This document shows positions 1-64,000 of a DNA stretch of 64,000 nucleotides, piece after piece. The number at the start of each line of letters is the position of its first letter. Within the stretch, counting starts at the first letter, position 1. A program made the position numbers and the translations under genes. The stretch is from Granulicoccus phenolivorans DSM 17626 = NBRC 107789 = JCM 15570 (GTDB lineage: Bacteria; Actinomycetota; Actinomycetes; Propionibacteriales; Propionibacteriaceae), in NCBI RefSeq assembly GCF_000423085.1, contig NZ_AUHH01000016.1, positions 1 through 64,000 of the forward strand, in the 5' to 3' direction. The notes beneath the pieces are model-generated. The model worked only from the letters and a program-made list of their open reading frames with translations. It had not been told where the DNA came from and did not search any database.

Positions 1-224
1 CGCATGAACCGTCGCTCTACGGCCGAGAACCGGTGTTGTTCGGGACGCGTCCCTCGCCCGGCGGCACACCACCCTGATCCGGTAGGTCCCGGTCGGGGAG
101 GAGCGAGGGTTCGTGGTGGGGAGCGAGCACTGGTGACCTCGCTCCCGGGGCTGAATCTTCGCTGTTTGGTGGGTCCTTCGCCGGGCAGCCACTGGGCGGC
201 GCCGGCATCGCATGAACCGTCGCT
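1..224. repeat. Dispersed 16-nt direct repeat
   Basis: The sequence CGCATGAACCGTCGCT occurs at 1-16 and again at 209-224, both in non-coding sequence. It could be the remains of a duplicated intergenic segment or paired binding sites. No function can be assigned. Confidence 0.6.
119..146. terminator. Hairpin, possible terminator of an upstream gene
   Basis: GGGAGCGAG (119-127) pairs perfectly with CTCGCTCCC (138-146) around a 10-nt loop. There is no U-tract, which is normal for high-GC actinobacterial terminators. No gene end is visible in the window for it to serve. Confidence 0.4.
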
Positions 225-300
225 GCTCGATCGGCCCCCGGCTGCCGCCCTTGGTTCCGGCTCGCACCCGGTGGTACCCGCAACTCCCTCGCCGCGCGGT

Positions 301-384
301 CAGCGTACGTCTGGTAATGCAGCGTACGTCTGGGTAATGCAGCGTCCGGGCGCACCGAAGCTGGGTACCACCGGCGGACGCTGC
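301..384. repeat. Tandem 19/20-nt repeat joined to an inverted repeat upstream of rimO
   Basis: CAGCGTACGTCTGGTAATG (301-319) is followed at once by a copy with one extra G (320-339) and a partial third copy, CAGCG. The third copy starts the left arm of an inverted repeat, GCAGCGTCCG (339-348) with CGGACGCTGC (375-384). The array ends about 75 bp before the rimO promoter element, so it may be regulatory or the terminator of an upstream unit. Confidence 0.6.
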
Positions 385-473
385 CTGACCGGCGTGACGC
401 CGGACGAACCGGTCCGGCTCGACCGGAACGCCGGTAGGGCATTTTGGGGCCCGTCAGGCGATACTGGAACCCT

Positions 474-1904
474 ATGACTCCACAACAGATCACCGATACC
501 AAACCCGGCCCCGCGGCGGATTCGCTGACCGCGGTGCACCTGGTCACCCTCGGCTGCGCCCGCAACGAGGTCGACTCCGAGGAACTGGCCGGCCGGCTCG
601 CCGACGGCGGTTTCCGCCTGGTCGAGCAGCCCGAGGACGCCGACGCGGTGGTGGTGAACACCTGTGGATTCATTGAGGCCGCCAAGGCGGACTCGATCAA
701 CACCCTGCTCTCGGCCGCGGATCTCAAGGAGACCGGCAAGGCCCGGGCCGTCGTCGCGGTGGGTTGCCTGGCCGAGCGGTACGGCAGCGAACTGGCCGAG
801 TCGCTGACCGAGACCGACGCGGTCCTCGGTTTCGACTCCTATGTCGACATCGCGAGCAAACTGCAGGGCATCCTGCACGGGGAGCGCCCCGCGGCGCACA
901 CCCCCGGCGACCGGCGCAAGCTGCTCCCGCTCAGCCCGGTCCAGCGCCAGGGCAGTGGGCTGATCCTGCCCGGGCATGCCGACACGATCCGCAAGCGGCT
1001 GGACTCCGGCCCGTACGCCCCGCTGAAACTCGCCTCCGGCTGCGATCGACGCTGCGCCTTCTGCGCCATTCCGACTTTCCGTGGCTCCTACCTGTCCCGG
1101 CGTCCGTCGGAGATCCTCGACGAGGCGCGATGGCTGGTCAGCCAGGGGGTCAAGGAGCTGTTCCTGGTCAGCGAGAACTCCTCCTCCTACGGCAAGGACC
1201 TCGGCGACATCCGGCTGCTGGAGACGCTGCTGACCGAGATGAACCAGATCGACGGCCTGGAGTGGATCCGGGTCTCCTACCTGCAGCCCGCGGAGATCCG
1301 CCCCGGCCTGATCGAGACCATGGTCGAGCTGGACAAGGTCGTGCCCTACTTCGATCTGTCCTTCCAGCACGCCTCCGGTTCGGTGCTGCGGCGGATGCGG
1401 CGCTTCGGGGATGCCGAACAGTTCCTGGGCCTGCTGGAGCAGATTCGAAACCTCAGCCCCCGGGCCGGCGTCCGGAGCAACTTCATCGTCGGCTTCCCCG
1501 GCGAGACCGACCAGGACCGGCAGATCCTGCGCGACTTCCTCACCGAGGCCCGGCTGGACGCCGTCGGCATCTTCGGCTACTCCGACGAGGAGGGCACCGA
1601 GGCCGTGCGGCTGCCCGATCACCTGACCGAGGAGGAGATCGAGGAACACCGCGCCGACCTCGCCGATCTGGTCGAGCAGTTGCTCAGCCAGCGCGCCGAG
1701 GAACGACTCGGCGAACAGGTCCGGGTGCTGATCGAGGAAATCGATGACGACGGCGTGATCACCGGACGCGCCGAACATCAGGGACCCGAAGTGGACGGCA
1801 GCTGTGAAGTGGTCGGCGGGGCCACGGTGCGCGAGGGCGACATCATCGATGCCGTCGTCACCGGCGCGTTCGGCGTCGACCTGGAAGTGGAGCAGGTGCG
1901 ATGA
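474..1904 (+). CDS. rimO: Ribosomal protein S12 methylthiotransferase RimO
   Basis: A 476-residue radical-SAM methylthiotransferase, expected to add a methylthio group to a conserved aspartate of ribosomal protein S12. The N-terminal MTTase domain carries cluster cysteines in [16 protein letters not shown] and VGCLAERY. The radical-SAM motif CX3CX2C is CDRRCAFC (Cys190, Cys194, Cys197). A C-terminal TRAM-like segment follows ([20 protein letters not shown]). [11 protein letters not shown] and the downstream pgsA gene favour RimO over MiaB, whose own gene lies at 15620. I chose ATG 474 because a GATACT -10-like element ends 8 nt before it and no Shine-Dalgarno is visible; the upstream in-frame TTG at 444 is less likely. 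The stop overlaps the pgsA start by 4 nt. Confidence 0.93.
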
Positions 1905-2554
1905 GCGGAACCAACGAGGCCGGCGGGACGGAGGCCGCCCACCCGGACACTCAGCCGAAGCCGTCGAACTGGAACGTCCCGAACGTACTGACCGGGATCC
2001 GCATCCTGTTCGTCCCGCTGTACGGCTGGATGCTGCTGTCCCACCCCGACGACCCGACGTGGCGGATCTGGACCACCGTCGTGTTCATCATCGGGATTCT
2101 CACCGACACCGTCGACGGGTGGTGGGCGCGCCGGTACAACCTGGTCACCAGCTTCGGCAAGATCGCCGACCCGTTCGCGGACAAGGCGATCACCGGGATG
2201 GCGCTGGTCGGATTCAGCATCCTGGGCGAGCTTCCGTGGATCGTGACCATCCTGATCCTGATCCGCGAGTGGGGCATCACCCTGCTGCGCTTCCTGCTGT
2301 TGCGTCGCGGCATCGTGCTCGCCGCGAACAAGGGCGGCAAGGCGAAGACCCTGCTGCAGTCGGTGGCGATCGTGCTGTACACGCTGCCGCTGCCGGGCTA
2401 TGTCTGGGGCGATCCGCTGTCCTGGTCGGTGATTCCGGAACTGTTCTCCTGGCTGGTGATGGCGGCGGCGTTCGTGATGACGATCGTCAGCGGAATCGAC
2501 TACGTCGTCTCGACCGCGCGGATGAACCGGAAGCAGCCGGAAGCGCGGGCATGA
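1901..2554 (+). CDS. pgsA: CDP-diacylglycerol--glycerol-3-phosphate 3-phosphatidyltransferase
   Basis: A 217-residue integral membrane CDP-alcohol phosphotransferase that makes phosphatidylglycerol phosphate from CDP-diacylglycerol and glycerol-3-phosphate. The family signature DGxxARx8Gx3Dx3D is clear: DGWWARR, then a G, then ADPFAD, at about residues 70-92. Several hydrophobic helices follow. It starts inside the rimO stop (ATGA overlap) and its own stop overlaps the cinA start the same way, so rimO-pgsA-cinA is a translationally coupled operon. pgsA beside cinA and clgR is a recurring actinobacterial order. Confidence 0.93.
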
Positions 2555-3060
2555 CCGCACCGGTGGAGGTGGGGACGCTCGGTGCGGACCTGATCGCCGC
2601 GGCGACCGCGCGCGGCCGCACCATCGCCACCGCCGAATCGCTGACCGGAGGACTGCTGGGCGCGACGATCACCGCGGTGCCGGGGGCCTCGCTGGTGTAC
2701 CGCGGGGGACTGATCACCTACGCGACCGACCTCAAACACACCCTCGGCGGCGTCCCGGCAGCGACGCTGGACACGGCGGGGGCGGTCAGCGCGCCCACCG
2801 TGGAAGCCCTGGCCCGGCACACTGCCCAGGTCTGTGGGGCCACGATCGGCCTCAGTCTCTCCGGAGTCGCCGGACCGGATCCCCAGGAGGGCTATCCGGC
2901 CGGCACGGTCTGGCTCGGCTGGTCCGACGCCGCCGGGGCGGGCAGCGAATTGCTCACCCTGAGCGGGGACCGGGCCGCGATCCGGGCCGCAGCGGTCACG
3001 GCCGCGCTGCACCGGGCGTACGCCCTGGTGACGGCCCCGGGCCCGGGCGGGCGGGAATAG
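2551..3060 (+). CDS. cinA: CinA C-terminal-domain protein (nicotinamide-nucleotide amidohydrolase family)
   Basis: A 169-residue stand-alone CinA C-terminal domain. It shows TAESLTGG near residue 25, the GGLITY segment and LSGVAGPDP, all typical of PncC-type nicotinamide mononucleotide deamidases that recycle NMN. The N-terminal CinA domain found in many bacteria is absent, so only the amidohydrolase role is likely. ATG 2551 overlaps the pgsA stop as ATGA, which fixes the start. An ECF-like promoter for clgR begins 57 nt after its stop. Confidence 0.88.
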   Translation: MTAPVEVGTLGADLIAAATARGRTIATAESLTGGLLGATITAVPGASLVYRGGLITYATDLKHTLGGVPAATLDTAGAVSAPTVEALARHTAQVCGATIGLSLSGVAGPDPQEGYPAGTVWLGWSDAAGAGSELLTLSGDRAAIRAAAVTAALHRAYALVTAPGPGGRE

Positions 3061-3116
3061 CGGAGCCTCCGCCGTGGTTGAGGCGGGCGGTGCGCCGGCA
3101 GCGTACGGTCCGATCA

Positions 3117-3141
3117 GGAAATTGCCTGTGACCACACTGTT
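3117..3141 (+). promoter_or_regulatory. Putative ECF sigma (SigE/SigH-type) promoter of clgR
   Basis: GGAA (3117-3120) is separated by 18 nt from GTT (3139-3141), close to the actinobacterial ECF pattern GGAAc/t-N(15-18)-cGTT. The site lacks the G before GGAA and the C before GTT. Transcription would start near 3150 and give a leader of about 35 nt. clgR is known to be stress-induced through ECF sigma factors in mycobacteria, which supports the reading. Confidence 0.4.
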
Positions 3142-3184
3142 ATATGGGCTGTTTTGGACACCGCCTGTTGGGTAGAGTCAACCC

Positions 3185-3499
3185 ATGATCGAGGGAGGGT
3201 CGGTGAAATCGGTGCTGATGCGTGAGGTGCTCGGTGAGACCCTGCGCGAGGAGCGCGCGGCCCAGGGGAAGACGTTGCGGCAAGTTTCGGCGTCGGCCCG
3301 GGTGTCGCTGGGCTACCTCTCCGAGGTCGAGCGTGGTCAGAAGGAAGCATCCAGCGAACTTCTTGCCGCCATTTGTGGCTCCCTGGACATGCCCCTGTCG
3401 GTGCTGCTCGGCACGGTCAGCACCAAGCTGGCCGAGCACGAAGAGGCCGTCGCTCCGGTGTCGCTGGCCGACGCCTTCGCCGTCACCGCCGCCGCCTGA
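3185..3499 (+). CDS. clgR: ClgR-type XRE-family transcriptional regulator
   Basis: A 104-residue cytoplasmic regulator with a central helix-turn-helix (about residues 20-75). The stretch [20 protein letters not shown] is nearly invariant in ClgR/PopR proteins, which activate clp protease and other proteostasis genes. It stands alone after cinA. Two starts are possible. A TAGAGT -10 (3173-3178) lies 6 nt before ATG 3185, giving a leaderless message. An in-frame GTG at 3203 is preceded by the strong Shine-Dalgarno GAGGGAGG (3189-3196), which would suit a longer transcript from the ECF-like promoter. The short C-terminal tail is not conserved. Confidence 0.9.
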
Positions 3500-3527
3500 G
3501 GCGACCCCGCGACGCAACGCACCCGGG

Positions 3528-6500
3528 TCACGCCCGCAGCCGATAACCCTGCGGCGTCATCGAGAATCCGGTCCCGGTCAGCAGTTCGCCGACCTCGGCT
3601 CCGGCCGGGCCGAGGATCGGTTCCCCGTTGCAGCGTTCGATGGTCAGGCCGGCCCCGAACCAGCCGCGCCGTACGCCGCCGGCCAGGGCTTCCAGCGCCC
3701 GGCGCAGCAGTGGTTGCTCGTCGGTGAAGGTCAACATGGTGTGCCCGCCGCGCTCCAGGTAGACCGCGAGGTCCCCGTCGGTCAGCACGACCAGGGCGCC
3801 GGGTTTACGGCCCGGACGGTGCCCCTCGCGGGGCGGCCAGCCCAGCGCCGCCCCGTAGGGATTGGCCGGATCGGTGGCGGCCAGCACGACGGTGCCGCCG
3901 CGCTCGACCGCGCGCAGTCGATCCACCGTGGCCGCGGTGGCGAACTGGGCTGCGCCCAGACCGTCGATGAAGTAGCCGCGCAGGCATTGACCCGCCTCCT
4001 CCAGCCGGCTCAAGGCTCGATAGGTGGCAGAAAAGGACTCATCGGGCCGTTCGCTCAGCACTGCGCCCCGGGTGAGCACCCCATGACGATCCAGTTGCAC
4101 CAGGAGTCGCTCGGTGAAGGCCTGCTCCGGTGAGGTCGGCTCGATCAGTGACCAGCGCCCAGTGGTGGTGGCCGGAACTCGGTGCGGCACCCGGAGCATG
4201 CCACTGCGTCGCCTGGGTCGGGGGCGCCGCGGCGTACGCACGACCCCGGCGGTGACCCGGGACCGCACCGGAGCAAACGTGTCACTGCGGATCCGGCCGG
4301 CCCAGATCAACTCCCACAGCGCGGCCTCCCAGTCGGCGGTGCTGCGGGTGGTCTCGACCCGGGTGAGCAGATCACTGAGGAACCAGCCGCCCCCGGCGCC
4401 GAGCGCGGTGGCGAGTTCGGTCGCGGCGGGGGAGAGTTCCACCTCCGGATCCAGGTCGGGCACCAGGTCGCCGGGCCACAGCCGGACCCAGCCGTCGCCC
4501 TCGCCGAGGGCGCCGGCACCCGACCAGGTGACCTCCCCGGAGGCCAGCAGCTCATCGAGCAGCGTGGGAGCGTACGCGGCGACCCGACACGGCAGCACGA
4601 TCGTTTCCAGCATGCTGGCCGGGATCGGATAGCCGGCGAGTTGCTCCACGGCGGTGAGCACCCCGTCGAACCCGACGAGTTCGGGTTCGGTGGCCGGGCC
4701 GGTTACCGACTGCCATTGGGTGAGGAAGGCGGCGTACTGGGCCTGATCGACCGGTTCCACCGCCCGGCGCAGCCGGGCCAAGGTGCGGCGTTTGATCAGG
4801 CTCAGCACGCGCGCGTCGACCTGGCGGGCGCCGGCACGCAGTTGGGTGAAGTCTCCGCGCACCAGGGTGCCGTCCTGGATCAGGTCGCCGAGGGTACGCT
4901 CCACCACCGCGACCCCGAGCCCGTAGCGCGCCGCCACATCGCGGGCCGCGAACGGGCCGTGACAGCGCCCCCAGCGCAGCACCAGATCGCGGATCGGTTC
5001 GGCGCTGCCGCTGGCCTCGGCCGCGAAGCCGGGCGGGACCGGTACGCCCAGGCCGTCCCGCAACCGGGCCAGATCCTCCACCACCGCGTAGCGCGGCGTA
5101 CCGGCGATGCGGACCTCGGCGATCCGACGCTCGGCAATGAGCGCGGCAACGGTGGCGGCCGGATCGATCTCGGTGCACCGTTCGGCGACCTCCGCGGCAC
5201 TCAGTGGTCCGATCGTCCGGATCAACTCGACCACCTGTTCCGGCGCCCGGGCCCGCCGATGCTCGGTGCGCGCCTGCAACTCCGCCTCGACCTCGGCGAC
5301 CACGTCGGCATCCAGCAGTTGCGCGGCGCCATCGATGCCGAGCAGTTCGGCCAGCAGCCCGGAATCGAGGTTCAATCCCGCGGCACGCTGCTCGGCCAGG
5401 GGAGAGTCGGCGTTGTAGATGAACTCGCCGATGTAGCTGAACAGCAGCGACTTCGCGAACGGGGACGGGGTGGCCGTCTCCACCTCCACCAGTGCCGTCC
5501 GCCGCTGGGCCACCGCGTCCAGCACCCGGGTCAGCCCGGGCAGGTCGAACACATCATGGAGACATTCCCGGGTGGTCTCGAGCATGATCGGAAACTCCGG
5601 GAACCGGGCCGCGACCGCCAGCAGCTGCGCAGAGCGCATCCGTTGCTGCCACAGGGGCGCCCGGCGGCGCGGGTCCCGCTTGGGCAGCAGCAGCGCGCGG
5701 GCCGCACACTCGCGGAACCGGGCCGCGAACAGGGCCGAGCCGCCCAGTTCGGCCAGGATCTCGGTGGTGATCTCCTCGGCGGTGAACGAGATCAGTTCGA
5801 CCCCCGGTGGCGCGGACTCGGTATCGGGGATCCGCAGAATGATGCCGTCGTTGGTGGCGGTGGCCTGGGCCTGGCTGCCGTACCGTTCCCGGGCGCGACG
5901 CTCGATCGCCAGTGCCCAGGCGGCGAGGACCGGGCTCCCGAGCGCGCTGTGCACGCAGACCCGCCAATCGCCCAACTCGTCGCGGAAGCGTTCCAGCACG
6001 ATCGTGGTGTCGGTCGGCAGGACCCCGGTCGCCGCGCGCTGCTCGGCGAGGTAGGCGGTCAGGTTCGTCCGGGCCGAGGCGTCCAGCCCGGGCAACTCGG
6101 CGGCCGGATCGTAGGCGCGGACGAAGGCACCGAACGCCTCGCCGAGTTCGGCGGGTCGGCCCTGTTGGTCGCCGTGCCAGAACGGCAGCTTGGCCGGGAC
6201 CCCGGGGGCCGGCGAGACCCGCACCTGGTCGTGGGTGATCTCCTCGATCCGCCAGGTGGAGGTGCCCAGGGCGAACACATCGCCGACCCGGGACTCATAG
6301 ACCATCTCCTCATCGAGTTCACCGACCCGGCGGGCCGGCCCGTCTCCGGCCAGGAACACCCCGAACAGGCCGCGATCCGGAATGGTCCCCCCGGAGGTCA
6401 CCGCGAGTCGGGCGGCACCCGGCCGCGCGCGGAGCACGCCGGTGGAGCGGTCCCAGACCAGCCGGGGGCGCAGCTCCCCGAAATCCTCGGCGGGATAGCG

Positions 6501-7904
6501 GCCGGCCAGCATGTCCACGACCGCCTCGAACAGGGCTCTGGTCAGCGTCGCGAACTGGGCGCTGCGCCGTACCAGGGCGTACGCCCGGTCGACCTCCCAG
6601 TCCTCCATGGCGACCATGGCGACCAGTTGTTGGGCCAGCACATCCAGCGGATTGTGCAACTCGGCGATCTCCTCGATCCGCCCGGCCCGCATCCGGTCGG
6701 CGACCACCACGGTCTCGATCAGGTCGCCGCGGTGCGTCGGCAGGAACACCCCCGTCGAGACCGCCCCGACCTGGTGCCCGGCCCGCCCGATCCGCTGCAG
6801 GCCACTGGCCACCGAGGGCGGACTGGCCACCTGGACCACCACATCGACCGCGCCCATATCGATGCCCAGCTCCAGACTCGAGGTGGCCACCACGCACGGC
6901 AACCGGCCGGCTTTCAGCTCCGCCTCGGTGTGTGCCCGCTGCTCCTTGGCCACCGAACCGTGATGGGCCCGGGCCAGCACCGGGACCGGATCCTCGGGGG
7001 ACAGCCCGAGGCGCTCGGCATGCTGCTCGTTGAGGTGGGCGGTGAGGCGTTCGGCGACCCGGCGGGAGTTGGCGAACACGATGGTGGAGCGGTGCGCTTG
7101 GACAATGTCAAGAATCTCGCCCTCCAGCGCCGGCCAGACGGTGTCCTCGCCGTACTCCTCGACCGGGACCCGGATGCCCAGATCCCATTGCTTGGCCGAC
7201 TCGGGTGTGACGATCCGCACCGGGGCATCTCCGGCCAGGAAACGCGCCACCCGGTCCGGCGGCCGAACCGTTGCCGACAGCCCGATGCGTTGTGGTGCCG
7301 AACCGGTCAGTTCCTGCAGTCGTTCCAGGGACAACGACAGGTGGGCCCCGCGTTTGCTGCCGGCCAGGACGTGGATCTCATCGAGGATCACCACCTCGAC
7401 GGTGCGCAGCGTTTCGCGCGCCTGGGAGGTGAGCATGAGGAACAGGGACTCCGGGGTGGTGATCAGGATGTCGGGCGGCCGGCTGATCAGGCGTCGGCGC
7501 TCGGAGGCGGCCGTGTCGCCGGAGCGGATGGCGGTCCGTACGCTCACCGCCGGTTCTCCCAGGCGTTCGGCGGCCCGGGTGATGCCCTGCAGCGGGGCCC
7601 GGAGATTGCGCTCCACATCCACCCCGAGGGCCTTGAGAGGGGAGACGTACAGCACCCGGGTGCCCTGCCCCGGCGTACTGATGAGTCGATCCAGCGCCGA
7701 GAGGAAGGCCGCCAGGGTTTTGCCGGACCCGGTCGGGGCGATGACCAGCGCGTGTTCGCCGGCGCCGATCGCCGCCCAGGCCAACCGTTGGGCCCGGGTG
7801 GGCTCGGCGAAGGAGTCCTCGAACCAGGCCCGGGTGGCCGCGGAGAAACCCGCCAGGGGATCATCGGTCGGGGCGGGCGGGCGCGATCGGGGCATGTCCA
7901 TCAT
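3528..7904 (-). CDS. lhr: Large ATP-dependent helicase Lhr
   Basis: A superfamily-2 DNA helicase of about 1,458 residues, near the size of full-length bacterial Lhr. Seen in order: Q-motif-like RAQRLAW, Walker A APTGSGKT near residue 60, DEIH box, motif III SAT, motif VI QRIGRAGH, then a winged-helix/beta-sheet core and a long C-terminal region. Lhr translocates on single-stranded DNA and belongs to a DNA-repair/mutagenesis cluster in mycobacteria. I chose ATG 7904 (ATGATGGACATG on the minus strand), preceded by a weak AGCGAG; GTG 7919 is possible. It is convergent with clgR across 28 bp and divergent from the DUF3046 gene, on the same side as recA. Confidence 0.93.
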   Translation of the reverse strand: MMDMPRSRPPAPTDDPLAGFSAATRAWFEDSFAEPTRAQRLAWAAIGAGEHALVIAPTGSGKTLAAFLSALDRLISTPGQGTRVLYVSPLKALGVDVERNLRAPLQGITRAAERLGEPAVSVRTAIRSGDTAASERRRLISRPPDILITTPESLFLMLTSQARETLRTVEVVILDEIHVLAGSKRGAHLSLSLERLQELTGSAPQRIGLSATVRPPDRVARFLAGDAPVRIVTPESAKQWDLGIRVPVEEYGEDTVWPALEGEILDIVQAHRSTIVFANSRRVAERLTAHLNEQHAERLGLSPEDPVPVLARAHHGSVAKEQRAHTEAELKAGRLPCVVATSSLELGIDMGAVDVVVQVASPPSVASGLQRIGRAGHQVGAVSTGVFLPTHRGDLIETVVVADRMRAGRIEEIAELHNPLDVLAQQLVAMVAMEDWEVDRAYALVRRSAQFATLTRALFEAVVDMLAGRYPAEDFGELRPRLVWDRSTGVLRARPGAARLAVTSGGTIPDRGLFGVFLAGDGPARRVGELDEEMVYESRVGDVFALGTSTWRIEEITHDQVRVSPAPGVPAKLPFWHGDQQGRPAELGEAFGAFVRAYDPAAELPGLDASARTNLTAYLAEQRAATGVLPTDTTIVLERFRDELGDWRVCVHSALGSPVLAAWALAIERRARERYGSQAQATATNDGIILRIPDTESAPPGVELISFTAEEITTEILAELGGSALFAARFRECAARALLLPKRDPRRRAPLWQQRMRSAQLLAVAARFPEFPIMLETTRECLHDVFDLPGLTRVLDAVAQRRTALVEVETATPSPFAKSLLFSYIGEFIYNADSPLAEQRAAGLNLDSGLLAELLGIDGAAQLLDADVVAEVEAELQARTEHRRARAPEQVVELIRTIGPLSAAEVAERCTEIDPAATVAALIAERRIAEVRIAGTPRYAVVEDLARLRDGLGVPVPPGFAAEASGSAEPIRDLVLRWGRCHGPFAARDVAARYGLGVAVVERTLGDLIQDGTLVRGDFTQLRAGARQVDARVLSLIKRRTLARLRRAVEPVDQAQYAAFLTQWQSVTGPATEPELVGFDGVLTAVEQLAGYPIPASMLETIVLPCRVAAYAPTLLDELLASGEVTWSGAGALGEGDGWVRLWPGDLVPDLDPEVELSPAATELATALGAGGGWFLSDLLTRVETTRSTADWEAALWELIWAGRIRSDTFAPVRSRVTAGVVRTPRRPRPRRRSGMLRVPHRVPATTTGRWSLIEPTSPEQAFTERLLVQLDRHGVLTRGAVLSERPDESFSATYRALSRLEEAGQCLRGYFIDGLGAAQFATAATVDRLRAVERGGTVVLAATDPANPYGAALGWPPREGHRPGRKPGALVVLTDGDLAVYLERGGHTMLTFTDEQPLLRRALEALAGGVRRGWFGAGLTIERCNGEPILGPAGAEVGELLTGTGFSMTPQGYRLRA

Positions 7905-7974
7905 TGTGCTCGCTGCCACTGACAGTTTTTGTCCGCCGGTCTCGCCGATTGCTCAGCTGACCTACCATTCCTGC

Positions 7975-8169
7975 GTGCGTGAGACTGAACTGTGGGCCCG
8001 GCTGGACCGGCATCTGGGATCCGGGTACGCCCGGGTGTGGGCCGATCAGCAGGTGCTCGCGGACCTGTCCGGACGGACCGTGCTGGAGGCGCTCGCGGCC
8101 GGCGTCCCGGCGAAACTGGTCTGGCGTGCGGTCTGGTCGGCGCTCGAATTGCCCGCCTCCGAACGATAA
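7975..8169 (+). CDS. DUF3046 family protein
   Basis: A 64-residue acidic protein with the DUF3046 pattern: RETELWARLDRHLG at the N-terminus, a central ADLSGRTVLEAL and LVWRAVWSALELP near the end. The function is unknown. The family is usually encoded directly upstream of recA in Actinomycetota, as here. GTG 7975 is preceded by the -10 element TACCAT (7963-7968) with a 6-nt spacer and no Shine-Dalgarno, so the message is probably leaderless. The recA SOS promoter begins just after its stop. Confidence 0.85.
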   Translation: MRETELWARLDRHLGSGYARVWADQQVLADLSGRTVLEALAAGVPAKLVWRAVWSALELPASER

Positions 8170-8185
8170 GGCGTGTCGGCTTCAT

Positions 8186-8208
8186 TCGAACACGCGTTCG
8201 CGTAGTCT
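8186..8208 (+). promoter_or_regulatory. LexA (SOS) box and -10 element of the recA promoter
   Basis: TCGAACACGCGTTCGC (8186-8201) matches the actinobacterial LexA consensus TCGAAC-N4-GTTCGA at 11 of 12 fixed positions. A TAGTCT -10 element follows at 8203-8208, so bound LexA would cover the -35 and spacer region. The inferred start of transcription is about 8215, at or next to an ATG (8216). Confidence 0.88.
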
Positions 8209-8215
8209 GGGCTGC

Positions 8216-8377
8216 ATGAGTCGTTCGTACCTGCCCACCGGGCACCGGTGCCGGGGCGCCGGATCCGTCTGCACGGTCGCCGTCGATATCCACAGCCCGC
8301 GGTCCACCCGAAGTTCTGTCCACACCCGTGCGATTGCGTTGAAGAATTGTCGTTGCGCACGTCTATGTTTCCGGTGA
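8216..8377 (+). CDS. Putative leaderless 53-codon leader ORF upstream of recA
   Basis: ATG 8216 lies 7 nt after the SOS-controlled -10 element TAGTCT, so an SOS transcript would begin at or next to this codon. The frame runs 53 codons and ends [10 protein letters not shown]. Its TGA (8375-8377) overlaps ATG 8377, which is in frame with recA and would add 19 residues to RecA. The peptide is Arg- and Cys-rich and matches no family I know. It could be a translated regulatory leader or a chance frame. A second promoter-like pair, TTGAAG (8339-8344) and TATGTT (8364-8369) with 19-nt spacing, lies inside it. Confidence 0.35.
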
Positions 8378-8433
8378 TGACTTCCACAGGTAACCGACGC
8401 CGCCAGACTTCCACCCCCGCGAAAGGACCCACG

Positions 8434-9489
8434 ATGGCCGTAGCAGACCGCGAGAAGGCTCTCCAGGCAGCTCTCGCCCAAATCGAAAAGCAGCATGGCA
8501 AGGGCTCGATCATGCGGTTGGGGGATGAGACCCGCCAACCTATCGCCGCGATCCCGACCGGATCGGTGGCCCTCGACATCGCCCTCGGCATCGGCGGGTT
8601 GCCCCGTGGCCGGGTGGTGGAGATCTACGGGCCGGAATCCAGCGGTAAGACCACCGTCGCGCTGCATGCGATCGCCAACGCCCAGGCCGCCGGCGGCATC
8701 TGCGCCTTCATCGATGCCGAGCACGCGCTGGATCCGGAGTACGCCAAGGCCCTCGGCGTCGACACCGACTCCCTCCTGGTCTCCCAGCCCGACAACGGCG
8801 AACAGGCGCTGGAGATCGCCGACATGCTGGTCCGCTCCGGCGCCCTGGCGATGATCGTGATCGACTCGGTGGCGGCGCTGACCCCGCGCGCGGAGATCGA
8901 GGGCGAGATGGGCGACTCCCATGTGGGTCTGCAGGCCCGGCTGATGAGCCAGGCCCTGCGCAAGATGACCGGCGCGCTGAGCAACGCGGGCACGACGGCA
9001 ATCTTCATCAACCAGCTGCGCGAGAAGATCGGCGTCATGTTCGGCAACCCGGAGACCACCACCGGTGGGCGGGCGCTGAAGTTCTACTCCTCGGTCCGGC
9101 TCGATGTGCGCCGCATCGAGACGCTCAAGGACGGCACCGACATGGTCGGCAACCGCACCCGGGTCAAGGTCGTCAAGAACAAGGTGGCCCCGCCGTTCAA
9201 GCAGGCCGAGTTCGACATCCTGTACGGCGAGGGCATCTCCCGGGAAGGCTCCCTGATCGACATGGGGGTCGACTCGGCCATCATTCGCAAGGCCGGCGCC
9301 TGGTACACCTACGAGGGTGACCAGTTGGGTCAGGGCAAGGAGAACGCCCGCAACTACCTCAAGGCCCACCCGGACATTGCCGACGAGATCGAGCTCAAGA
9401 TCAAGGCGAAGCTCGGAATCGGCGCCAAGCCGGCCGGCGAGGAGGTGCCGGCCGGAGTCAATCCGGAGACCGGGGAGATCGACTTTTGA
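8434..9489 (+). CDS. recA: Recombinase RecA
   Basis: A 351-residue RecA that forms filaments on single-stranded DNA, drives strand exchange and triggers LexA self-cleavage. Visible signatures are Walker A GPESSGKT near residue 68, the motif [14 protein letters not shown] (about residues 212-225) and the ATP-binding core. No intein interrupts it. ATG 8434 is preceded by GAAAGGA (8421-8427) and gives the usual N-terminus ending in DREKAL. An in-frame ATG at 8377 would extend the protein by 19 residues. The LexA box at 8186 controls it, and recX overlaps its stop codon. Confidence 0.97.
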
Positions 9490-10085
9490 GTTCCCGATCC
9501 GACCGGGGCGAGTCCGCGCAGGCCGACTCCGGCCCGACCGACTTCGAGGAGCTGGAGCGGGCCCGTGAGGTGGTCCTGCAGCAGTTGAGCCTGCGCGCAC
9601 GCACCCGCAGCGAACTGGCGGCCGTGCTGCAACGCAAAGGCATCACCCCCGAGGTGGCCGCGCAGCTGCTGGATCGGTTCGAGGAGGTCGGGCTGGTCGA
9701 TGACGCCGACTTCGCTGCCGGGTGGGTGACCTCCCGGCAGCAGCGACGCAATCTGTCCCGCCGGGCGCTGACCCAGGAACTGCGCCGCAAAGGGGTCGAG
9801 ACCGAGGTGATCGACAGCGCGGTCGCGGCGGTGTCGACCGACGATGAGTACGCCGCGGCGCTCGATCTCGCCCGGCGCAAGCTTCGCTCCATGCATGCCC
9901 TGGCGGAGCCGGTGATCCAGCGCCGACTGGCCGGAGCCCTGGCCCGCCGGGGATTCAGCGCCGAGACGACGCGTCGCGCGGTGGCCGAAGCAATGGCTGA
10001 GGCCGGCCCGGTCGCCGGGAGCGAGCCGACCGAGGCCGGGCCAAGCGATGCCGAGGAGGCGGACTGGGCCGACGACCTGCCCTGA
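9486..10085 (+). CDS. recX: Regulatory protein RecX
   Basis: A 199-residue RecX, the small helical inhibitor that caps RecA filaments. It shows [15 protein letters not shown], then [17 protein letters not shown] and [10 protein letters not shown], the usual three-helix repeat pattern (about residues 20-170), followed by an acidic tail. The start is a TTG that overlaps the recA stop (TTGA), with GGGGAG (9472-9477) 8 nt upstream, so translation is coupled to recA. This ties RecX amounts to RecA in the SOS response. Confidence 0.92.
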
Positions 10086-10233
10086 GGATGCTCCCCTCGG
10101 CCTGCGCCGGCTGCGGTCGCCCGAACCGATCCGACCCGGACCGTCAGCACGCCCGGTGCGGTAGGTTCGATAACTGCGGAGAGTTCGCGGGCCCGCGTAC
10201 ACCCCAGTGGCCGCGGAAGATGCGGGAGATCTG

Positions 10234-12141
10234 ATGAACGTCACCGAGGCGCTGTTGCTCACGGTTCTGGTGGTCCTGGTTCTCGGGATCACCGGGCTCG
10301 CCGTGCTGCTGCGCCGTCGTCCTCGCACCGAGTCAGCGAACTCGGCGGCCGGCGCGATCGCGACGGCGGAGGAATCCGCCCGGGCCGAAGCGGTGGTCCA
10401 GCGGATCCGCACCGATCTCGACGCCGAGTGGGAGCGACTGCGCGCCGAGGAAGCAACCCTGCAGCGACTGCGGGGAGAGTTGGACGCCGACCGGGCCCGG
10501 CTGACCGACACGCAGCGCGAGCTGGCCGGTCGGGATACGGAGTTGACGGCCCGGGATGCCGAGCTGGCTGGTCGGGACACGGAACTCGCCACCCGGGACG
10601 CCGACCTGACGGCCCGGGACGCCGAGCTCGCCACCCGGGACGCCGACCTGACGGCCCGGACCGACCGGTTGGCAACCCGCGCCCGGGAACTGGACGACCG
10701 TGGACGCCAGCTGGATGCCCGCCACGAGGAGGTGCAGTCGCAGGAGGCGGTACTGCGCTCCCGGGCCGATGAGTTCGCAGTCACCCAGGAGCGGCTGCGG
10801 GCCGAGATCGACGCCGAGCGGGCCGAACTGCGCCGGATCCGCCAGGATCAGGACCGACGCGACGACCGGCTGACCGGTCGCGAGGACCGGCTCGAGGCCG
10901 AGCAGCTCCGGGTCACCGGGCTGCTGGGCGAACTCGACCGCCGCGGCCGGGACCTGTCGCTCCACGAAGCCGAGATCGGCCGGGCCACCGACCACCACCG
11001 GGCGGAACTGGAACGGATCGGGGGGCTGTCGGTGGACGAGGCCCGCACCGAGCTGATCGATGCCGCCCGCGACGAAGCCGACCGGCACTCGGTGGTGATC
11101 ACCCGGGAGATCGAGACCACCGCCCGCCGCGAAGGGGAGTCCCGGGCCCGCAAGATCATCGTCGAGGCGATCCAGCGCCTGGCCAGCGAGCAGACCGCCG
11201 AGTCGGTGGTCAGCACCGTCGAACTTCCCAGCGACGACATGAAGGGCCGCATCATTGGTCGGGAGGGTCGCAATATCCGGGCGTTCGAACAGATCACCGG
11301 GGTCAACGTGATGATCGACGACACCCCCGGCACCGTGCTCATCTCCTGCTTCGACCCGGTACGCCGGGAGACCGCCCGCCTCGCGCTGACCGATCTGATC
11401 AACGACGGCCGGATCCAGCCCGTCCGGATCGAGGAGGCGTACGAGCGAGCGGTACGACGGATCGAGGAACGCTGCCTGGAAGCCGCCGAGGATGCCTGTG
11501 CCACCGCCGGGATCGTCCCGCTGGCTCCGGATCTGATGCCGATCCTGGGCTCCCTGCAATATCGGACCTCCTACGGCCAGAACGTGCTGCGCCACCTGGT
11601 CGAGTGCGCCCACCTGGCCGGCCTGATGGCCGGGGAGCTCGGCCTCGATGTCGACCAGTGCAAACGCGCCGCGTTCCTGCACGACATCGGCAAGGCGCTG
11701 ACCCACAAGGTGCCCGGTACCCATGCCATCGTCGGAGCGAACCTGCTGCGCAAGTACGGGGAGGACCCCGACATCGTGCACGCGGTGGAGGCGCACCACA
11801 ACGAGGTCGAGCCGCACACCGTGGAGGCCATCCTCACCCAGGCGTGCGACGCGATCTCCGGCAGCCGACCGGGAGCCCGCCGGGAGTCCCTGGAGAGCTA
11901 CGTGGAGCGCCTGGAGCGGATCGAGGAGATCGCCACCGACCACCGGGGGGTGGAGAAGGCATTCGCGATGCAGGCCGGCCGCGAGGTCCGGGTGATGGTG
12001 GCCCCCGAGGACGTCGACGAGATCGGCGCGCAAGTGATCGCCCGCGACATCGCCAAGCAGATCGAACAGGAACTCACCTATCCCGGACAGATCCGGGTGA
12101 CGGTGATCCGGGAGTCCCGGGCCACCGAGATCGCGCACTGA
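10234..12141 (+). CDS. rny: Ribonuclease Y
   Basis: A 635-residue membrane-anchored endoribonuclease. An N-terminal transmembrane helix (about residues 6-28) is followed by a very long Arg/Glu/Asp-rich coiled coil (about 45-320), a KH RNA-binding domain (DDMKGRIIGREGRNIRAF) and an HD domain with HDIGKALTH and a later AHHNEVEP. RNase Y starts decay of many mRNAs in Firmicutes, while many other actinobacteria rely on RNase E and RNase J. The coiled coil is built of 7-residue repeats (see 10528-10670). ATG 10234 has GGGAGAT just upstream, and a TAGGTT -10 lies at 10162-10167. Confidence 0.93.
   Translation: MNVTEALLLTVLVVLVLGITGLAVLLRRRPRTESANSAAGAIATAEESARAEAVVQRIRTDLDAEWERLRAEEATLQRLRGELDADRARLTDTQRELAGRDTELTARDAELAGRDTELATRDADLTARDAELATRDADLTARTDRLATRARELDDRGRQLDARHEEVQSQEAVLRSRADEFAVTQERLRAEIDAERAELRRIRQDQDRRDDRLTGREDRLEAEQLRVTGLLGELDRRGRDLSLHEAEIGRATDHHRAELERIGGLSVDEARTELIDAARDEADRHSVVITREIETTARREGESRARKIIVEAIQRLASEQTAESVVSTVELPSDDMKGRIIGREGRNIRAFEQITGVNVMIDDTPGTVLISCFDPVRRETARLALTDLINDGRIQPVRIEEAYERAVRRIEERCLEAAEDACATAGIVPLAPDLMPILGSLQYRTSYGQNVLRHLVECAHLAGLMAGELGLDVDQCKRAAFLHDIGKALTHKVPGTHAIVGANLLRKYGEDPDIVHAVEAHHNEVEPHTVEAILTQACDAISGSRPGARRESLESYVERLERIEEIATDHRGVEKAFAMQAGREVRVMVAPEDVDEIGAQVIARDIAKQIEQELTYPGQIRVTVIRESRATEIAH
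10528..10670 (+). repeat. Intragenic 21/42-nt repeats in the RNase Y coiled coil
   Basis: The DNA encodes consecutive 7-residue units of the type RDAELAT/RDADLTA. An exact 30-nt word is repeated at 10588-10617 and 10630-10659, a 42-nt period. Each unit is one coiled-coil heptad, so slippage or unequal crossing-over would change rod length in whole heptads without breaking the frame. Confidence 0.85.
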
Positions 12142-12178
12142 GGATTGCGTCCCGCGCGTCCGGGCGGGGCGGGAGCGA

Positions 12179-13036
12179 TCAGGCCTTGCGCGCCACCCGG
12201 GCTATCCGTCCGGCCGTCCGCCGCGACGCCTTCTTCTCCACGAAGCCGGCGAAGTTGGTCAGGCCGAAGTTGATGATGATGTAGAGCAACGCACCCAGCG
12301 TCAGCGCGGCCACGGTGTTGCCGTTGTTGGAGGCCAGGGTGTTCATCGAGCGCAGCAACTCCGGGTAGAGCACGATCGAACCGAGGGCGGAGTCCTTCAG
12401 CACGACCACCAACTGGCTCACCAACGACGGCAGCATCGCGGTGATCGCCTGGGGCAACAGGATCGCCCACCGGGTCTGGCTGCTGCTCAGCCCGATCGCC
12501 AGGCCCGCTTCCCGCTGACCCTTCGGCAGAGCATGCATCCCCGAGCGCAGCAGTTCGGCGATCACGGCCGCGTTGTACAGCGTCAGCCCGACCACCACCG
12601 AGGTCAGCGAGATCACCGCACTGTCGATCACCAGACCCAACGGCAGGAGCACCTGAATGATCAGCTGGTAGGTGAAGATCATCATCACCAGCACCGGTAC
12701 CGCCCGGAAGAACTCGACGATCAGCGAGCACAGCCAGCGCACCGGAGCAAGGTCCGACAGCCGGCCCACGCCGAGCAGGATGCCGAGCACCAGAGCGGTC
12801 ACGATCGAGATCTCCGCCGCCTGCAGGGTATTGATCAGGCCCGGAATGATCGACGAGGTCCAGGTGATCGGCTGGAACAGGATCGCCACCTTGTCCACGG
12901 TGAACTGGCCCCGCAACCCCCAGAACAGCAGGCCGATCAGGACCAGCAGGATCGTCACCGCGATGACACCGATGATCCGGTTGCGGACCAGAGTCTTCGG
13001 CCCGGGGGCGTCGAAGAGGACGTTCGCCTGGCTCAT
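12179..13036 (-). CDS. gluD: Glutamate ABC transporter permease GluD
   Basis: A 285-residue inner-membrane permease of the polar-amino-acid (HisM/GlnP) family. Multiple hydrophobic helices are visible. The EAA-loop region, which contacts the ATPase, is REAGLAIGLSSSQTRWAILL. ATG 13036 overlaps the gluC stop by 4 nt (13033-13036). A basic C-terminal tail (EKKASRRTAGRIARVARKA) follows the last helix. It is the last gene of gluABCD and convergent with rny. The substrate assignment rests on homology to the Corynebacterium glutamate system; glutamine or aspartate cannot be excluded. Confidence 0.88.
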   Translation of the reverse strand: MSQANVLFDAPGPKTLVRNRIIGVIAVTILLVLIGLLFWGLRGQFTVDKVAILFQPITWTSSIIPGLINTLQAAEISIVTALVLGILLGVGRLSDLAPVRWLCSLIVEFFRAVPVLVMMIFTYQLIIQVLLPLGLVIDSAVISLTSVVVGLTLYNAAVIAELLRSGMHALPKGQREAGLAIGLSSSQTRWAILLPQAITAMLPSLVSQLVVVLKDSALGSIVLYPELLRSMNTLASNNGNTVAALTLGALLYIIINFGLTNFAGFVEKKASRRTAGRIARVARKA

Positions 13037-13722
13037 CGCTGCACCGTCAGCTTCCGCGAGTAGTGCGTGAACACCAACCCCGGCGGCAGGGTCAGGATGA
13101 CGAAGCCGATCGCCACGATCGCGAAGATCGCGAAGATGTAGTTCGGGTTGAACTCGATCATGTTCCGCATCATGAAGCTCGCCTCGGCGATGCCGATGGC
13201 CGCACACACCGTGGTGTTCTTCGTCAGCGCGATCAGGGTGTTGCCCAGCGGTGCGATCGCCCCGCGAAACGCCTGGGGCAGCACCACCTGCCCCAGCGTC
13301 TGCCCGAAGTTCAGCCCGATCGCCCGGGCGGCCTCGGCCTGGCCGACCGGAACGGTGTTGATCCCGCTGCGGATCGCCTCAGCCACGAAGGTCGCGTGGT
13401 ACACCGACAGGGCCACCACCGCCCAGGCGATGTTCTGCCACGCCAGGGGAGCCGAGGCGGGCAGCAGGCGTACGCCCATCAGGTTCAACAGACCGAACCC
13501 GCACAGCACCACGATCAGCGTGAGCGGCGTGTTGCGGATGAGGGTGACGTAGAGCCCGCCGAACATGCGCAGAATCCCGACCGGGCTGACCCGGAGCACG
13601 GCCACGATCAGACCGAGGATGAGGGCTCCGATCGCCGACAGGATCGTCAGCACCAGCGTCATCCCGAACGCAGCCAGGACGTTGTACTGGGGGTTCTGGA
13701 GGAGTTCCAGGAATCCTTCCAC
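13033..13722 (-). CDS. gluC: Glutamate ABC transporter permease GluC
   Basis: A 229-residue permease paired with GluD. It starts MEGFLELLQNPQYN, has several membrane helices and an EAA loop with AEAARAIGLNFGQTLGQVVL. The two permeases should form the heterodimeric channel for substrate delivered by the lipoprotein GluB. A strong hairpin (13741-13774) lies between gluB and gluC and probably lowers permease output relative to the binding protein. A GAAAGG-type ribosome site precedes the start. Confidence 0.9.
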   Translation of the reverse strand: MEGFLELLQNPQYNVLAAFGMTLVLTILSAIGALILGLIVAVLRVSPVGILRMFGGLYVTLIRNTPLTLIVVLCGFGLLNLMGVRLLPASAPLAWQNIAWAVVALSVYHATFVAEAIRSGINTVPVGQAEAARAIGLNFGQTLGQVVLPQAFRGAIAPLGNTLIALTKNTTVCAAIGIAEASFMMRNMIEFNPNYIFAIFAIVAIGFVILTLPPGLVFTHYSRKLTVQR

Positions 13723-13740
13723 GGTGGTCCTTCCGAAAGG

Positions 13741-13774
13741 GGGGACCGGCCGGCGCCGGCGCCGACCGGTCCCC
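13741..13774 (-). terminator. Intra-operon hairpin between gluB and gluC
   Basis: GGGGACCGG (13741-13749) pairs with CCGGTCCCC (13766-13774), and the GC-rich centre can pair further. It sits within the gluABCD operon immediately before gluC. It therefore acts as either a partial terminator or an mRNA-stabilising 3' structure for the highly needed binding protein, a common feature of ABC transporter operons. Confidence 0.75.
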
Positions 13775-13797
13775 TGGAGTGAATCGGATCCGACGAA

Positions 13798-14640
13798 TCA
13801 GGAGCAGGTGTCCGGCTTCGGCGGGTTGGTCTCCTTGTTGTAGGAGAACCCGGAGGCGCCCACGGTCTGGGTCAGCGCCTTCTCCCAGGAACCGTCGTCG
13901 ATCATCTTGGTGATCGCGGCGTTCACCTTCTGGCACAGCGCGGTGTCGCCCTTCTTCAGGCCCACGCCGTACTTCTCGGTGGTGAACGGGGCCCCGACGA
14001 CCTTCAGCTTGCCCTGGTAGTTGGGCTGCGCCGCATAGCCGGCCAGGATCACGTCATCGGTGCTGACCGCGTCGATCGTCTTCGAGGCCAGCGCCTCCAC
14101 ACACTTGGAGTAGGTGTCGTACTCCTGCAGCTGGGCGCCCTGGGCGTACTGGTCCTTCAGCTTCTGCGCCGAGGTCGAGCCGACCACCGAGCACAGCTTC
14201 TTCCCGTTCAGGGTCTCCGGTCCGGTGATCGAGCTGTCGTCGGAACGGATCAGCAGGTCCTGGCCGGCCACGAAGTACGGCCCACCGAAGGACACCTTCT
14301 CCTTGCGGGTGTCGGTGATGGAGTAGGTGGCGAAGATCAGCTGCACCTGGCCACCCTGAATCGCGGTCTCCCGGGTCGCCGACGGGGTCTCGACCCATTC
14401 GATGTTGGTGTAGCCCAGGTCCTTGGCGACGTACTTGGCGACCTCGACGTCGAAGCCCTGGTAGTCGTTGCCGACCTTCTGGCCCAGGCCCGGCTGGTCG
14501 AACTTGATCCCGATCTTGATCGAGCCACCCCCCTGGCTGCTCTGGCCGGACGAGGTACCCGACTGGCCGGCGACACACCCGGAGGCGGCCATGACCAGCG
14601 CCAGCGACGCCGTGAGAGCCGCGACTGACTTGATCTTCAT
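13798..14640 (-). CDS. gluB: Glutamate-binding lipoprotein GluB
   Basis: A 280-residue extracellular solute-binding protein of family 3. The N-terminus MKIKSVAALTASLALVM ends in a lipobox ASGC, with the lipid-bearing cysteine at residue 22, followed by a Ser/Gly/Gln-rich linker. The mature domain shows FDVEVAKYVAKDLGY and the family's ITDTRKEKVSFGGPYF. It should capture glutamate outside the membrane and feed GluC/GluD. It lies 105 nt downstream of gluA. Confidence 0.92.
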   Translation of the reverse strand: MKIKSVAALTASLALVMAASGCVAGQSGTSSGQSSQGGGSIKIGIKFDQPGLGQKVGNDYQGFDVEVAKYVAKDLGYTNIEWVETPSATRETAIQGGQVQLIFATYSITDTRKEKVSFGGPYFVAGQDLLIRSDDSSITGPETLNGKKLCSVVGSTSAQKLKDQYAQGAQLQEYDTYSKCVEALASKTIDAVSTDDVILAGYAAQPNYQGKLKVVGAPFTTEKYGVGLKKGDTALCQKVNAAITKMIDDGSWEKALTQTVGASGFSYNKETNPPKPDTCS

Positions 14641-14744
14641 TGATTTTCCTTCCCTAGGCGGCCGGTCGGCCGTGAGTGGTGCATCCAGTCTTGGTGATGC
14701 CTGTGAAGTTGTGTGCCGGGGCAGGCTCGCCGCCGGCGTCGGAG

Positions 14745-15521
14745 TCAGTGATGCAGGATCTTGCTGAGGAAGTCCTTGGCGCGGGCGCTCTGCGGGGCAT
14801 CGAAGAAGGAGTCCGGATCGTTCTCCTCCACGATCTGCCCATCGGCCATGAAGACCACCCGATCGGCCGCCTTGCGGGCGAACCCCATCTCGTGGGTGAC
14901 CACGACCATCGTCATGCCGCCGCGGGCAAGGTCCACCATGACGTCGAGGACCTCGTTGACCATTTCCGGGTCCAGCGCGGAGGTCGGCTCGTCGAACAGC
15001 ATGACCTTCGGGTCCATGGCCAGCGCCCGGGCGATCGCGACGCGCTGCTGCTGGCCACCGGACAACTGAGCCGGGTACTTGTCGGCCTGATTGCCGACCC
15101 CGACCCGGTCGAGCAGCTTTTCCGCCTTTTCCTTCGCTGCCGCGGCGGAGAGTTTGCGTACCTTTCGGGGGCCGAGGGTGACATTGTCGCGGACCGATTT
15201 GTGGGCGAACAGGTTGAATGACTGGAACACCATCCCGACGTCGGCACGAAGCTTCGCCAGGGCCGCCCCCTCGCTGGGCAGCACCTTGCCGTCGATCCGG
15301 ATCTCGCCGGAGTCGATCGTCTCCAGCCGGTTGATCGTGCGGCAGAGCGTGGATTTGCCCGAACCCGAGGGTCCGACGACGACAATCACCTCGCCCCGCC
15401 CGATCGACAGGTTGATGTTCTGCAGTACATGCAACGGGCCGAAGTGCTTGTTCACATCCTTGAGAACTACCAGGTCCTTCGCCTTGGGCGCCGTCGCGGT
15501 CTCTTGATCGCCGAGGGTCAT
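14745..15521 (-). CDS. gluA: Glutamate ABC transporter ATP-binding protein GluA
   Basis: A 258-residue ABC ATPase that powers the importer. Walker A is GPSGSGKST, the signature is LSGGQQQR and Walker B is [15 protein letters not shown] 15521 follows a TACTGT -10-like element with a 7-nt spacer on the minus strand, so a leaderless first gene is likely. An in-frame ATG at 15563 would add 14 residues. It is divergent from miaB across about 100 bp. Confidence 0.92.
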
Positions 15522-15619
15522 ATACCGAACAGTAAACGATCCTGTGCTACCGGGATATGACATTCGATGGAGATTGTGTTACTTCCCGCTGGGAGACCCT
15601 CAGGTACCCTTGATCCGCT

Positions 15620-17089
15620 ATGGTCCAGACCCCCACCAGCGGCGAGATGCCGCGCAGCTTCGAAGTACGCACCTACGGCTGCCAGATGAATGTCCACGAC
15701 TCCGAACGCATCGGCGGCGTCCTCGAGGAGGCCGGATATGTCCCGGTCGCCGCGGGGGAGACCGCCGACGTCGTTGTCTTCAACACCTGCGCGGTCCGCG
15801 AGAACGCCGACAACCGGCTCTACGGCAACCTGGGCCACCTGGCCTCGGTGAAGGCGGAGCGCCCCGGCATGCAGATCGCGGTGGGCGGGTGCATGGCCCA
15901 GAAGGACCGGGACACGGTGGTACGCCGGGCGCCCTGGGTGGATGCGGTGTTCGGGACCAACAATCTCGGGTCGTTGCCGGTGCTGCTGGAACGGGCCCGG
16001 ATCGCCGAGCAGGCCCAGATCGAGATCAAGGAAACCCTGGAGAAGTTCCCGTCGAACCTGCCCACCCGGCGGGATTCCGCATACTCGGCCTGGGTGTCGA
16101 TCTCGGTCGGCTGCAACAACACCTGCACCTTCTGTATCGTCCCGTCGCTGCGGGGCAAGGAGACCGACCGGCGCCCCGGGGACATCCTGCGGGAGATCCG
16201 GACCCTGGTCGACCAGGGCGTGCAGGAGATCACCCTGCTCGGCCAGAACGTCAACTCCTACGGGGTCGAGTTCGGCGATCGACAGGCCTTCGGCAAACTG
16301 CTGCGGGCCTGTGGCGAGATCGACGGGCTGGAGCGGGTCCGTTTCACCTCCCCGCATCCGGCCGCCTTCACCGACGACGTGATCGAGGCGATGGCGCAGA
16401 CCCCGAACGTGATGCCGAACCTGCACATGCCGCTGCAGTCGGGCTCGGATCGGATCCTGCGCGAGATGCGCCGCTCCTATCGCAGCGAGAAGTTCCTCGG
16501 CATCCTCGACCGGGTCCGGGCCGCGATGCCCCGGGCAGCCATCACCACCGACATCATCGTCGGTTTTCCCGGGGAGACCGAGGAGGATTTCGCCGCGACC
16601 ATGGACGTCGTGCGCGCCGCCCGGTTCAGCGGGGCGTTCACCTTCCAGTACTCGATCCGACCCGGGACGCCGGCCGCCACCATGCCGGATCAGGTGCCGC
16701 ACGAGGTTGTCACCGAGCGCTATCAGCGGCTGGTGCCCTTGGTCGATGAGATCGCCTGGGCGGAGAACCGATCCCTGGTCGGCCAGCAGGTCGAAGTGCT
16801 GTTCGCCGAGTCGGAGGGGCGCAAGGACGCCGCCACCGCCCGGATGTCCGGCCGGGCCCGGGACAACCGGCTGGTGCACGTGCGGGTCCCCGAGGACCCC
16901 GCCGACCGCCCCCGGCCCGGTGACATCGCCTTCGCGCTGGTCGATCACGCCGCCCCGCACCACCTGACCGCCGACGGTGGCATCACCGGGCTGCGGCGTA
17001 CCCGCGGTGGGGACGCCTGGCAGGCCCGCACCGAAGCGCCGCCGGCCCCGGCGGGGGTGTCCCTGGGCCTGCCGGCCGTGCGCGGCTGA
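15620..17089 (+). CDS. miaB: tRNA-2-methylthio-N6-dimethylallyladenosine synthase MiaB
   Basis: A 489-residue radical-SAM methylthiotransferase that adds the methylthio group to i6A37 of tRNA, the step after MiaA. N-terminal cluster cysteines occur in [22 protein letters not shown] and GGCMAQK. The radical-SAM motif is CNNTCTFC (Cys165, Cys169, Cys172). A TRAM domain follows near residues 385-455. YGCQMN and the nearby miaA distinguish it from RimO. A TACCCT element (15605-15610) sits 9 nt before ATG 15620 with no ribosome site, so a leaderless or near-leaderless message is likely. Confidence 0.94.
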
Positions 17090-17117
17090 CCCGCGCCCCG
17101 GCTCACCCGGAAAACAA

Positions 17118-17148
17118 CGAACCACCGGTCCCACGGGCCGGTGGTTCG
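17118..17148. terminator. Bidirectional terminator between miaB and the Gln-rich gene
   Basis: An 11-bp perfect stem, CGAACCACCGG (17118-17128) with CCGGTGGTTCG (17138-17148), encloses a 9-nt loop. It lies between two convergent stops, so it can serve both strands. Confidence 0.85.
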
Positions 17149-17165
17149 TCAGGCTTGCGCGCGGA

Positions 17166-17567
17166 TCAGGCCTGCTGCTCGCCCTCAGGCTGCTGCCACT
17201 GCTGCTCCTGGCCCTGCTGCTGGCCTTCCTGCTGCCACTGCTGCTCCTGGCCCTGCTGCTGGCCCTCCTGCTGCCACTGCTCCTGCGGCTGGCCCTCCTG
17301 CTGCTGACCTTCCTGCTGCCACTGCTCCTGCGGCTGCTCGGCCTGCTGCTGCTCGACCGGGGCCTCCTGGGCCGGAGCCTCGGCCTGCGGCTGGTTGCGG
17401 CTCTGATCGCCGTACTGACCCTTCAGCATGTCCTGGCCCTGGTTCACCTGACCGGCGAACTTGCCACCGGTCTTCTCATCCAGCATGTCGCCGGCCTTGT
17501 CCACGAGGCCGTCAGCCTGCTCAGCGTGCTGACCGGCCAGGTCCTTCGCCTTGTCGAAAATGCCCAT
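17166..17567 (-). CDS. MT0933-like antitoxin-family protein with Gln-rich repeat tail
   Basis: A 133-residue protein. Residues 1-52 (MGIFDKAKDLAGQHAEQ..., with DEKTGGKFAGQV) match the MT0933/Rv0909 antitoxin-like family. The remaining 80 or so residues are about half glutamine, arranged as imperfect repeats around QEQWQQEGQQ. No toxin gene lies next to it, so antitoxin function is doubtful; many homologues are solitary small soluble proteins. The tail is encoded by CTG/CAG-rich repeats (about 17170-17345). It is convergent with miaB and divergent from miaA. Confidence 0.7.
   Translation of the reverse strand: MGIFDKAKDLAGQHAEQADGLVDKAGDMLDEKTGGKFAGQVNQGQDMLKGQYGDQSRNQPQAEAPAQEAPVEQQQAEQPQEQWQQEGQQQEGQPQEQWQQEGQQQGQEQQWQQEGQQQGQEQQWQQPEGEQQA
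17170..17345 (-). repeat. Coding repeats for the Gln-rich tail
   Basis: Imperfect units of 30-40 nt encode variants of QEQWQQEGQQQ(G/EGQP), five times in a row. The DNA is rich in CTGCTG/CTGCCACTG on the plus strand and is a likely site of length variation between strains. Confidence 0.8.
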
Positions 17568-17638
17568 GTCTGATCATTCCTTTCGGATCGGGGGTGATCG
17601 GACACCTCAATTCATATCGAACCCGGCACACTGGGTCC

Positions 17639-18556
17639 ATGACCCCCCGGACCCTTGTTTTCGTCGGCCCCACCGCGAGCGGCAAGACCGCGCTGGCGAT
17701 CCAGGTCGCCGAGGCGCTGGCCGAAACGGGGCAGCCGGCCGAGATCGTGAACGCCGATTCGATGCTGGTCTACCGGGGGATGGATATCGGTACCGCCAAG
17801 CCGAGTCCGGCCGAGCGGGCCCGCGTACGCCACCACCTGATCGACATCCTCGAGATCACCGAGACGGCCACGGTCGCTCACTTCCAGGACCTGGCGCGAG
17901 CGGCGATCGCGGACTGCCACCGGCGGGGAGTGCTGCCGATCCTGGTCGGCGGGTCGGCGCTGTACACCCGGGCCATCGTCGACCGGTTCGAGTTTCCCGG
18001 CACCGATCCCCAGGTCCGGGCGTACTGGGAGGCGGAACTGGAGCGCCGGGGCAGCGCCGAGCTGTATCGCGAACTCCAGCGGCAATCGCCGGCGGCGGCC
18101 GCGGAGATGCTGCCGGCCAACGGCCGCCGGATCGTGCGCGCCCTGGAGGTGATCCAGCTGACCGGACGCTGGGTGCCCACCCTGCCGTCGTGGGAGTACG
18201 CCCTCCCCGGCGTGGTGCAGATCGGACTGGCGCTGGACCGGGAACTGATGGACCGGCGGATCGCCGAGCGGGTGGACCGGATGTGGGCGGCGGGCCTGGT
18301 CGAGGAGGTCCGGGGCCTGGTCGCGCGGGGGTTGCGCGAGGGGCGGACCGCCTCCCGGGCCCTGGGCTACCGGCAGGTACTGGACTTCCTGGACGGCGGC
18401 TGCACCGAGGAGCAGGCCCGGGAGGCGACGGTGGCCGGGACCCGGCGCTTCGCCCGCAAGCAACTCGGCTGGTACCGCCGCGACGACCGGATCCACTGGC
18501 TCACCGCCGGACACCCGGACAATTGCGCCCGGGTGTTGCGTCTGCTGGGAGAATGA
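17639..18556 (+). CDS. miaA: tRNA dimethylallyltransferase MiaA
   Basis: A 305-residue enzyme that transfers a dimethylallyl group to A37 of tRNAs reading UNN codons, making the substrate for MiaB. The P-loop is GPTASGKTALA near residue 9. NADSMLVYRGMDIGTAKP is the substrate-binding motif, and LVGGSALYTRAIVD follows. ATG 17639 lies 6 nt after CACACT (17627-17632), a weak -10. It is followed 4 nt later by dapF, so the two are probably co-transcribed. Confidence 0.94.
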   Translation: MTPRTLVFVGPTASGKTALAIQVAEALAETGQPAEIVNADSMLVYRGMDIGTAKPSPAERARVRHHLIDILEITETATVAHFQDLARAAIADCHRRGVLPILVGGSALYTRAIVDRFEFPGTDPQVRAYWEAELERRGSAELYRELQRQSPAAAAEMLPANGRRIVRALEVIQLTGRWVPTLPSWEYALPGVVQIGLALDRELMDRRIAERVDRMWAAGLVEEVRGLVARGLREGRTASRALGYRQVLDFLDGGCTEEQAREATVAGTRRFARKQLGWYRRDDRIHWLTAGHPDNCARVLRLLGE

Positions 18557-18560
18557 CCCC

Positions 18561-19361
18561 ATGCGCAGATGGTCGTTCGCCAAGGGACACGGCACCGAGA
18601 ATGATTTCGTCATCCTGCTGGATCGCGACAACCTGGTGAATCCCACCGCCGAGGAAGTGCGCTTTCTGTGTGATCGGCGTGCCGGAATCGGCGGGGACGG
18701 TCTGCTGCGGGTGGCCTACGACACCCCCGAGTTCCCCGGTCAGTGGTTCATGGACTACCGCAACGCCGACGGCTCGATCGCCGAGATGTGCGGCAACGGG
18801 GTCCGGGTGTTCACCCTGTTCCTGCACGAGGAGGGCCTGGTCGACCGGTCGGAGTTCGCCATCGGCACCCGGGCCGGACAGCGTACGGTCACCCTGCTGC
18901 CCGACGGTCGGATCCGGGTCGGCATGGGCGTACCGACCGTCGACTCCGAACCGACCCCGGTGCGGCTGGGGGAGCGGTCCTGGGCCGCGGTCGGCGTCGA
19001 CGTCGGCAACCCGCATGCGGTCTGCAACGTGGCCTCGGTCGCCGAGCTGAACCTCGTGCAGGGTCCCGAATACTCCGCCGAGCGCTTCCCCGAGGGGGTC
19101 AACGTGGAGTTCATCGAACGCGTCGGGGAGCACCATTTGCGGATGCGGGTGTTCGAGCGCGGCGTGGGGGAGACCCGGTCCTGCGGTACCGGCACCGTGG
19201 CCGCCGCTGCCGTGGCCGCGCACCAGGCCGGCGGGACCGACGAGCGGCCCTGGCGCATCGATGTGCCCGGGGGCACCGTCGAGATCGAGTTCGGCGCCGA
19301 TCAGGCGTACCTGACCGGTCCGGCCGTGATCGTGGCGCGCGGCGAGGTGCTGGTGCCCTGA
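18561..19361 (+). CDS. dapF: Diaminopimelate epimerase
   Basis: A 266-residue PLP-independent epimerase that converts LL- to meso-diaminopimelate, the last common step toward lysine and peptidoglycan. The two catalytic cysteines are in EMCGNG (Cys77) and RSCGTGT (Cys208). The N-terminal KGHGTENDFVIL is typical. It starts 4 nt after the miaA stop. The downstream hflX probably has its own promoter. Confidence 0.95.
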   Translation: MRRWSFAKGHGTENDFVILLDRDNLVNPTAEEVRFLCDRRAGIGGDGLLRVAYDTPEFPGQWFMDYRNADGSIAEMCGNGVRVFTLFLHEEGLVDRSEFAIGTRAGQRTVTLLPDGRIRVGMGVPTVDSEPTPVRLGERSWAAVGVDVGNPHAVCNVASVAELNLVQGPEYSAERFPEGVNVEFIERVGEHHLRMRVFERGVGETRSCGTGTVAAAAVAAHQAGGTDERPWRIDVPGGTVEIEFGADQAYLTGPAVIVARGEVLVP

Positions 19362-19415
19362 ACAGTTCGGAAATCGCTCGCCGCCCTCGGGCCGTCGTGG
19401 AATGCTTGAGGGATC

Positions 19416-20906
19416 ATGAGTGTTGCTGATCGATTTCCCGACTTCCCCGACGATGTCGAGGACCCGGCCGATTCCGCCGACCCGACGCAGGAGCCCGACG
19501 TCTCCCTCGAGGACCCCGAGGTGCTCGACTTCGACGGGGACCAGCAGGATCTGGCCGACCGGCTCTCCCTGCGTCGCGTCGCGGGCATGTCGACCCAGCT
19601 GGCCGACATCTCCGAGGTGGAGTACCGCGACCTGCAACTGGAGCGCGTCGTGCTGGTCGGGGTCTGGACCAGTGGGTCCCAGGCCGACGCCGACAACTCG
19701 ATGACGGAGTTGAAGCAACTCGCCGAGACCGCCGGCTCGGAGGTCCTCGACGGTCTGGTCCAGCGCCGGACCCATCCGGATCCGGCCACCTTCATCGGTC
19801 GCGGCAAGGTGGATGAGGTACGCGAGGTGGTGGTGGCCACCGGCGCCGACACCGTGATCTGCGACGGTGAGTTGACCGCCGCCCAGTTGCGCAACCTGGA
19901 GGACCGGATCAAGGTCAAGGTCATCGACCGGACCATGCTGATCCTGGACATCTTCGCGCAGCACGCCAAGAGCGTGGAGGGCAAGGCCCAGGTCGAACTC
20001 GCCCAGTTGAACTACCTGAAGCAGCGCCTGCGTGGCTGGGGCGGAAACCTGTCCCGGCAGGCCGGTGGCCGGGCCGCCGGGGGCGCGGGGATCGGCGGGC
20101 GTGGTCCCGGCGAGACCAAGATCGAGACCGATCGCCGCCGGATCAATCACCGGATCTCCCAACTGCGCAGCCGGATCCGGGACATGGAATCCACCCGGTT
20201 GACCAAGCGCACCGAGCGACTGCGGCACCGGATCCCCTCGATCGCGATCGTCGGGTACACCAACGCCGGCAAATCCTCCCTGCTGAACCGCCTCACCGGA
20301 GCCGGGGTGCTGGTGGAGGACGCCCTGTTCGCCACCCTGGATCCGACCACCCGGCGCACCGAAACCGCCGACGGGCGGATCTTCACCCTCACCGACACCG
20401 TGGGCTTCGTCCGGCACCTCCCGCACGATCTGGTGGCAGCCTTCGCCTCCACGCTCGAGGAGTCCGCGGACGCCGACCTGCTGCTGCATGTGGTGGACGC
20501 CGCCGACCCGGATCCGGTCGGGCAGATCCGGGCGGTCCGCGACGTGCTCAACGACATCGACGCCGGCGGCGTACCGGAGCAGTTGGTGTTCAACAAGATC
20601 GACCGGCTGGATCCGGCACACGCCGGGGAGATCCTGCAGACCCTGCGGACCAACTATCCCGAGGCGCTGTTCGTCTCCGCGCGCACCGGCGAGGGGATCG
20701 CGCAGCTGCGCGCCCGGCTGGAGGAGCGGCTCCCGCGACCGGAGGTCGAGATCCGGGCCCTGGTCCCGTACGCCCGCGGCGACCTGCTCGACGCGATCCA
20801 CCGCGCCGGGGAGTTCATCACCCAGGAGCACACCGCCGACGGGACCCGGGTCGTTGCCCGGGTGTATCCCGAGCTTGCGGCCGAATTCGAACCGTACGCC
20901 GAATAG
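19416..20906 (+). CDS. hflX: GTPase HflX
   Basis: A 496-residue ribosome-associated GTPase, known to split stalled 70S ribosomes under stress. It has an acidic N-terminal extension (residues 1-50), the HflX domain with FIGRGKVDEV, a glycine-rich loop (GGAGIGGRGPGETKIETDRR) and the G domain: G1 GYTNAGKSSLLN, G3 DTVGF and G4 NKID. A short C-terminal domain follows. ATG 19416 lies 9 nt after AATGCT (19401-19406), which may be its -10. GAGGG overlaps the spacer, so initiation may be leaderless or weakly ribosome-site driven. Confidence 0.94.
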   Translation: MSVADRFPDFPDDVEDPADSADPTQEPDVSLEDPEVLDFDGDQQDLADRLSLRRVAGMSTQLADISEVEYRDLQLERVVLVGVWTSGSQADADNSMTELKQLAETAGSEVLDGLVQRRTHPDPATFIGRGKVDEVREVVVATGADTVICDGELTAAQLRNLEDRIKVKVIDRTMLILDIFAQHAKSVEGKAQVELAQLNYLKQRLRGWGGNLSRQAGGRAAGGAGIGGRGPGETKIETDRRRINHRISQLRSRIRDMESTRLTKRTERLRHRIPSIAIVGYTNAGKSSLLNRLTGAGVLVEDALFATLDPTTRRTETADGRIFTLTDTVGFVRHLPHDLVAAFASTLEESADADLLLHVVDAADPDPVGQIRAVRDVLNDIDAGGVPEQLVFNKIDRLDPAHAGEILQTLRTNYPEALFVSARTGEGIAQLRARLEERLPRPEVEIRALVPYARGDLLDAIHRAGEFITQEHTADGTRVVARVYPELAAEFEPYAE

Positions 20907-20915
20907 CCCCGCGCG

Positions 20916-20932
20916 GCCCCAATTCTGGGGGC
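20916..20932 (+). terminator. Short hairpin after hflX
   Basis: GCCCC (20916-20920) and GGGGC (20928-20932) can pair around a 7-nt loop 10 nt after the hflX stop. It is short, so it would be a weak terminator. Confidence 0.35.
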
Positions 20933-20945
20933 AGCCATCCGCGAA

Positions 20946-23224
<2,279 letters not shown>

Positions 23225-23241
23225 GCGGCTAAGGTGTGCCG

Positions 23242-25272
23242 GTGACCAGCCTGCCCAGCCATCGTGACGTCCTTGCGGCAGCGATCGCCGAGATCGGCGG
23301 GAGTCCGCGCGAGGGGCAGCAGCAGATGGCCGACGCCGTGGCCACCGCGATGGACACCGGTCAGCACCAGCTGATCCAGGCCGGCACCGGCACCGGCAAG
23401 TCCCTGGGCTACCTGGCCCCGGCGCTGATCCGGGCGGTCCAGCACCCGCAGGAGCGCATCGTGGTCGCCACCGCGACCCTGGCGCTGCAGGCCCAGCTGG
23501 CGCACAAGGACATCCCGGCGGCCCTGGATGCGGTCGAGGAGGTCACCGGGCAGCGGCCCCGGGCCGAGATCCTCAAGGGTCGCAGCAACTACGCCTGTCT
23601 GCTCCGGATCCGCGACCAGGTGGCCGAGCAGGAGACGTTGTGGGGGCCGGCGCCGGCGCAGCCGGCCGCACCCGCTGCCGCGACCGGGGCGGGGGAGGCG
23701 GATTCGGCCCTCGGAGCGGAGGTACTGGCGCTGCGCACGTGGGCGGAGAGCCAGGCGAGCGAGGGCGGCCTCGCCGACCGGGACGACGCCCCGCCGCACG
23801 GGCAACGGGCCTGGAGCCAGGTCTCGGTCCCGGTCCGCGAATGCCTGGGGGCCCAGCGGTGCCCCTACGGGCAGGAATGCTTCGTGGAGGCGTCGCGGGA
23901 CCGGGCGCGGCTGGCGGATCTGGTGGTCACCAATCATGCGCTGCTCGCGATCGACGCGATGCACGGTCACACCGCGCTGCCCGAGCACGACACCGTGATC
24001 ATCGACGAGGCCCATGAGCTGATCTCGCGGGTCACCGGAGCCGCCTCGGCCGAGTTGTCGCCGATGATGGTGGAGCGGGTCGCCCGGCGGGCGATGGGCT
24101 GGCTCGAGGACGATGTCGCGCTGGACTTTCTCGAGGCCGGCGACGTGCTCCGGGTGGCCCTGGACAACGCGCCGCTGGCCCGGGTCACCGAGCACGATTC
24201 CGAGCCGGTACGCGCCTTCGAACAGCTCCGCGACATCGCCCGGCGCGCGGTGACGGGACTCAGCGACAAGGTGCACAAGGACGAGGACCCCGAACGGCGG
24301 CAGGCCGGGGCCGCGGTCCAGGAGATCTTCGATGTCGCCGAACGCCTCGCCGGGCTGGCGGACCTGGACGTGGTCTACATCGCCGAACGCGAACGCGCCG
24401 GGCGTGAGGTGCGGGTCTCGCCGTTGAGCGTGGCCGGCCTGATGCGCGAACACGTGCTCGGCAACGCGACCACCGTGCTCACCTCCGCCACGTTGCAGTT
24501 GGGTGGGGACTTCGGCGCGGTGGCCGGCTCGGTCGGGCTGCGCCGCGACGAGCAGGCCGACCGGGCGCCGCAGGAACGGGTCGAGCCGGGCGCGGTGAGC
24601 TGGCGGGGTCTGGATGTCGGTTCCCCGTTCGACTACGGCAAGCAGGGCATCTGCTATGTCGCCCGGCACCTGCCGCCGCCGGGTCGCGACGGCATCGCGG
24701 CGGCCACCCTGGCCGAGATCACCGAGCTCGTCTCGGCCGCGGGCGGGCGTACGCTCGGCCTGTTCGCCTCCCAGCGCTCGGCCCAGGCGGCTGCCGAGCA
24801 CGTCCGCGCGGAACTGCCGGAGCTCAGCGTGCTGTGCCAGGGCGAGGCCCAACTTCCCGAACTGACCAAGCGCTTCATCGCCGAGCCGAGCACCAGCCTG
24901 TTCGGGACGCTATCGCTGTGGCAGGGCGTGGACGTGCCGGGGGAGACCTGCCAACTGGTGATCATCGACAAGATTCCCTTCCCGCGTCCCGACGACCCGC
25001 TGCTGCAGGCCCGGCAGCAGGCGGTGGCCGAAGCCGGCGGCAACGGCTTCATGAGCGTCGCGGCGACCCATGCCGCGCTGCTGCTGGCCCAGGGAGCCGG
25101 CCGGCTGATCCGCCGGCACACCGACCGGGGCGTGGTCGCAGTGCTGGATCCGCGCCTGGTCACCGCCCGGTACGGCGGATTCCTGCGGGCCTCGATGCCC
25201 GCCATGTGGATGACCACCGACCATGCGGTGGCGATCTCGGCGTTGCGCCGGCTGATCGGCGCGGTCGGCTGA
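23242..25272 (+). CDS. dinG: DinG-family ATP-dependent DNA helicase
   Basis: A 676-residue superfamily-2 helicase of the XPD/DinG type. Walker A is AGTGTGKS near residue 50, followed by a DEAHEL box. Four cysteines suited to a 4Fe-4S cluster are Cys119, Cys201, Cys207 and Cys213, so the iron-sulfur domain is intact. Such helicases unwind 5'-3' and act on R-loops and repair structures. GTG 23242 was chosen because TAAGGT (23230-23235) lies 6 nt before it, predicting a leaderless message; GTG 23236 is an alternative. No LexA box precedes it, although the gene faces lexA. Confidence 0.9.
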   Translation: MTSLPSHRDVLAAAIAEIGGSPREGQQQMADAVATAMDTGQHQLIQAGTGTGKSLGYLAPALIRAVQHPQERIVVATATLALQAQLAHKDIPAALDAVEEVTGQRPRAEILKGRSNYACLLRIRDQVAEQETLWGPAPAQPAAPAAATGAGEADSALGAEVLALRTWAESQASEGGLADRDDAPPHGQRAWSQVSVPVRECLGAQRCPYGQECFVEASRDRARLADLVVTNHALLAIDAMHGHTALPEHDTVIIDEAHELISRVTGAASAELSPMMVERVARRAMGWLEDDVALDFLEAGDVLRVALDNAPLARVTEHDSEPVRAFEQLRDIARRAVTGLSDKVHKDEDPERRQAGAAVQEIFDVAERLAGLADLDVVYIAERERAGREVRVSPLSVAGLMREHVLGNATTVLTSATLQLGGDFGAVAGSVGLRRDEQADRAPQERVEPGAVSWRGLDVGSPFDYGKQGICYVARHLPPPGRDGIAAATLAEITELVSAAGGRTLGLFASQRSAQAAAEHVRAELPELSVLCQGEAQLPELTKRFIAEPSTSLFGTLSLWQGVDVPGETCQLVIIDKIPFPRPDDPLLQARQQAVAEAGGNGFMSVAATHAALLLAQGAGRLIRRHTDRGVVAVLDPRLVTARYGGFLRASMPAMWMTTDHAVAISALRRLIGAVG

Positions 25273-25329
25273 CCCACTCGGGCGTCCCCGCGGGGCGTGC
25301 CCAGCTCATGGACCGGGCCGCCGACCCGT

Positions 25330-26184
25330 TCAGATCCGCCGCAGAACCGTGACGACCTTGCCCAGGATGCGGGCGTCGTTGCCGTCGATCGGGTCGTAGT
25401 TCGGGTTGTGCGGGAGCAACCACACCTGCCCCGCGGTGCGCTTGAAGGTCTTGACCGTCGCTTCGTCGTCCAACAGGGCGGCCACGATGTCGCCGTTCTC
25501 GGCATCGGGCTGCTGGCGGACCACGACCCAGTCGCCGTCGCAGATGGCTGCCTCGATCATCGAGTCGCCGCGCACCTCGAGCAGGAACAGGGTCCCCTCG
25601 CCGACCAACTGCTTGGGCAGCGCGAAGACGTCCTCCACCTGCTGCTCGGCCAGAATCGGCCCACCGGCGGCGATCCGACCCAGCACCGGGACATGCACCG
25701 GCGCGGGCAACCGCTCCGCGTCGTCGCTGGGCAACGGGCTGTCCGCAGCGGTCGCGGTATGGGTGCTGTCGGGCAGCAGGACCTCCAGGGCGCGCGGACG
25801 GTTCGGATCCCGTCGCAGGAATCCCTTCTGCTCGAGGACCCGGAGCTGGTGCGCCACCGACGAGGAGGACGCCAGCCCCACGGCCTGGCCCATCTCGCGG
25901 ATGCTGGGCGGGTAGCCCCGGCCCTCGACGCTCTCCCGAACCACCTCCAGAATCCTTCGTTGCCGCGGGGTCAGGCCGCTCGGGTCGGGCGGACCGTCGG
26001 GCAGGGACAGCACCGTGGCCTCTCCGCGGGCGTGCTCGCTGGCCGCGGAGGCGGCCGCCAACTGGGCCGCCACATCTTCCTTGCGGGGTCGACCGCGGCG
26101 GCGGGCAGGTCGGGTCGGGGAATCCTCGGGGGCGGGGTCGCTGGTCGCGGAGGAGGGGGGTGGGGTACCGATCTCATCTGCCAT
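25330..26184 (-). CDS. lexA: SOS repressor LexA
   Basis: A 284-residue repressor of the SOS regulon that self-cleaves on RecA filaments. The winged helix starts at [12 protein letters not shown] (about residue 71). The cleavage bond is Ala173-Gly174 (GRIAAGG), and the catalytic dyad is Ser208 (GDSM) with Lys245 (TVKTF). The N-terminus carries about 65 extra residues including an AT-hook-like RRRGRPRK (28-35). ATG 26184 lies 6 nt after TAGGGT on the minus strand, predicting a leaderless message. A LexA box at 26216-26231 indicates autoregulation. It is divergent from the SOS-boxed membrane gene at 26443. Confidence 0.96.
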
Positions 26185-26190
26185 GGCAAC

Positions 26191-26231
26191 ACCCTAGAGC
26201 CTGCCTCCGACAGATTCAAACATCTGTTCGA
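26191..26231 (-). promoter_or_regulatory. lexA promoter: -10 element and LexA box
   Basis: On the minus strand TAGGGT (26191-26196) is a -10 element 6 nt before the lexA start. TCAAACATCTGTTCGA (26216-26231, as read on the plus strand) matches TCGAAC-N4-GTTCGA with one mismatch and covers the -35 region, so LexA should repress its own gene, probably more weakly than the perfect box at 26380. Confidence 0.85.
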
Positions 26232-26343
26232 CGTGTCGGTCGAGAATTCAGGGGCGGGACGGCGACGTGCAAAAAGTGTCAGTGGCGTGCTGTTGGCTCA
26301 CGGGTGTCGGCAATCCGTCCGGCGACGGACTTGCGATTCGGTC

Positions 26344-26395
26344 TTGCGTTCGATTCGGAAGTTCGGTAGACATGTCGTATCGAACACGCGTTCGA
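26344..26395 (+). promoter_or_regulatory. SOS promoter of the membrane-protein operon with a perfect LexA box
   Basis: TTGCGT (26344-26349) and TAGACA (26367-26372) are spaced by 17 nt. A perfect 16-bp palindromic LexA box, TCGAACACGCGTTCGA (26380-26395), overlaps the expected start of transcription. Its core is identical to the recA box. The start codon of the first gene is 48 nt downstream, so this operon has a leader and a good ribosome site. Confidence 0.85.
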
Positions 26396-26442
26396 TCCGG
26401 CGGTGGCTCCGGTCACGGTCCACGAACACCCAGGAGGATTCC

Positions 26443-26886
26443 ATGAGCGCAGTACTGACCAGCAGGCCGATCGTCCGCACCGACGTGGCTGTTGTGGGGT
26501 CGTGCACCGGGCGGGACCGGCGGTCCCGGGAGCTGCGTCCGGTCCGAGACGCACGGGTGACCCGGGAGCTGCGGGCGACCCGCGCCTCCGCCGACCCGGT
26601 CCGCCGGAGCTCGGCTCCGCGGGTGGCCACGGCCGCGGCCGGGTGTCGGGTGCAGCGCCCGGTGCGTCCGGTGGCCGTGGCGGCGGAGGCCGCCGGCCCC
26701 TCGGAGTTGTCGCTGAAGCTGATCCTGGGCACCTTCGCGCTGCTGGTGATCGTCGGGGTCTTCTGTGTGGTCTCGACCGCGCTGCAGGTGACTGCCGACC
26801 CGGGGGAGCAGGGTGCCCCCGCGCTCGGTGCGGGGACTGCGCCCGTGGCCGGCGTGATTGCCGGCGCGGGCACAATGGCAGGGTGA
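26443..26886 (+). CDS. SOS-controlled Arg-rich single-pass membrane protein
   Basis: A 147-residue protein I do not recognise as a named family. Residues 1-80 are predicted disordered and very Arg-rich (about 18 Arg, e.g. RDRRSRELRPVRDAR). One membrane helix follows (about 91-114, LKLILGTFALLVIVGVF...), then a short Gly/Ala tail of about 33 residues. ATG 26443 has AGGAGGA (26432-26438) upstream. It is divergent from lexA behind a perfect LexA box, where mycobacteria encode ChiZ (Rv2719c), an SOS-induced division suppressor with a similar disordered basic N-terminus and TM helix plus LysM. LysM is absent here. An SOS cell-division inhibitor is an inference from position and topology. Confidence 0.75.
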   Translation: MSAVLTSRPIVRTDVAVVGSCTGRDRRSRELRPVRDARVTRELRATRASADPVRRSSAPRVATAAAGCRVQRPVRPVAVAAEAAGPSELSLKLILGTFALLVIVGVFCVVSTALQVTADPGEQGAPALGAGTAPVAGVIAGAGTMAG

Positions 26887-27311
26887 CCCCTGCGCCCGAT
26901 CCCACCGCGGTGGCCCTGACCCGCGGACTGGCGCGGCTGGGGTGGTTGAGCCTGTTCGGGGGCACCTGTGTGCTGGCAGGCGGGGTCTATGCGGTGACCG
27001 GCCACGGGATTCCGTGCCCGGTGCTGCATCTGACCGGGCTGTTGTGCCCGGTCTGCGGTTCGTCCCGGATGGGGGTTGCGCTGCTCCACGGTGATGTGGC
27101 GGCGGCCTGGGCGTGGAACCCCTTCATGCTGCTGCTCGCCGCGGCGTTGGCGGCGCTGTACGGGTGGACCCTGATCCGCGTGCTGCAGCGGCGCCCCGCG
27201 AATCTCCCCGGAGTGCTGGGAGAGCTCGATCGTCGGCCGACCTGGCAGGTCCTCCTCGGCGTGGTCCTGATCGGTGTCGTGTTCGCCGTCGGGCGCAACC
27301 TGCTGCGCTGA
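26883..27311 (+). CDS. DUF2752 membrane protein, coupled to the SOS membrane gene
   Basis: A 142-residue protein with three likely membrane helices. It carries the DUF2752 signature CPVCGSSRM (about residues 58-66) followed by LLHGDVAAAWAWNPF. The biochemical role of the family is unknown. Its GTG overlaps the preceding stop as GTGA, so it is translated together with the Arg-rich protein from the LexA-controlled promoter. DUF2752 genes occur in many contexts; an SOS operon would be a new one as far as I know. Confidence 0.82.
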   Translation: MTPAPDPTAVALTRGLARLGWLSLFGGTCVLAGGVYAVTGHGIPCPVLHLTGLLCPVCGSSRMGVALLHGDVAAAWAWNPFMLLLAAALAALYGWTLIRVLQRRPANLPGVLGELDRRPTWQVLLGVVLIGVVFAVGRNLLR

Positions 27312-27703
27312 GTGGGCGCCACCGCGGCGGACCCGGTTCGGCCGCCCCCGGCCGCGGTGAATCCCTGCGGTAGTCGGGCCGCGCCCCTGGATGGCCCGGG
27401 GGGCCTGCTGTGCCCGAGTGAACGCCGGCGGCGCCGGCGAACTGCTGCCCCGGTCCCGGCGGGTCGGGCCGTGGTCCCCGCAAAGTCAGGGCAGGGGTCG
27501 GTTCGGCCGCGCCCGGTGTGCCTCTTGATCTTGTGGTTGCAGAGTCCTAAGCTACCCATATCTAGTAGTTACACCTATGTGTTTCATCCACAGGTTGTGG
27601 TCACTCATCAACAGGATGTGCACAGGCCGATCACAGGGTTATCCCCAGAATTGCCCACACTCGCCGGGCGGATCGGCCTCGGACAGGCTCGAAGGAGGGG
27701 TTT
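27312..27703 (+). promoter_or_regulatory. Long nrdR upstream region with NrdR-like and DnaA-like sites
   Basis: No gene is visible in these 392 bp. The first part is GC-rich and holds a terminator hairpin. The part from about 27535 onward is AT-richer. It holds a CCATATCTAG core (27556-27565) resembling the centre of an NrdR box and an ACAC-N4-GTGT inverted repeat (27571-27582). It also holds DnaA-box-like words TCATCCACA (27584-27592) and TTATCCCCA (27639-27647), each one base from TTATCCACA. Autoregulation of nrdRJ by NrdR is expected; a DnaA link is speculative. Confidence 0.5.
27320..27359 (+). terminator. Terminator of the SOS membrane operon
   Basis: CACCGCGGC (27320-27328) pairs with GCCGCGGTG (27351-27359); the 22-nt interior can pair further. 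It begins 9 nt after the DUF2752 stop. Confidence 0.65.
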
Positions 27704-28249
27704 ATGCACTGCCCGTACTGCCGTCACGCCGACTCCCGGGTCCTCGACTCCCGCGCGGTGGAGGACGGCTGCGCGATCCGTCGGCGGCGGCAATGCCTCG
27801 CCTGCGAGCGCCGGTTCACCACCGTCGAGCAGATCCAGTTGATGGTCGTCAAGCGTTCCGGAGTGGCCGAGCCGTTCAATCGCGACAAGGTGATCAACGG
27901 CGTACGCAAGGCCTGCAAGGGTCGCCCGGTCACCGAGGAGCAGTTGGCTCGGCTCGGGCAGATCGTGGAAGCCGACCTGCGTGCCTCCGGGATGTCCGAG
28001 ATCCCCGCCGACGAGATCGGGGTGGTCATCCTCGGGCCGCTGCGGGAACTCGACCAGGTGGCGTACCTGCGCTTCGCCAGTGTCTATCGCCAGTTCGAGT
28101 CGGTCGAGGACTTCGAATCCGAGATTCGCACCCTGCGGGAGAATCCGCACCACCTCAGTGAACAAGCTCCGCTGATCACGCTGCCGCGGCCACGTCCGGC
28201 CGGTCGGAACGCAGCGAAGAACCCCAGAGCCACCACGTCGCAGGCCTGA
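27704..28249 (+). CDS. nrdR: Ribonucleotide reductase repressor NrdR
   Basis: A 181-residue repressor of ribonucleotide reductase genes that senses ATP/dATP. The N-terminal zinc ribbon has cysteine pairs CPYC and CLAC. It is followed by [15 protein letters not shown] and an ATP-cone domain ([16 protein letters not shown], about residues 48-135). The C-terminal 35 residues are an extra tail rich in Pro, Arg and Ala. AAGGAGGGG (27692-27700) precedes ATG 27704. It lies 58 nt upstream of its probable target, nrdJ. Confidence 0.94.
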
Positions 28250-28307
28250 CCGCCGGGCGCATCACCCCATTCACCCGCCAACTATCAGCAGATCGGAAGG
28301 CCCCGTC

Positions 28308-31217
28308 ATGACTGAAACTGCCCGTTCATCCGCGCGCAAGCCCCGTGCCAAGGGGCTGAAGATCGACCGCGTGTTCACCACCGCCGGCGTCCACCCCTAC
28401 GACGAGGTCACCTGGGAGCGGCGCGATGTCGTCCAGACCAACTGGAAGACCGGCGAGACCGTCTTCGAACAGCGCGGGGTGGAGTTTCCCGAGGACTGGT
28501 CGCTGAACGCGACCACCATCGTGACCAGCAAGTACTTCCGCGGTGCGCTGGGCACCGATGCCCGGGAATCCAGCCTGCGCCAGCTGATCGACCGGGTCGT
28601 CGGCAAGTACCGCGACGCCGGTGAGGAGTACGGCTACTTCGCGACCACCGCCGACGCCGACATCTTCGCCGCCGAGCTCACCTGGATGCTGCTGCACCAG
28701 GTCTTCTCCTTCAACTCCCCGGTCTGGTTCAACGTCGGCACCCCGTCGCCGCAGCAGGTCAGCGCCTGCTTCATCCTGTCGGTCGACGACTCGATGGAGT
28801 CGATCCTGAACTGGTACCGCGAAGAGGGCTTCATCTTCAAGGGCGGCTCGGGCGCCGGGCTGAACCTGTCCCGGATCCGGTCGTCGAAGGAACTGCTGTC
28901 CTCCGGCGGCACCGCGTCCGGCCCGGTGTCGTTCATGCGTGGCGCCGACGCCTCGGCGGGCACGATCAAGTCCGGTGGGGCCACCCGCCGGGCCGCCAAG
29001 ATGGTCGTGCTGGATGTGGATCACCCCGACATCGAGGAGTTCATCGAGACCAAGGCGCGCGAGGAGGACAAGATCCGCGCCCTGCGGGACGCAGGCTTCG
29101 ACATGGACCTGGGCGGCAAGGACATCACCTCGGTGCAGTACCAGAACGCCAACAACTCCGTGCGGGTCACCGATGAGTTCATGAACGCCGTCGAGGACGG
29201 CACCGACTTCGCGCTGCGTTCGCGCACCGACAACTCGGTGATCGAGCGGATCGATGCCGCCGACCTGTTCACCAAGATGGCGAAGGCCGCCTGGGAGTGC
29301 GCCGATCCCGGCATCCAGTACGACGACACGATCAACGACTGGCACACCAACCCCGAGTCCGGACGGATCACCGCGTCCAACCCGTGCTCGGAGTACATGT
29401 CGCTGGACAACTCCTCGTGCAACCTGGCCAGCCTCAACCTGCTGAAGTTCCTCAACGACGACGGCTCCTTCGATGTCGAGACCTTCGCCAAGGCCGTGGA
29501 GTTCATCATCACCGCGATGGACATCTCCATCTGCTTCGCCGATTTCCCGACCGAGGCCATCGGCCGGACCACCCGCGACTACCGGCAGCTCGGCATCGGG
29601 TACGCCAACCTGGGGGCGCTGCTGATGGCCACCGGGCACGGCTACGACTCCGAGGGAGGCCGGGCCGTGGCCGCGGCGATCACCTCGCTGATGACCGCAA
29701 CGGCGTACCGTCGCTCGGCCGAGCTGGCCGCCGTGGTGGGTCCGTACGCCGGGTACGCCCGTAACGCCGACGCGCACAAGCGGGTGATGCGCAAGCATCA
29801 GGCGGCCAACGACGCCCTGCGGCCGCTGTCGGCGATGGACACCCCGATCCGCGACGCGGCGACCAAGGAATGGGACCAGGTCATCGCACTGGGCGGCAGC
29901 AACGGCTTCCGCAACGCCCAGGCCTCGCTGCTCGCCCCGACCGGCACCATCGGCTTCATGATGGACTGCGACACCACCGGCATCGAGCCGGACTTCTCGC
30001 TGGTCAAGTTCAAGAAGCTGGTCGGCGGCGGCTCGATGCAGATCGTCAACCAGACCATTCCGCGCGCGCTGGCCCGGCTCGGGTACGCCGCGGAGACCGT
30101 CGAGGCGATCGTGGAATACATCGCCGAGCACGGTCACGTGATCGATGCGCCCGGGCTGAAGTCCGAGCACTACGAGGTCTTCGACACCGCGATGGGCGAG
30201 CGCGCGATCAAGCCGATGGGGCACGTCCGGATGATGGCCGCGGTCCAGCCGTTCCTGTCCGGCGCGATCTCCAAGACCGTCAACCTGCCCGAGAGCGCCA
30301 CCGTGGAGGACATCGCCGATGTCTACCTGCAGGGCTGGAAGCTCGGGCTGAAGGCGCTGGCGGTCTACCGCGACAACTGCAAGGTCGGTCAGCCGCTGTC
30401 GGACGGCAAGAAGAAGAAGGAGGAGGTCAAGGCCGCGGCGCCGGCTCCGGTGGTGGAGTACAAGCCGCGCCGCAAGCGGCTGCCGAAGTCGCGTCCCTCG
30501 CAGACCACCTCCTTCACCGTGGGCGGAGCCGAGGGCTACCTGACCGCCGGCTCCTACAACGACGGCGGGCTGGGCGAGGTCTTCATCAAGCTCGGCAAGC
30601 AGGGCTCGACCCTGGCCGGGGTGATGGATGCGTTCTCCATCGCTCTGTCGATCGCGCTGCAGTACGGGGTGCCGCTGGAGACCTACGTCCAGAAGTTCAC
30701 CAACATGAAGTTCGAGCCGGCCGGGATGACCGACGATCCGGACATCCGGATGGCTCAGTCGCTGATCGACTACATCTTCCGCCGCCTGGCGCTGGACTAC
30801 CTGTCCTTCGACGAGCGGGCCGATCTGGGGATCTACACCGCCACCGAGCGGGCGCACTACGTCCAGACCGGGTCCTACCGGCCGGAGGAGGAGGAACCGC
30901 TGCCGCTGGAGGGTGACTTCGCCGATCCGGAAGCCGCCGATCCGGAGCAGGAGGCGCTGCCGACTCCCCGGGTGGTCCGGACCGAGACCGCGACGCCGGC
31001 CCAGTCCGCCGGGAGCAAGCCGGTCACCGACCGGCCGGTTGCCGGCAAGGTGGGCGCCCGCCCGGTCGGGGAGGCCCACACCACCGCCGAACTGCTCGAA
31101 TCGCTGACCGGGGGCACGGTCGATGCCCCGCTGTGCCTCACCTGCGGCACCAAGATGCGGCCCTCGGGCTCGTGCTACGTCTGCGAGGGCTGTGGCTCGA
31201 CCAGCGGCTGCAGCTGA
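28308..31217 (+). CDS. nrdJ: Adenosylcobalamin-dependent ribonucleotide reductase (class II)
   Basis: A 969-residue class II reductase that makes deoxyribonucleotides using a B12-derived radical and needs no oxygen. FNSPVWFNVG and VSACFIL (Cys154) mark the active site. NPCSE holds the thiyl-radical cysteine Cys360, and Cys371 (NSSCNLASL) completes the redox pair with Cys154. The C-terminus ends in a cysteine-rich zinc-ribbon-like tail (CLTCG..., CYVCEGCG..., SGCS) that probably re-reduces the active site. A variable linker precedes the tail (about residues 870-930). No class I genes are visible in the window. Confidence 0.95.
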   Translation: MTETARSSARKPRAKGLKIDRVFTTAGVHPYDEVTWERRDVVQTNWKTGETVFEQRGVEFPEDWSLNATTIVTSKYFRGALGTDARESSLRQLIDRVVGKYRDAGEEYGYFATTADADIFAAELTWMLLHQVFSFNSPVWFNVGTPSPQQVSACFILSVDDSMESILNWYREEGFIFKGGSGAGLNLSRIRSSKELLSSGGTASGPVSFMRGADASAGTIKSGGATRRAAKMVVLDVDHPDIEEFIETKAREEDKIRALRDAGFDMDLGGKDITSVQYQNANNSVRVTDEFMNAVEDGTDFALRSRTDNSVIERIDAADLFTKMAKAAWECADPGIQYDDTINDWHTNPESGRITASNPCSEYMSLDNSSCNLASLNLLKFLNDDGSFDVETFAKAVEFIITAMDISICFADFPTEAIGRTTRDYRQLGIGYANLGALLMATGHGYDSEGGRAVAAAITSLMTATAYRRSAELAAVVGPYAGYARNADAHKRVMRKHQAANDALRPLSAMDTPIRDAATKEWDQVIALGGSNGFRNAQASLLAPTGTIGFMMDCDTTGIEPDFSLVKFKKLVGGGSMQIVNQTIPRALARLGYAAETVEAIVEYIAEHGHVIDAPGLKSEHYEVFDTAMGERAIKPMGHVRMMAAVQPFLSGAISKTVNLPESATVEDIADVYLQGWKLGLKALAVYRDNCKVGQPLSDGKKKKEEVKAAAPAPVVEYKPRRKRLPKSRPSQTTSFTVGGAEGYLTAGSYNDGGLGEVFIKLGKQGSTLAGVMDAFSIALSIALQYGVPLETYVQKFTNMKFEPAGMTDDPDIRMAQSLIDYIFRRLALDYLSFDERADLGIYTATERAHYVQTGSYRPEEEEPLPLEGDFADPEAADPEQEALPTPRVVRTETATPAQSAGSKPVTDRPVAGKVGARPVGEAHTTAELLESLTGGTVDAPLCLTCGTKMRPSGSCYVCEGCGSTSGCS

Positions 31218-31233
31218 GCCGTACCGGAACCGA

Positions 31234-31275
31234 AACGCCGAGGGGGCGGAGCAGCAGCTCCGCCCCCTCGGCGTT
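31234..31275. terminator. Strong bidirectional terminator after nrdJ
   Basis: An 18-bp perfect stem (31234-31251 with 31258-31275) closes a 6-nt loop, CAGCAG. It separates the convergent nrdJ and collagen-like genes and is the most stable hairpin I found in the window. Confidence 0.93.
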
Positions 31276-31297
31276 CGGGCAGGTGGATCAGGATCGC

Positions 31298-32611
31298 TCA
31301 GCTGAACGAGATCTGGATCTGCTCCTTCGAGATATCCCCGGTCGCCACCAGGTACTTGGTCGTCGAGCTCAGGGTCAGCGGGGCGCCCGTCGAGGACTGC
31401 GCGGTGCCGGTGAACTGAACGCTCATCCCGATGCGAGCCTGAGTGCCGGTCGACAGACGTGCCGTGGCGCCGTCCAGCGGGTTGTTGTTCAGCTTGAGCC
31501 GGACCGATCCCGGCTTGATCGTGCCGCCGGAGTAGTTGAGGCTGATCCACGGGCAGTCGGCCGGCTTCGGGTCGTTGGTGGCCAGGCACTTGTCCACCGC
31601 TGCCTTCGCCGCGTCGGTGAAGTCCTTGGCACCCTGATCGGTCAGCTTGGCCCGCGCGTAGAACGAATCGCTGCGTCCCGGACCCTCGATGGTGATCTTG
31701 GTCTCCTCGTAGGTCATCCGGTTGTTCGGCGGGCTCACCTCATACACGCCGGGCAGGGCCTGGGTGGTGTCGGTGACGTCCACCCCAAAGATCTTCACCG
31801 GGCCGTTGGAGACGGCGACGGTTCCGGTGGTCTCATCGAGCTTCCACTGGCCGTTCACGTTGATCACCGAGAAGTACACATTCTGCGGGGTCCCGGCGAT
31901 GGTGTAGGAGGCCTGGATGTTGGTCTTGGTGTAGCCGCCGGACGCATCGGCGGTCACATAGGTCGGCTCGGCCACGTACGGCTGGGTGATGGTGCCCTGC
32001 TTGGCGGCCTGCTGGTACACCTCGGGGGTCAGCAGCGGGCCCTCCAGCTTCTGCCGGCTGTAGCTGAGCGCCTTGGTGGCGTCCCCGGCCACCAGCGCAT
32101 CGAGATAGCCCTTGACCGCGGCGGTCGAGTCGGTGATGGCCGCCCGCTCGGCGTTCTTCTTCTCCTCCTCGGCCCGACGCTCGGCAGCGATCCTGCCGTT
32201 GACCTGCACCACCACGACGATCACCGCGATGATGACCAGCGCCACGACCCCGCCCAGGACACCCAGGATGATCTTGGTGGTGTTGTTCTTCTTCTTCGGC
32301 TGACCCGGGCCACCGGGCCCCATCCGGGGGCCGCCGGGGCCGCCGGCCAGGCCGCTGGGCTCGAGGTATCCCGAGTTCGGCCCCGACGGCCGTCCGCCCT
32401 GCGGTCCGACCGGACCCGGGCCGGGGAATTGGCCGCCGGATGATCCCTGCGGTCCGAAGCTCCCGGGTGATCCCTGCGGTCCGAAACTCCCGGGGCCCTG
32501 AGGTCCCTGGGGTCCCTGGGGTCCCTGGGGTCCCTGCGCTCCGAGCGGCCCCTGCGGCCCCTGCGGCCCGGGAGGTCCCTGCTGGTAGCCGCCGTTGGGT
32601 GGCTGGGACAT
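31298..32611 (-). CDS. Membrane protein with collagen-like N-terminal repeats
   Basis: A 437-residue protein I cannot assign to a named family. Residues 1-95 are Pro/Gly/Gln-rich with Gly-Pro-Gln triplets (GPQGPQGPLGAQGPQGPQ) like collagen. One membrane helix follows (about 125-150, IILGVLGGVVALVIIAVIVVVV). The 280-residue C-terminal part, expected outside the cell, has a charged helix (AERRAEEEKKNAERAA) and a DUF4878-like segment with AVKGYLDALVAGDATKALSYS. The rest has beta-rich repeats with FYARAKLTDQGAKDF and PADCPWI. With no signal peptide ahead of it, the collagen-like part should lie in the cytoplasm. Confidence 0.75.
   Translation of the reverse strand: MSQPPNGGYQQGPPGPQGPQGPLGAQGPQGPQGPQGPQGPGSFGPQGSPGSFGPQGSSGGQFPGPGPVGPQGGRPSGPNSGYLEPSGLAGGPGGPRMGPGGPGQPKKKNNTTKIILGVLGGVVALVIIAVIVVVVQVNGRIAAERRAEEEKKNAERAAITDSTAAVKGYLDALVAGDATKALSYSRQKLEGPLLTPEVYQQAAKQGTITQPYVAEPTYVTADASGGYTKTNIQASYTIAGTPQNVYFSVINVNGQWKLDETTGTVAVSNGPVKIFGVDVTDTTQALPGVYEVSPPNNRMTYEETKITIEGPGRSDSFYARAKLTDQGAKDFTDAAKAAVDKCLATNDPKPADCPWISLNYSGGTIKPGSVRLKLNNNPLDGATARLSTGTQARIGMSVQFTGTAQSSTGAPLTLSSTTKYLVATGDISKEQIQISFS
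32490..32580 (-). repeat. 9-nt coding repeats of the collagen-like segment
   Basis: The unit GGTCCCTGG recurs almost exactly from about 32500 to 32540 and in degenerate form to 32580, encoding Gly-Pro-Gln triplets. Exact 9-nt periodicity means slippage would keep the reading frame and change the number of triplets. Confidence 0.8.
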
Positions 32612-32810
32612 ATCGATCACCTTCCATGTGCCTGTGGTCCTGCTGCGCCTCCGGGACTGGCGGAGACATAAATCGACCCGGCCATTGTCCAACGCAGCAG
32701 GGCAATTTGCCGACTCTGCCGCGAGGAGGATCTCGCTGAGGCGGTACGCCGGGCGAAATTCCGCGCCGGGCGCGCTAGGTTTCAGGAGGAACCAACCACA
32801 AGGAGTGGGA

Positions 32811-33731
32811 ATGCCGGAGTACGAGGACTTCGACCTGGATCGGAGCACCGCCGAAGCCTGGGACAGCTTCCAGGGGCGCCTGGCCGAGGTCCTGTCGGTC
32901 ATGGACGACACCGCCGATCTGACCATCGGGTCGGTGGCCAGCAGCAGTGAGACCGTCCCGTTCGTCCGGTTCAGCTCGATCTCCCGCGACATGCTCCGGG
33001 CCGAGGCGGCCTCCAACGGCGTCCTGGCCGACGCCTACCAGCTGACCGCCGCCCAGTTGGCGGCCCTGGAGGCGGCCGGGTGGCAACCGCCCACCGCGGA
33101 AGGGCCCCGAGCCACGCCCAACTTCAGCCTGGAGTGCTCCCAGGAGAACACCGCCGAACTGGCGCGGCAGGCCGTCACGGTGCTGCGCGACATCTACGGC
33201 ATCCAACATCCGATCTTTTTGGCCCCGGACCAGTTGGCGGAGATTCTGCAGCCGCGCGAGGTTCCCCTGACCGGGACCACCGAGTTCGATCCCGAGGATG
33301 TGGTCGCCACCATTCCGGTGAATCGGGAGCATCTGGACGACATGATCACCGCCGAGCTCACCGAGATGTTCGGCCATGAGCCGATGCGCGATGCCGAGGG
33401 CGACTTCGCCATCCGGGTCGGCTCGACCATGCTGTTCCTGCGGACCTCCGCCGATCATCGGGAGATCGTGGTGTTCTCCTCCCTGGTCCACGACATCGAC
33501 GGACGCTCCCGAGCCATGGAGGTGCTGTCGGACCTGAATGCCGAAGTCCGGCTGGTCAAGTTCCAGCTGATCCGCGACCGGGTCTTCGTGACCACCTCGG
33601 TGTTCGCTCATCCGTTCGTTCCGGCCCACCTGCATCAGGCCGTTCGGCTCCTCAGCGAGGTCGCCGACGGGATCGACGACGATCTCGCCGCGAAGTTGCG
33701 AGGGCGCACCACATTTGAGGGCAACCTGTAA
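32811..33731 (+). CDS. YbjN-domain-containing protein
   Basis: A 306-residue acidic cytoplasmic protein. The C-terminal half (about residues 150-300) has the YbjN/type-III-chaperone-like fold pattern: FAIRVGSTMLFLRTSADHREIVVFSSLV then LNAEVRLVKFQLI and VFAHPFVPAHLHQAV. The N-terminal half looks like a second, diverged copy. The function is unknown; YbjN proteins are tied to stress tolerance in enterobacteria. AGGAGTGGG immediately precedes ATG 32811, and TAGGTT (32776-32781) is a candidate -10. It is divergent from the collagen-like gene. Confidence 0.75.
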   Translation: MPEYEDFDLDRSTAEAWDSFQGRLAEVLSVMDDTADLTIGSVASSSETVPFVRFSSISRDMLRAEAASNGVLADAYQLTAAQLAALEAAGWQPPTAEGPRATPNFSLECSQENTAELARQAVTVLRDIYGIQHPIFLAPDQLAEILQPREVPLTGTTEFDPEDVVATIPVNREHLDDMITAELTEMFGHEPMRDAEGDFAIRVGSTMLFLRTSADHREIVVFSSLVHDIDGRSRAMEVLSDLNAEVRLVKFQLIRDRVFVTTSVFAHPFVPAHLHQAVRLLSEVADGIDDDLAAKLRGRTTFEGNL

Positions 33732-33787
33732 CTCCAGTGCCGTTCCACAAGCAGGAACACCATTCTGGTATGTGGACGATCAGCGGC

Positions 33788-33816
33788 TAGAGTTTTCTCA
33801 GTGAACACTGGTTCAC
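33788..33816 (+). promoter_or_regulatory. -10 element with adjoining palindromic operator
   Basis: TAGAGT (33788-33793) is followed by the perfect palindrome GTGAAC-ACTG-GTTCAC (33801-33816), which would sit on the start of transcription. It resembles a site for a dimeric repressor (TetR-like half-sites) and differs from the LexA consensus. The regulator is not identifiable in the window. Confidence 0.55.
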
Positions 33817-33843
33817 CTACGCCGGGTCGGTACCGGCGCAGAG

Positions 33844-33878
33844 AGCTTGCAAGGACGCAGACACGGCTTGCAACGACG
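33844..33878 (+). repeat. Paired 14-nt direct repeats in the PPOX gene leader
   Basis: GCTTGCAAGGACGC (33844-33857) recurs with one change at 33865-33878, a 21-nt period (two helical turns). The first copy contains the 8-bp palindrome CTTGCAAG. Both are in the leader of the gene at 33895 and could be protein or RNA-level control sites. Confidence 0.5.
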
Positions 33879-33894
33879 CGAGACAGGGGGAGCG

Positions 33895-34374
33895 ATGGAA
33901 CTACCCGAGACCGCCCTTGCCGGCGCACTTCCCGCCGGTGTACTTCCGGCCGACGACCCGTTGGCCGGCGATCCCGCCTTCGCCGAACTCAGCGTGGCCG
34001 AGTGCTATCGCCTGTTGGACACCCATCAGATCGGCCGGGTCGCCTGGGCCAGCCGACGCGGGCAACTGATCCTGCCGGTGGCCTACATCGTGTGCGACGG
34101 CACCATCGTGTTCCGGACCACTGCCACCACCATTCTCGCCGAGCTGACCCACGGCGCCCGCGTTGCCTTCGAGGTGGACTCGATGGACCTGGCGGGCCAC
34201 ACCGGCTGGAGCGTCCTGGTGCGCGGCCAGGCCCATGCCCCGCGTACGCCCGATCGGCTCGTCGAACTGTGGTCGAAGAACCTGCCGCAGCCCTGGGCGC
34301 CGGGCCCCCGCAGCGTGGTCATCGAGATCGAGCCCGCCGAGATCACCGGGCGATTCGTCAGCGAACTCGCCTGA
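33895..34374 (+). CDS. Pyridoxamine 5'-phosphate oxidase-fold (PPOX) family protein
   Basis: A 159-residue protein with the split-barrel flavin/F420-binding fold: ECYRLLDTHQIGRVAW, GQLILPVAYIVCDGTIVFRT and TGWSVLVRGQAH. Homologues bind FMN, F420 or heme and are often stress-induced oxidoreductases; the cofactor cannot be read from the sequence. The first 30 residues are a Pro/Ala/Leu-rich extension. A GGGGGAG ribosome site precedes ATG 33895. The upstream region contains a palindrome and paired repeats, and a universal stress protein gene follows 63 nt later. Confidence 0.85.
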   Translation: MELPETALAGALPAGVLPADDPLAGDPAFAELSVAECYRLLDTHQIGRVAWASRRGQLILPVAYIVCDGTIVFRTTATTILAELTHGARVAFEVDSMDLAGHTGWSVLVRGQAHAPRTPDRLVELWSKNLPQPWAPGPRSVVIEIEPAEITGRFVSELA

Positions 34375-34437
34375 TCCGCCGCATTCTCGCGCAGGCCAGG
34401 GAATAAGCTGGGGATATCAGCAAGGTGAGGAGCAGAC

Positions 34438-35325
34438 ATGAGTGGGGACGGATCCCTTCCGGTACTAGTAGGTGTTGACGGCTCCGAGGACGGGCTGCGC
34501 GCGGTGGCGTACGGCGCCCGGATGGCGATGGCCGTGGGTGCAGACCTGCAGCTGGTCCACGCGGTGGACGATGCGGTGCTGGCCGGTGCCTGGGGCATCG
34601 TCTATGACCCGGTGCTGCTGCAGGAGTCCGGCAAGGAGGCCATCGACGAGGCACGCGCCCACGCCCTCAAGATCGGGATCGATCCGGACCGGGTGAGCAC
34701 CAGCATCGAGATGGGGAATCCGCAGGCGGTGCTGACCAAGCTGTCCGAGCGGGCGCAGGCCCTGGTCGTCGGGCGACGTGCCCTGAGCGGGCTGGAGCGG
34801 TTGTTCGTCGGTTCCACCAGCTTCGGCCTGGCCAACACTTCGTACTGCCCGGTGATCATGGTCTCCGCGGCGACCCACCCGGCCCACACCGGTGACAAGG
34901 GCCTGATCGGGGTCGGAGTCGACTTCAACGAGCGCTCCATCCCTGCCCTGGAGTACGGCTTCCAGACGGCCAAGCAGCGCAGTTCCCGGCTGCTGGTCGT
35001 GCATGCCTTCGAACTGCAGTCCAACCGGCCCGACCGCGCCGCGCGGGAAAAGGCCGTGCACGAGGCGGCGGAGAAGTTCCTGCAGCCGCACCTGGAGGAA
35101 CTGCGCGCGAAGTACCCCGAAGTCGAGGTGCAGGTCGAGATCGTGCCCAACCACCCGGTGCCCGAGCTGACCGCGCGTACCAGCACCGTCGATCTGCTGG
35201 TGCTCGGCGTGCATGGTGGCCTGCCGGGCTTCGGTCCCGGGGGCACGGTCCGCGCCGTGATGGCGCACAGTGACTCGCCGGTGGCCCTGGTCCGGCTGAA
35301 GAAGCATCACGAGGGCGACCGCTGA
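34438..35325 (+). CDS. Universal stress protein with two UspA domains
   Basis: A 295-residue cytoplasmic protein with two tandem UspA folds (about residues 5-145 and 160-290). The first carries an ATP-binding motif of the G-X2-G-X9-GS type (VGRRALSGLERLFVGSTS). The second has a related VLGVHGGLPGFGPGGTV. TAAGCT (34404-34409) is a candidate -10, and GTGAGGAG lies before ATG 34438. Its stop overlaps a CTG that may start hrpA. A second, single-domain Usp is at 44702. Confidence 0.9.
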   Translation: MSGDGSLPVLVGVDGSEDGLRAVAYGARMAMAVGADLQLVHAVDDAVLAGAWGIVYDPVLLQESGKEAIDEARAHALKIGIDPDRVSTSIEMGNPQAVLTKLSERAQALVVGRRALSGLERLFVGSTSFGLANTSYCPVIMVSAATHPAHTGDKGLIGVGVDFNERSIPALEYGFQTAKQRSSRLLVVHAFELQSNRPDRAAREKAVHEAAEKFLQPHLEELRAKYPEVEVQVEIVPNHPVPELTARTSTVDLLVLGVHGGLPGFGPGGTVRAVMAHSDSPVALVRLKKHHEGDR

Positions 35326-38300
35326 GCCGTTCCACCCGACCGGCCGCGAAACCCCCGCGGCTGGAGTTTCCCCCCGAATTGCCGATCTCGGCCTGGGTCG
35401 ATGAGATCCGGGCCGAGATCGCCGCCCACCAGGTGATCGTGGTCGCCGGCGAGACCGGCTCGGGCAAGACGACCCAATTGCCGAAGATCTGCCTGACCGC
35501 CGGCCTGCAGCGGATCGGCCACACCCAGCCGCGGCGGCTGGCCGCGCGCAGCGTGGCCGAGCGGATCGCCGAGGAACTGGACACCCCGCTCGGGGAGTTG
35601 GTCGGTTTCCAGGTCCGCTTCACCCGGAAGGCGTCCGCCCAGACCCGGCTGAAGCTGATGACCGACGGCGTCCTGCTGGCCGAACTCACCCACGACCCGG
35701 ACCTGCGCCGCTACGACTGCATCATCATCGACGAGGCCCACGAGCGTTCGCTCAACATCGATTTCCTGCTCGGCTACCTGAAGCAGTTGCTGCCGCGGCG
35801 CCCCGATCTCAAGGTGATCGTCACCTCGGCCACCATCGATACCGCTCGCTTCGCCGAACACTTCGCCGATGCCGCGGGCACACCCGCGCCGATCATCGAG
35901 GTGTCGGGGCGTACGTTCCCGGTGGAGGTGCGCTATCGCCCGCTCGAGCCCGCCGAGGTCCCGGACGCGCCGACGGCCGCGCGGGCCGATCCGCGGGACC
36001 AGATCGACGGCATCTGTGACGCGGTCAGCGAACTGCGCCGGGAGGGCAGCGGCGACATTCTGGTCTTCCTGTCCGGCGAGCGAGAGATCCGCGACACCGC
36101 CGACGCGCTCACCGCGATGGACCTGCGGTTCACCGAGATCGTCCCCCTGTACGCCCGACTGTCGGCCGCCGAACAGCACCGGGTGTTCAGCCCGCACACC
36201 GGGACCCGGATCGTGCTGGCCACCAACGTCGCCGAGACCTCGATCACCGTCCCCGGAATCCGGTATGTGATCGACCCGGGGACCGCTCGGATCTCGCGCT
36301 ACTCGACCCGCACGAAGGTCCAGCGGCTGCCGATCGAGCCGATCTCCCAGGCCAGCGCGAACCAGCGCGCCGGTCGCTGCGGGCGTGTGGCCCCGGGCAT
36401 CTGCATCCGGTTGTACGCCGAGGACGACTTCACCACCCGGCCCGAGTTCACCGAACCGGAGATCCTGCGCACCAACCTCGCCTCGGTGATCCTGCAGATG
36501 ACCGATATCGGGCTCGGGGACATCGCCGCCTTCCCGTTCGTCGAGCCCCCGGACTCGACCCAGGTCACCGACGGGATCCGGCTGCTCACCGAACTCGGCG
36601 CCCTGCAGCCGGATCGCCCGCGGACCGAACCGGCGCTGACCCGGATCGGGCACCGCCTCTCCCGGATCCCGCTGGATCCGCGGCTGGGCCGGATGCTGCT
36701 GGAGGCCGAAACCCAGGGCTGCCTCGCCGAGGTCAGCGTGATCGTCGCCGGGATGACGGTGCAGGATCCGCGGGAGCGCCCGACCGAACATCGCGAAGCG
36801 GCCGATGCGGCCCACCGGCGGTTCTGGGCGGCGTTGCCGGAGTCGCCCGACGCCGAACCCGCGCCCCCGGACCGCTCGGACTTCCTGGCCTATCTGCGGA
36901 TGTGGCAGTACCTGAAGCAGCAACGCGCCGCCCTGTCGGGCAACGCGTTCCGGCGGCTGTGCCGGGCGGAGTACCTCAACTTCCTGCGGATCCGGGAATG
37001 GCAGGACCTGAACCAGCAACTGCGGGAGATCTGTGCGGATCTGAAGCTGACCCGCAACCAGCAGCCGGCACCGGCCGATCGGGTCCATGTGGCGATCCTG
37101 TCCGGCCTGCTCTCCCAGATCGGGCTGGGCGAGGTGACCGAGCCCAAGAAGCAGGGGGCCGGCACCCGTCGCCGGGCCCGGCCCGGCCCGCGGGAGTATC
37201 TGGGAGCCCGGGGTGCGAAGTTCGCGATCAACCCCGGTTCCTCGATCGCCAAGAAGTCCCCGGATCTGGTGATGGCCGCCGAACTGGTCGAAACGACCCG
37301 GTTGTGGGCGCGGACCGCCGCGGGGATCGAGGCCGGCTGGGTCGAGGAGGTCGGCGGCCACCTGATCAAACGCACCTACTCCGAGCCGCATTGGTCCCAG
37401 CGCAGCGGCACCGTCCAGGCGTACGAGCGGCTGACCCTGCTGGGCGTCCCGATCGTGGCGAACCGGGCGGTCGACTACGCCCGGATCAACCCGGTCGAGG
37501 CCCGGGAGATCTTCCTGCGCTCGGCGCTGGTGGAGGGGCAGTGGCACACCCGGCACCACTTCTTCGCCCGCAACCAGCGGACCAGGGCCGAGGCGGAGGA
37601 ACTGGCCGACCGGTCCCGGCGCCGCGACCTGATGGTCGACGACGAGACCATCTACGCCTTCTACGACGCCCGGGTGCCCGGCGACATCACCTCCCAGCGC
37701 CAGTTCGACACCTGGTGGCGCAAGAAGCGCCAGGAGGCCGATGACTACCTCGATCTGAAACTCAGCGATCTGGTCAGCGAGGACGGCGCGATCGCCGATG
37801 AGTTCCCCGACACCTGGACCGTCGCCGGCCATGACCTCCCGGTGAACTACATCTTCGATCCCGGCTCGGGCCACGACGGCGCCACAGTGTCGATCCGGAT
37901 CGGGATCCTGAACCAGATCCCGGCCGAGCCGTTCACCTGGCAGGTCCCCGGGCTGCGTACCGATCTGGCGACCGAACTGATCCGCGGCCTGCCGAAAGCG
38001 ATCCGGACAAACTTCGTGCCGGCGCCCGACCATGCCCGCAAGGCGCTGGCCCGGTTGGCCGAGCATCCGGTCGACCCGGAACGGACCGCCTTCCCGGCGG
38101 CGCTCGGGGCCGCGCTGACCGATCTCACCGGGGTCGTGATCCCCGCCGACGCCTGGCACCCGGAGACCCTCGATCCGCATCTGCGGGTTCGCTTCGAGAT
38201 CCTCGACGGGGACCGGCCGGCCCGGATCGGGGAGGACCTGGCCGAGTTGAAGACCGAGCTGGCCACGCAGGTGTCGGCCACCCTGACCAGGGCGGCCGGG

Positions 38301-39182
38301 GGCCACACCCGTCGGGGCGCCACTGACTGGGAATTCGGCGAGATCCCCGAGCAGCTCACGCTCACCCGGCCCGGCCGCAGCGGCGGCCCCAGTGGGATCG
38401 GTTACCCGGGGCTGGTCGACGAGGGCACCTCGGTCGCCCTGATCGTGCACGACACTCCCGAGCGCCGGGCGTACGCCCACCGGCGCGGGCTGCGGCGGCT
38501 GGTCCGGCTGAACACCCCGGACCCGACCAAGTGGGTGGTGGCCCATCTGTCGAACACCGACAAGCTGGCCCTGGGCAACAGTCCGTACGCCTCGGTCCCG
38601 GCCCTGCTCGCCGACGCCCGGCTGGCCGCGGTGGGGGAGTTGATCGCCGCCGCCGTCGATCCGGCGCAGGTGCGGACCGAGGCTGCCTTCCGCACCCTGT
38701 GCGATACCGTCCGCGCCGATCAGGCCGACCGGATGCGGGCGGTGGTGGCGACCGCCGCCGAAGTGCTGCGGCGGGCCCAGCAGGTGCAGCTCGGCCTGGC
38801 CGCACTCCCGGCGGGGGACGCCCGGACCGATCTGACCGAGCAACTGGGGAACCTGGTCTTCGACGGTTTCCTGAGCGCGACCGAGCAGCCGCACCTGGAT
38901 CAGCTGCCGCGCTATCTGCACGCCATGGAGATTCGGCTGCAGGGGTTGCGGACCAACCCGGCCGCCGACGAGCGCGGCCTCGATGCGATCTGGCCGGTGG
39001 AGGACGCCTACGCCGAGCTGTGCGCGAAACAGCCGCCCGGACCGCTGCCCGAGGAGGTGCGCGACATCGGCTGGGCGATCGAGGAACTGCGGGTCAGCCT
39101 GTTCGCGCAGGGCCTGGGGACGCGCTACACGGTCTCACCGAAGCGGATCCTGAACCGGATCGCGGCCGCCCCCCGAGCCTGA
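35322..39182 (+). CDS. hrpA: ATP-dependent RNA helicase HrpA
   Basis: A DEAH-box helicase of about 1,286 residues: Walker A GETGSGKTTQL, DEAHERS, TSATIDTARF, QRAGRCGRV, then the winged-helix, OB-fold and DUF3418 C-terminal domains typical of full-length HrpA, which rescues stalled ribosomes in E. coli. The start is unusual. The conserved segment LEFPPELPIS lies upstream of the first in-frame ATG/GTG/TTG (TTG 35379), and the frame is closed by a TGA at 35271. The best start is CTG 35322, overlapping the Usp stop as CTGA with GAGGG (35311-35315) 6 nt upstream. If only standard starts are allowed, the gene begins at 35379. Confidence 0.93.
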   Translation: MSRSTRPAAKPPRLEFPPELPISAWVDEIRAEIAAHQVIVVAGETGSGKTTQLPKICLTAGLQRIGHTQPRRLAARSVAERIAEELDTPLGELVGFQVRFTRKASAQTRLKLMTDGVLLAELTHDPDLRRYDCIIIDEAHERSLNIDFLLGYLKQLLPRRPDLKVIVTSATIDTARFAEHFADAAGTPAPIIEVSGRTFPVEVRYRPLEPAEVPDAPTAARADPRDQIDGICDAVSELRREGSGDILVFLSGEREIRDTADALTAMDLRFTEIVPLYARLSAAEQHRVFSPHTGTRIVLATNVAETSITVPGIRYVIDPGTARISRYSTRTKVQRLPIEPISQASANQRAGRCGRVAPGICIRLYAEDDFTTRPEFTEPEILRTNLASVILQMTDIGLGDIAAFPFVEPPDSTQVTDGIRLLTELGALQPDRPRTEPALTRIGHRLSRIPLDPRLGRMLLEAETQGCLAEVSVIVAGMTVQDPRERPTEHREAADAAHRRFWAALPESPDAEPAPPDRSDFLAYLRMWQYLKQQRAALSGNAFRRLCRAEYLNFLRIREWQDLNQQLREICADLKLTRNQQPAPADRVHVAILSGLLSQIGLGEVTEPKKQGAGTRRRARPGPREYLGARGAKFAINPGSSIAKKSPDLVMAAELVETTRLWARTAAGIEAGWVEEVGGHLIKRTYSEPHWSQRSGTVQAYERLTLLGVPIVANRAVDYARINPVEAREIFLRSALVEGQWHTRHHFFARNQRTRAEAEELADRSRRRDLMVDDETIYAFYDARVPGDITSQRQFDTWWRKKRQEADDYLDLKLSDLVSEDGAIADEFPDTWTVAGHDLPVNYIFDPGSGHDGATVSIRIGILNQIPAEPFTWQVPGLRTDLATELIRGLPKAIRTNFVPAPDHARKALARLAEHPVDPERTAFPAALGAALTDLTGVVIPADAWHPETLDPHLRVRFEILDGDRPARIGEDLAELKTELATQVSATLTRAAGGHTRRGATDWEFGEIPEQLTLTRPGRSGGPSGIGYPGLVDEGTSVALIVHDTPERRAYAHRRGLRRLVRLNTPDPTKWVVAHLSNTDKLALGNSPYASVPALLADARLAAVGELIAAAVDPAQVRTEAAFRTLCDTVRADQADRMRAVVATAAEVLRRAQQVQLGLAALPAGDARTDLTEQLGNLVFDGFLSATEQPHLDQLPRYLHAMEIRLQGLRTNPAADERGLDAIWPVEDAYAELCAKQPPGPLPEEVRDIGWAIEELRVSLFAQGLGTRYTVSPKRILNRIAAAPRA

Positions 39183-39248
39183 CCCGCAACATCGGCGCGC
39201 CCCGGCGTCCGCGGCCCGGGTTCGGCCCGGTCACATAGAGTGGTCGGC

Positions 39249-40277
39249 ATGCTCGATCCACGCCTGCTGTATTCCTTCAGTCCCGCGCTGTGGGAAACCA
39301 TGCGGGGCACGCGGCCGGTCCTGCTGCACCTGTGGGACGGCTACATCGATGCCGGTCTGGTCTCCCAGGCCCTCGCGGAGCATCTGCTGTCGACCTGCCG
39401 GCACGAGCTGCTGGTCGAATTCGATCACGATCAGTTGCACGACTATCGCGGCCGCCGCCCCCGGATGATTTTCGACACCGACCATTTCGTCTCGGCCACC
39501 CAATTCTCGCTGCGGCTGCTGAAGATGTGGGATGCCACCGGCAAGGTCTTCCTGCTGTTGACCGGCCGCGAACCGGATCTGCAGTGGGAGCGGGCCTCGA
39601 CCGCGATCACCGAGCTCATTCAACGCCTCGACGTGCGCCTGGTGGTGAGCGCGTACGGCATCCCGATGGGCGTACCCCATTCCCGGCCGACGATGATCAC
39701 GTACCACGCCACCCGTTCCGACCTGCTGCCGCGGCCGAATCCGATGTGGATCGGGCGGATGGAGGTGCCCGGCGGCTTCGGTTCCTTCCTCGAGCTGAAC
39801 CTCGGCAAGGCCGGCATCGATGCGCTCAGCGTCGGGGCGAATGTCCCGCACTACCTGGCCGAGAGCCGGTTCTACCAGGCGGTCCTGGCGGCCCTGGAAT
39901 CGATCACCACGGTGACCGGGCTCACCCTGCCGGCCGGTGGCCTGTACGAGGCCGAGACCGCCAACAACGCCGAGATCGCCGCCGAGGTGGCGGACTCCAC
40001 CGAGGTGCAACAAGTGGTCTCGATGCTGGAGTCCCAGTACGACCAGCAGGCCGACGGGGATCTGCCCAGCGCCGATGAGATCGGCGCCGAACTCGAACGC
40101 TTCCTGCACGATGAGAGCAGCAAGCAGGAGTACCGCGGGCCGGCCTCGGCCACCTCCGCCGATGACGTGGACCGGACCGACCCGGGCGGTGCCGATCATC
40201 CCGACGCGGGCGGGGACGCCGATCCGGGCGAACCCGACACCGGAGATGAGCCGCCGGGCCCGGAATCGGGCCGCTAG
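39249..40277 (+). CDS. PAC2 family protein
   Basis: A 342-residue protein of the PAC2 superfamily, related to proteasome-assembly chaperones and abundant in actinobacteria. Core motifs include LHLWDGYIDAG near residue 26, FDTDHFVSAT and GIPMGVPHSRP. A very acidic, disordered C-terminal tail of about 70 residues follows. The function is unknown. ATG 39249 lies 7 nt after TAGAGT (39236-39241) with no ribosome site, predicting a leaderless message. It is followed by the thioesterase gene 33 nt downstream. Confidence 0.87.
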   Translation: MLDPRLLYSFSPALWETMRGTRPVLLHLWDGYIDAGLVSQALAEHLLSTCRHELLVEFDHDQLHDYRGRRPRMIFDTDHFVSATQFSLRLLKMWDATGKVFLLLTGREPDLQWERASTAITELIQRLDVRLVVSAYGIPMGVPHSRPTMITYHATRSDLLPRPNPMWIGRMEVPGGFGSFLELNLGKAGIDALSVGANVPHYLAESRFYQAVLAALESITTVTGLTLPAGGLYEAETANNAEIAAEVADSTEVQQVVSMLESQYDQQADGDLPSADEIGAELERFLHDESSKQEYRGPASATSADDVDRTDPGGADHPDAGGDADPGEPDTGDEPPGPESGR

Positions 40278-40310
40278 GCTGGCGCCACCATCAGCCAGAA
40301 GGACCACTCC

Positions 40311-41195
40311 ATGCCGCAGACGATCCAGGAACTGCTCGACGTGTTCAACCTCGAGCAGATCGAACCCAATCTGTTCCGGGGCAGTTCTCCGCACACCGAT
40401 CGACAGCGGGTGTTCGGGGGACAGGTGCTCGGGCAGTCGCTGTGGGCAGCCAGCCGGAGTGTCCCCGAAGATCGGGCGGCGCACTCGCTGCATGCCTACT
40501 TCGTCCATCCCGGACGTACCGATCTGCCGATCGTCTACGACATCGACGATGTGAAGGACGGCCGCGCCTTCACCACTCGGCGGGTCCTGGCCCGCCAGGG
40601 CGGGCGGGTCATCTTCATGATGACCGCCTCCTTCCAGATCGCCGAGGAGGGGCTGGATCACGCCGATCCGATGCCCGCCGACGTGCCCAGGCCCGAGGAC
40701 TGCCCGCCGATGGAGAGCTACCTGGCCGGAGCCACCGGGGAGGCGAAGGATTTCTATGAGCGGGAGTGGGGCGCCCTGGAGTTGCGGTTCGCCGGGGATT
40801 CCTCGCCGCGCGGGTCGATTCCCCGGGGCAGCCACTCCGGACACATGCGGGGCTGGTGTCGGGTCCGGGGCGAACTGCCCGCCGATCCCGCCCTGCATCA
40901 GGCCGCCCTGGCGTACGCCTCGGATCTGGGTCTGCTGGCGGCCTCGGTGGTGCCGCACGGAGTCTCGATGCATGCGCAACAGCTCCAGGCGGCCTCGCTG
41001 GATCACACGATGTGGTTCCATCGCCCGGTGCGGGCCGATCAGTGGATGCTGCTGGACCAGATCTCCCCGTCCGCGTCCGGCGCTCGCGGGTTCTCGCTGG
41101 CCCGGGTGTTCCAGAACGGTCAGCTGGTCACCACCGCGGCCCAGGAAGGACTGATCCGGCCGGTGCCCTCCGGATCGGATCAGTCCGCGCGCTGA
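40311..41195 (+). CDS. tesB: Acyl-CoA thioesterase II
   Basis: A 294-residue double-hotdog thioesterase that hydrolyses acyl-CoA to fatty acid and CoA. FRGSSPHTDRQRVFGGQVLGQ is the typical N-terminal motif. The C-terminal half has SLDHTMWFHRP with the catalytic aspartate, and TTAAQEGLIR with the catalytic glutamine. AGAAGGA precedes ATG 40311, and TAGGCT (40275-40280) may be its -10. It is convergent with sigB across a strong terminator. Confidence 0.92.
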   Translation: MPQTIQELLDVFNLEQIEPNLFRGSSPHTDRQRVFGGQVLGQSLWAASRSVPEDRAAHSLHAYFVHPGRTDLPIVYDIDDVKDGRAFTTRRVLARQGGRVIFMMTASFQIAEEGLDHADPMPADVPRPEDCPPMESYLAGATGEAKDFYEREWGALELRFAGDSSPRGSIPRGSHSGHMRGWCRVRGELPADPALHQAALAYASDLGLLAASVVPHGVSMHAQQLQAASLDHTMWFHRPVRADQWMLLDQISPSASGARGFSLARVFQNGQLVTTAAQEGLIRPVPSGSDQSAR

Positions 41196-41214
41196 GTCGC
41201 CGCCGTGGATCGGT

Positions 41215-41240
41215 CGCCCCGGGGCACCTGCCCCGGGGCG
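41215..41240. terminator. Bidirectional terminator between tesB and sigB
   Basis: CGCCCCGGGGCA (41215-41226) is the exact complement of TGCCCCGGGGCG (41229-41240), giving at least an 11-bp stem with a 4-nt loop. Each arm is itself palindromic (CCCCGGGG). It separates two convergent genes. Confidence 0.88.
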
Positions 41241-41248
41241 GGCCGGCC

Positions 41249-42217
41249 TCAGGCCGCCAGTTCCTGATCGCGCAGCTTGGCCAGGGCATGCCGCTCGATC
41301 TGGCGCACCCGTTCGGCGGTGATGCCCCAGACCTGACCGATGTCGGCCAGCTTCGCCTGGCGACCGTCGAGCAGGCCGTAACGGCGGCGCACCACGTCGG
41401 CGGAGCGCTCGTCGAGACCGGACAGCATCGACTCGAGGCGTTCGCGCTCCTGGGCGTCGATGACGACCTCGTCGGGGCCGGGGGTGGGTTCGCGGGCGAT
41501 CAGGTCACCCAGGGAGGTGTCACCCTCCTCCTCGACGGGGGCGTCCAGCGAGATGTGGTCGCGGCCGTAGCGGATCAGTTCGACCACCCGCTCGGGATCC
41601 AGCTCGAGCTCGGCGGCGATCTCCTCGATCTCCGGTTCCCGGCCGAGCTGACGCTCCAGGTTGCGGCGTACCGCACTGATCTGGTTGACCTGCTCGGCGA
41701 CATGGACCGGCAGCCGGACGATGCGGCCCTGCTGGGCGATCCCGCGCGAGATCGACTGCCGGACCCACCAGGTGGCGTAGGTGGAGAACTTGAATCCCTT
41801 GGTGTAGTCGAACTTCTCCACCGCCCGGATCAGGCCGGTGTTGCCCTCCTGGACCAGGTCGAGCAGGGGCATCTGGGCGCGACCGTACTTCCGGGCGACC
41901 GACACGACCAGCCGGAGGTTGGCGTTGATGAAGTGCTGCTGGGCCCGCTGCCCGGCCTCGACCAGCTCGGCGAGTTCTTCCTTGTTCACGCGCTTGGCCC
42001 GCTTGCCGACGCTGTTCGCGGCCTCGGACCGTTCGGCGCGGGTCACCGTGCCGTTGAGAATCTGCTCGGCATACAACCCGACCTCGATGGCGCGGGCAAG
42101 CTCGACTTCCTCCGCCGCGCTGAGCAGTGGGGTCTTGGCGATTCCGTCAAGGTACAGACCTACTGCGTCCTTGCCGTCGATGCCATCCTGGACTCGGGCT
42201 CGGTGGGTGGTGCTCAT
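41249..42217 (-). CDS. sigB: Group 2 RNA polymerase sigma factor (SigB/HrdD type)
   Basis: A 322-residue sigma-70 factor. Regions 1.2 to 4.2 are visible: DAVGLYLDGIAKTPLLSA, the 2.2-2.4 core [31 protein letters not shown], region 3 with GREPEIEEIAAEL and region 4.2 ITAERVRQIERHALAKLR. It lacks the long basic N-terminal region of SigA (45247), so it fits the non-essential SigB/HrdD group. ATG 42217 was chosen with a GGAG upstream. A GGGAAT-N18-CGTT promoter precedes it (42251-42278), suggesting control by an oxidative/thiol-stress ECF sigma factor. Confidence 0.9.
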   Translation of the reverse strand: MSTTHRARVQDGIDGKDAVGLYLDGIAKTPLLSAAEEVELARAIEVGLYAEQILNGTVTRAERSEAANSVGKRAKRVNKEELAELVEAGQRAQQHFINANLRLVVSVARKYGRAQMPLLDLVQEGNTGLIRAVEKFDYTKGFKFSTYATWWVRQSISRGIAQQGRIVRLPVHVAEQVNQISAVRRNLERQLGREPEIEEIAAELELDPERVVELIRYGRDHISLDAPVEEEGDTSLGDLIAREPTPGPDEVVIDAQERERLESMLSGLDERSADVVRRRYGLLDGRQAKLADIGQVWGITAERVRQIERHALAKLRDQELAA

Positions 42218-42250
42218 CTGGAGGCTCCCTTCGTTGCCGACAACAAGCAC

Positions 42251-42278
42251 AACGAATCGATGCACCCGAAAGATTCCC
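42251..42278 (-). promoter_or_regulatory. ECF (SigH/SigR-type) promoter of sigB
   Basis: On the minus strand GGGAAT (42278-42273) is followed, after 18 nt, by CGTT (42254-42251). This matches the SigH/SigR consensus GGGAAY-N(17-18)-cGTT at every fixed position. The start of transcription would be about 42244, about 27 nt before ATG 42217. In mycobacteria and Streptomyces, sigB/hrdD is driven by SigE, SigH or SigR, which fits. Confidence 0.72.
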
Positions 42279-42356
42279 CTCAGTAGCCTCGGGGCCGGGT
42301 TGAGTCCCGGAGTACGATGGTTGTCCGACCGTGGTCGTACGCCGACCCCGAGATTG

Positions 42357-42383
42357 ACCCCGGCCCGGCGTGTCGGCCGGGGG
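42357..42383 (-). terminator. Terminator of the S9A peptidase gene
   Basis: CCCCCGGCC (42357-42365) pairs with GGCCGGGGG (42375-42383) around a 9-nt loop, 13 nt beyond the peptidase stop on the minus strand. It insulates sigB from read-through. Confidence 0.75.
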
Positions 42384-42395
42384 AATGATCCCGAT

Positions 42396-44561
42396 TCATG
42401 CCTCGGTGACGGGGTGCCGGGAGCGGGTGGCGGCGTCGATCAGCCAGGCGTACTCGAAGGCGGCCTCGCGCCACCCGGCATGACGGCCGGTGACCCCGCC
42501 GTGTCCGGCCACCATCTCGGTGCGCAGCAGCAACCGGCTCGGATCGACCCGGGCACTGTGCCGCAGCGCGGCGATCCACTTGGCCGGCTCGACGTAGAGC
42601 ACCCGGGTGTCGTTCAGGCTGGTGGTGGCCAGGATCGCCGGGTAGCGCTGCTCGGTCACGTTCTCGTAGGGGGAGTAGCCCCGCATGTACGCGTACACCT
42701 CGGGATCGTGCAGCGGATCGCCCCACTCCTCCCACTCGGTGACCGTCAGCGGCAGGCTCGGATCCAGGATCGTGGTCAGCGCATCGACGAAGGGCACCGA
42801 GGCGTGGATCCCGGCGAACGCCTCGGGGGCCAGGTTCGCCACCGCACCCATCAACAGGCCGCCGGCCGAGCCGCCCTCGGCCACCAGGCGATCCGGGGCG
42901 GTGTAGCCCTCGGCGACCAGGTGGTGGGCGCAGGCGATGAAGTCGGTGAAGGAGTTCCGCTTGTGCAGCCGGTTGCCCTGCTCGTACCAGGCCCGGCCGA
43001 GTTCGCCGCCGCCGCGAACATGGGCGATGGCGTAGACGAAGCCGCGATCCAGCAGCGACAGGCGCATCGTGGAGAACGTCGGATCGATTGAGATCTCGTA
43101 GGAGCCGTAGCCGTACAGCAGCGCGGGCGCGGATCCGTCCAGCGGTACCTCGCGGCGGTGCACCAGCGAGATCGGTACCCGCGTCCCGTCCTCGGCGGTG
43201 GCCCAGGTGCGGGTCTGCACGTAGTCCTCGCTGCGATAGGGGCCGTGCACCGGGTGATCGAGCACCGGGCGGCGCTTCAGCACGCGCCGGGCGCCGGTGC
43301 GCAGATCGTGCTCCAGCAGCGTCGGCGGGGTCACCAGGGAGGTGAAGTCGAGCCGGATGGTGTCGGTGTCCCAGTCCCACTCGCCGCGGGCGGAGACGGC
43401 GTACAGCGGTTCGTCGAAGGTCAGGTCGGTGCCGGTGCCCAGATCGCCGGCGCTGTCACGCGGGATCAGATGGATCCCGGTCAGCCCGTCGCGGCGCAGT
43501 TGCACCACGACCTGGCCGGCGTACGCGTCCACACCGGTCAGCCGCACCCCGGGCCGGTGGGGCAGCACCGGAGTCCACTCGGCGTCCCCGGTCGCCTCGA
43601 GCGGCGCCTGGGCGAGGGCGAAGTCGGCGCCGTCGCGGTTGTGCAGGATCAGCAGCCGGTCCCCGGCGACCTCGACGGAGTACTCCACCCCGTCGCGGCG
43701 CGGCGCCACCAACCGGAACTCCCCGGTCGGGTCGGCGCAATCGAGCAGGTGGCACTCGCCGGTCAGCTTCGAGGCGCTGCTGAGCACGACGAAGCGGTCG
43801 TCACGGGAGTTGTCGAGGTAGAGCCAGAACCGCTCGTCGGGCTCGGTGAAGATCACCGGGTCGGCGTCGGCGGCGGTGCCCAGCCGGTGCCGCAGCACCT
43901 GGTGGGGCCGCCAGGACTCGTCGGCCCGGGCGTACAGCAGATGCTCGTTGCCGGCCCAGGCGATGCCGTAGGTGATGTCGTCCACCGACTCCGGCAGCAG
44001 CGCCCCGGTGGTCAGGTCGCGGAAGTACAGGGTGAACCGTTCACCGCCGGTGAGGTCCACCGCGTACGCCAGCAGGCGGCCGTTCGGCGACACCGCGAAG
44101 GCGCCGAGGGAGAAGAACTCCTGCCCCTCGGCCAGGACATTCTCATCGAGCATGATCTCCTCGCCGGGCACCGGGGTGCCGGCGGTCACCTCGGGCATCC
44201 GGTCGGCCGGAGCCTGGACCCGACAGTGGATCTCGTACTCCTGGCCCGTCACGGTCCGGGTGTAGTACCACCAGGAGGTCGCGGAGCCGGAACTGCTCGG
44301 ATGCGTGGTGTGCGAGGGGACGCTCAGGTCGGTTTCCTGGGTGCGCGCCTGCATATCGGCGAACAGTTCCTCGGTCAGCGGGGCCAGTCCGGCGGTCTGC
44401 TGCTCGGTCCACGCGTTCTCGGCCCGCAGGTACGCCAGTGTCTCCGGGGCCGCCTGGTCGCGCAGCCACTCGTACGCGTCGAGGAAGGTATCCCCGTGGT
44501 GGGTGCGGGGGCTCGGGCGGCGGGCCGCGATCGGGGGCTGGGAGAGAGGCTGCTCGGACAT
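42396..44561 (-). CDS. S9A prolyl oligopeptidase family protein (oligopeptidase B-like)
   Basis: A 721-residue cytoplasmic serine peptidase. A beta-propeller (about residues 70-400) precedes the alpha/beta-hydrolase domain. The catalytic triad is visible: Ser in GGSAGGLLMG, Asp in TSLNDTRV and His in GHGGVTGRH. Oligopeptidase B enzymes cut short peptides after basic residues; the specificity is not certain here. ATG 44561 lies 7 nt after TAGGCT on the minus strand (44569-44574), predicting a leaderless message and a start well downstream of the first possible codon. There is no signal peptide. Confidence 0.9.
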   Translation of the reverse strand: MSEQPLSQPPIAARRPSPRTHHGDTFLDAYEWLRDQAAPETLAYLRAENAWTEQQTAGLAPLTEELFADMQARTQETDLSVPSHTTHPSSSGSATSWWYYTRTVTGQEYEIHCRVQAPADRMPEVTAGTPVPGEEIMLDENVLAEGQEFFSLGAFAVSPNGRLLAYAVDLTGGERFTLYFRDLTTGALLPESVDDITYGIAWAGNEHLLYARADESWRPHQVLRHRLGTAADADPVIFTEPDERFWLYLDNSRDDRFVVLSSASKLTGECHLLDCADPTGEFRLVAPRRDGVEYSVEVAGDRLLILHNRDGADFALAQAPLEATGDAEWTPVLPHRPGVRLTGVDAYAGQVVVQLRRDGLTGIHLIPRDSAGDLGTGTDLTFDEPLYAVSARGEWDWDTDTIRLDFTSLVTPPTLLEHDLRTGARRVLKRRPVLDHPVHGPYRSEDYVQTRTWATAEDGTRVPISLVHRREVPLDGSAPALLYGYGSYEISIDPTFSTMRLSLLDRGFVYAIAHVRGGGELGRAWYEQGNRLHKRNSFTDFIACAHHLVAEGYTAPDRLVAEGGSAGGLLMGAVANLAPEAFAGIHASVPFVDALTTILDPSLPLTVTEWEEWGDPLHDPEVYAYMRGYSPYENVTEQRYPAILATTSLNDTRVLYVEPAKWIAALRHSARVDPSRLLLRTEMVAGHGGVTGRHAGWREAAFEYAWLIDAATRSRHPVTEA

Positions 44562-44701
44562 GCGCTCGAGCCTAGTCGGGGATGCCGAGCATCCGCGCCG
44601 GGCCTGCGGAGTGGATCGACCGGTACCTCGGGTGTTCGATTCAGCCGGACCGCCCCCGGCATGGCAGACTTCACCCAGTCTGCGGGGGAGAAAGGTGCCG
44701 G

Positions 44702-45067
44702 ATGACCATCGTGGTGGGCTTCTCGAGTCGAGCTGAGGGGCACGCGGCCCTGGATTGGGCCGCCGCGGAGGCGGCACTGCGTCAGTGCTCGCTGGTTGTG
44801 GTGCCGAACGCCGACGCCGACGAGCAACTCGCGCTGCAGCATGAACTGCCCACCAGCGTGCCGGTCCGGGTGGAGGCGCCGGGTCGGGAGGGGCAGATGG
44901 CCGAACGGATCCTCGACGTCGCTGCCGACCTGGCCGCCGAACTGGTGGTGATCGGGGTGAAGCGTCGCACCCCGACCGGGAAACTGCTGCTGGGCGTCCA
45001 TGCCCAGAAGGTCATGCTGGACGCCGGCTGCCCGGTCGTCGTGGTCCGCGCTCCGGGCCAGGCCTGA
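44702..45067 (+). CDS. Small single-domain universal stress protein
   Basis: A 121-residue UspA-fold protein: MTIVVGFSSRAEGHAALDWA at the start and VIGVKRRTPTGKLLLGVHAQ in the nucleotide-binding loop. It is shorter than usual because the segment between beta-2 and beta-3 is reduced. GGGGAGAAAGG precedes ATG 44702. It is divergent from the S9A peptidase and lies 180 nt before sigA. The role is unspecified stress adaptation. Confidence 0.85.
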   Translation: MTIVVGFSSRAEGHAALDWAAAEAALRQCSLVVVPNADADEQLALQHELPTSVPVRVEAPGREGQMAERILDVAADLAAELVVIGVKRRTPTGKLLLGVHAQKVMLDAGCPVVVVRAPGQA

Positions 45068-45246
45068 ACCCCGGCGCGGCCCGGGCGCCATTCGACAATC
45101 GGGCCCCGATTGGTCGGACTTGATCCGACGTGACAGAATGGCGGAGTTGCAGATGTTGACAGCACCGTCACCGTTTGCGCCCAAATACCGGGTCAGCACG
45201 ACCGGTATGGAACTTCATCACTACGTCTACCGGCGAGAGGTTCTCT

Positions 45247-46617
45247 GTGACGCCCTCCTCTGAAGAACAGACCCAGGCCAAGGTGGCTGCCGCCGCCGTT
45301 CGCACCGGCCCGGTGACCGCGACTGCCGGAGCAACTGCTACCGCGTCCAGTTCTGCAGCAAAGAAGACCACCCGGAAGGCACCGGCCAAGAAGACCGCGG
45401 CCAAGAAGGCTCCGGCGAAGAAGGCGCCGGCCCGCAAGACCGCGGCCAAGAAGGCCGCTGCGGGGGCGCCGGGCCAGACCCGGGCCGATGTGATCGAGGG
45501 CCTGGCGAACGGGTCGGCCGAGGCCACCCTGGATGGCGACGAGATCGTGATCAAGAAGAAGCGCAGCCTCGACGACGTCGATGACACCAACTTCAAGCCC
45601 GAGGAGGCGGCGAAGGAGGAGAAGGAGCTCACCGAGGAGGAGCAGGGCTTCTCGCTGTCCGACGCCGATGACGGGGACGAGCCCGAGCAGCAGGTCATGG
45701 TGGCCGGCGCCACCGCCGACCCGGTCAAGGACTACCTGAAGCAGATCGGCAAGGTCGCGCTGCTGAACGCCGAGCAGGAGGTCGAGCTCGCCAAGCGCAT
45801 CGAGGCCGGCCTGTTCGCCGAGGAACAGTTGCACGAGGTCACCCTGGTGAAGACCGCCGATGTCGGCGACTACGAGTGGATCATGGAGGACGGGCGACGC
45901 GCCAAGAACCATCTGCTCGAAGCCAACCTGCGCCTGGTGGTGTCGCTGGCCAAGCGCTACACCGGTCGCGGCATGCTCTTCCTGGACCTGATCCAGGAGG
46001 GCAACCTGGGCCTGATCCGCGCGGTGGAGAAGTTCGACTACACCAAGGGCTACAAGTTCTCCACCTACGCGACCTGGTGGATCAAGCAGGCGATCACCCG
46101 CGCGATGGCCGACCAGGCCCGCACCATCCGGATCCCGGTGCACATGGTCGAGGTCATCAACAAGCTGGCCCGCGTGCAGCGGCAGATGCTGCAGGATCTG
46201 GGCCGCGAACCCACGCCGGAGGAGCTGGCCAAGGAACTCGACATGACCCCGGAGAAGGTCGTCGAGGTGCAGAAGTACGGCCGCGAGCCGATCTCGCTGC
46301 ACACCCCGCTCGGGGAGGACGGCGACTCCGAGTTCGGTGACCTGATCGAGGACTCCGAGGCGGTCGTTCCGGCGGATGCGGTGAGCTTCACCCTGCTGCA
46401 GGAGCAACTGCACGACGTGCTGGATACGCTGTCCGAACGCGAAGCGGGCGTGGTGTCGATGCGCTTCGGGCTCACCGACGGTCAGCCCAAGACGCTGGAC
46501 GAGATCGGCAAGGTCTACGGCGTGACCCGGGAACGGATCCGGCAGATCGAGTCCAAGACCATGTCGAAGCTGCGGCACCCGTCGCGCTCGCAGGTGTTGC
46601 GCGACTACCTCGACTGA
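45247..46617 (+). CDS. sigA: Principal RNA polymerase sigma factor SigA
   Basis: A 456-residue primary sigma factor. Residues 35-75 are Lys/Ala/Pro-rich ([16 protein letters not shown]...), like a histone-H1 tail, as in other actinobacterial SigA/HrdB proteins. The acidic region 1.1 follows. Regions 2-4 are complete: [36 protein letters not shown] and [22 protein letters not shown] 45247 is preceded by GAGAGG (45235-45240) at good spacing. A TTGACA (45156-45161) lies upstream without an obvious partner -10. The DUF4185 gene follows 7 nt later. Confidence 0.95.
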
Positions 46618-46624
46618 GCCGGCG

Positions 46625-47665
46625 ATGACGGACGCGCCCCAGGTGCGGGTGCGGTCGACCGAACTGCTGTCCCAGGTGACCGGTCCCATCGGGATCAACC
46701 GCACCCAGGAGCGCTTCGGCTTCACCGCGACCGATCTCGGCACGATGTGGGACGCCGGTCCCGGCCCGGACGGGCGGGACCGGATCTTCGTGCTGTTCGG
46801 TGACACCTATGGGGAGGGCTGGGGCGGGCACGGTGCCGGCCCGGCCGATGCGGACTGGCGGACCAACGTCCTGCTGTCCTCGAGCACCCTCGACCTCGAC
46901 CGCGACGGACTGGTGCTGGAAGCCGCGGTGAGTCGGGCCGGCGGCGGGGCCGCGCAACTGATCCGGCGCAGCCGGCTCAATCTGCTGCCGCGGGTGCCGT
47001 TTCCCGAGCACACCCTGATCCCGAATGCGGGGATCACCGTCGCCGGGGTGCACTACGTGCACTGGATGTCGATCCTGAAGTGGGGGTCCGGGGGGCGGTG
47101 GCGTACGTTTCAGGCGGGGATAGCGGCCTCCGCCGACGACGCGCAGACCTGGCGCAAACCGTTGCACGGCCGCTGGCCCAATCCGTTGGGCCGCAACCGC
47201 TTCCAGGTCGGTGCGTTCACCCGGACCGAGGAGCACGTCTACCTGTTCGGGACGACCAACGGCCGCTTCGGCCCGGCCTATCTGGCTCGCGTGGCCCCCG
47301 AGCGGGTCGAGTGGGTGGCCGACTACGAGTACTTCGACGGCGCGGGCTGGAGTCGGTCGCAGGCCGCGGCGGCACCGGTGATCGACGGTCCGGTGGGGGA
47401 GTTGTCGGTGGCCTTCCATCGCGGCCTCGGGTGCTGGCTGGCGGTCACGCTGGATGAGCCACGCGCCGCGATCGTGCTGCGCAGCGCGGCGCGGATCACC
47501 GGGCCGTGGAGTGAGCCGGAGGTGCTTGCCGCCGGGACCGACTACCCGGGGTTGTACGGCGGATTCATCCACCCGTGGCAGTTGGACGGCGATTCGCTGT
47601 ACTGGTTGCTGTCGCAGTGGGGACCGTACAACGTCTTTCTGATGCGCAGCCGCCTGGGCCGCTGA
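46625..47665 (+). CDS. DUF4185 domain-containing protein
   Basis: A 346-residue protein with a five-bladed propeller-like pattern: TATDLGTMWD, FVLFGDTYGEG, LIPNAGITVAG, LGRNRFQVGAFTRTEEHVYLFGTTNGR and LYGGFIHPWQ. DUF4185 includes the GH183 endo-D-arabinanases described from phage and actinobacteria, so a glycan-acting enzyme is possible. There is no signal peptide or lipobox, unlike a secreted cell-wall enzyme. It starts 7 nt after sigA and shares its direction, so it may be co-transcribed. The function is unproven. Confidence 0.82.
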   Translation: MTDAPQVRVRSTELLSQVTGPIGINRTQERFGFTATDLGTMWDAGPGPDGRDRIFVLFGDTYGEGWGGHGAGPADADWRTNVLLSSSTLDLDRDGLVLEAAVSRAGGGAAQLIRRSRLNLLPRVPFPEHTLIPNAGITVAGVHYVHWMSILKWGSGGRWRTFQAGIAASADDAQTWRKPLHGRWPNPLGRNRFQVGAFTRTEEHVYLFGTTNGRFGPAYLARVAPERVEWVADYEYFDGAGWSRSQAAAAPVIDGPVGELSVAFHRGLGCWLAVTLDEPRAAIVLRSAARITGPWSEPEVLAAGTDYPGLYGGFIHPWQLDGDSLYWLLSQWGPYNVFLMRSRLGR

Positions 47666-47679
47666 GCCCGGATACGGAT

Positions 47680-47709
47680 CGACCCCGTTCGCCGCAGCGA
47701 ACGGGGTCG
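47680..47709. terminator. Bidirectional terminator between the DUF4185 and DUF7455 genes
   Basis: A 13-bp stem, CGACCCCGTTCGC (47680-47692) with GCGAACGGGGTCG (47697-47709), closes a CGCA tetraloop between convergent genes. Confidence 0.9.
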
Positions 47710-47732
47710 AATATCCGTACGGTCGGTTACCT

Positions 47733-47927
47733 TCAGCTGATCTTGGCTGTCTCGTCCTGGATCTTCAGGGCAACCTGCTTGATCTTGTCGCTGTGCTGGC
47801 GGCTGTGGTGAGCGCAGAACAGAAGCTCGCCACCCCCATCGAGGGTGACGCGTACATAGGCCTGGGCCCCACAACGATCGCAACGATCGGCAGTGGTCAG
47901 GCCATTTTCGATGACGGAAGTAGTCAC
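47733..47927 (-). CDS. DUF7455 zinc-ribbon-like small protein
   Basis: A 64-residue protein. A CDRCG pair and a FCAHH pair can bind one zinc ion (CxxC...CxxH), around AYVRVTLDGGGELLF. A basic/amphipathic C-terminal helix follows. The function is unknown; homologues are encoded between sigA and the type II topoisomerase gene across Actinomycetota, as here. GTG 47927 is preceded by AGAGGG. An ECF-like promoter lies upstream (47964-47989), which would suit a zinc-thiol protein. Confidence 0.85.
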   Translation of the reverse strand: MTTSVIENGLTTADRCDRCGAQAYVRVTLDGGGELLFCAHHSRQHSDKIKQVALKIQDETAKIS

Positions 47928-47963
47928 GGCGCCCTCTTTCTTCGAATCGGTTCGTGCCCAGTC

Positions 47964-47989
47964 AACGCACCGGATCGGGGTTTTGTTCC
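47964..47989 (-). promoter_or_regulatory. Putative ECF-type promoter of the DUF7455 gene
   Basis: On the minus strand GGAAC (47989-47985) and CGTT (47967-47964) are separated by 17 nt, as in SigE/SigH promoters (GGGAAC/T-N15-17-CGTT). The base before GGAAC is C rather than G. The predicted leader is about 30 nt. Confidence 0.45.
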
Positions 47990-48180
47990 GTCATCTGTGA
48001 CGAATTCGGAAGCGCCCCGGGTTCCACTGCATCTCCTGTGCTCCACAGGCTACCCGGCCCGGACCAGGAAGCCAGGGCATTTTCGTCCGCTTTTCGGTGG
48101 GCGGCACGCACCGGGCCCGCCGGTGCCCGCGCCGCGTGGCCTGAGCGGAAGTGTCGGTGCCGCCGGATAACCTGCACGAT

Positions 48181-50271
48181 GTGACTGATACCGCCCGCGC
48201 GCACACCGCCAAGAAGTCCGGCGGCCAGGACTACGAAGCCCGCCACCTGCTGGTGCTCGAGGGGCTCGAGGCCGTCCGCAAGCGTCCGGCGATGTACATC
48301 GGTTCCACCGACACCCGGGGGCTGATGCACTGCCTGTGGGAGATCATCGACAACTCCGTCGATGAGGCCCTGTCCGGGTTCGGCGACACCATCGAGGTAG
48401 TGCTCGGCGGGGACGGTTCGGTCACCGTACGCGACCACGGCCGGGGCATTCCGGTCGACATCGAGCCGCGGACCGGGCTCAGCGGGGTCGAGGTGGTGTT
48501 CACCAAACTGCATGCCGGCGGCAAGTTCGGGGCCGGTTCGTACAACGCCACCGGCGGCCTGCACGGCGTGGGCGCCTCGGTGGTGAACGCACTGTCGACC
48601 CGGCTCGATGTCGAGGTCGACCGGAACTCGGCGGTGTGGGGAATGTCGTTCAAACACGGCATCCCGGGAGTCTTCGACGGGCCCGGCCCGGATGCCGGCT
48701 TCACCCCCGGTGGACAGTTGACCAAGCTCCGCAAGGCGCAGCGCGGCTGGTCCGGTACGCGGGTGCGCTACTGGCCCGACCGGCAGATCTTCCTGCCCGA
48801 TGCCGAGCTGAGCATGGATGCGCTGACCGCCCGGGCCCGGCAGACCAGTTTCCTGGTGCCGGGGCTGGGCATCGAGATCCGCGACGAACGCGGCGCCGAA
48901 CCGGTGGTCGAGGAGCACCGGCACCTGGGGGGAATTTCCGAGTTCTGCGAGTTCCTGGCCCCCGACGAGGCGATCACCGAGGTGATCCGGCTGCAGGGCA
49001 GCGATTCGTTCACCGAAACGGTGCCGATGCTGGACGAGTCCGGCTCGTTGACGCCGACCGATGTCGAGCGCGAGCTCGGGGTCGACATTGCGCTGCGCTG
49101 GGGCAAGGGCTACGACACGGTGACCAAGTCGTTCGTGAACATCATCGCCACGCCCAAGGGCGGAACGCACGTCCAGGGGTACGACCGGGGCCTGACCCGG
49201 GCGATGGCCAAGGCGTTGGAGGGCACCCGGCTGCTCAAGTCGGGGGAGGAGGTCGTCAAGGACGACATTCTCGAAGGCCTGACCACCGTGGTCACCGTCC
49301 GGCTCGCCGAGCCCCAGTTCGAGGGGCAGACCAAGGAGGTCCTCGGGACGCCGGCGGCGCGCAACCTGGTCGGCCGGGTGGTCGAGCGGGAACTCGGCAC
49401 CTTCTTGTCCAGCACCAAACAGGAGACCCGCAGCCAGGCCCGAACGGTGATGGAGAAGGTCGTCGAGGCCTCCCGGACGCGGGTGGCGGCCCGCCAGCAC
49501 AAGGAGAATCAGCGGCGCAAGACCGCGCTGGAATCCTCGTCGATGCCGCCCAAGCTGAAGGACTGTCGCTCCAACGACGTCGAGAAGTGCGAACTGTTCA
49601 TCGTGGAGGGTGACTCCGCTCTCGGCACCGCCGCCCGGGCGCGGAACTCGGAGTTCCAGGCACTGCTGCCGATCCGCGGCAAGATTCTCAATGTGCAGAA
49701 GGCCTCGGTCGCCGACATGTTGAAGAACGCCGAGTGCGCCTCGATCATCCAAGTGGTGGGGGCCGGGTCGGGGCGTACCTGTGAGGTGGACGCGGCACGC
49801 TACGGCAAGATCATTTTCATGGCCGACGCCGACTCCGACGGGGCGCACATCCGCTGTCTGCTGGCCACCCTGTTCTTCCGGTACATGCGGCCGCTGGTCG
49901 AGGCCGGCCGGATCTACACCGCGGTGCCGCCGCTGCATCGCTTCGAGTTGACCAACCCCAGGAAGGGGATGGAGAAGTACCTCTACACCTATTCCGACGC
50001 TGAATACCAGCGCAAGCTCGCCGAGCTGACCAAGCGCGGGATCAACTTCAAGGAGCCCCAGCGCTACAAGGGCCTGGGGGAGATGGACGCCGACCAGCTC
50101 GCCGAGACCACCATGGATCCGCGGCGTCGCTCGTTGCGCCGACTCACCGTCGATGAGTCGGTGGCGGCGGAGAAGACCTTCGAGATGCTGATGGGCAACG
50201 AGGTCGCCCCGCGCAAGGAGTTCATCATCGAGGGCGCGTATCAGATCGATCAGGAGCAGATCGACGTCTGA
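48181..50271 (+). CDS. parE: DNA topoisomerase IV subunit B (ParE; type IIA ATPase subunit)
   Basis: A 696-residue ATPase subunit. The GHKL ATPase shows ENNS-type IIDNSVDEAL, the G1 motif DHGRGIPVDIE and GLHGVGASVVNAL. The TOPRIM domain has VEGDSALGTA and later DADSDGAHI. RYKGLGEMDADQLAETTMDP is near the C-terminus. The position next to sigA and the DUF7455 gene, with parC 4.7 kb away, indicates topoisomerase IV rather than gyrase, although the two are hard to separate by motif. GTG 48181 lies 7 nt after TAACCT (48168-48173), predicting a leaderless message; GTG 48151 is the alternative. Confidence 0.9.
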   Translation: MTDTARAHTAKKSGGQDYEARHLLVLEGLEAVRKRPAMYIGSTDTRGLMHCLWEIIDNSVDEALSGFGDTIEVVLGGDGSVTVRDHGRGIPVDIEPRTGLSGVEVVFTKLHAGGKFGAGSYNATGGLHGVGASVVNALSTRLDVEVDRNSAVWGMSFKHGIPGVFDGPGPDAGFTPGGQLTKLRKAQRGWSGTRVRYWPDRQIFLPDAELSMDALTARARQTSFLVPGLGIEIRDERGAEPVVEEHRHLGGISEFCEFLAPDEAITEVIRLQGSDSFTETVPMLDESGSLTPTDVERELGVDIALRWGKGYDTVTKSFVNIIATPKGGTHVQGYDRGLTRAMAKALEGTRLLKSGEEVVKDDILEGLTTVVTVRLAEPQFEGQTKEVLGTPAARNLVGRVVERELGTFLSSTKQETRSQARTVMEKVVEASRTRVAARQHKENQRRKTALESSSMPPKLKDCRSNDVEKCELFIVEGDSALGTAARARNSEFQALLPIRGKILNVQKASVADMLKNAECASIIQVVGAGSGRTCEVDAARYGKIIFMADADSDGAHIRCLLATLFFRYMRPLVEAGRIYTAVPPLHRFELTNPRKGMEKYLYTYSDAEYQRKLAELTKRGINFKEPQRYKGLGEMDADQLAETTMDPRRRSLRRLTVDESVAAEKTFEMLMGNEVAPRKEFIIEGAYQIDQEQIDV

Positions 50272-50298
50272 TCCGCGCCCCCGAGGCCGGGCGGCCGC

Positions 50299-51978
50299 TC
50301 AGGCGGGGTGATAGCCCGCGTTGGTGGCGGCGTTGGCGTCGGCGAACCACACGTCGGGTTCGCGTTCCCAGTCGGCGTACGCGCCCTCCCGGAAGGACAT
50401 CGTGTCCCACCAGCCGCGGACCGGGTGGCCCAGCGGCTGGGCCCGGTCGTGGATCGGGGCGGCGGAACCGACCCCGTACCCACCGTCGACGACCTCCGCC
50501 AGGGCGCTGATCCGCCGCCCCGGTGCGCTGTGGGTGGGCGTGGAGGAGTCGGTGCCGGCCTGGGCGGGAGTGTCGACTGCCGTCGGGGCGGGGGAGTCGA
50601 CCGCCGTCGGTGCGGGGGAGTCGACCGCCGTCGGGGCGGGAGATTCGGTCGTCTCCGGGGTGCTGCGCGGGCCGCTGGGCGCCGAGGCGTTGTCGGCGAG
50701 GGCCGGCTGCGTCTGCTCCCGGGGCGCGGTCGGCTGTGCGGCTGACGGCGTGGTGGGCTGCGCGGACGCGGTGGGCTGTGCGGCTGCCGGCGTGATGGGC
50801 TGCGCGGACGCGGTGGGCTGTGCGGCCGGGGTGGAAGTGGTGGGCTGCGCGGCCGGGGTGGATGCGGTGGGCTGCGCGGCTGCGGTGGGCTGGGCGGGGT
50901 CGGTCGGCTGCGCCGATTCGCGGGCTGCCGCGGCGGCGGACGGGATGCTGACCGGTTCGGACGGTGAGGCGGCGCCGACCATGGCGTCGCTGGGTCCGGC
51001 GGCTGCGCCGCGGGCAGCATGCGTCGCGGGCTCGGTACCGGTTTCGGTGTCCGGACCCGACAGCTTGGCGTGGTGGGGGACCGGTTCGGTCTCCGCGCGG
51101 GCGTCGCCGATGACCGAGTCGCTGGTGGGACGCGCGCCACTGGCCGGCACAGTCGGGGCGGCAGCGGGCACGGTCGTGGTCGTATCCGCGGCACGTGCCT
51201 CGGTCGGGGTGCTGGTCGCGGCAGCCCGGTCCGCGGTGGGCGCGGTGGTGCTGTCGGCCGTGGACGCGTCGGTGCTGGTGGCCGGGGTCACCTTGTCGGC
51301 AGCGGGGACCTCGGTCTTACCGGCGGGCGCTGCCGCGTCCGCGGTGGTCGTCGGGGCAGCCGCGTCCGCGGTGGTGGTGCCGGCCGCAGCGGCCCGGCCT
51401 GCGGGGGCCGCGACGGGGGCCTCGGTGGTGGCGCTGCTCGCGGTGTCGACAGCGGGTTCCTCGGTCGTCCCGGCGGAAACCGCCTCGGGCGTACTGGCCG
51501 CAGCTGCTTCGGGGGTGGTGCCGGCGGTGGTCGCCGTCTCGCTCTCGGAGGTGGTGGTGGCCTGCTCGGCGGCGGCCTGCTCGGCGGCGGCCTGCTCGGC
51601 GGCAGCCTGCTCGGCGACCCCGGCCCGGGTGTGTCCGCGATAGTACTCGCGCAGTTGGTCTTCCTCGGCGGCCGAGATGTGCTCGCTGGCGCCGATGTCC
51701 GGGGCGTCCTTGACCACGTCCTTGGTCACCGTCAGGCGCAGCTCGGAGCCGGACAGGTCGATCCCGTCCAGCGGCACCAGCGCCTCCCGGCGGTGCCACA
51801 GACCGAACTTGACCGAGATCATCGAGGGTTGGCCGGAGGCGTCGTCGAGGTACAGTGTCCCGACCGGGCCGACTTTCTCCCCGTTCACGTCGAAGACCAG
51901 CGCCTTGGACAAACGGTCCAGATCGGCGGCGGTGGGTGTTGCGGAAACTGACTCTTCAGGGGTGGGTCGTTCGGTCAT
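50299..51978 (-). CDS. PRC-barrel protein with long Ala/Thr/Pro-rich repeat region
   Basis: A 559-residue protein. Residues 20-110 form a PRC-barrel domain: LVFDVNGEKVGPVGTLYLDD, SMISVKFGLWHRREALVPLDG, then EEDQLREYYRGHTR. The next 360 or so residues are low-complexity Ala/Thr/Pro/Ser with internal repeats (AEQAAAEQ, QPTASAQPTTP, SPAPTAVD). The last 50 residues look ordered and contain GYGVGSAAPIHDRAQPLGHPVRGWW, a pattern that may be a second small domain. There is no signal peptide or membrane helix. PRC barrels bind RNA or protein partners; a role in envelope or nucleoid scaffolding is guesswork. Confidence 0.75.
   Translation of the reverse strand: MTERPTPEESVSATPTAADLDRLSKALVFDVNGEKVGPVGTLYLDDASGQPSMISVKFGLWHRREALVPLDGIDLSGSELRLTVTKDVVKDAPDIGASEHISAAEEDQLREYYRGHTRAGVAEQAAAEQAAAEQAAAEQATTTSESETATTAGTTPEAAAASTPEAVSAGTTEEPAVDTASSATTEAPVAAPAGRAAAAGTTTADAAAPTTTADAAAPAGKTEVPAADKVTPATSTDASTADSTTAPTADRAAATSTPTEARAADTTTTVPAAAPTVPASGARPTSDSVIGDARAETEPVPHHAKLSGPDTETGTEPATHAARGAAAGPSDAMVGAASPSEPVSIPSAAAAARESAQPTDPAQPTAAAQPTASTPAAQPTTSTPAAQPTASAQPITPAAAQPTASAQPTTPSAAQPTAPREQTQPALADNASAPSGPRSTPETTESPAPTAVDSPAPTAVDSPAPTAVDTPAQAGTDSSTPTHSAPGRRISALAEVVDGGYGVGSAAPIHDRAQPLGHPVRGWWDTMSFREGAYADWEREPDVWFADANAATNAGYHPA
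50560..50910 (-). repeat. Coding repeats in the PRC-barrel protein
   Basis: Two arrays are visible. One has a 24-nt unit encoding SPAPTAVD, three times (about 50566-50645). The other is a longer, imperfect array encoding QPTASAQPTTPAA variants (about 50740-50905). Both would tolerate expansion or contraction in frame. Confidence 0.75.
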
Positions 51979-52087
51979 TACGTCTCCTCGATCGCAGGAT
52001 CATGGCCAGGCGTGCCACGGTGCCTGCGCCACCCCGATCATGGCACCAAACCCTGCGCAAGCTCACTTCGGGGGCCCGCGCGGCGCC

Positions 52088-52915
52088 TCAGACTTTCGTC
52101 TCGACCTCGATCGAGCCGGTCAGGTACGTCACCGCCGACCCGGAGATCTCCACCCGGTCGGCATGCAGGACGCACCGCAGCGTGCCCGGACGCGCCGACA
52201 ACTGCTGGGCGGTGAGGTCGGTGCGATCCAACCGCTCGGCCCAGTAGGGCGTCAACGTGGTGTGCGCGGACCCGGTGACCGGATCCTCGGGGACCCCCAG
52301 AGTGGGCGCGAAGAAGCGCGACACAAAGTCGGTGTTCCCCTCGCCCGGGGCGGTCACGATCACCGGCCGGCCCACCTGACGCAGCGCAGTCAGATCGGGG
52401 GTGAGCGACTGCAGGGTGGCCGAATCCGACACCACGCACAGCAGGTCCCGACGGCCCTGCCAGGTCTCCAGGACCGCGGTGCCCAAGGCGTCGGCCAGCC
52501 CCTCGGGAACCGGGAGCGGACGGATGCTGTCGGTGGGGAATTCCATCGTGTACGCGCCCTCGTGCCCGCGGACCAGCAGCCAGCCGCTCAGCGTCCAGAA
52601 CTTCACCAGATCTGCCCCGGCGTGCTCCCCCGACAACAGCAGGTGCGCGGCAGCCAGCGTGGCGTGACCGCACAACTCCACCTCCTCGGCCGGGGTGAAC
52701 CAGCGCAGGTGGTACGCCGGGCCGATATCGATCGAGTCGTCGACGTCGGCGGGGACCTCCCGGACCAGAAAGGCAGTCTCGGACAGGTTGTTCTCCGCGG
52801 CGATCGCCTGCAGGATCGAATCCGGGAGCCACTGCGGCAACTCCACCACCGCGGCCGGGTTTCCGGTGAACGTTCGGTCGGCGAAGGCATCGATCTGGTG
52901 GATCGGCAACTGCAT
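52088..52915 (-). CDS. PhzF-family isomerase
   Basis: A 275-residue protein of the PhzF/diaminopimelate-epimerase-like fold, with two similar halves. The N-terminal motif IDAFADRTFTGNPAAVV and the catalytic Glu46 in ENNLSETAF are present. The second half has EDPVTGSAH. Substrates of such stand-alone PhzF proteins are mostly unknown; no phenazine genes are nearby, so phenazine synthesis is unlikely. GGAGTGAG precedes ATG 52915. It is divergent from the transporter at 53084. Confidence 0.9.
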   Translation of the reverse strand: MQLPIHQIDAFADRTFTGNPAAVVELPQWLPDSILQAIAAENNLSETAFLVREVPADVDDSIDIGPAYHLRWFTPAEEVELCGHATLAAAHLLLSGEHAGADLVKFWTLSGWLLVRGHEGAYTMEFPTDSIRPLPVPEGLADALGTAVLETWQGRRDLLCVVSDSATLQSLTPDLTALRQVGRPVIVTAPGEGNTDFVSRFFAPTLGVPEDPVTGSAHTTLTPYWAERLDRTDLTAQQLSARPGTLRCVLHADRVEISGSAVTYLTGSIEVETKV

Positions 52916-53083
52916 GGCTCACTCCTGTGGGTGCGGCGCCCACTCTAGTGGCCCGTGCGACATCGAGTGGGCCGTGCGACCGCGGCAGCGGGGTGGTGAA
53001 TATCTGGTGAACATTGCCGGCGCGGGCCGGGATCGGCGTCCGCGAAGGTGCCCGACCCGGGGCGGCGCGGATAGTTTGAGCCG

Positions 53084-54382
53084 GTGAGCGCAGCAGTGGA
53101 ACAACGGCCCACCGGCCGGGCGACGAAATCGACGGTGGCGGCCTGGGCGATCTGGGACTGGGCCGGGCAGCCCTTCAACTCGGTGATGCTGACCTTCGTC
53201 TTCGGCCCCTACATCGCCGGTGCCGTCGCCGCGGACAAGGAGACCGGCCAGGCCGCGCTGTCCGGGGCCCAGACCATCGCCGGCATCATCGTCGCGATCC
53301 TGGCCCCGATGGTGGGCGTGTGGGCCGACCGGGTCCGGGACCGCCGGCTGGTGCTGTGGCTGTCCAATCTGGTGGTCATCGCTGCGGTCGCGGCCTGCTG
53401 GTTCGTCGAGCCGCAGCAGCGCTACCTGGCGCTGGGCGCCGGCCTGCTCGCGCTGGGGACGGTGTTCCAGGAGATCGGGTCGGTCTTCTACTTCGGCATG
53501 CTGCCGGGGCTCACCACCAAGCAGACGATCGGCCGGCTGTCCGGACTGGGGTGGGGTCTGGGCTACCTCTCCGGCGTGGTCTGCCTGGTCGTGGTCGTCT
53601 TCGGCTTCGTCGGCGAGGACAACCTGCTCGGGCTGTCGACCGCCAACGGGCTGAACTTCCGGGCCATCGCGCTGTTCTGCGCGGCCTGGATGCTCGTGTT
53701 CTCCATCCCGATGCTGCTGTGGGGGCCGGTGGCCGAGCCGTCCCGGCACACCGACCGGTTCAATCCGCTCACCGCCTACGTCGAGGTGGGCCGACAGATT
53801 CTGGACCTGTGGCGCCGGGCCCGGTCCACCCTGCAGTTCCTGATCGCCTCCGCGGTCTATCGGGACGGGCTGGCGGCGGTGTTCTCCCTGGCCGGGGTGC
53901 TGGCGACCACGGCGTACGGGTTCTCCGCCGACGAGGTCATCTACTTCGGGCTGGCGGCCAATGTCATCGCCGGGATCGGCGCCTGGGTCCTGGGGCAGGC
54001 CGATGACCGGCTGGGGCCCAAGCCGGTCATCGTCGGGTCGTTGGTGATCATGCTGATCGCCGGCACCGTGATCGTGCTGGTCCCCAGCAAACTCGTCTTC
54101 TGGGTCGGGGGCCTGGTCATCTCGTCCCTGGTCGGGGCGGTGCAGTCGGCCTCCCGCAGCCTGCTGGGCCGGGTGGCCCCGCCCGAGCATGTGAACACGA
54201 TCTTCGGGCTCTACCAGACCATCGGCCGCGCCGCGAGCTTCATCGCGCCGGGCCTGATCTGGATCTTCACCGTCACGCTGGGCGTCCGCCTGGGGATCGT
54301 CGGCATCCTGCTGACCCTGGCCCTGGGGTTGGTCCTGGTGCTGTTCGTGCGGATCCCCGGCGTCACGACGCGGTCGCGGTGA
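53084..54382 (+). CDS. UMF1/Atg22-type MFS transporter
   Basis: A 432-residue, 12-helix major facilitator of the UMF1 (Atg22-like) family. WAIWDWAGQPFNSVMLTFVFGPYI at the N-terminus is the family signature, and DRVRDRRLVLW is motif A-like. The substrate is unknown; the yeast relative exports amino acids from the vacuole. GTG 53084 lies 6 nt after TAGTTT (53072-53077) with no ribosome site, predicting a leaderless message. It is convergent with the carbonic anhydrase gene across 25 bp. Confidence 0.88.
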   Translation: MSAAVEQRPTGRATKSTVAAWAIWDWAGQPFNSVMLTFVFGPYIAGAVAADKETGQAALSGAQTIAGIIVAILAPMVGVWADRVRDRRLVLWLSNLVVIAAVAACWFVEPQQRYLALGAGLLALGTVFQEIGSVFYFGMLPGLTTKQTIGRLSGLGWGLGYLSGVVCLVVVVFGFVGEDNLLGLSTANGLNFRAIALFCAAWMLVFSIPMLLWGPVAEPSRHTDRFNPLTAYVEVGRQILDLWRRARSTLQFLIASAVYRDGLAAVFSLAGVLATTAYGFSADEVIYFGLAANVIAGIGAWVLGQADDRLGPKPVIVGSLVIMLIAGTVIVLVPSKLVFWVGGLVISSLVGAVQSASRSLLGRVAPPEHVNTIFGLYQTIGRAASFIAPGLIWIFTVTLGVRLGIVGILLTLALGLVLVLFVRIPGVTTRSR

Positions 54383-54407
54383 GGCGTACCCGCCTGCGCC
54401 GGGGCGC

Positions 54408-54899
54408 TCAGATGATCTGCTTGAGCAGCCCCGAGTCGACGTCGTAGAGGAAGCCGCCCACCTCGGCGCGCCCGGCCAGCAGCGGGTGGGTCTTCAGCAA
54501 CTGGACGTCGTAGTGCAGCCCGGCGGCCTGGTCCGGGGTGGAGCCGAGCACCATCCCGGAGATGTCGGTGCCGGTGGAGCGGAGCACGTTCTCCGCGATG
54601 CTCGCGTCGTCGCCCGAACCCATCGCGCAGCGGGTGTGCGGGATCACCATGATCCGCTGCACGTTCAGCAGATGTACGCCGAGCACCATACCGATCAGTA
54701 CGTCCTGGGTGACCCGGCCGCCGGGGGAGCGCAGCATCTTGGCGTCGCCGAGCCGGAGCCCCAGCATGGCCAGCGGTTCGATCCGGGAGTCCATGCAGGT
54801 CACCAGCCCGATGCCCGCCCTGGCCACGCCGTCGAAGCCGGAGTCGGTGAAACCGTCGGCATAGCGCTGGTTGTTCTCGAGGATGTCCGCAAAGCTCAT
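54408..54899 (-). CDS. Beta-class carbonic anhydrase
   Basis: A 163-residue beta-carbonic anhydrase of the short (Rv1284-like) type, which interconverts CO2 and bicarbonate. The zinc ligands are Cys35 (CMDSR), His88 and Cys91 (HTRC), and the Asp37-Arg39 dyad is present. ATG 54899 lies 7 nt after TACACT on the minus strand (54907-54912) with no ribosome site, so it probably has its own leaderless promoter despite following parC on the same strand. Confidence 0.92.
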   Translation of the reverse strand: MSFADILENNQRYADGFTDSGFDGVARAGIGLVTCMDSRIEPLAMLGLRLGDAKMLRSPGGRVTQDVLIGMVLGVHLLNVQRIMVIPHTRCAMGSGDDASIAENVLRSTGTDISGMVLGSTPDQAAGLHYDVQLLKTHPLLAGRAEVGGFLYDVDSGLLKQII

Positions 54900-54951
54900 G
54901 TTCGGCAGTGTAGGACCCCCGCCGGGGGTCGAAAGTCCCGTTCCGAAGCCG

Positions 54952-57372
54952 TCAGTGCCCCAGCCCGGCGATCGCGCCGGGCACCGGAGCACCTGAACCG
55001 TCGCGGCGCGGATCCGGCTCCGGCAGCGCCAGCGGCTTCCCGTCCGCCGCGCAGGCGTACGCCGGGGCCGGCCCGACCCAGGCCCGGATCAGCGCCACCT
55101 CACCCTTCAGGAAGCGATGGCACCGCACCCCCGCGGTCGCCCGGCCCTTGCCCGGGTACTCGGCCAACCCGGTCACCTTGACCGAGCCGGCCTCGGTACC
55201 GGGCAGCGACGCATCGCCACCGGTCACCGTCACCACCACCGAATCCGCCGGTACGCCGGCCCCGAAGGCGACCACCCGCTGCGCGGCGGCCAGTTTGATC
55301 CCGGCCACCCCACCACCGGTACGCCCCTGCGGGCGGACCGCCGAGGCGGGGAAGTGCAGCAGCTGCGCATCGGAGGTGACGAAGCACAACTCGACCTCCT
55401 CGGACCGCAACTCCACGCAGCCGACCACCCGGTCCCCGTCGGCCAGCGTGATCACCGGCCAGGATTCCTTGCCCAGGATCTCCGGCTTCACCCGCTTCAC
55501 CACCCCCTGCTCGGTACCGATCGCCAGCCCCGGGGTGTCCTCGTCGAAGGTGGTCAGGCACACCACTGTCTCGCCGCGGTCCAGGTCCAGCAGGGATTCC
55601 AGCTTCGTGCCGCCGTTCAGATTCGGGGCGTTCGCGGTCAGCGGGACCGTCGGCAGCTCCAGGGCATTGGTCCGGATCACCCGACCGGCGCTGGTGATCA
55701 CCCCGAAATCGGCTCGCGCGGTGGTGGCGATCGCGGAGTTGACCACATCGTGTTTCGCCCGGGCGGTCCGCTCGGGCAGGTCCTCACCGGTGTCCACCCG
55801 CGCGATCAGGCCGGTCGCCGACAGCAGCACATGGCACGGGTCGTCGGCGATCTCCAGCGGTGCCGCACTGGCCACCGCGCCCGAGGACGCCAGCAGCACG
55901 GTCCGCCGCGGCGTCCCGAACTCCTTGGCGACCGCGGCCAGCTCGCTGTCGACGACCGCGCGCAGCTTCTCCTCCGACCCGATGATCTCGTCCAGTTCGG
56001 CGATGGTGCGGGCCAGTTCGTCGCGCTCGGATTCCAGTTCCAGCCGGGAGAACTTGGTCAGCCGCCGCAACTGCATGTCGAGGATGTAGTTGGCCTGGGT
56101 CTCGGTCAGCTCATAGATCTCCATCAACTGCCCTCGGGCCTCGGCGGCATCCTCCGAGCGCCGGATGATCGCGATCACCGCGTCGATGTCGAGGATGGCG
56201 ATCAACAGGCCCTCGACCAGATGCAGCCGGGTCGCGGCCTTCTCCCGCCGGAACCGGGTCCGCCGCAGCACCACCTCGAGCCGGTGGGCCAGGAAGACCT
56301 CCAGCATTTCCTTCAGCGGCATCGTCCGCGGCTGCCCCTCGACCAGCGCGACCGCGTTGATCGAGAACGAGTCCTCCAACTTGGTGTGCTTGTACAACGC
56401 CTGCAGCACGGCCTCGGGATTGAACCCGTTCTTGATCTCGATCACCAGCCGGGTGCCGTGGGTCAGGTCCCCCAGGTCCTTCACGTCGGCGATCCCGGTG
56501 AGCTTCTTCGACTGCACCCCGGCCTTGATCTGATCGATGATCTTCTCCGGCCCGACCGCGTACGGCAGCTCGCTGACCACGATGCCCTTGCGGCGCGCGG
56601 AGACCTGTTCGATCTTGCTGGTCGCCCGGATCCGGAACGAGCCGCGGCCGGTGGCGTACGCGTCGGTGATCCCGTCCAGCCCGACGATCGTGCCGCCGGT
56701 GGGCAGATCCGGACCCGGGATGAACCGCATCAGCGCCGGCAGGTCCGCGGCGGGATGCTTCAGCAGATGCCGCAGCGCCTGGACCACCTCGCCGAGGTTG
56801 TGCGGGGCGATGTTGGTCGCCATCCCGACCGCGATCCCGGTCGCCCCGTTGACCAGCAGGTTCGGGAACGCGGCCGGCAGCACCGACGGTTCGGTCTCGT
56901 GGCCGTCGTAGTTGGGGCGGAAGTCAACGGTGTCCTCGTCGAGTTCGGCGGTCATCGCCAGCGCGGCCGGCGCCATCCGGCACTCGGTGTAGCGCATCGC
57001 CGCGGGCCCGGCGTCGGGGGAGCCGAAGTTGCCGTGCCCGTCGATCACCGGCAGCCGCATGCTCCACGACTGAGCCATCCGGACCAGGGCGTCATAGATC
57101 GCGGTATCGCCGTGCGGGTGATACAGACCCATCACCTGACCGACCACCCGGGCGCACTTCACGTACGCCCGGTCCGGCCGCAGGTTCATCTCGTCCATCC
57201 CGAACAGGATCCGCCGCTGCACCGGCTTCAATCCGTCCCGGGCGTCCGGCAGCGCCCGGGCATAGATCACCGAGTAGGCGTACTCCAGGAAGGACGTCTC
57301 CATCTCCGAGGAGACATCAATGTCGATGATGTTCTCGGTGAAGTCGTCGTCAACAGGAGTGGTGGGCGCCAT
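54952..57372 (-). CDS. parC: DNA topoisomerase IV subunit A (ParC; type IIA cleavage subunit)
   Basis: An 806-residue DNA cleavage-rejoining subunit. The catalytic tyrosine is Tyr128 (AAMRYTE). The quinolone-determining region is HPHGDTAIYDAL, with Thr90 and Asp94 at the positions of GyrA Ser83 and Asp87. The coiled coil and tower follow, and the C-terminal beta-pinwheel has degenerate blades (QGRTGGGVAGIKL) rather than the full GyrA box, which supports ParC. GGAAG precedes ATG 57372. parE lies at 48181 in the opposite direction. Confidence 0.9.
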   Translation of the reverse strand: MAPTTPVDDDFTENIIDIDVSSEMETSFLEYAYSVIYARALPDARDGLKPVQRRILFGMDEMNLRPDRAYVKCARVVGQVMGLYHPHGDTAIYDALVRMAQSWSMRLPVIDGHGNFGSPDAGPAAMRYTECRMAPAALAMTAELDEDTVDFRPNYDGHETEPSVLPAAFPNLLVNGATGIAVGMATNIAPHNLGEVVQALRHLLKHPAADLPALMRFIPGPDLPTGGTIVGLDGITDAYATGRGSFRIRATSKIEQVSARRKGIVVSELPYAVGPEKIIDQIKAGVQSKKLTGIADVKDLGDLTHGTRLVIEIKNGFNPEAVLQALYKHTKLEDSFSINAVALVEGQPRTMPLKEMLEVFLAHRLEVVLRRTRFRREKAATRLHLVEGLLIAILDIDAVIAIIRRSEDAAEARGQLMEIYELTETQANYILDMQLRRLTKFSRLELESERDELARTIAELDEIIGSEEKLRAVVDSELAAVAKEFGTPRRTVLLASSGAVASAAPLEIADDPCHVLLSATGLIARVDTGEDLPERTARAKHDVVNSAIATTARADFGVITSAGRVIRTNALELPTVPLTANAPNLNGGTKLESLLDLDRGETVVCLTTFDEDTPGLAIGTEQGVVKRVKPEILGKESWPVITLADGDRVVGCVELRSEEVELCFVTSDAQLLHFPASAVRPQGRTGGGVAGIKLAAAQRVVAFGAGVPADSVVVTVTGGDASLPGTEAGSVKVTGLAEYPGKGRATAGVRCHRFLKGEVALIRAWVGPAPAYACAADGKPLALPEPDPRRDGSGAPVPGAIAGLGH

Positions 57373-57483
57373 GGGGATCTTCCGGGTCGTGGTTCTGCCG
57401 GGGGGTCGGGGGACGGCTCATCTTGGCACCTTCGACCCCGGGATGCCGATTGCGGGCTCCGGCGCGCCCGCGAAAACAACGGC

Positions 57484-58515
57484 TCAGCGGCGGCCCAGGG
57501 CCGCGCGGAGCTTGGGCAGCAGCCGGTACCCGTTGGGGGCCCGGACGACCGGCACCGCGGTCTCCACCGCCTCGATCTCGGCGAGGGTCTGGGTGGTGCC
57601 GTGGGCGAGCACCGACTCGGTGGCGCTCAGCTGGCGCAGTCCGATCACCCGGACCCGGTCCGGATGGGCCTCGGCGAACTCCCCGTACAGGGCCGGATCG
57701 TGCTGGCCGTCGTCGCCGATCAGAATCCACTTGATGTTCGGGAAATCCAGGGCCAGATCCCGCAGTGAGGTCTTCTTGTGCTCGGGGCCGGAGCGGAACC
57801 AGCCGGAGTTGGTCGGGCCCCAGTCGGTCAGCAGCAGCGGACCGCGCGGGAAATGGTGGTGGTTCAGGAACCGATTCAGGGTGGGAGCGGTGTTCCAGGC
57901 CCCGGTCGACAGGTAGATCACCGGGGCATCGGGGTGGTCGGCCATCAGGTCGGCGTACAGCTCGGACATGCCGGGGACCGCCTGCCGGGCGGACTCCTGC
58001 AGCACGAAGGTGTTCCACGCCGCGAGCAGGGGGCGCGGCAGAAAGGTGGTGATCACCGTGTCGTCGATGTCGCTGACCAGGCCCCAGTCCTCGTCGCCGG
58101 CGATGATCTTGATCGGGGTGGGGGTCGGATCGGTGTCCCCGCAGCGCAGCAGCGCGGTGTGCCAGCCGGGAGCCAGTCCGCTGACCGGCAGCCGCGTGTC
58201 GATGTAGCCGCTGCGGTCGGTGACCACCTCGAAACTCTGCCCGTCGATCTGTACCTCGACGGTGGCGTACGGGTGGGTGGGGGCGAAGAAATTGCGCCAG
58301 CCGCGCCGATCCAGCAGCGTGGTCGAACTGAGCGGATGATGCCCGGCACTGGTCTCGGAGACCAGCAGCACCCGTGCCATCACCCGGACGAACGTCGGCG
58401 ACCCGTACCCGGTGTACCCGACCACCAGGTCGCTCCACCCGCGCTGCAGCGCGCAGCGGGCCAGACGTTGATTGATCCAGGACTCCATGCGGGCGGCAAA
58501 GAAGGGCTTCGACAC
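57484..58515 (-). CDS. App1/DUF2183-type phosphatase domain protein
   Basis: A 343-residue HAD-like protein. The N-terminal half (about residues 60-150) is beta-rich. The App1 phosphatidate-phosphatase catalytic domain (DUF2183) starts with SDIDDTVITTF, containing the DxDxT nucleophile, and continues with STGAWNTAPTLNRFL and LIGDDGQHDPALY. Yeast App1 dephosphorylates phosphatidic acid; bacterial substrates are unknown. GTG 58515 lies 7 nt after TAGGTT on the minus strand (58523-58528), so the start is nine codons inside the longest frame. It is divergent from the GNAT fusion gene. Confidence 0.88.
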   Translation of the reverse strand: MSKPFFAARMESWINQRLARCALQRGWSDLVVGYTGYGSPTFVRVMARVLLVSETSAGHHPLSSTTLLDRRGWRNFFAPTHPYATVEVQIDGQSFEVVTDRSGYIDTRLPVSGLAPGWHTALLRCGDTDPTPTPIKIIAGDEDWGLVSDIDDTVITTFLPRPLLAAWNTFVLQESARQAVPGMSELYADLMADHPDAPVIYLSTGAWNTAPTLNRFLNHHHFPRGPLLLTDWGPTNSGWFRSGPEHKKTSLRDLALDFPNIKWILIGDDGQHDPALYGEFAEAHPDRVRVIGLRQLSATESVLAHGTTQTLAEIEAVETAVPVVRAPNGYRLLPKLRAALGRR

Positions 58516-58612
58516 AGGTGCCAACCTAACCGACCCCGCCACATCCGGGCCAAGCGGCCGAATGCGGGCAAGGCCCGGCGCGTCCCGGATGGTGGACGAT
58601 AAGCTGTCGGAT

Positions 58613-61261
58613 GTGACCAGCGACGATCAGGCACGGCCGAGCATCCCAGCGAATTATCCGGTGGGATGGGAAGCCGATGTGCTCCTGTCCGATGGTTCCA
58701 CCGCGCACCTGCGGCCGATCCGGCCCGACGATGCCGACCGGCTGGTCGCCTTCTACGCCCGGGTGTCGCCGGAGTCGAAGTATCTGCGCTTCTTCGCCCC
58801 TTACCCCGAGCTCAGCGACGCCGATGTGAAGAAGTTCACCGAGGTGGACTACGACAACCGGGTCGCCCTGATCATCACCGTGGGCGACGACATGGTGGCG
58901 GTGGGTCGCTACGACCGGCTCAACGAATCCGACGCCGAGGTCGCCTTCCTGGTCCAGGACGACCAGCAGGGCCGCGGGCTGGGCCAGCTGCTGCTGGAGC
59001 ACCTGGCCGAGACGGCCCGCGAACGGCACGTGAAGCGGTTCGTCGCCGAGATCCTGCCGCAGAACCGGCGGATGGTGAGTGTCTTCTCCGATGCCGGCTA
59101 CACCGTGTCGCGGGAGTACGAGGACGGCATCATCGCCTGTGAGTTCGCGATCCTGCCGACGGAGTCCTCGGTGGAGGTGATGCAGCGCCGGGAGCACCGC
59201 GCCGAATCCACCTCGGTACGCCGGCTGCTGCACCCGCACCGGATCGCGGTGGTCGGCACCCATGACCGGGTCAACCTGATGGCCGACAACATCATCGGGG
59301 GCGGTTTCGCCGGTGCCATCTTCGGTGTCGCCACCGACGACGGGGTCGTCAGCTCGGTGCCCCAGGTCTCCTCGGTGAGCGCGATCGAGGGTGAGCTCGA
59401 CCTGGTGATCAGTGCGGTGCCGATCCCCGACCTGGCGCCGCTGGTGATCGAGACCGCGGAGAAGAAGACCTTCGGCATGGTCGTGCTGCACGCCGGGGAG
59501 TTCGGCGGGGTGAACAACCAGAGCGTGGTCGCGCTGGCCCGCTCCTACGGCGTCCGCGCGCTCGGGCCGGACTCGCTGGGCCTGATCAACACCGACCCGA
59601 CGGTGTCGCTGAACGCGTCGCCGGGACCGACCCCGCGACCGGGTGTGGTCGGGATGTTCTGCCAGTCCTCGGCGGTCGGGGTGATCCTGTTGTCCACCGC
59701 GCTGGAGCAGAACCTCGGTCTGGCCACCTTCATCTCCTCCGGTGTCTACGCCGATGTGACCAACAACGACGTGATGCAGTACTGGCAGGACGACGAGGCC
59801 ACCAAGGTCTGCGTGCTGTCGCTGGACCGGATCGGCAACCCGCGCAAGTTCGCCCGGATCGTACGCCGGCTCGCCCAGCTCAAGCCGGTCGTGCTGTTCT
59901 CGCCGGGACGCTCCGAGCACGAGGTCCATCTGGGCGCCAGCAGCTCGCACCAGCGGGTCTCGGAGGAAGCGATCGACCAGGTGTTCGCGCAGTCGGGCGT
60001 GATCGTGTGCAACCGGCGCGACGCGCTGTTCGACGTGGCCCAGATCCTGGCCCGCCAGCCGCTGCCCAAGGGGGACCGGGTCCGGGTGATCACGAACTCC
60101 CCGACGCTGAGCACGCACATCCGCCGGGTCGGGACCCGGGCCGGCCTGGACTGCTCCGACCCGGTGAGTGTCCCCGGTCGCGCCACGCCCGAGGAGTTCG
60201 CCGCGGCGGTCCGGACCGCGCTGGCAGAGCCCGACGTGCACGCGGTCGTGTGCGCGGTGGTCGATCACCACAATCGGGGCACCGGCGGCGCCCGGCGCGC
60301 CCTGGCCGAGGTCGCCCGGACCTCCCAGAAGCCCCTGCTGGCGGTGTTCGCCGACTTCATCCACGTCGAGCTCGATGAGACCGGCGTCGACGGGCCGGGC
60401 CATCTACCGACCTACTCCAGCTACGCCGACGCGATCCAGGCGCTGGCCATGGTGCGCAACTATGCACGGTGGAAGGAGACCGATCGCGCCGAGCCGCCGC
60501 AGTTCGACCGCAACCTCTCCGGCGCCCACGACCTGCTCCGTCGCGTCTTCGACGACGCGCCGGCCGGCCGCCGGCTCAGCGACGCCGAGACCGCCGAACT
60601 GCTGGCCTGCTACGGGATCGACCTGGTGCCCCGCACCCGGGTGCACAGCCTGGCGGAGGCGCTGGCCGAGGCCGAACGGCAGAACTGGAACGTGATCCTC
60701 AAGGCCACCAACTCCCGGGTCCGCGGGCGGCCGGGATACTCGGCCTTCTCGGCCAATCTGGACTCCGCCGAGGAGGTCCGCTCGGCCTGGGAGAAGCTGG
60801 GCGAACTGGTCGCCGCCCTCGGCCTGGGCAGCGATGCCGCGGTCGCCGAACCGGTGATCCAGACCACTGTGCCCACCGGGACCCCGCTGGACATCCGGAC
60901 CCGCGAGGACGCCTCCTTCGGCCCGATCGTGGCGCTGGGGCTGCAGGGCCTGGCCACCGAGATCCTGGGCGATCGGACCTTCCGCGTCCCCCCGCTGACC
61001 CGCGCCGACGCCAGGTCGATGCTGCTGGAACTGAAGTCGGCGCCGCTGCTGTGGGAGGAGGAGTACGCCGCCCCGAATCTGACCGCCGTGGTCGAACTGC
61101 TCTACCGGATCGCCCAGCTGGCCGACGATCTGCCGCAGGTCGCGAACTCGGTGCTCAGCCCGTGCCTGGCCTCGGCGAGCGGGGTCGCGGTGGTGGGTGC
61201 CACCATCGATGTCGTGCCGACCGCCGAGCACCGCGACGCGTACTTCCGCAGCCTGGAATAG
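58613..61261 (+). CDS. GNAT acetyltransferase fused to an NDP-forming acyl-CoA synthetase (Pat-like)
   Basis: An 882-residue fusion. Residues 30-180 are a GNAT domain (LRPIRPDDADRLVAFYARV, acetyl-CoA loop QQGRGLGQLLLEHL). It is followed by CoA-binding, ligase and ATP-grasp domains (about 215-880) like ADP-forming acetyl-CoA synthetase. This order matches the Streptomyces PatA type; enteric Pat has GNAT at the C-terminus. Such proteins acetylate lysines of acyl-CoA synthetases and other enzymes. The synthetase phospho-histidine motif is altered (SSHQRVSEE instead of SHTGxLAG), suggesting a regulatory rather than catalytic synthetase half. GTG 58613 lies 7 nt after TAAGCT (58600-58605). Confidence 0.88.
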   Translation: MTSDDQARPSIPANYPVGWEADVLLSDGSTAHLRPIRPDDADRLVAFYARVSPESKYLRFFAPYPELSDADVKKFTEVDYDNRVALIITVGDDMVAVGRYDRLNESDAEVAFLVQDDQQGRGLGQLLLEHLAETARERHVKRFVAEILPQNRRMVSVFSDAGYTVSREYEDGIIACEFAILPTESSVEVMQRREHRAESTSVRRLLHPHRIAVVGTHDRVNLMADNIIGGGFAGAIFGVATDDGVVSSVPQVSSVSAIEGELDLVISAVPIPDLAPLVIETAEKKTFGMVVLHAGEFGGVNNQSVVALARSYGVRALGPDSLGLINTDPTVSLNASPGPTPRPGVVGMFCQSSAVGVILLSTALEQNLGLATFISSGVYADVTNNDVMQYWQDDEATKVCVLSLDRIGNPRKFARIVRRLAQLKPVVLFSPGRSEHEVHLGASSSHQRVSEEAIDQVFAQSGVIVCNRRDALFDVAQILARQPLPKGDRVRVITNSPTLSTHIRRVGTRAGLDCSDPVSVPGRATPEEFAAAVRTALAEPDVHAVVCAVVDHHNRGTGGARRALAEVARTSQKPLLAVFADFIHVELDETGVDGPGHLPTYSSYADAIQALAMVRNYARWKETDRAEPPQFDRNLSGAHDLLRRVFDDAPAGRRLSDAETAELLACYGIDLVPRTRVHSLAEALAEAERQNWNVILKATNSRVRGRPGYSAFSANLDSAEEVRSAWEKLGELVAALGLGSDAAVAEPVIQTTVPTGTPLDIRTREDASFGPIVALGLQGLATEILGDRTFRVPPLTRADARSMLLELKSAPLLWEEEYAAPNLTAVVELLYRIAQLADDLPQVANSVLSPCLASASGVAVVGATIDVVPTAEHRDAYFRSLE

Positions 61262-61312
61262 CGCGCAGCCGGGGATAGCGCGGTGTCGGGGGCGAGCGGC
61301 AGAATGGCGCCG

Positions 61313-62557
61313 GTGACCCCCTCTCCCGCAGCCACGCCCAAGCCGTCCGGGCGCCGTCGTCGGATCGCCTTCCTCGCCTCGGCGTCGGCGCTGGTGGCGG
61401 CGTTCGCGGCGTCGTCCTCCCCGGTCCCGCTGTACAACTCCTACCGGGCCACCGCCGGGCTGACCAACGCCGACCTGTCGCTGACGGTGGTGGCGTACTT
61501 CCTGGGCACCCTGGCCGCCCTGCTGTGCCTGGGGCGGCTGTCGGACTATGTCGGCCGGCGCCCGGTGGGACTGGCCACGATGCTGATTCTGATCGCCGGC
61601 TGCGCGGTCCTGCTCAATGTGACCAGTGTGGTTCCGCTGGTGGTCGGCCGGATGCTGATGGGGGTCGCGGCGGGTCTGGCCTCCAGCGCGCTCACCGCGT
61701 ACGCCGTCGACACCGCACCGCCGCATCCGGCCTGGTTGGGCTCGATGGTGTCCAGCCAGTCGCCGCTGCTGGGCCTCACCGTGGGATCGCTGCTGTCGGG
61801 GGCGCTGTACGAGTTCGCGCCCGCGCCGACGCAGACCATCTACGTGGTGATGATGATCGCCCTGGCCCTGTGTGCCGGCCTGCTGCTGGCCGGTGCGGAG
61901 ACCCGGCCGCGCCGGCCCGGGGCGCTGGCCTCGCTGCGGCCACGGATCCGGCTCACCGAGCGGGCGAAACCGCTGATGCCGATCGTCAGTGTCGTCGCCG
62001 CGGCGACCTGGGCGCTGGGCAGCTACTACCAGGGTTTCGGGCCCTCGGTCACCGCCACCTATCTGGGCACCAGCAATGCCCTGGTGGTGGCGCTGGTGTT
62101 CGCTTCCTACATGGCGCCGAGCGTGGTGGCCGGTCCGTTGTCGGGTCGGATGCGACCGGCCCGGGCCCAGCGCCTGGGGATGGTGCTGTTCGCGGTCGGG
62201 ACCTGCGGGTTGCTGGTCTCGCTGTGGCAGCAGCAGGTCGTCGCGTTCCTGCTGTTCGGGCTGGTGGCGGGGCTCGGCCAGGGGGTCGCGGCCAGCGCCG
62301 GGATCCGCGGCATCCTGTACGGCAGCCTCGCCCAGGACCGTTCCTCGCTGCTGTCGGCGGTCTATCTGGTCTCCTACGCCTCGGCGATGCTCGCCACGCT
62401 GATCGCCGGGCAGGTCTCGCGGGTGGCGTCCCTGCTGCAGCTGACCGTGGGCTATGCGGTGCTGGCCGTCGTGGCGATGACGGTCACCCTGATCTGGGCG
62501 CGGGACCCCGCACCGCTCACCGGGTCGGGAAACCCAAGCCGGGAAGTTGAAGCGTGA
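61313..62557 (+). CDS. Major facilitator superfamily transporter
   Basis: A 414-residue, 12-helix transporter with motif A LGRLSDYVGRRPVGL and a short basic N-terminus. It resembles sugar/drug efflux MFS proteins; no substrate can be inferred. GTG 61313 lies 7 nt after CAGAAT (61300-61305), a weak -10; the upstream ATG at 61304 overlaps that element. It lies 51 nt after the GNAT fusion. Confidence 0.82.
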   Translation: MTPSPAATPKPSGRRRRIAFLASASALVAAFAASSSPVPLYNSYRATAGLTNADLSLTVVAYFLGTLAALLCLGRLSDYVGRRPVGLATMLILIAGCAVLLNVTSVVPLVVGRMLMGVAAGLASSALTAYAVDTAPPHPAWLGSMVSSQSPLLGLTVGSLLSGALYEFAPAPTQTIYVVMMIALALCAGLLLAGAETRPRRPGALASLRPRIRLTERAKPLMPIVSVVAAATWALGSYYQGFGPSVTATYLGTSNALVVALVFASYMAPSVVAGPLSGRMRPARAQRLGMVLFAVGTCGLLVSLWQQQVVAFLLFGLVAGLGQGVAASAGIRGILYGSLAQDRSSLLSAVYLVSYASAMLATLIAGQVSRVASLLQLTVGYAVLAVVAMTVTLIWARDPAPLTGSGNPSREVEA

Positions 62558-62578
62558 AACTCGTGGAACAATGAAGCA

Positions 62579-63214
62579 ATGAGTTTCCTGTCCGGCCGGC
62601 CGAGCACCGATGAGTCCGCACCCCTGTGGACCGAGTTGCGCGGTGATCTGGCCAGTTGCGGCTACTTCCCCGAGTTGGTCGAGGACACCGTCAACCTCGG
62701 CGTGGGGGATGAGCCGCTGATCGAGTTCGTCGTGCATCACGAGCCGACGTTCAACCTGGACGAGATCCGCCGGCACCTGACCGTGCTGGCGTTGACCCCG
62801 ACCCGCCTGGTGATCTCCCACACCGATGAGCAGCCCGCCGACGGGGAGCGCGGCGGCACCGGGCAGGGGGCCAGCTCCTGCGAGTCGATCGGGCTGGCCG
62901 GCATCAACACCGTCGCCCTCACCCGGGTCGTGTCCAGCCCGGAGAACTACCGCCGCGGCGACCCCGCCCAGGAGGCCTGGCTGTCGGTCTCCTGGGGCGC
63001 GATGCGCCGGATCGACTGGGAGCCGGCCACCTGCGCCGACCCCGACTGCGAGGCCGATCACGGGGTGACCGGGGCAATCACCCCCGATGACCTGACCGTG
63101 CGGATGTCGGCGACCGCCGACGGCGCGGAGCGGGTGGAGCGGCTGGTCCGCTTCGGCACCCTGCTGCAGCAGTACACCGGCCGGGGGACCACCCGCAGCC
63201 TGGGGAAGCGCTGA
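62579..63214 (+). CDS. DUF5998 family protein
   Basis: A 211-residue acidic protein matching the actinobacterial DUF5998 family: LWTELRGDLASCGYFPELVEDTV, EFVVHHEPTFNLDEIRRHLTVL, CADPDCEADHGVTG and FGTLLQQYTGRGT. The function is unknown. ATG 62579 lies 6 nt after AACAAT (62567-62572). Its stop overlaps the start of the phosphodiesterase gene by one base (TGATG), so the two are coupled and may act together. Confidence 0.85.
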   Translation: MSFLSGRPSTDESAPLWTELRGDLASCGYFPELVEDTVNLGVGDEPLIEFVVHHEPTFNLDEIRRHLTVLALTPTRLVISHTDEQPADGERGGTGQGASSCESIGLAGINTVALTRVVSSPENYRRGDPAQEAWLSVSWGAMRRIDWEPATCADPDCEADHGVTGAITPDDLTVRMSATADGAERVERLVRFGTLLQQYTGRGTTRSLGKR

Positions 63215-64000
63215 TGCTGCCCGAACCGATGATCCTGCCGGCGTACGGGGAGAGCACGCTCGCCGACGTCGTCGGATCGATCGCGGCCCGGCTGGGCTGC
63301 GACGTCGCCCGGCCGCTGCCGGTGCCGGCGGGGGAGCGGTTCGTGCTGGTGCTGGTCGACGGGCTCGGCTGGCACCTGGTGGATTCGTACGCCGCGCACG
63401 CGCCCTACCTGGCGGGCCTGCTGCCGACCGCGACCCGGATCACCAGCGGCGTCCCCAGCACCACGGTCACCTCGCTGACCAGCCTGGGCACCGGCACCGA
63501 GCCCGGCCGGCACGGCATGGCCGGCTACACCTTCCGCAATCCGGCCGTGGACCAGATCTTCAGCCCGCTGCTGTGGAACAGTGCCACCCCGGCGACCGAG
63601 TTCCAGCCGCTGCCCGGCTGGTTCGAGCGGCTCGACGGCGGGATCGCGGTGACCTCGGTCTCGCTGGCGAAGTTCGCCGACTCCGGGCTCACCCTGGCCG
63701 CGCTGCGCGGGGGCAACTTCGTCGGCATCGAGGACGAACTCGACCACGACACCCGGATCACGGCGACGGTCACCGCCGCCACCGGCGCCCGGCAGACCCT
63801 GGTCTATTTCTACGAGCGGCTGCTCGACCACGACGGGCACGGCCAGGGCGTCGGTTCCGCGGAGTGGCTGGCGCAATTGCAGCGCATCGACACCATGCTG
63901 GCCGATCTGCGCGCCGCCCTGCCCGACGATGTCCGGGTCCTGATCACCGGCGACCACGGCATGCTGAACGTCCCCAGCCGCAACTTCCTCACCATTGAGG
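63214..64000 (+). CDS. Alkaline phosphatase superfamily phosphodiesterase (partial)
   Basis: The first 262 residues of a type I phosphodiesterase/nucleotide pyrophosphatase; it runs off the window. Metal-binding residues appear in FVLVLVDGLGW, the nucleophile region SGVPSTTVTSLTSLGTG, YFYERLLDHDGHGQG and LITGDHGM. Such enzymes hydrolyse phosphodiester or pyrophosphate bonds of nucleotides or lipids. GGGGAAG precedes ATG 63214, which overlaps the DUF5998 stop. There is no signal peptide, so it is cytoplasmic. Confidence 0.88.
   Translation, partial: MLPEPMILPAYGESTLADVVGSIAARLGCDVARPLPVPAGERFVLVLVDGLGWHLVDSYAAHAPYLAGLLPTATRITSGVPSTTVTSLTSLGTGTEPGRHGMAGYTFRNPAVDQIFSPLLWNSATPATEFQPLPGWFERLDGGIAVTSVSLAKFADSGLTLAALRGGNFVGIEDELDHDTRITATVTAATGARQTLVYFYERLLDHDGHGQGVGSAEWLAQLQRIDTMLADLRAALPDDVRVLITGDHGMLNVPSRNFLTIE

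Follow-up and report, generated by a model that had tools for sequence, protein, structure and literature searches.

A LysM-less, LexA-boxed membrane protein gene beside lexA as a candidate regulator of division in Propionibacteriaceae

Membrane inhibitors of division encoded near lexA

The closest described counterpart of the gene treated here is that of ChiZ (Rv2719c) from Mycobacterium tuberculosis, which we take to lie beside lexA. ChiZ is small and damage-induced and shows a disordered cytoplasmic N-terminus (residues 1-64) followed by a transmembrane (TM) helix (residues 65-86) (PMC7355643, PMC3989709) and a C-terminal LysM domain (residues 113-165). For filamentation and for mislocalisation of the FtsZ ring, its N-terminal region together with the TM helix is enough (PMC7355643; see also PMC3989709). 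YneA of Bacillus subtilis, an SOS-induced division inhibitor with a single TM helix (PMC13396833) that is encoded near lexA (PMC3989709), needs its LysM domain for division inhibition (PMC13396833). The small membrane inhibitors exert their effect at a late stage of division, and one of them, the SOS-induced SosA of Staphylococcus aureus, is devoid of LysM (PMC13396833). DivS of Corynebacterium glutamicum is an SOS-induced division suppressor encoded near lexA and is reported to lack significant homology to YneA (PMC3989709).

The stretch of 64,000 nucleotides from Granulicoccus phenolivorans analysed here (the window) harbors a gene, denoted ORF1, that was likened to ChiZ in the initial annotation. 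The architecture agrees with this comparison, with a LexA box, the place by lexA, a disordered Arg-rich N-terminus, and a TM helix, but minus the LysM domain of ChiZ; the two are compared by architecture and not by sequence. ORF1 resembles YneA in its place and its TM helix, whereas YneA depends on LysM, and ORF1 neither has this domain nor matches the YneA equivalog model NF010723. SosA is likened to ORF1 by description, as both lack LysM, and a long Arg-rich tail at the N-terminus sets ORF1 apart from SosA; DivS is likewise set beside it by description. No sequence similarity to the named inhibitors was detectable with Pfam and NCBIfam. Since the LysM domain is missing, ORF1 is regarded as a protein that works like the TM-LysM inhibitors of the ChiZ/YneA type and not as a member of them. 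By this analogy, an SOS-induced, ChiZ-like division inhibitor is a plausible and the best reading of the gene.

For the locus as a whole we favor, with moderate confidence, the view that ORF1 is an SOS-induced, membrane-anchored regulator most likely pausing division, and that the DUF2752 gene behind it is a separate membrane-protein gene with its own leaderless-type promoter, which came to lie there after loss of an intervening gene. ORF1 would then be, for Propionibacteriaceae as a family, a candidate DNA-damage regulator of division, reduced to a form that lacks LysM.

The lexA locus in the window

The lexA gene (25330..26184, minus strand) adjoins ORF1 and is divergent from it. Its own LexA box, TCAAACATCTGTTCGA (26216..26231), shows one mismatch, and a second box with one mismatch (8186-8201) precedes recA, which starts at about 8434, by roughly 250 bp; because of these two boxes, the LexA motif is considered to be in use here. 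Throughout the genome, 28 sites match the motif with at most one mismatch, as opposed to 8 for the reversed control pattern. Perfect boxes number only four, one of which is the box of ORF1, TCGAACACGCGTTCGA (26380-26395, 0 mismatches), located 63 bp 5' of the ORF1 ATG. The remaining three are found at L150 (C41:26369), L149 (C23:60448), and L151 (C47:25490); one of these is followed after about 100 bp by an ORF that appears DprA-like by eye, and the other two likewise precede ORFs.

ORF1 (26443..26886, plus strand; 147 aa) is preceded by a Shine-Dalgarno sequence, AGGAGG (26432..26437, plus strand), read off the sequence. Residues 1-80 of the product contain 18 Arg, no Lys, and 6 Asp or Glu. 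This Arg density equals that of the densest 80-residue stretch counted among the neighboring proteins (one of them with an unverified start), and because neighbors reach equal density, Arg richness alone is weak evidence. AlphaFold2 yields a single confident helix (residues 88-117) and low confidence for the rest of the chain; this helix, which the alignment of relatives also supports, is taken as the TM helix (26704..26793, plus strand). A GCRV segment (residues 67-70; 26641..26652, plus strand) falls into a Cys region that is conserved in the alignment. ORF1 has no match in Pfam, NCBIfam, or PADLOC, and a consensus scan gave neither a sigma-70-like promoter nor a terminator.

The second gene (26883..27311, plus strand; 142 aa) starts at the GTG of a GTGA overlap with ORF1. 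Its product is a clear member of PF10825 (DUF2752; 58.6 bits, cut-off 27) with invariant Cys45/55/58 and the sequence CPVCGSSRM. It is modelled confidently by AlphaFold2, with three long helices (pLDDT 90). A Foldseek search of the model against the PDB gave nothing better than E 5.7, and as a PDB relative is missing, its function is not readable from the fold; a literature search returned no paper mentioning DUF2752. The conserved downstream neighbor of the locus is nrdR (27704..28249, plus strand). With this, the descriptive part of the initial annotation is reproduced, namely the perfect box, about 18 Arg in 80 residues together with one TM helix, the lack of LysM (no Pfam or NCBIfam match), the GTGA overlap, and the DUF2752 assignment.

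Putative promoter and neighborhood of the DUF2752 gene

A -10-like hexamer, CACAAT (26871-26876, plus strand), is situated within the last ORF1 codons, 6 nt before the GTG of DUF2752 (26883), which corresponds to a leaderless geometry. In bacteria, including actinobacteria, TANNNT located some 12 bp upstream of the start codon is a mark of leaderless genes (PMC3160421), and Propionibacterium acnes is described to use TAnnnT -10 boxes and leaderless mRNAs (PMC3848588). Across DUF2752 loci, the window included, a hexamer of the form nAnA[AC]T, usually followed by GG, precedes the DUF2752 start by 6-7 nt in 40 of 48 loci when several candidate start codons are allowed per locus, and it is present in all 16 loci of the tandem type, where DUF2752 follows ORF1 (L115 among them). 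As controls, 2 of 84 nrdR starts and 1 of 62 starts of ORF1 showed it, and so did 3.5% of ATG/GTG triplets overall. Reading the hexamer instead as a tiny upstream ORF (ATG-N6-TGA) was rejected, as variants such as CATACT lack the ATG while the spacing is kept.

The hexamer begins with C or G in 37 of 40 Propionibacteriaceae DUF2752 loci, in contrast to Kribbella-type DUF2752 genes, which show TACnnT 6-7 nt before the GTG in 19/19 cases; no -35 element to match the Propionibacteriaceae hexamer was seen. This first base and the GG, as opposed to TACnnT, may reflect the use of another sigma factor or an altered promoter. The conserved element is interpreted as a candidate promoter, and DUF2752 in the window is probably a transcription unit of its own that starts within the last ORF1 codons. 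Since DUF2752 probably has its own transcription start, the GTGA overlap does not necessarily indicate an operon.

The distribution of the gene was followed in 198 genomes of the family. DUF2752 is present in 93/198 genomes and missing from 105/198. Placements within 1 kb upstream of nrdR amount to 52, with 49 of them on the nrdR strand, and elsewhere the gene is unlinked to nrdR. It directly follows ORF1, with zero or small spacing, in 15 genomes from five genera, which include the window's own genus, an Auraticoccus-type and an Enemella-type genus, and part of a Microlunatus-type genus. The initial annotation let its proposal stand or fall with the presence of the pair beside lexA in relatives; the survey found the tandem in these five genera only, with the two genes separated or reversed or DUF2752 absent elsewhere, so that most genera lack the pair beside lexA and ORF1 alone persists.

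In many relatives, a gene on the reverse strand separates ORF1 from DUF2752, usually encoding an RDD-family protein (PF06271) with a Pro/Gln/Gly-rich start, and in one locus with DUF2752 a DUF805 protein instead. Where DUF2752 is separated from ORF1, no LexA box was found within 300 bp of it (0/23 loci). A scan of genome contigs gave no match with the DUF2752 protein alone and succeeded with an alignment as query. In Kribbella-type genomes, DUF2752 is divergent to an RDD gene in 18/19 loci, and these loci are devoid of lexA. The RDD-DUF2752 pair is thus found in Kribbella, Actinopolymorpha, and many Propionibacteriaceae loci; the window carries the DUF2752 partner and, unlike the pair, has no RDD gene at this place, with four RDD genes elsewhere in the genome. 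In L115, a Microlunatus-type locus, a truncated reverse-strand piece of an RDD gene (E 1e-16) is retained between ORF1 and DUF2752. A LexA tree, although poorly resolved, requires the arrangement to have changed at least twice, and seven changes are needed under parsimony. The simplest history that these sequences suggest is an ancestral, divergent RDD-DUF2752 pair beside the SOS gene, from which the intervening gene would have been lost in several lineages, yielding the tandem. DUF2752 is therefore probably an incidental neighbor of ORF1, and its case illustrates that after gene loss a neighbor may resemble an operon partner.

The GTGA overlap would possibly permit read-through and translational coupling from ORF1 to DUF2752. 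A refinement of the favored explanation, compatible with it, supposes a passive SOS capture: DUF2752 would keep its own promoter, and in this lineage and some of its sisters gene loss would let damage-induced transcripts from the ORF1 promoter run on into DUF2752, the two products sharing no function. The zero or small spacing of the tandem, the RDD remnant in L115, and the -10-like element retained in every tandem-type locus fit such a course, whereas transcription may also terminate after ORF1; it is put forward tentatively, at somewhat less than even chance.

ORF1 homologs with and without LysM

Because a plain protein search with ORF1 among the 198 family genomes gave a single clear homolog (E 2e-8), homologs were sought by position. 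In 58 genomes, nrdR was located and the upstream DNA read between lexA and nrdR; ORF1 was called by position, TM helix, and start signal, since a gene caller based on GC3 misses this short Arg-rich gene. Nearly every genus of the family has, divergent from lexA, a short ORF whose product carries a single TM helix close to its end. A LexA box with at most one mismatch occurs within 200 bp upstream of it in 48 of 50 relatives and is perfect in 37, compared with 0.5% of the 200-bp windows elsewhere in the same loci. Most relatives also carry, close to lexA, a TCAAAC..GTTCGA box similar to the lexA box of the window. Of the claim in the initial annotation that the box controls two genes, the part on ORF1, a conserved SOS-boxed gene, is plausible; for DUF2752, control by the box is an interpretation that lacks support as the prevailing mode.

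The aligned ORF1 products share a common plan consisting of an Arg-rich tail, an [AG]CRV-like Cys segment (ACRV, GCRV, or ACQV in many relatives), the motif LTxRG conserved just before the TM helix, the helix itself, and a short outer tail. In the window, ORF1 retains the Cys segment as well as TALxVT at the end of its helix, while its LTxRG has drifted. No LysM was seen in the ORF1 proteins read from Propionibacteriaceae. Judged by position, box, and plan, ORF1 accompanies lexA throughout the family and evolves fast. As an aside, the genera g4 and g13 (L046, L047, and L048) show a single-TM ORF at the same place before nrdR without a LexA box; in g4 no lexA turned up in the vicinity, in g13 the sole match was weak (28% identity), and SOS control may have been lost or replaced in both.

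In three sister families, the same position holds a gene with LTRRGR and a TM helix, mostly followed by a LysM domain. A profile comparison of the LysM-less with the LysM-bearing set gave a probability of 81% (E 1.3e-5 in this one comparison) over 34 columns covering the motif and the TM helix. A sample of the class comprised 20 loci from other families, 17 of which hold lexA; a TM-LysM gene lies beside lexA in 14 of these 17, and LTRRG is present in 13 of the 14. Several LysM-bearing homologs also harbor a Cys similar to that of the ORF1 segment. Two of them score 45.1 and 40.4 bits with NF010723, below its cut-off of 60, and the literature search gave no relevant paper mentioning the LTRRGR motif. 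On the strength of these alignments, ORF1 appears to represent the branch without LysM of a lexA-adjacent gene of the class with the plan LTxRG-TM(-LysM). The LysM-bearing form is probably the older state, as deduced from its distribution, and the form in Propionibacteriaceae would have lost LysM.

For the action of ORF1 as a division inhibitor, the following course is proposed. LexA, acting through the 26380-26395 box, would repress ORF1. Once LexA is cleaved, the product would enter the membrane by its one TM helix, leaving the Arg-rich tail on the cytoplasmic side, and would probably act on the septal synthesis machinery (FtsW/FtsI/FtsQ), as was reported or proposed for ChiZ, YneA, and SosA. 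With the extracytoplasmic LysM absent in Propionibacteriaceae, tail and TM helix would have to suffice. Induction, topology, division arrest, and target are what we infer for ORF1. The LysM-less form is a natural case for asking if tail and TM helix are enough, as reported for ChiZ and not for YneA, and the juxtamembrane LTxRG motif and the Cys segment provide conserved sites that can be mutated.

Alternatively, ORF1 could be an SOS-induced envelope protein and not a division inhibitor, with the LysM-bearing homologs hinting at cell-wall binding and the LysM-less form possibly a decayed relict. The general lack of LysM in Propionibacteriaceae and the very fast change of the sequence, which left one clear homolog, would suit this explanation, as would the inactivity of YneA without LysM (PMC13396833). 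Yet the ORF and its LexA box persist in nearly every genus covered, together with a conserved Cys segment and LTxRG-TM, and this pattern is not that of a relict; we consider this explanation unlikely.

The weakest proposal is that of the initial annotation, in which a single LexA-controlled operon comprises ORF1 and DUF2752, whose products jointly act on the divisome: the GTGA overlap, the lack of a detected terminator between the genes, the tandem without intervening gene in 15 genomes, and its changing arrangement on the LexA tree can be read in its favor, but the conserved -10-like element of DUF2752, the RDD or DUF805 gene in between, the separated copies without LexA boxes, the RDD partner in Kribbella, and the many genomes in which DUF2752 is absent or unlinked to nrdR make it very improbable. 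The same low expectation is attached to a variant restricted to lineages that lost the intervening gene, where DUF2752 would have been drawn into the SOS response to form a two-protein checkpoint with ORF1, replacing the extracytoplasmic role of the missing LysM.

The intervening gene itself varies: L069 and L077 carry at the RDD position a DUF805 protein with a repetitive N-terminus, and one type of small membrane protein has apparently been exchanged for another there.
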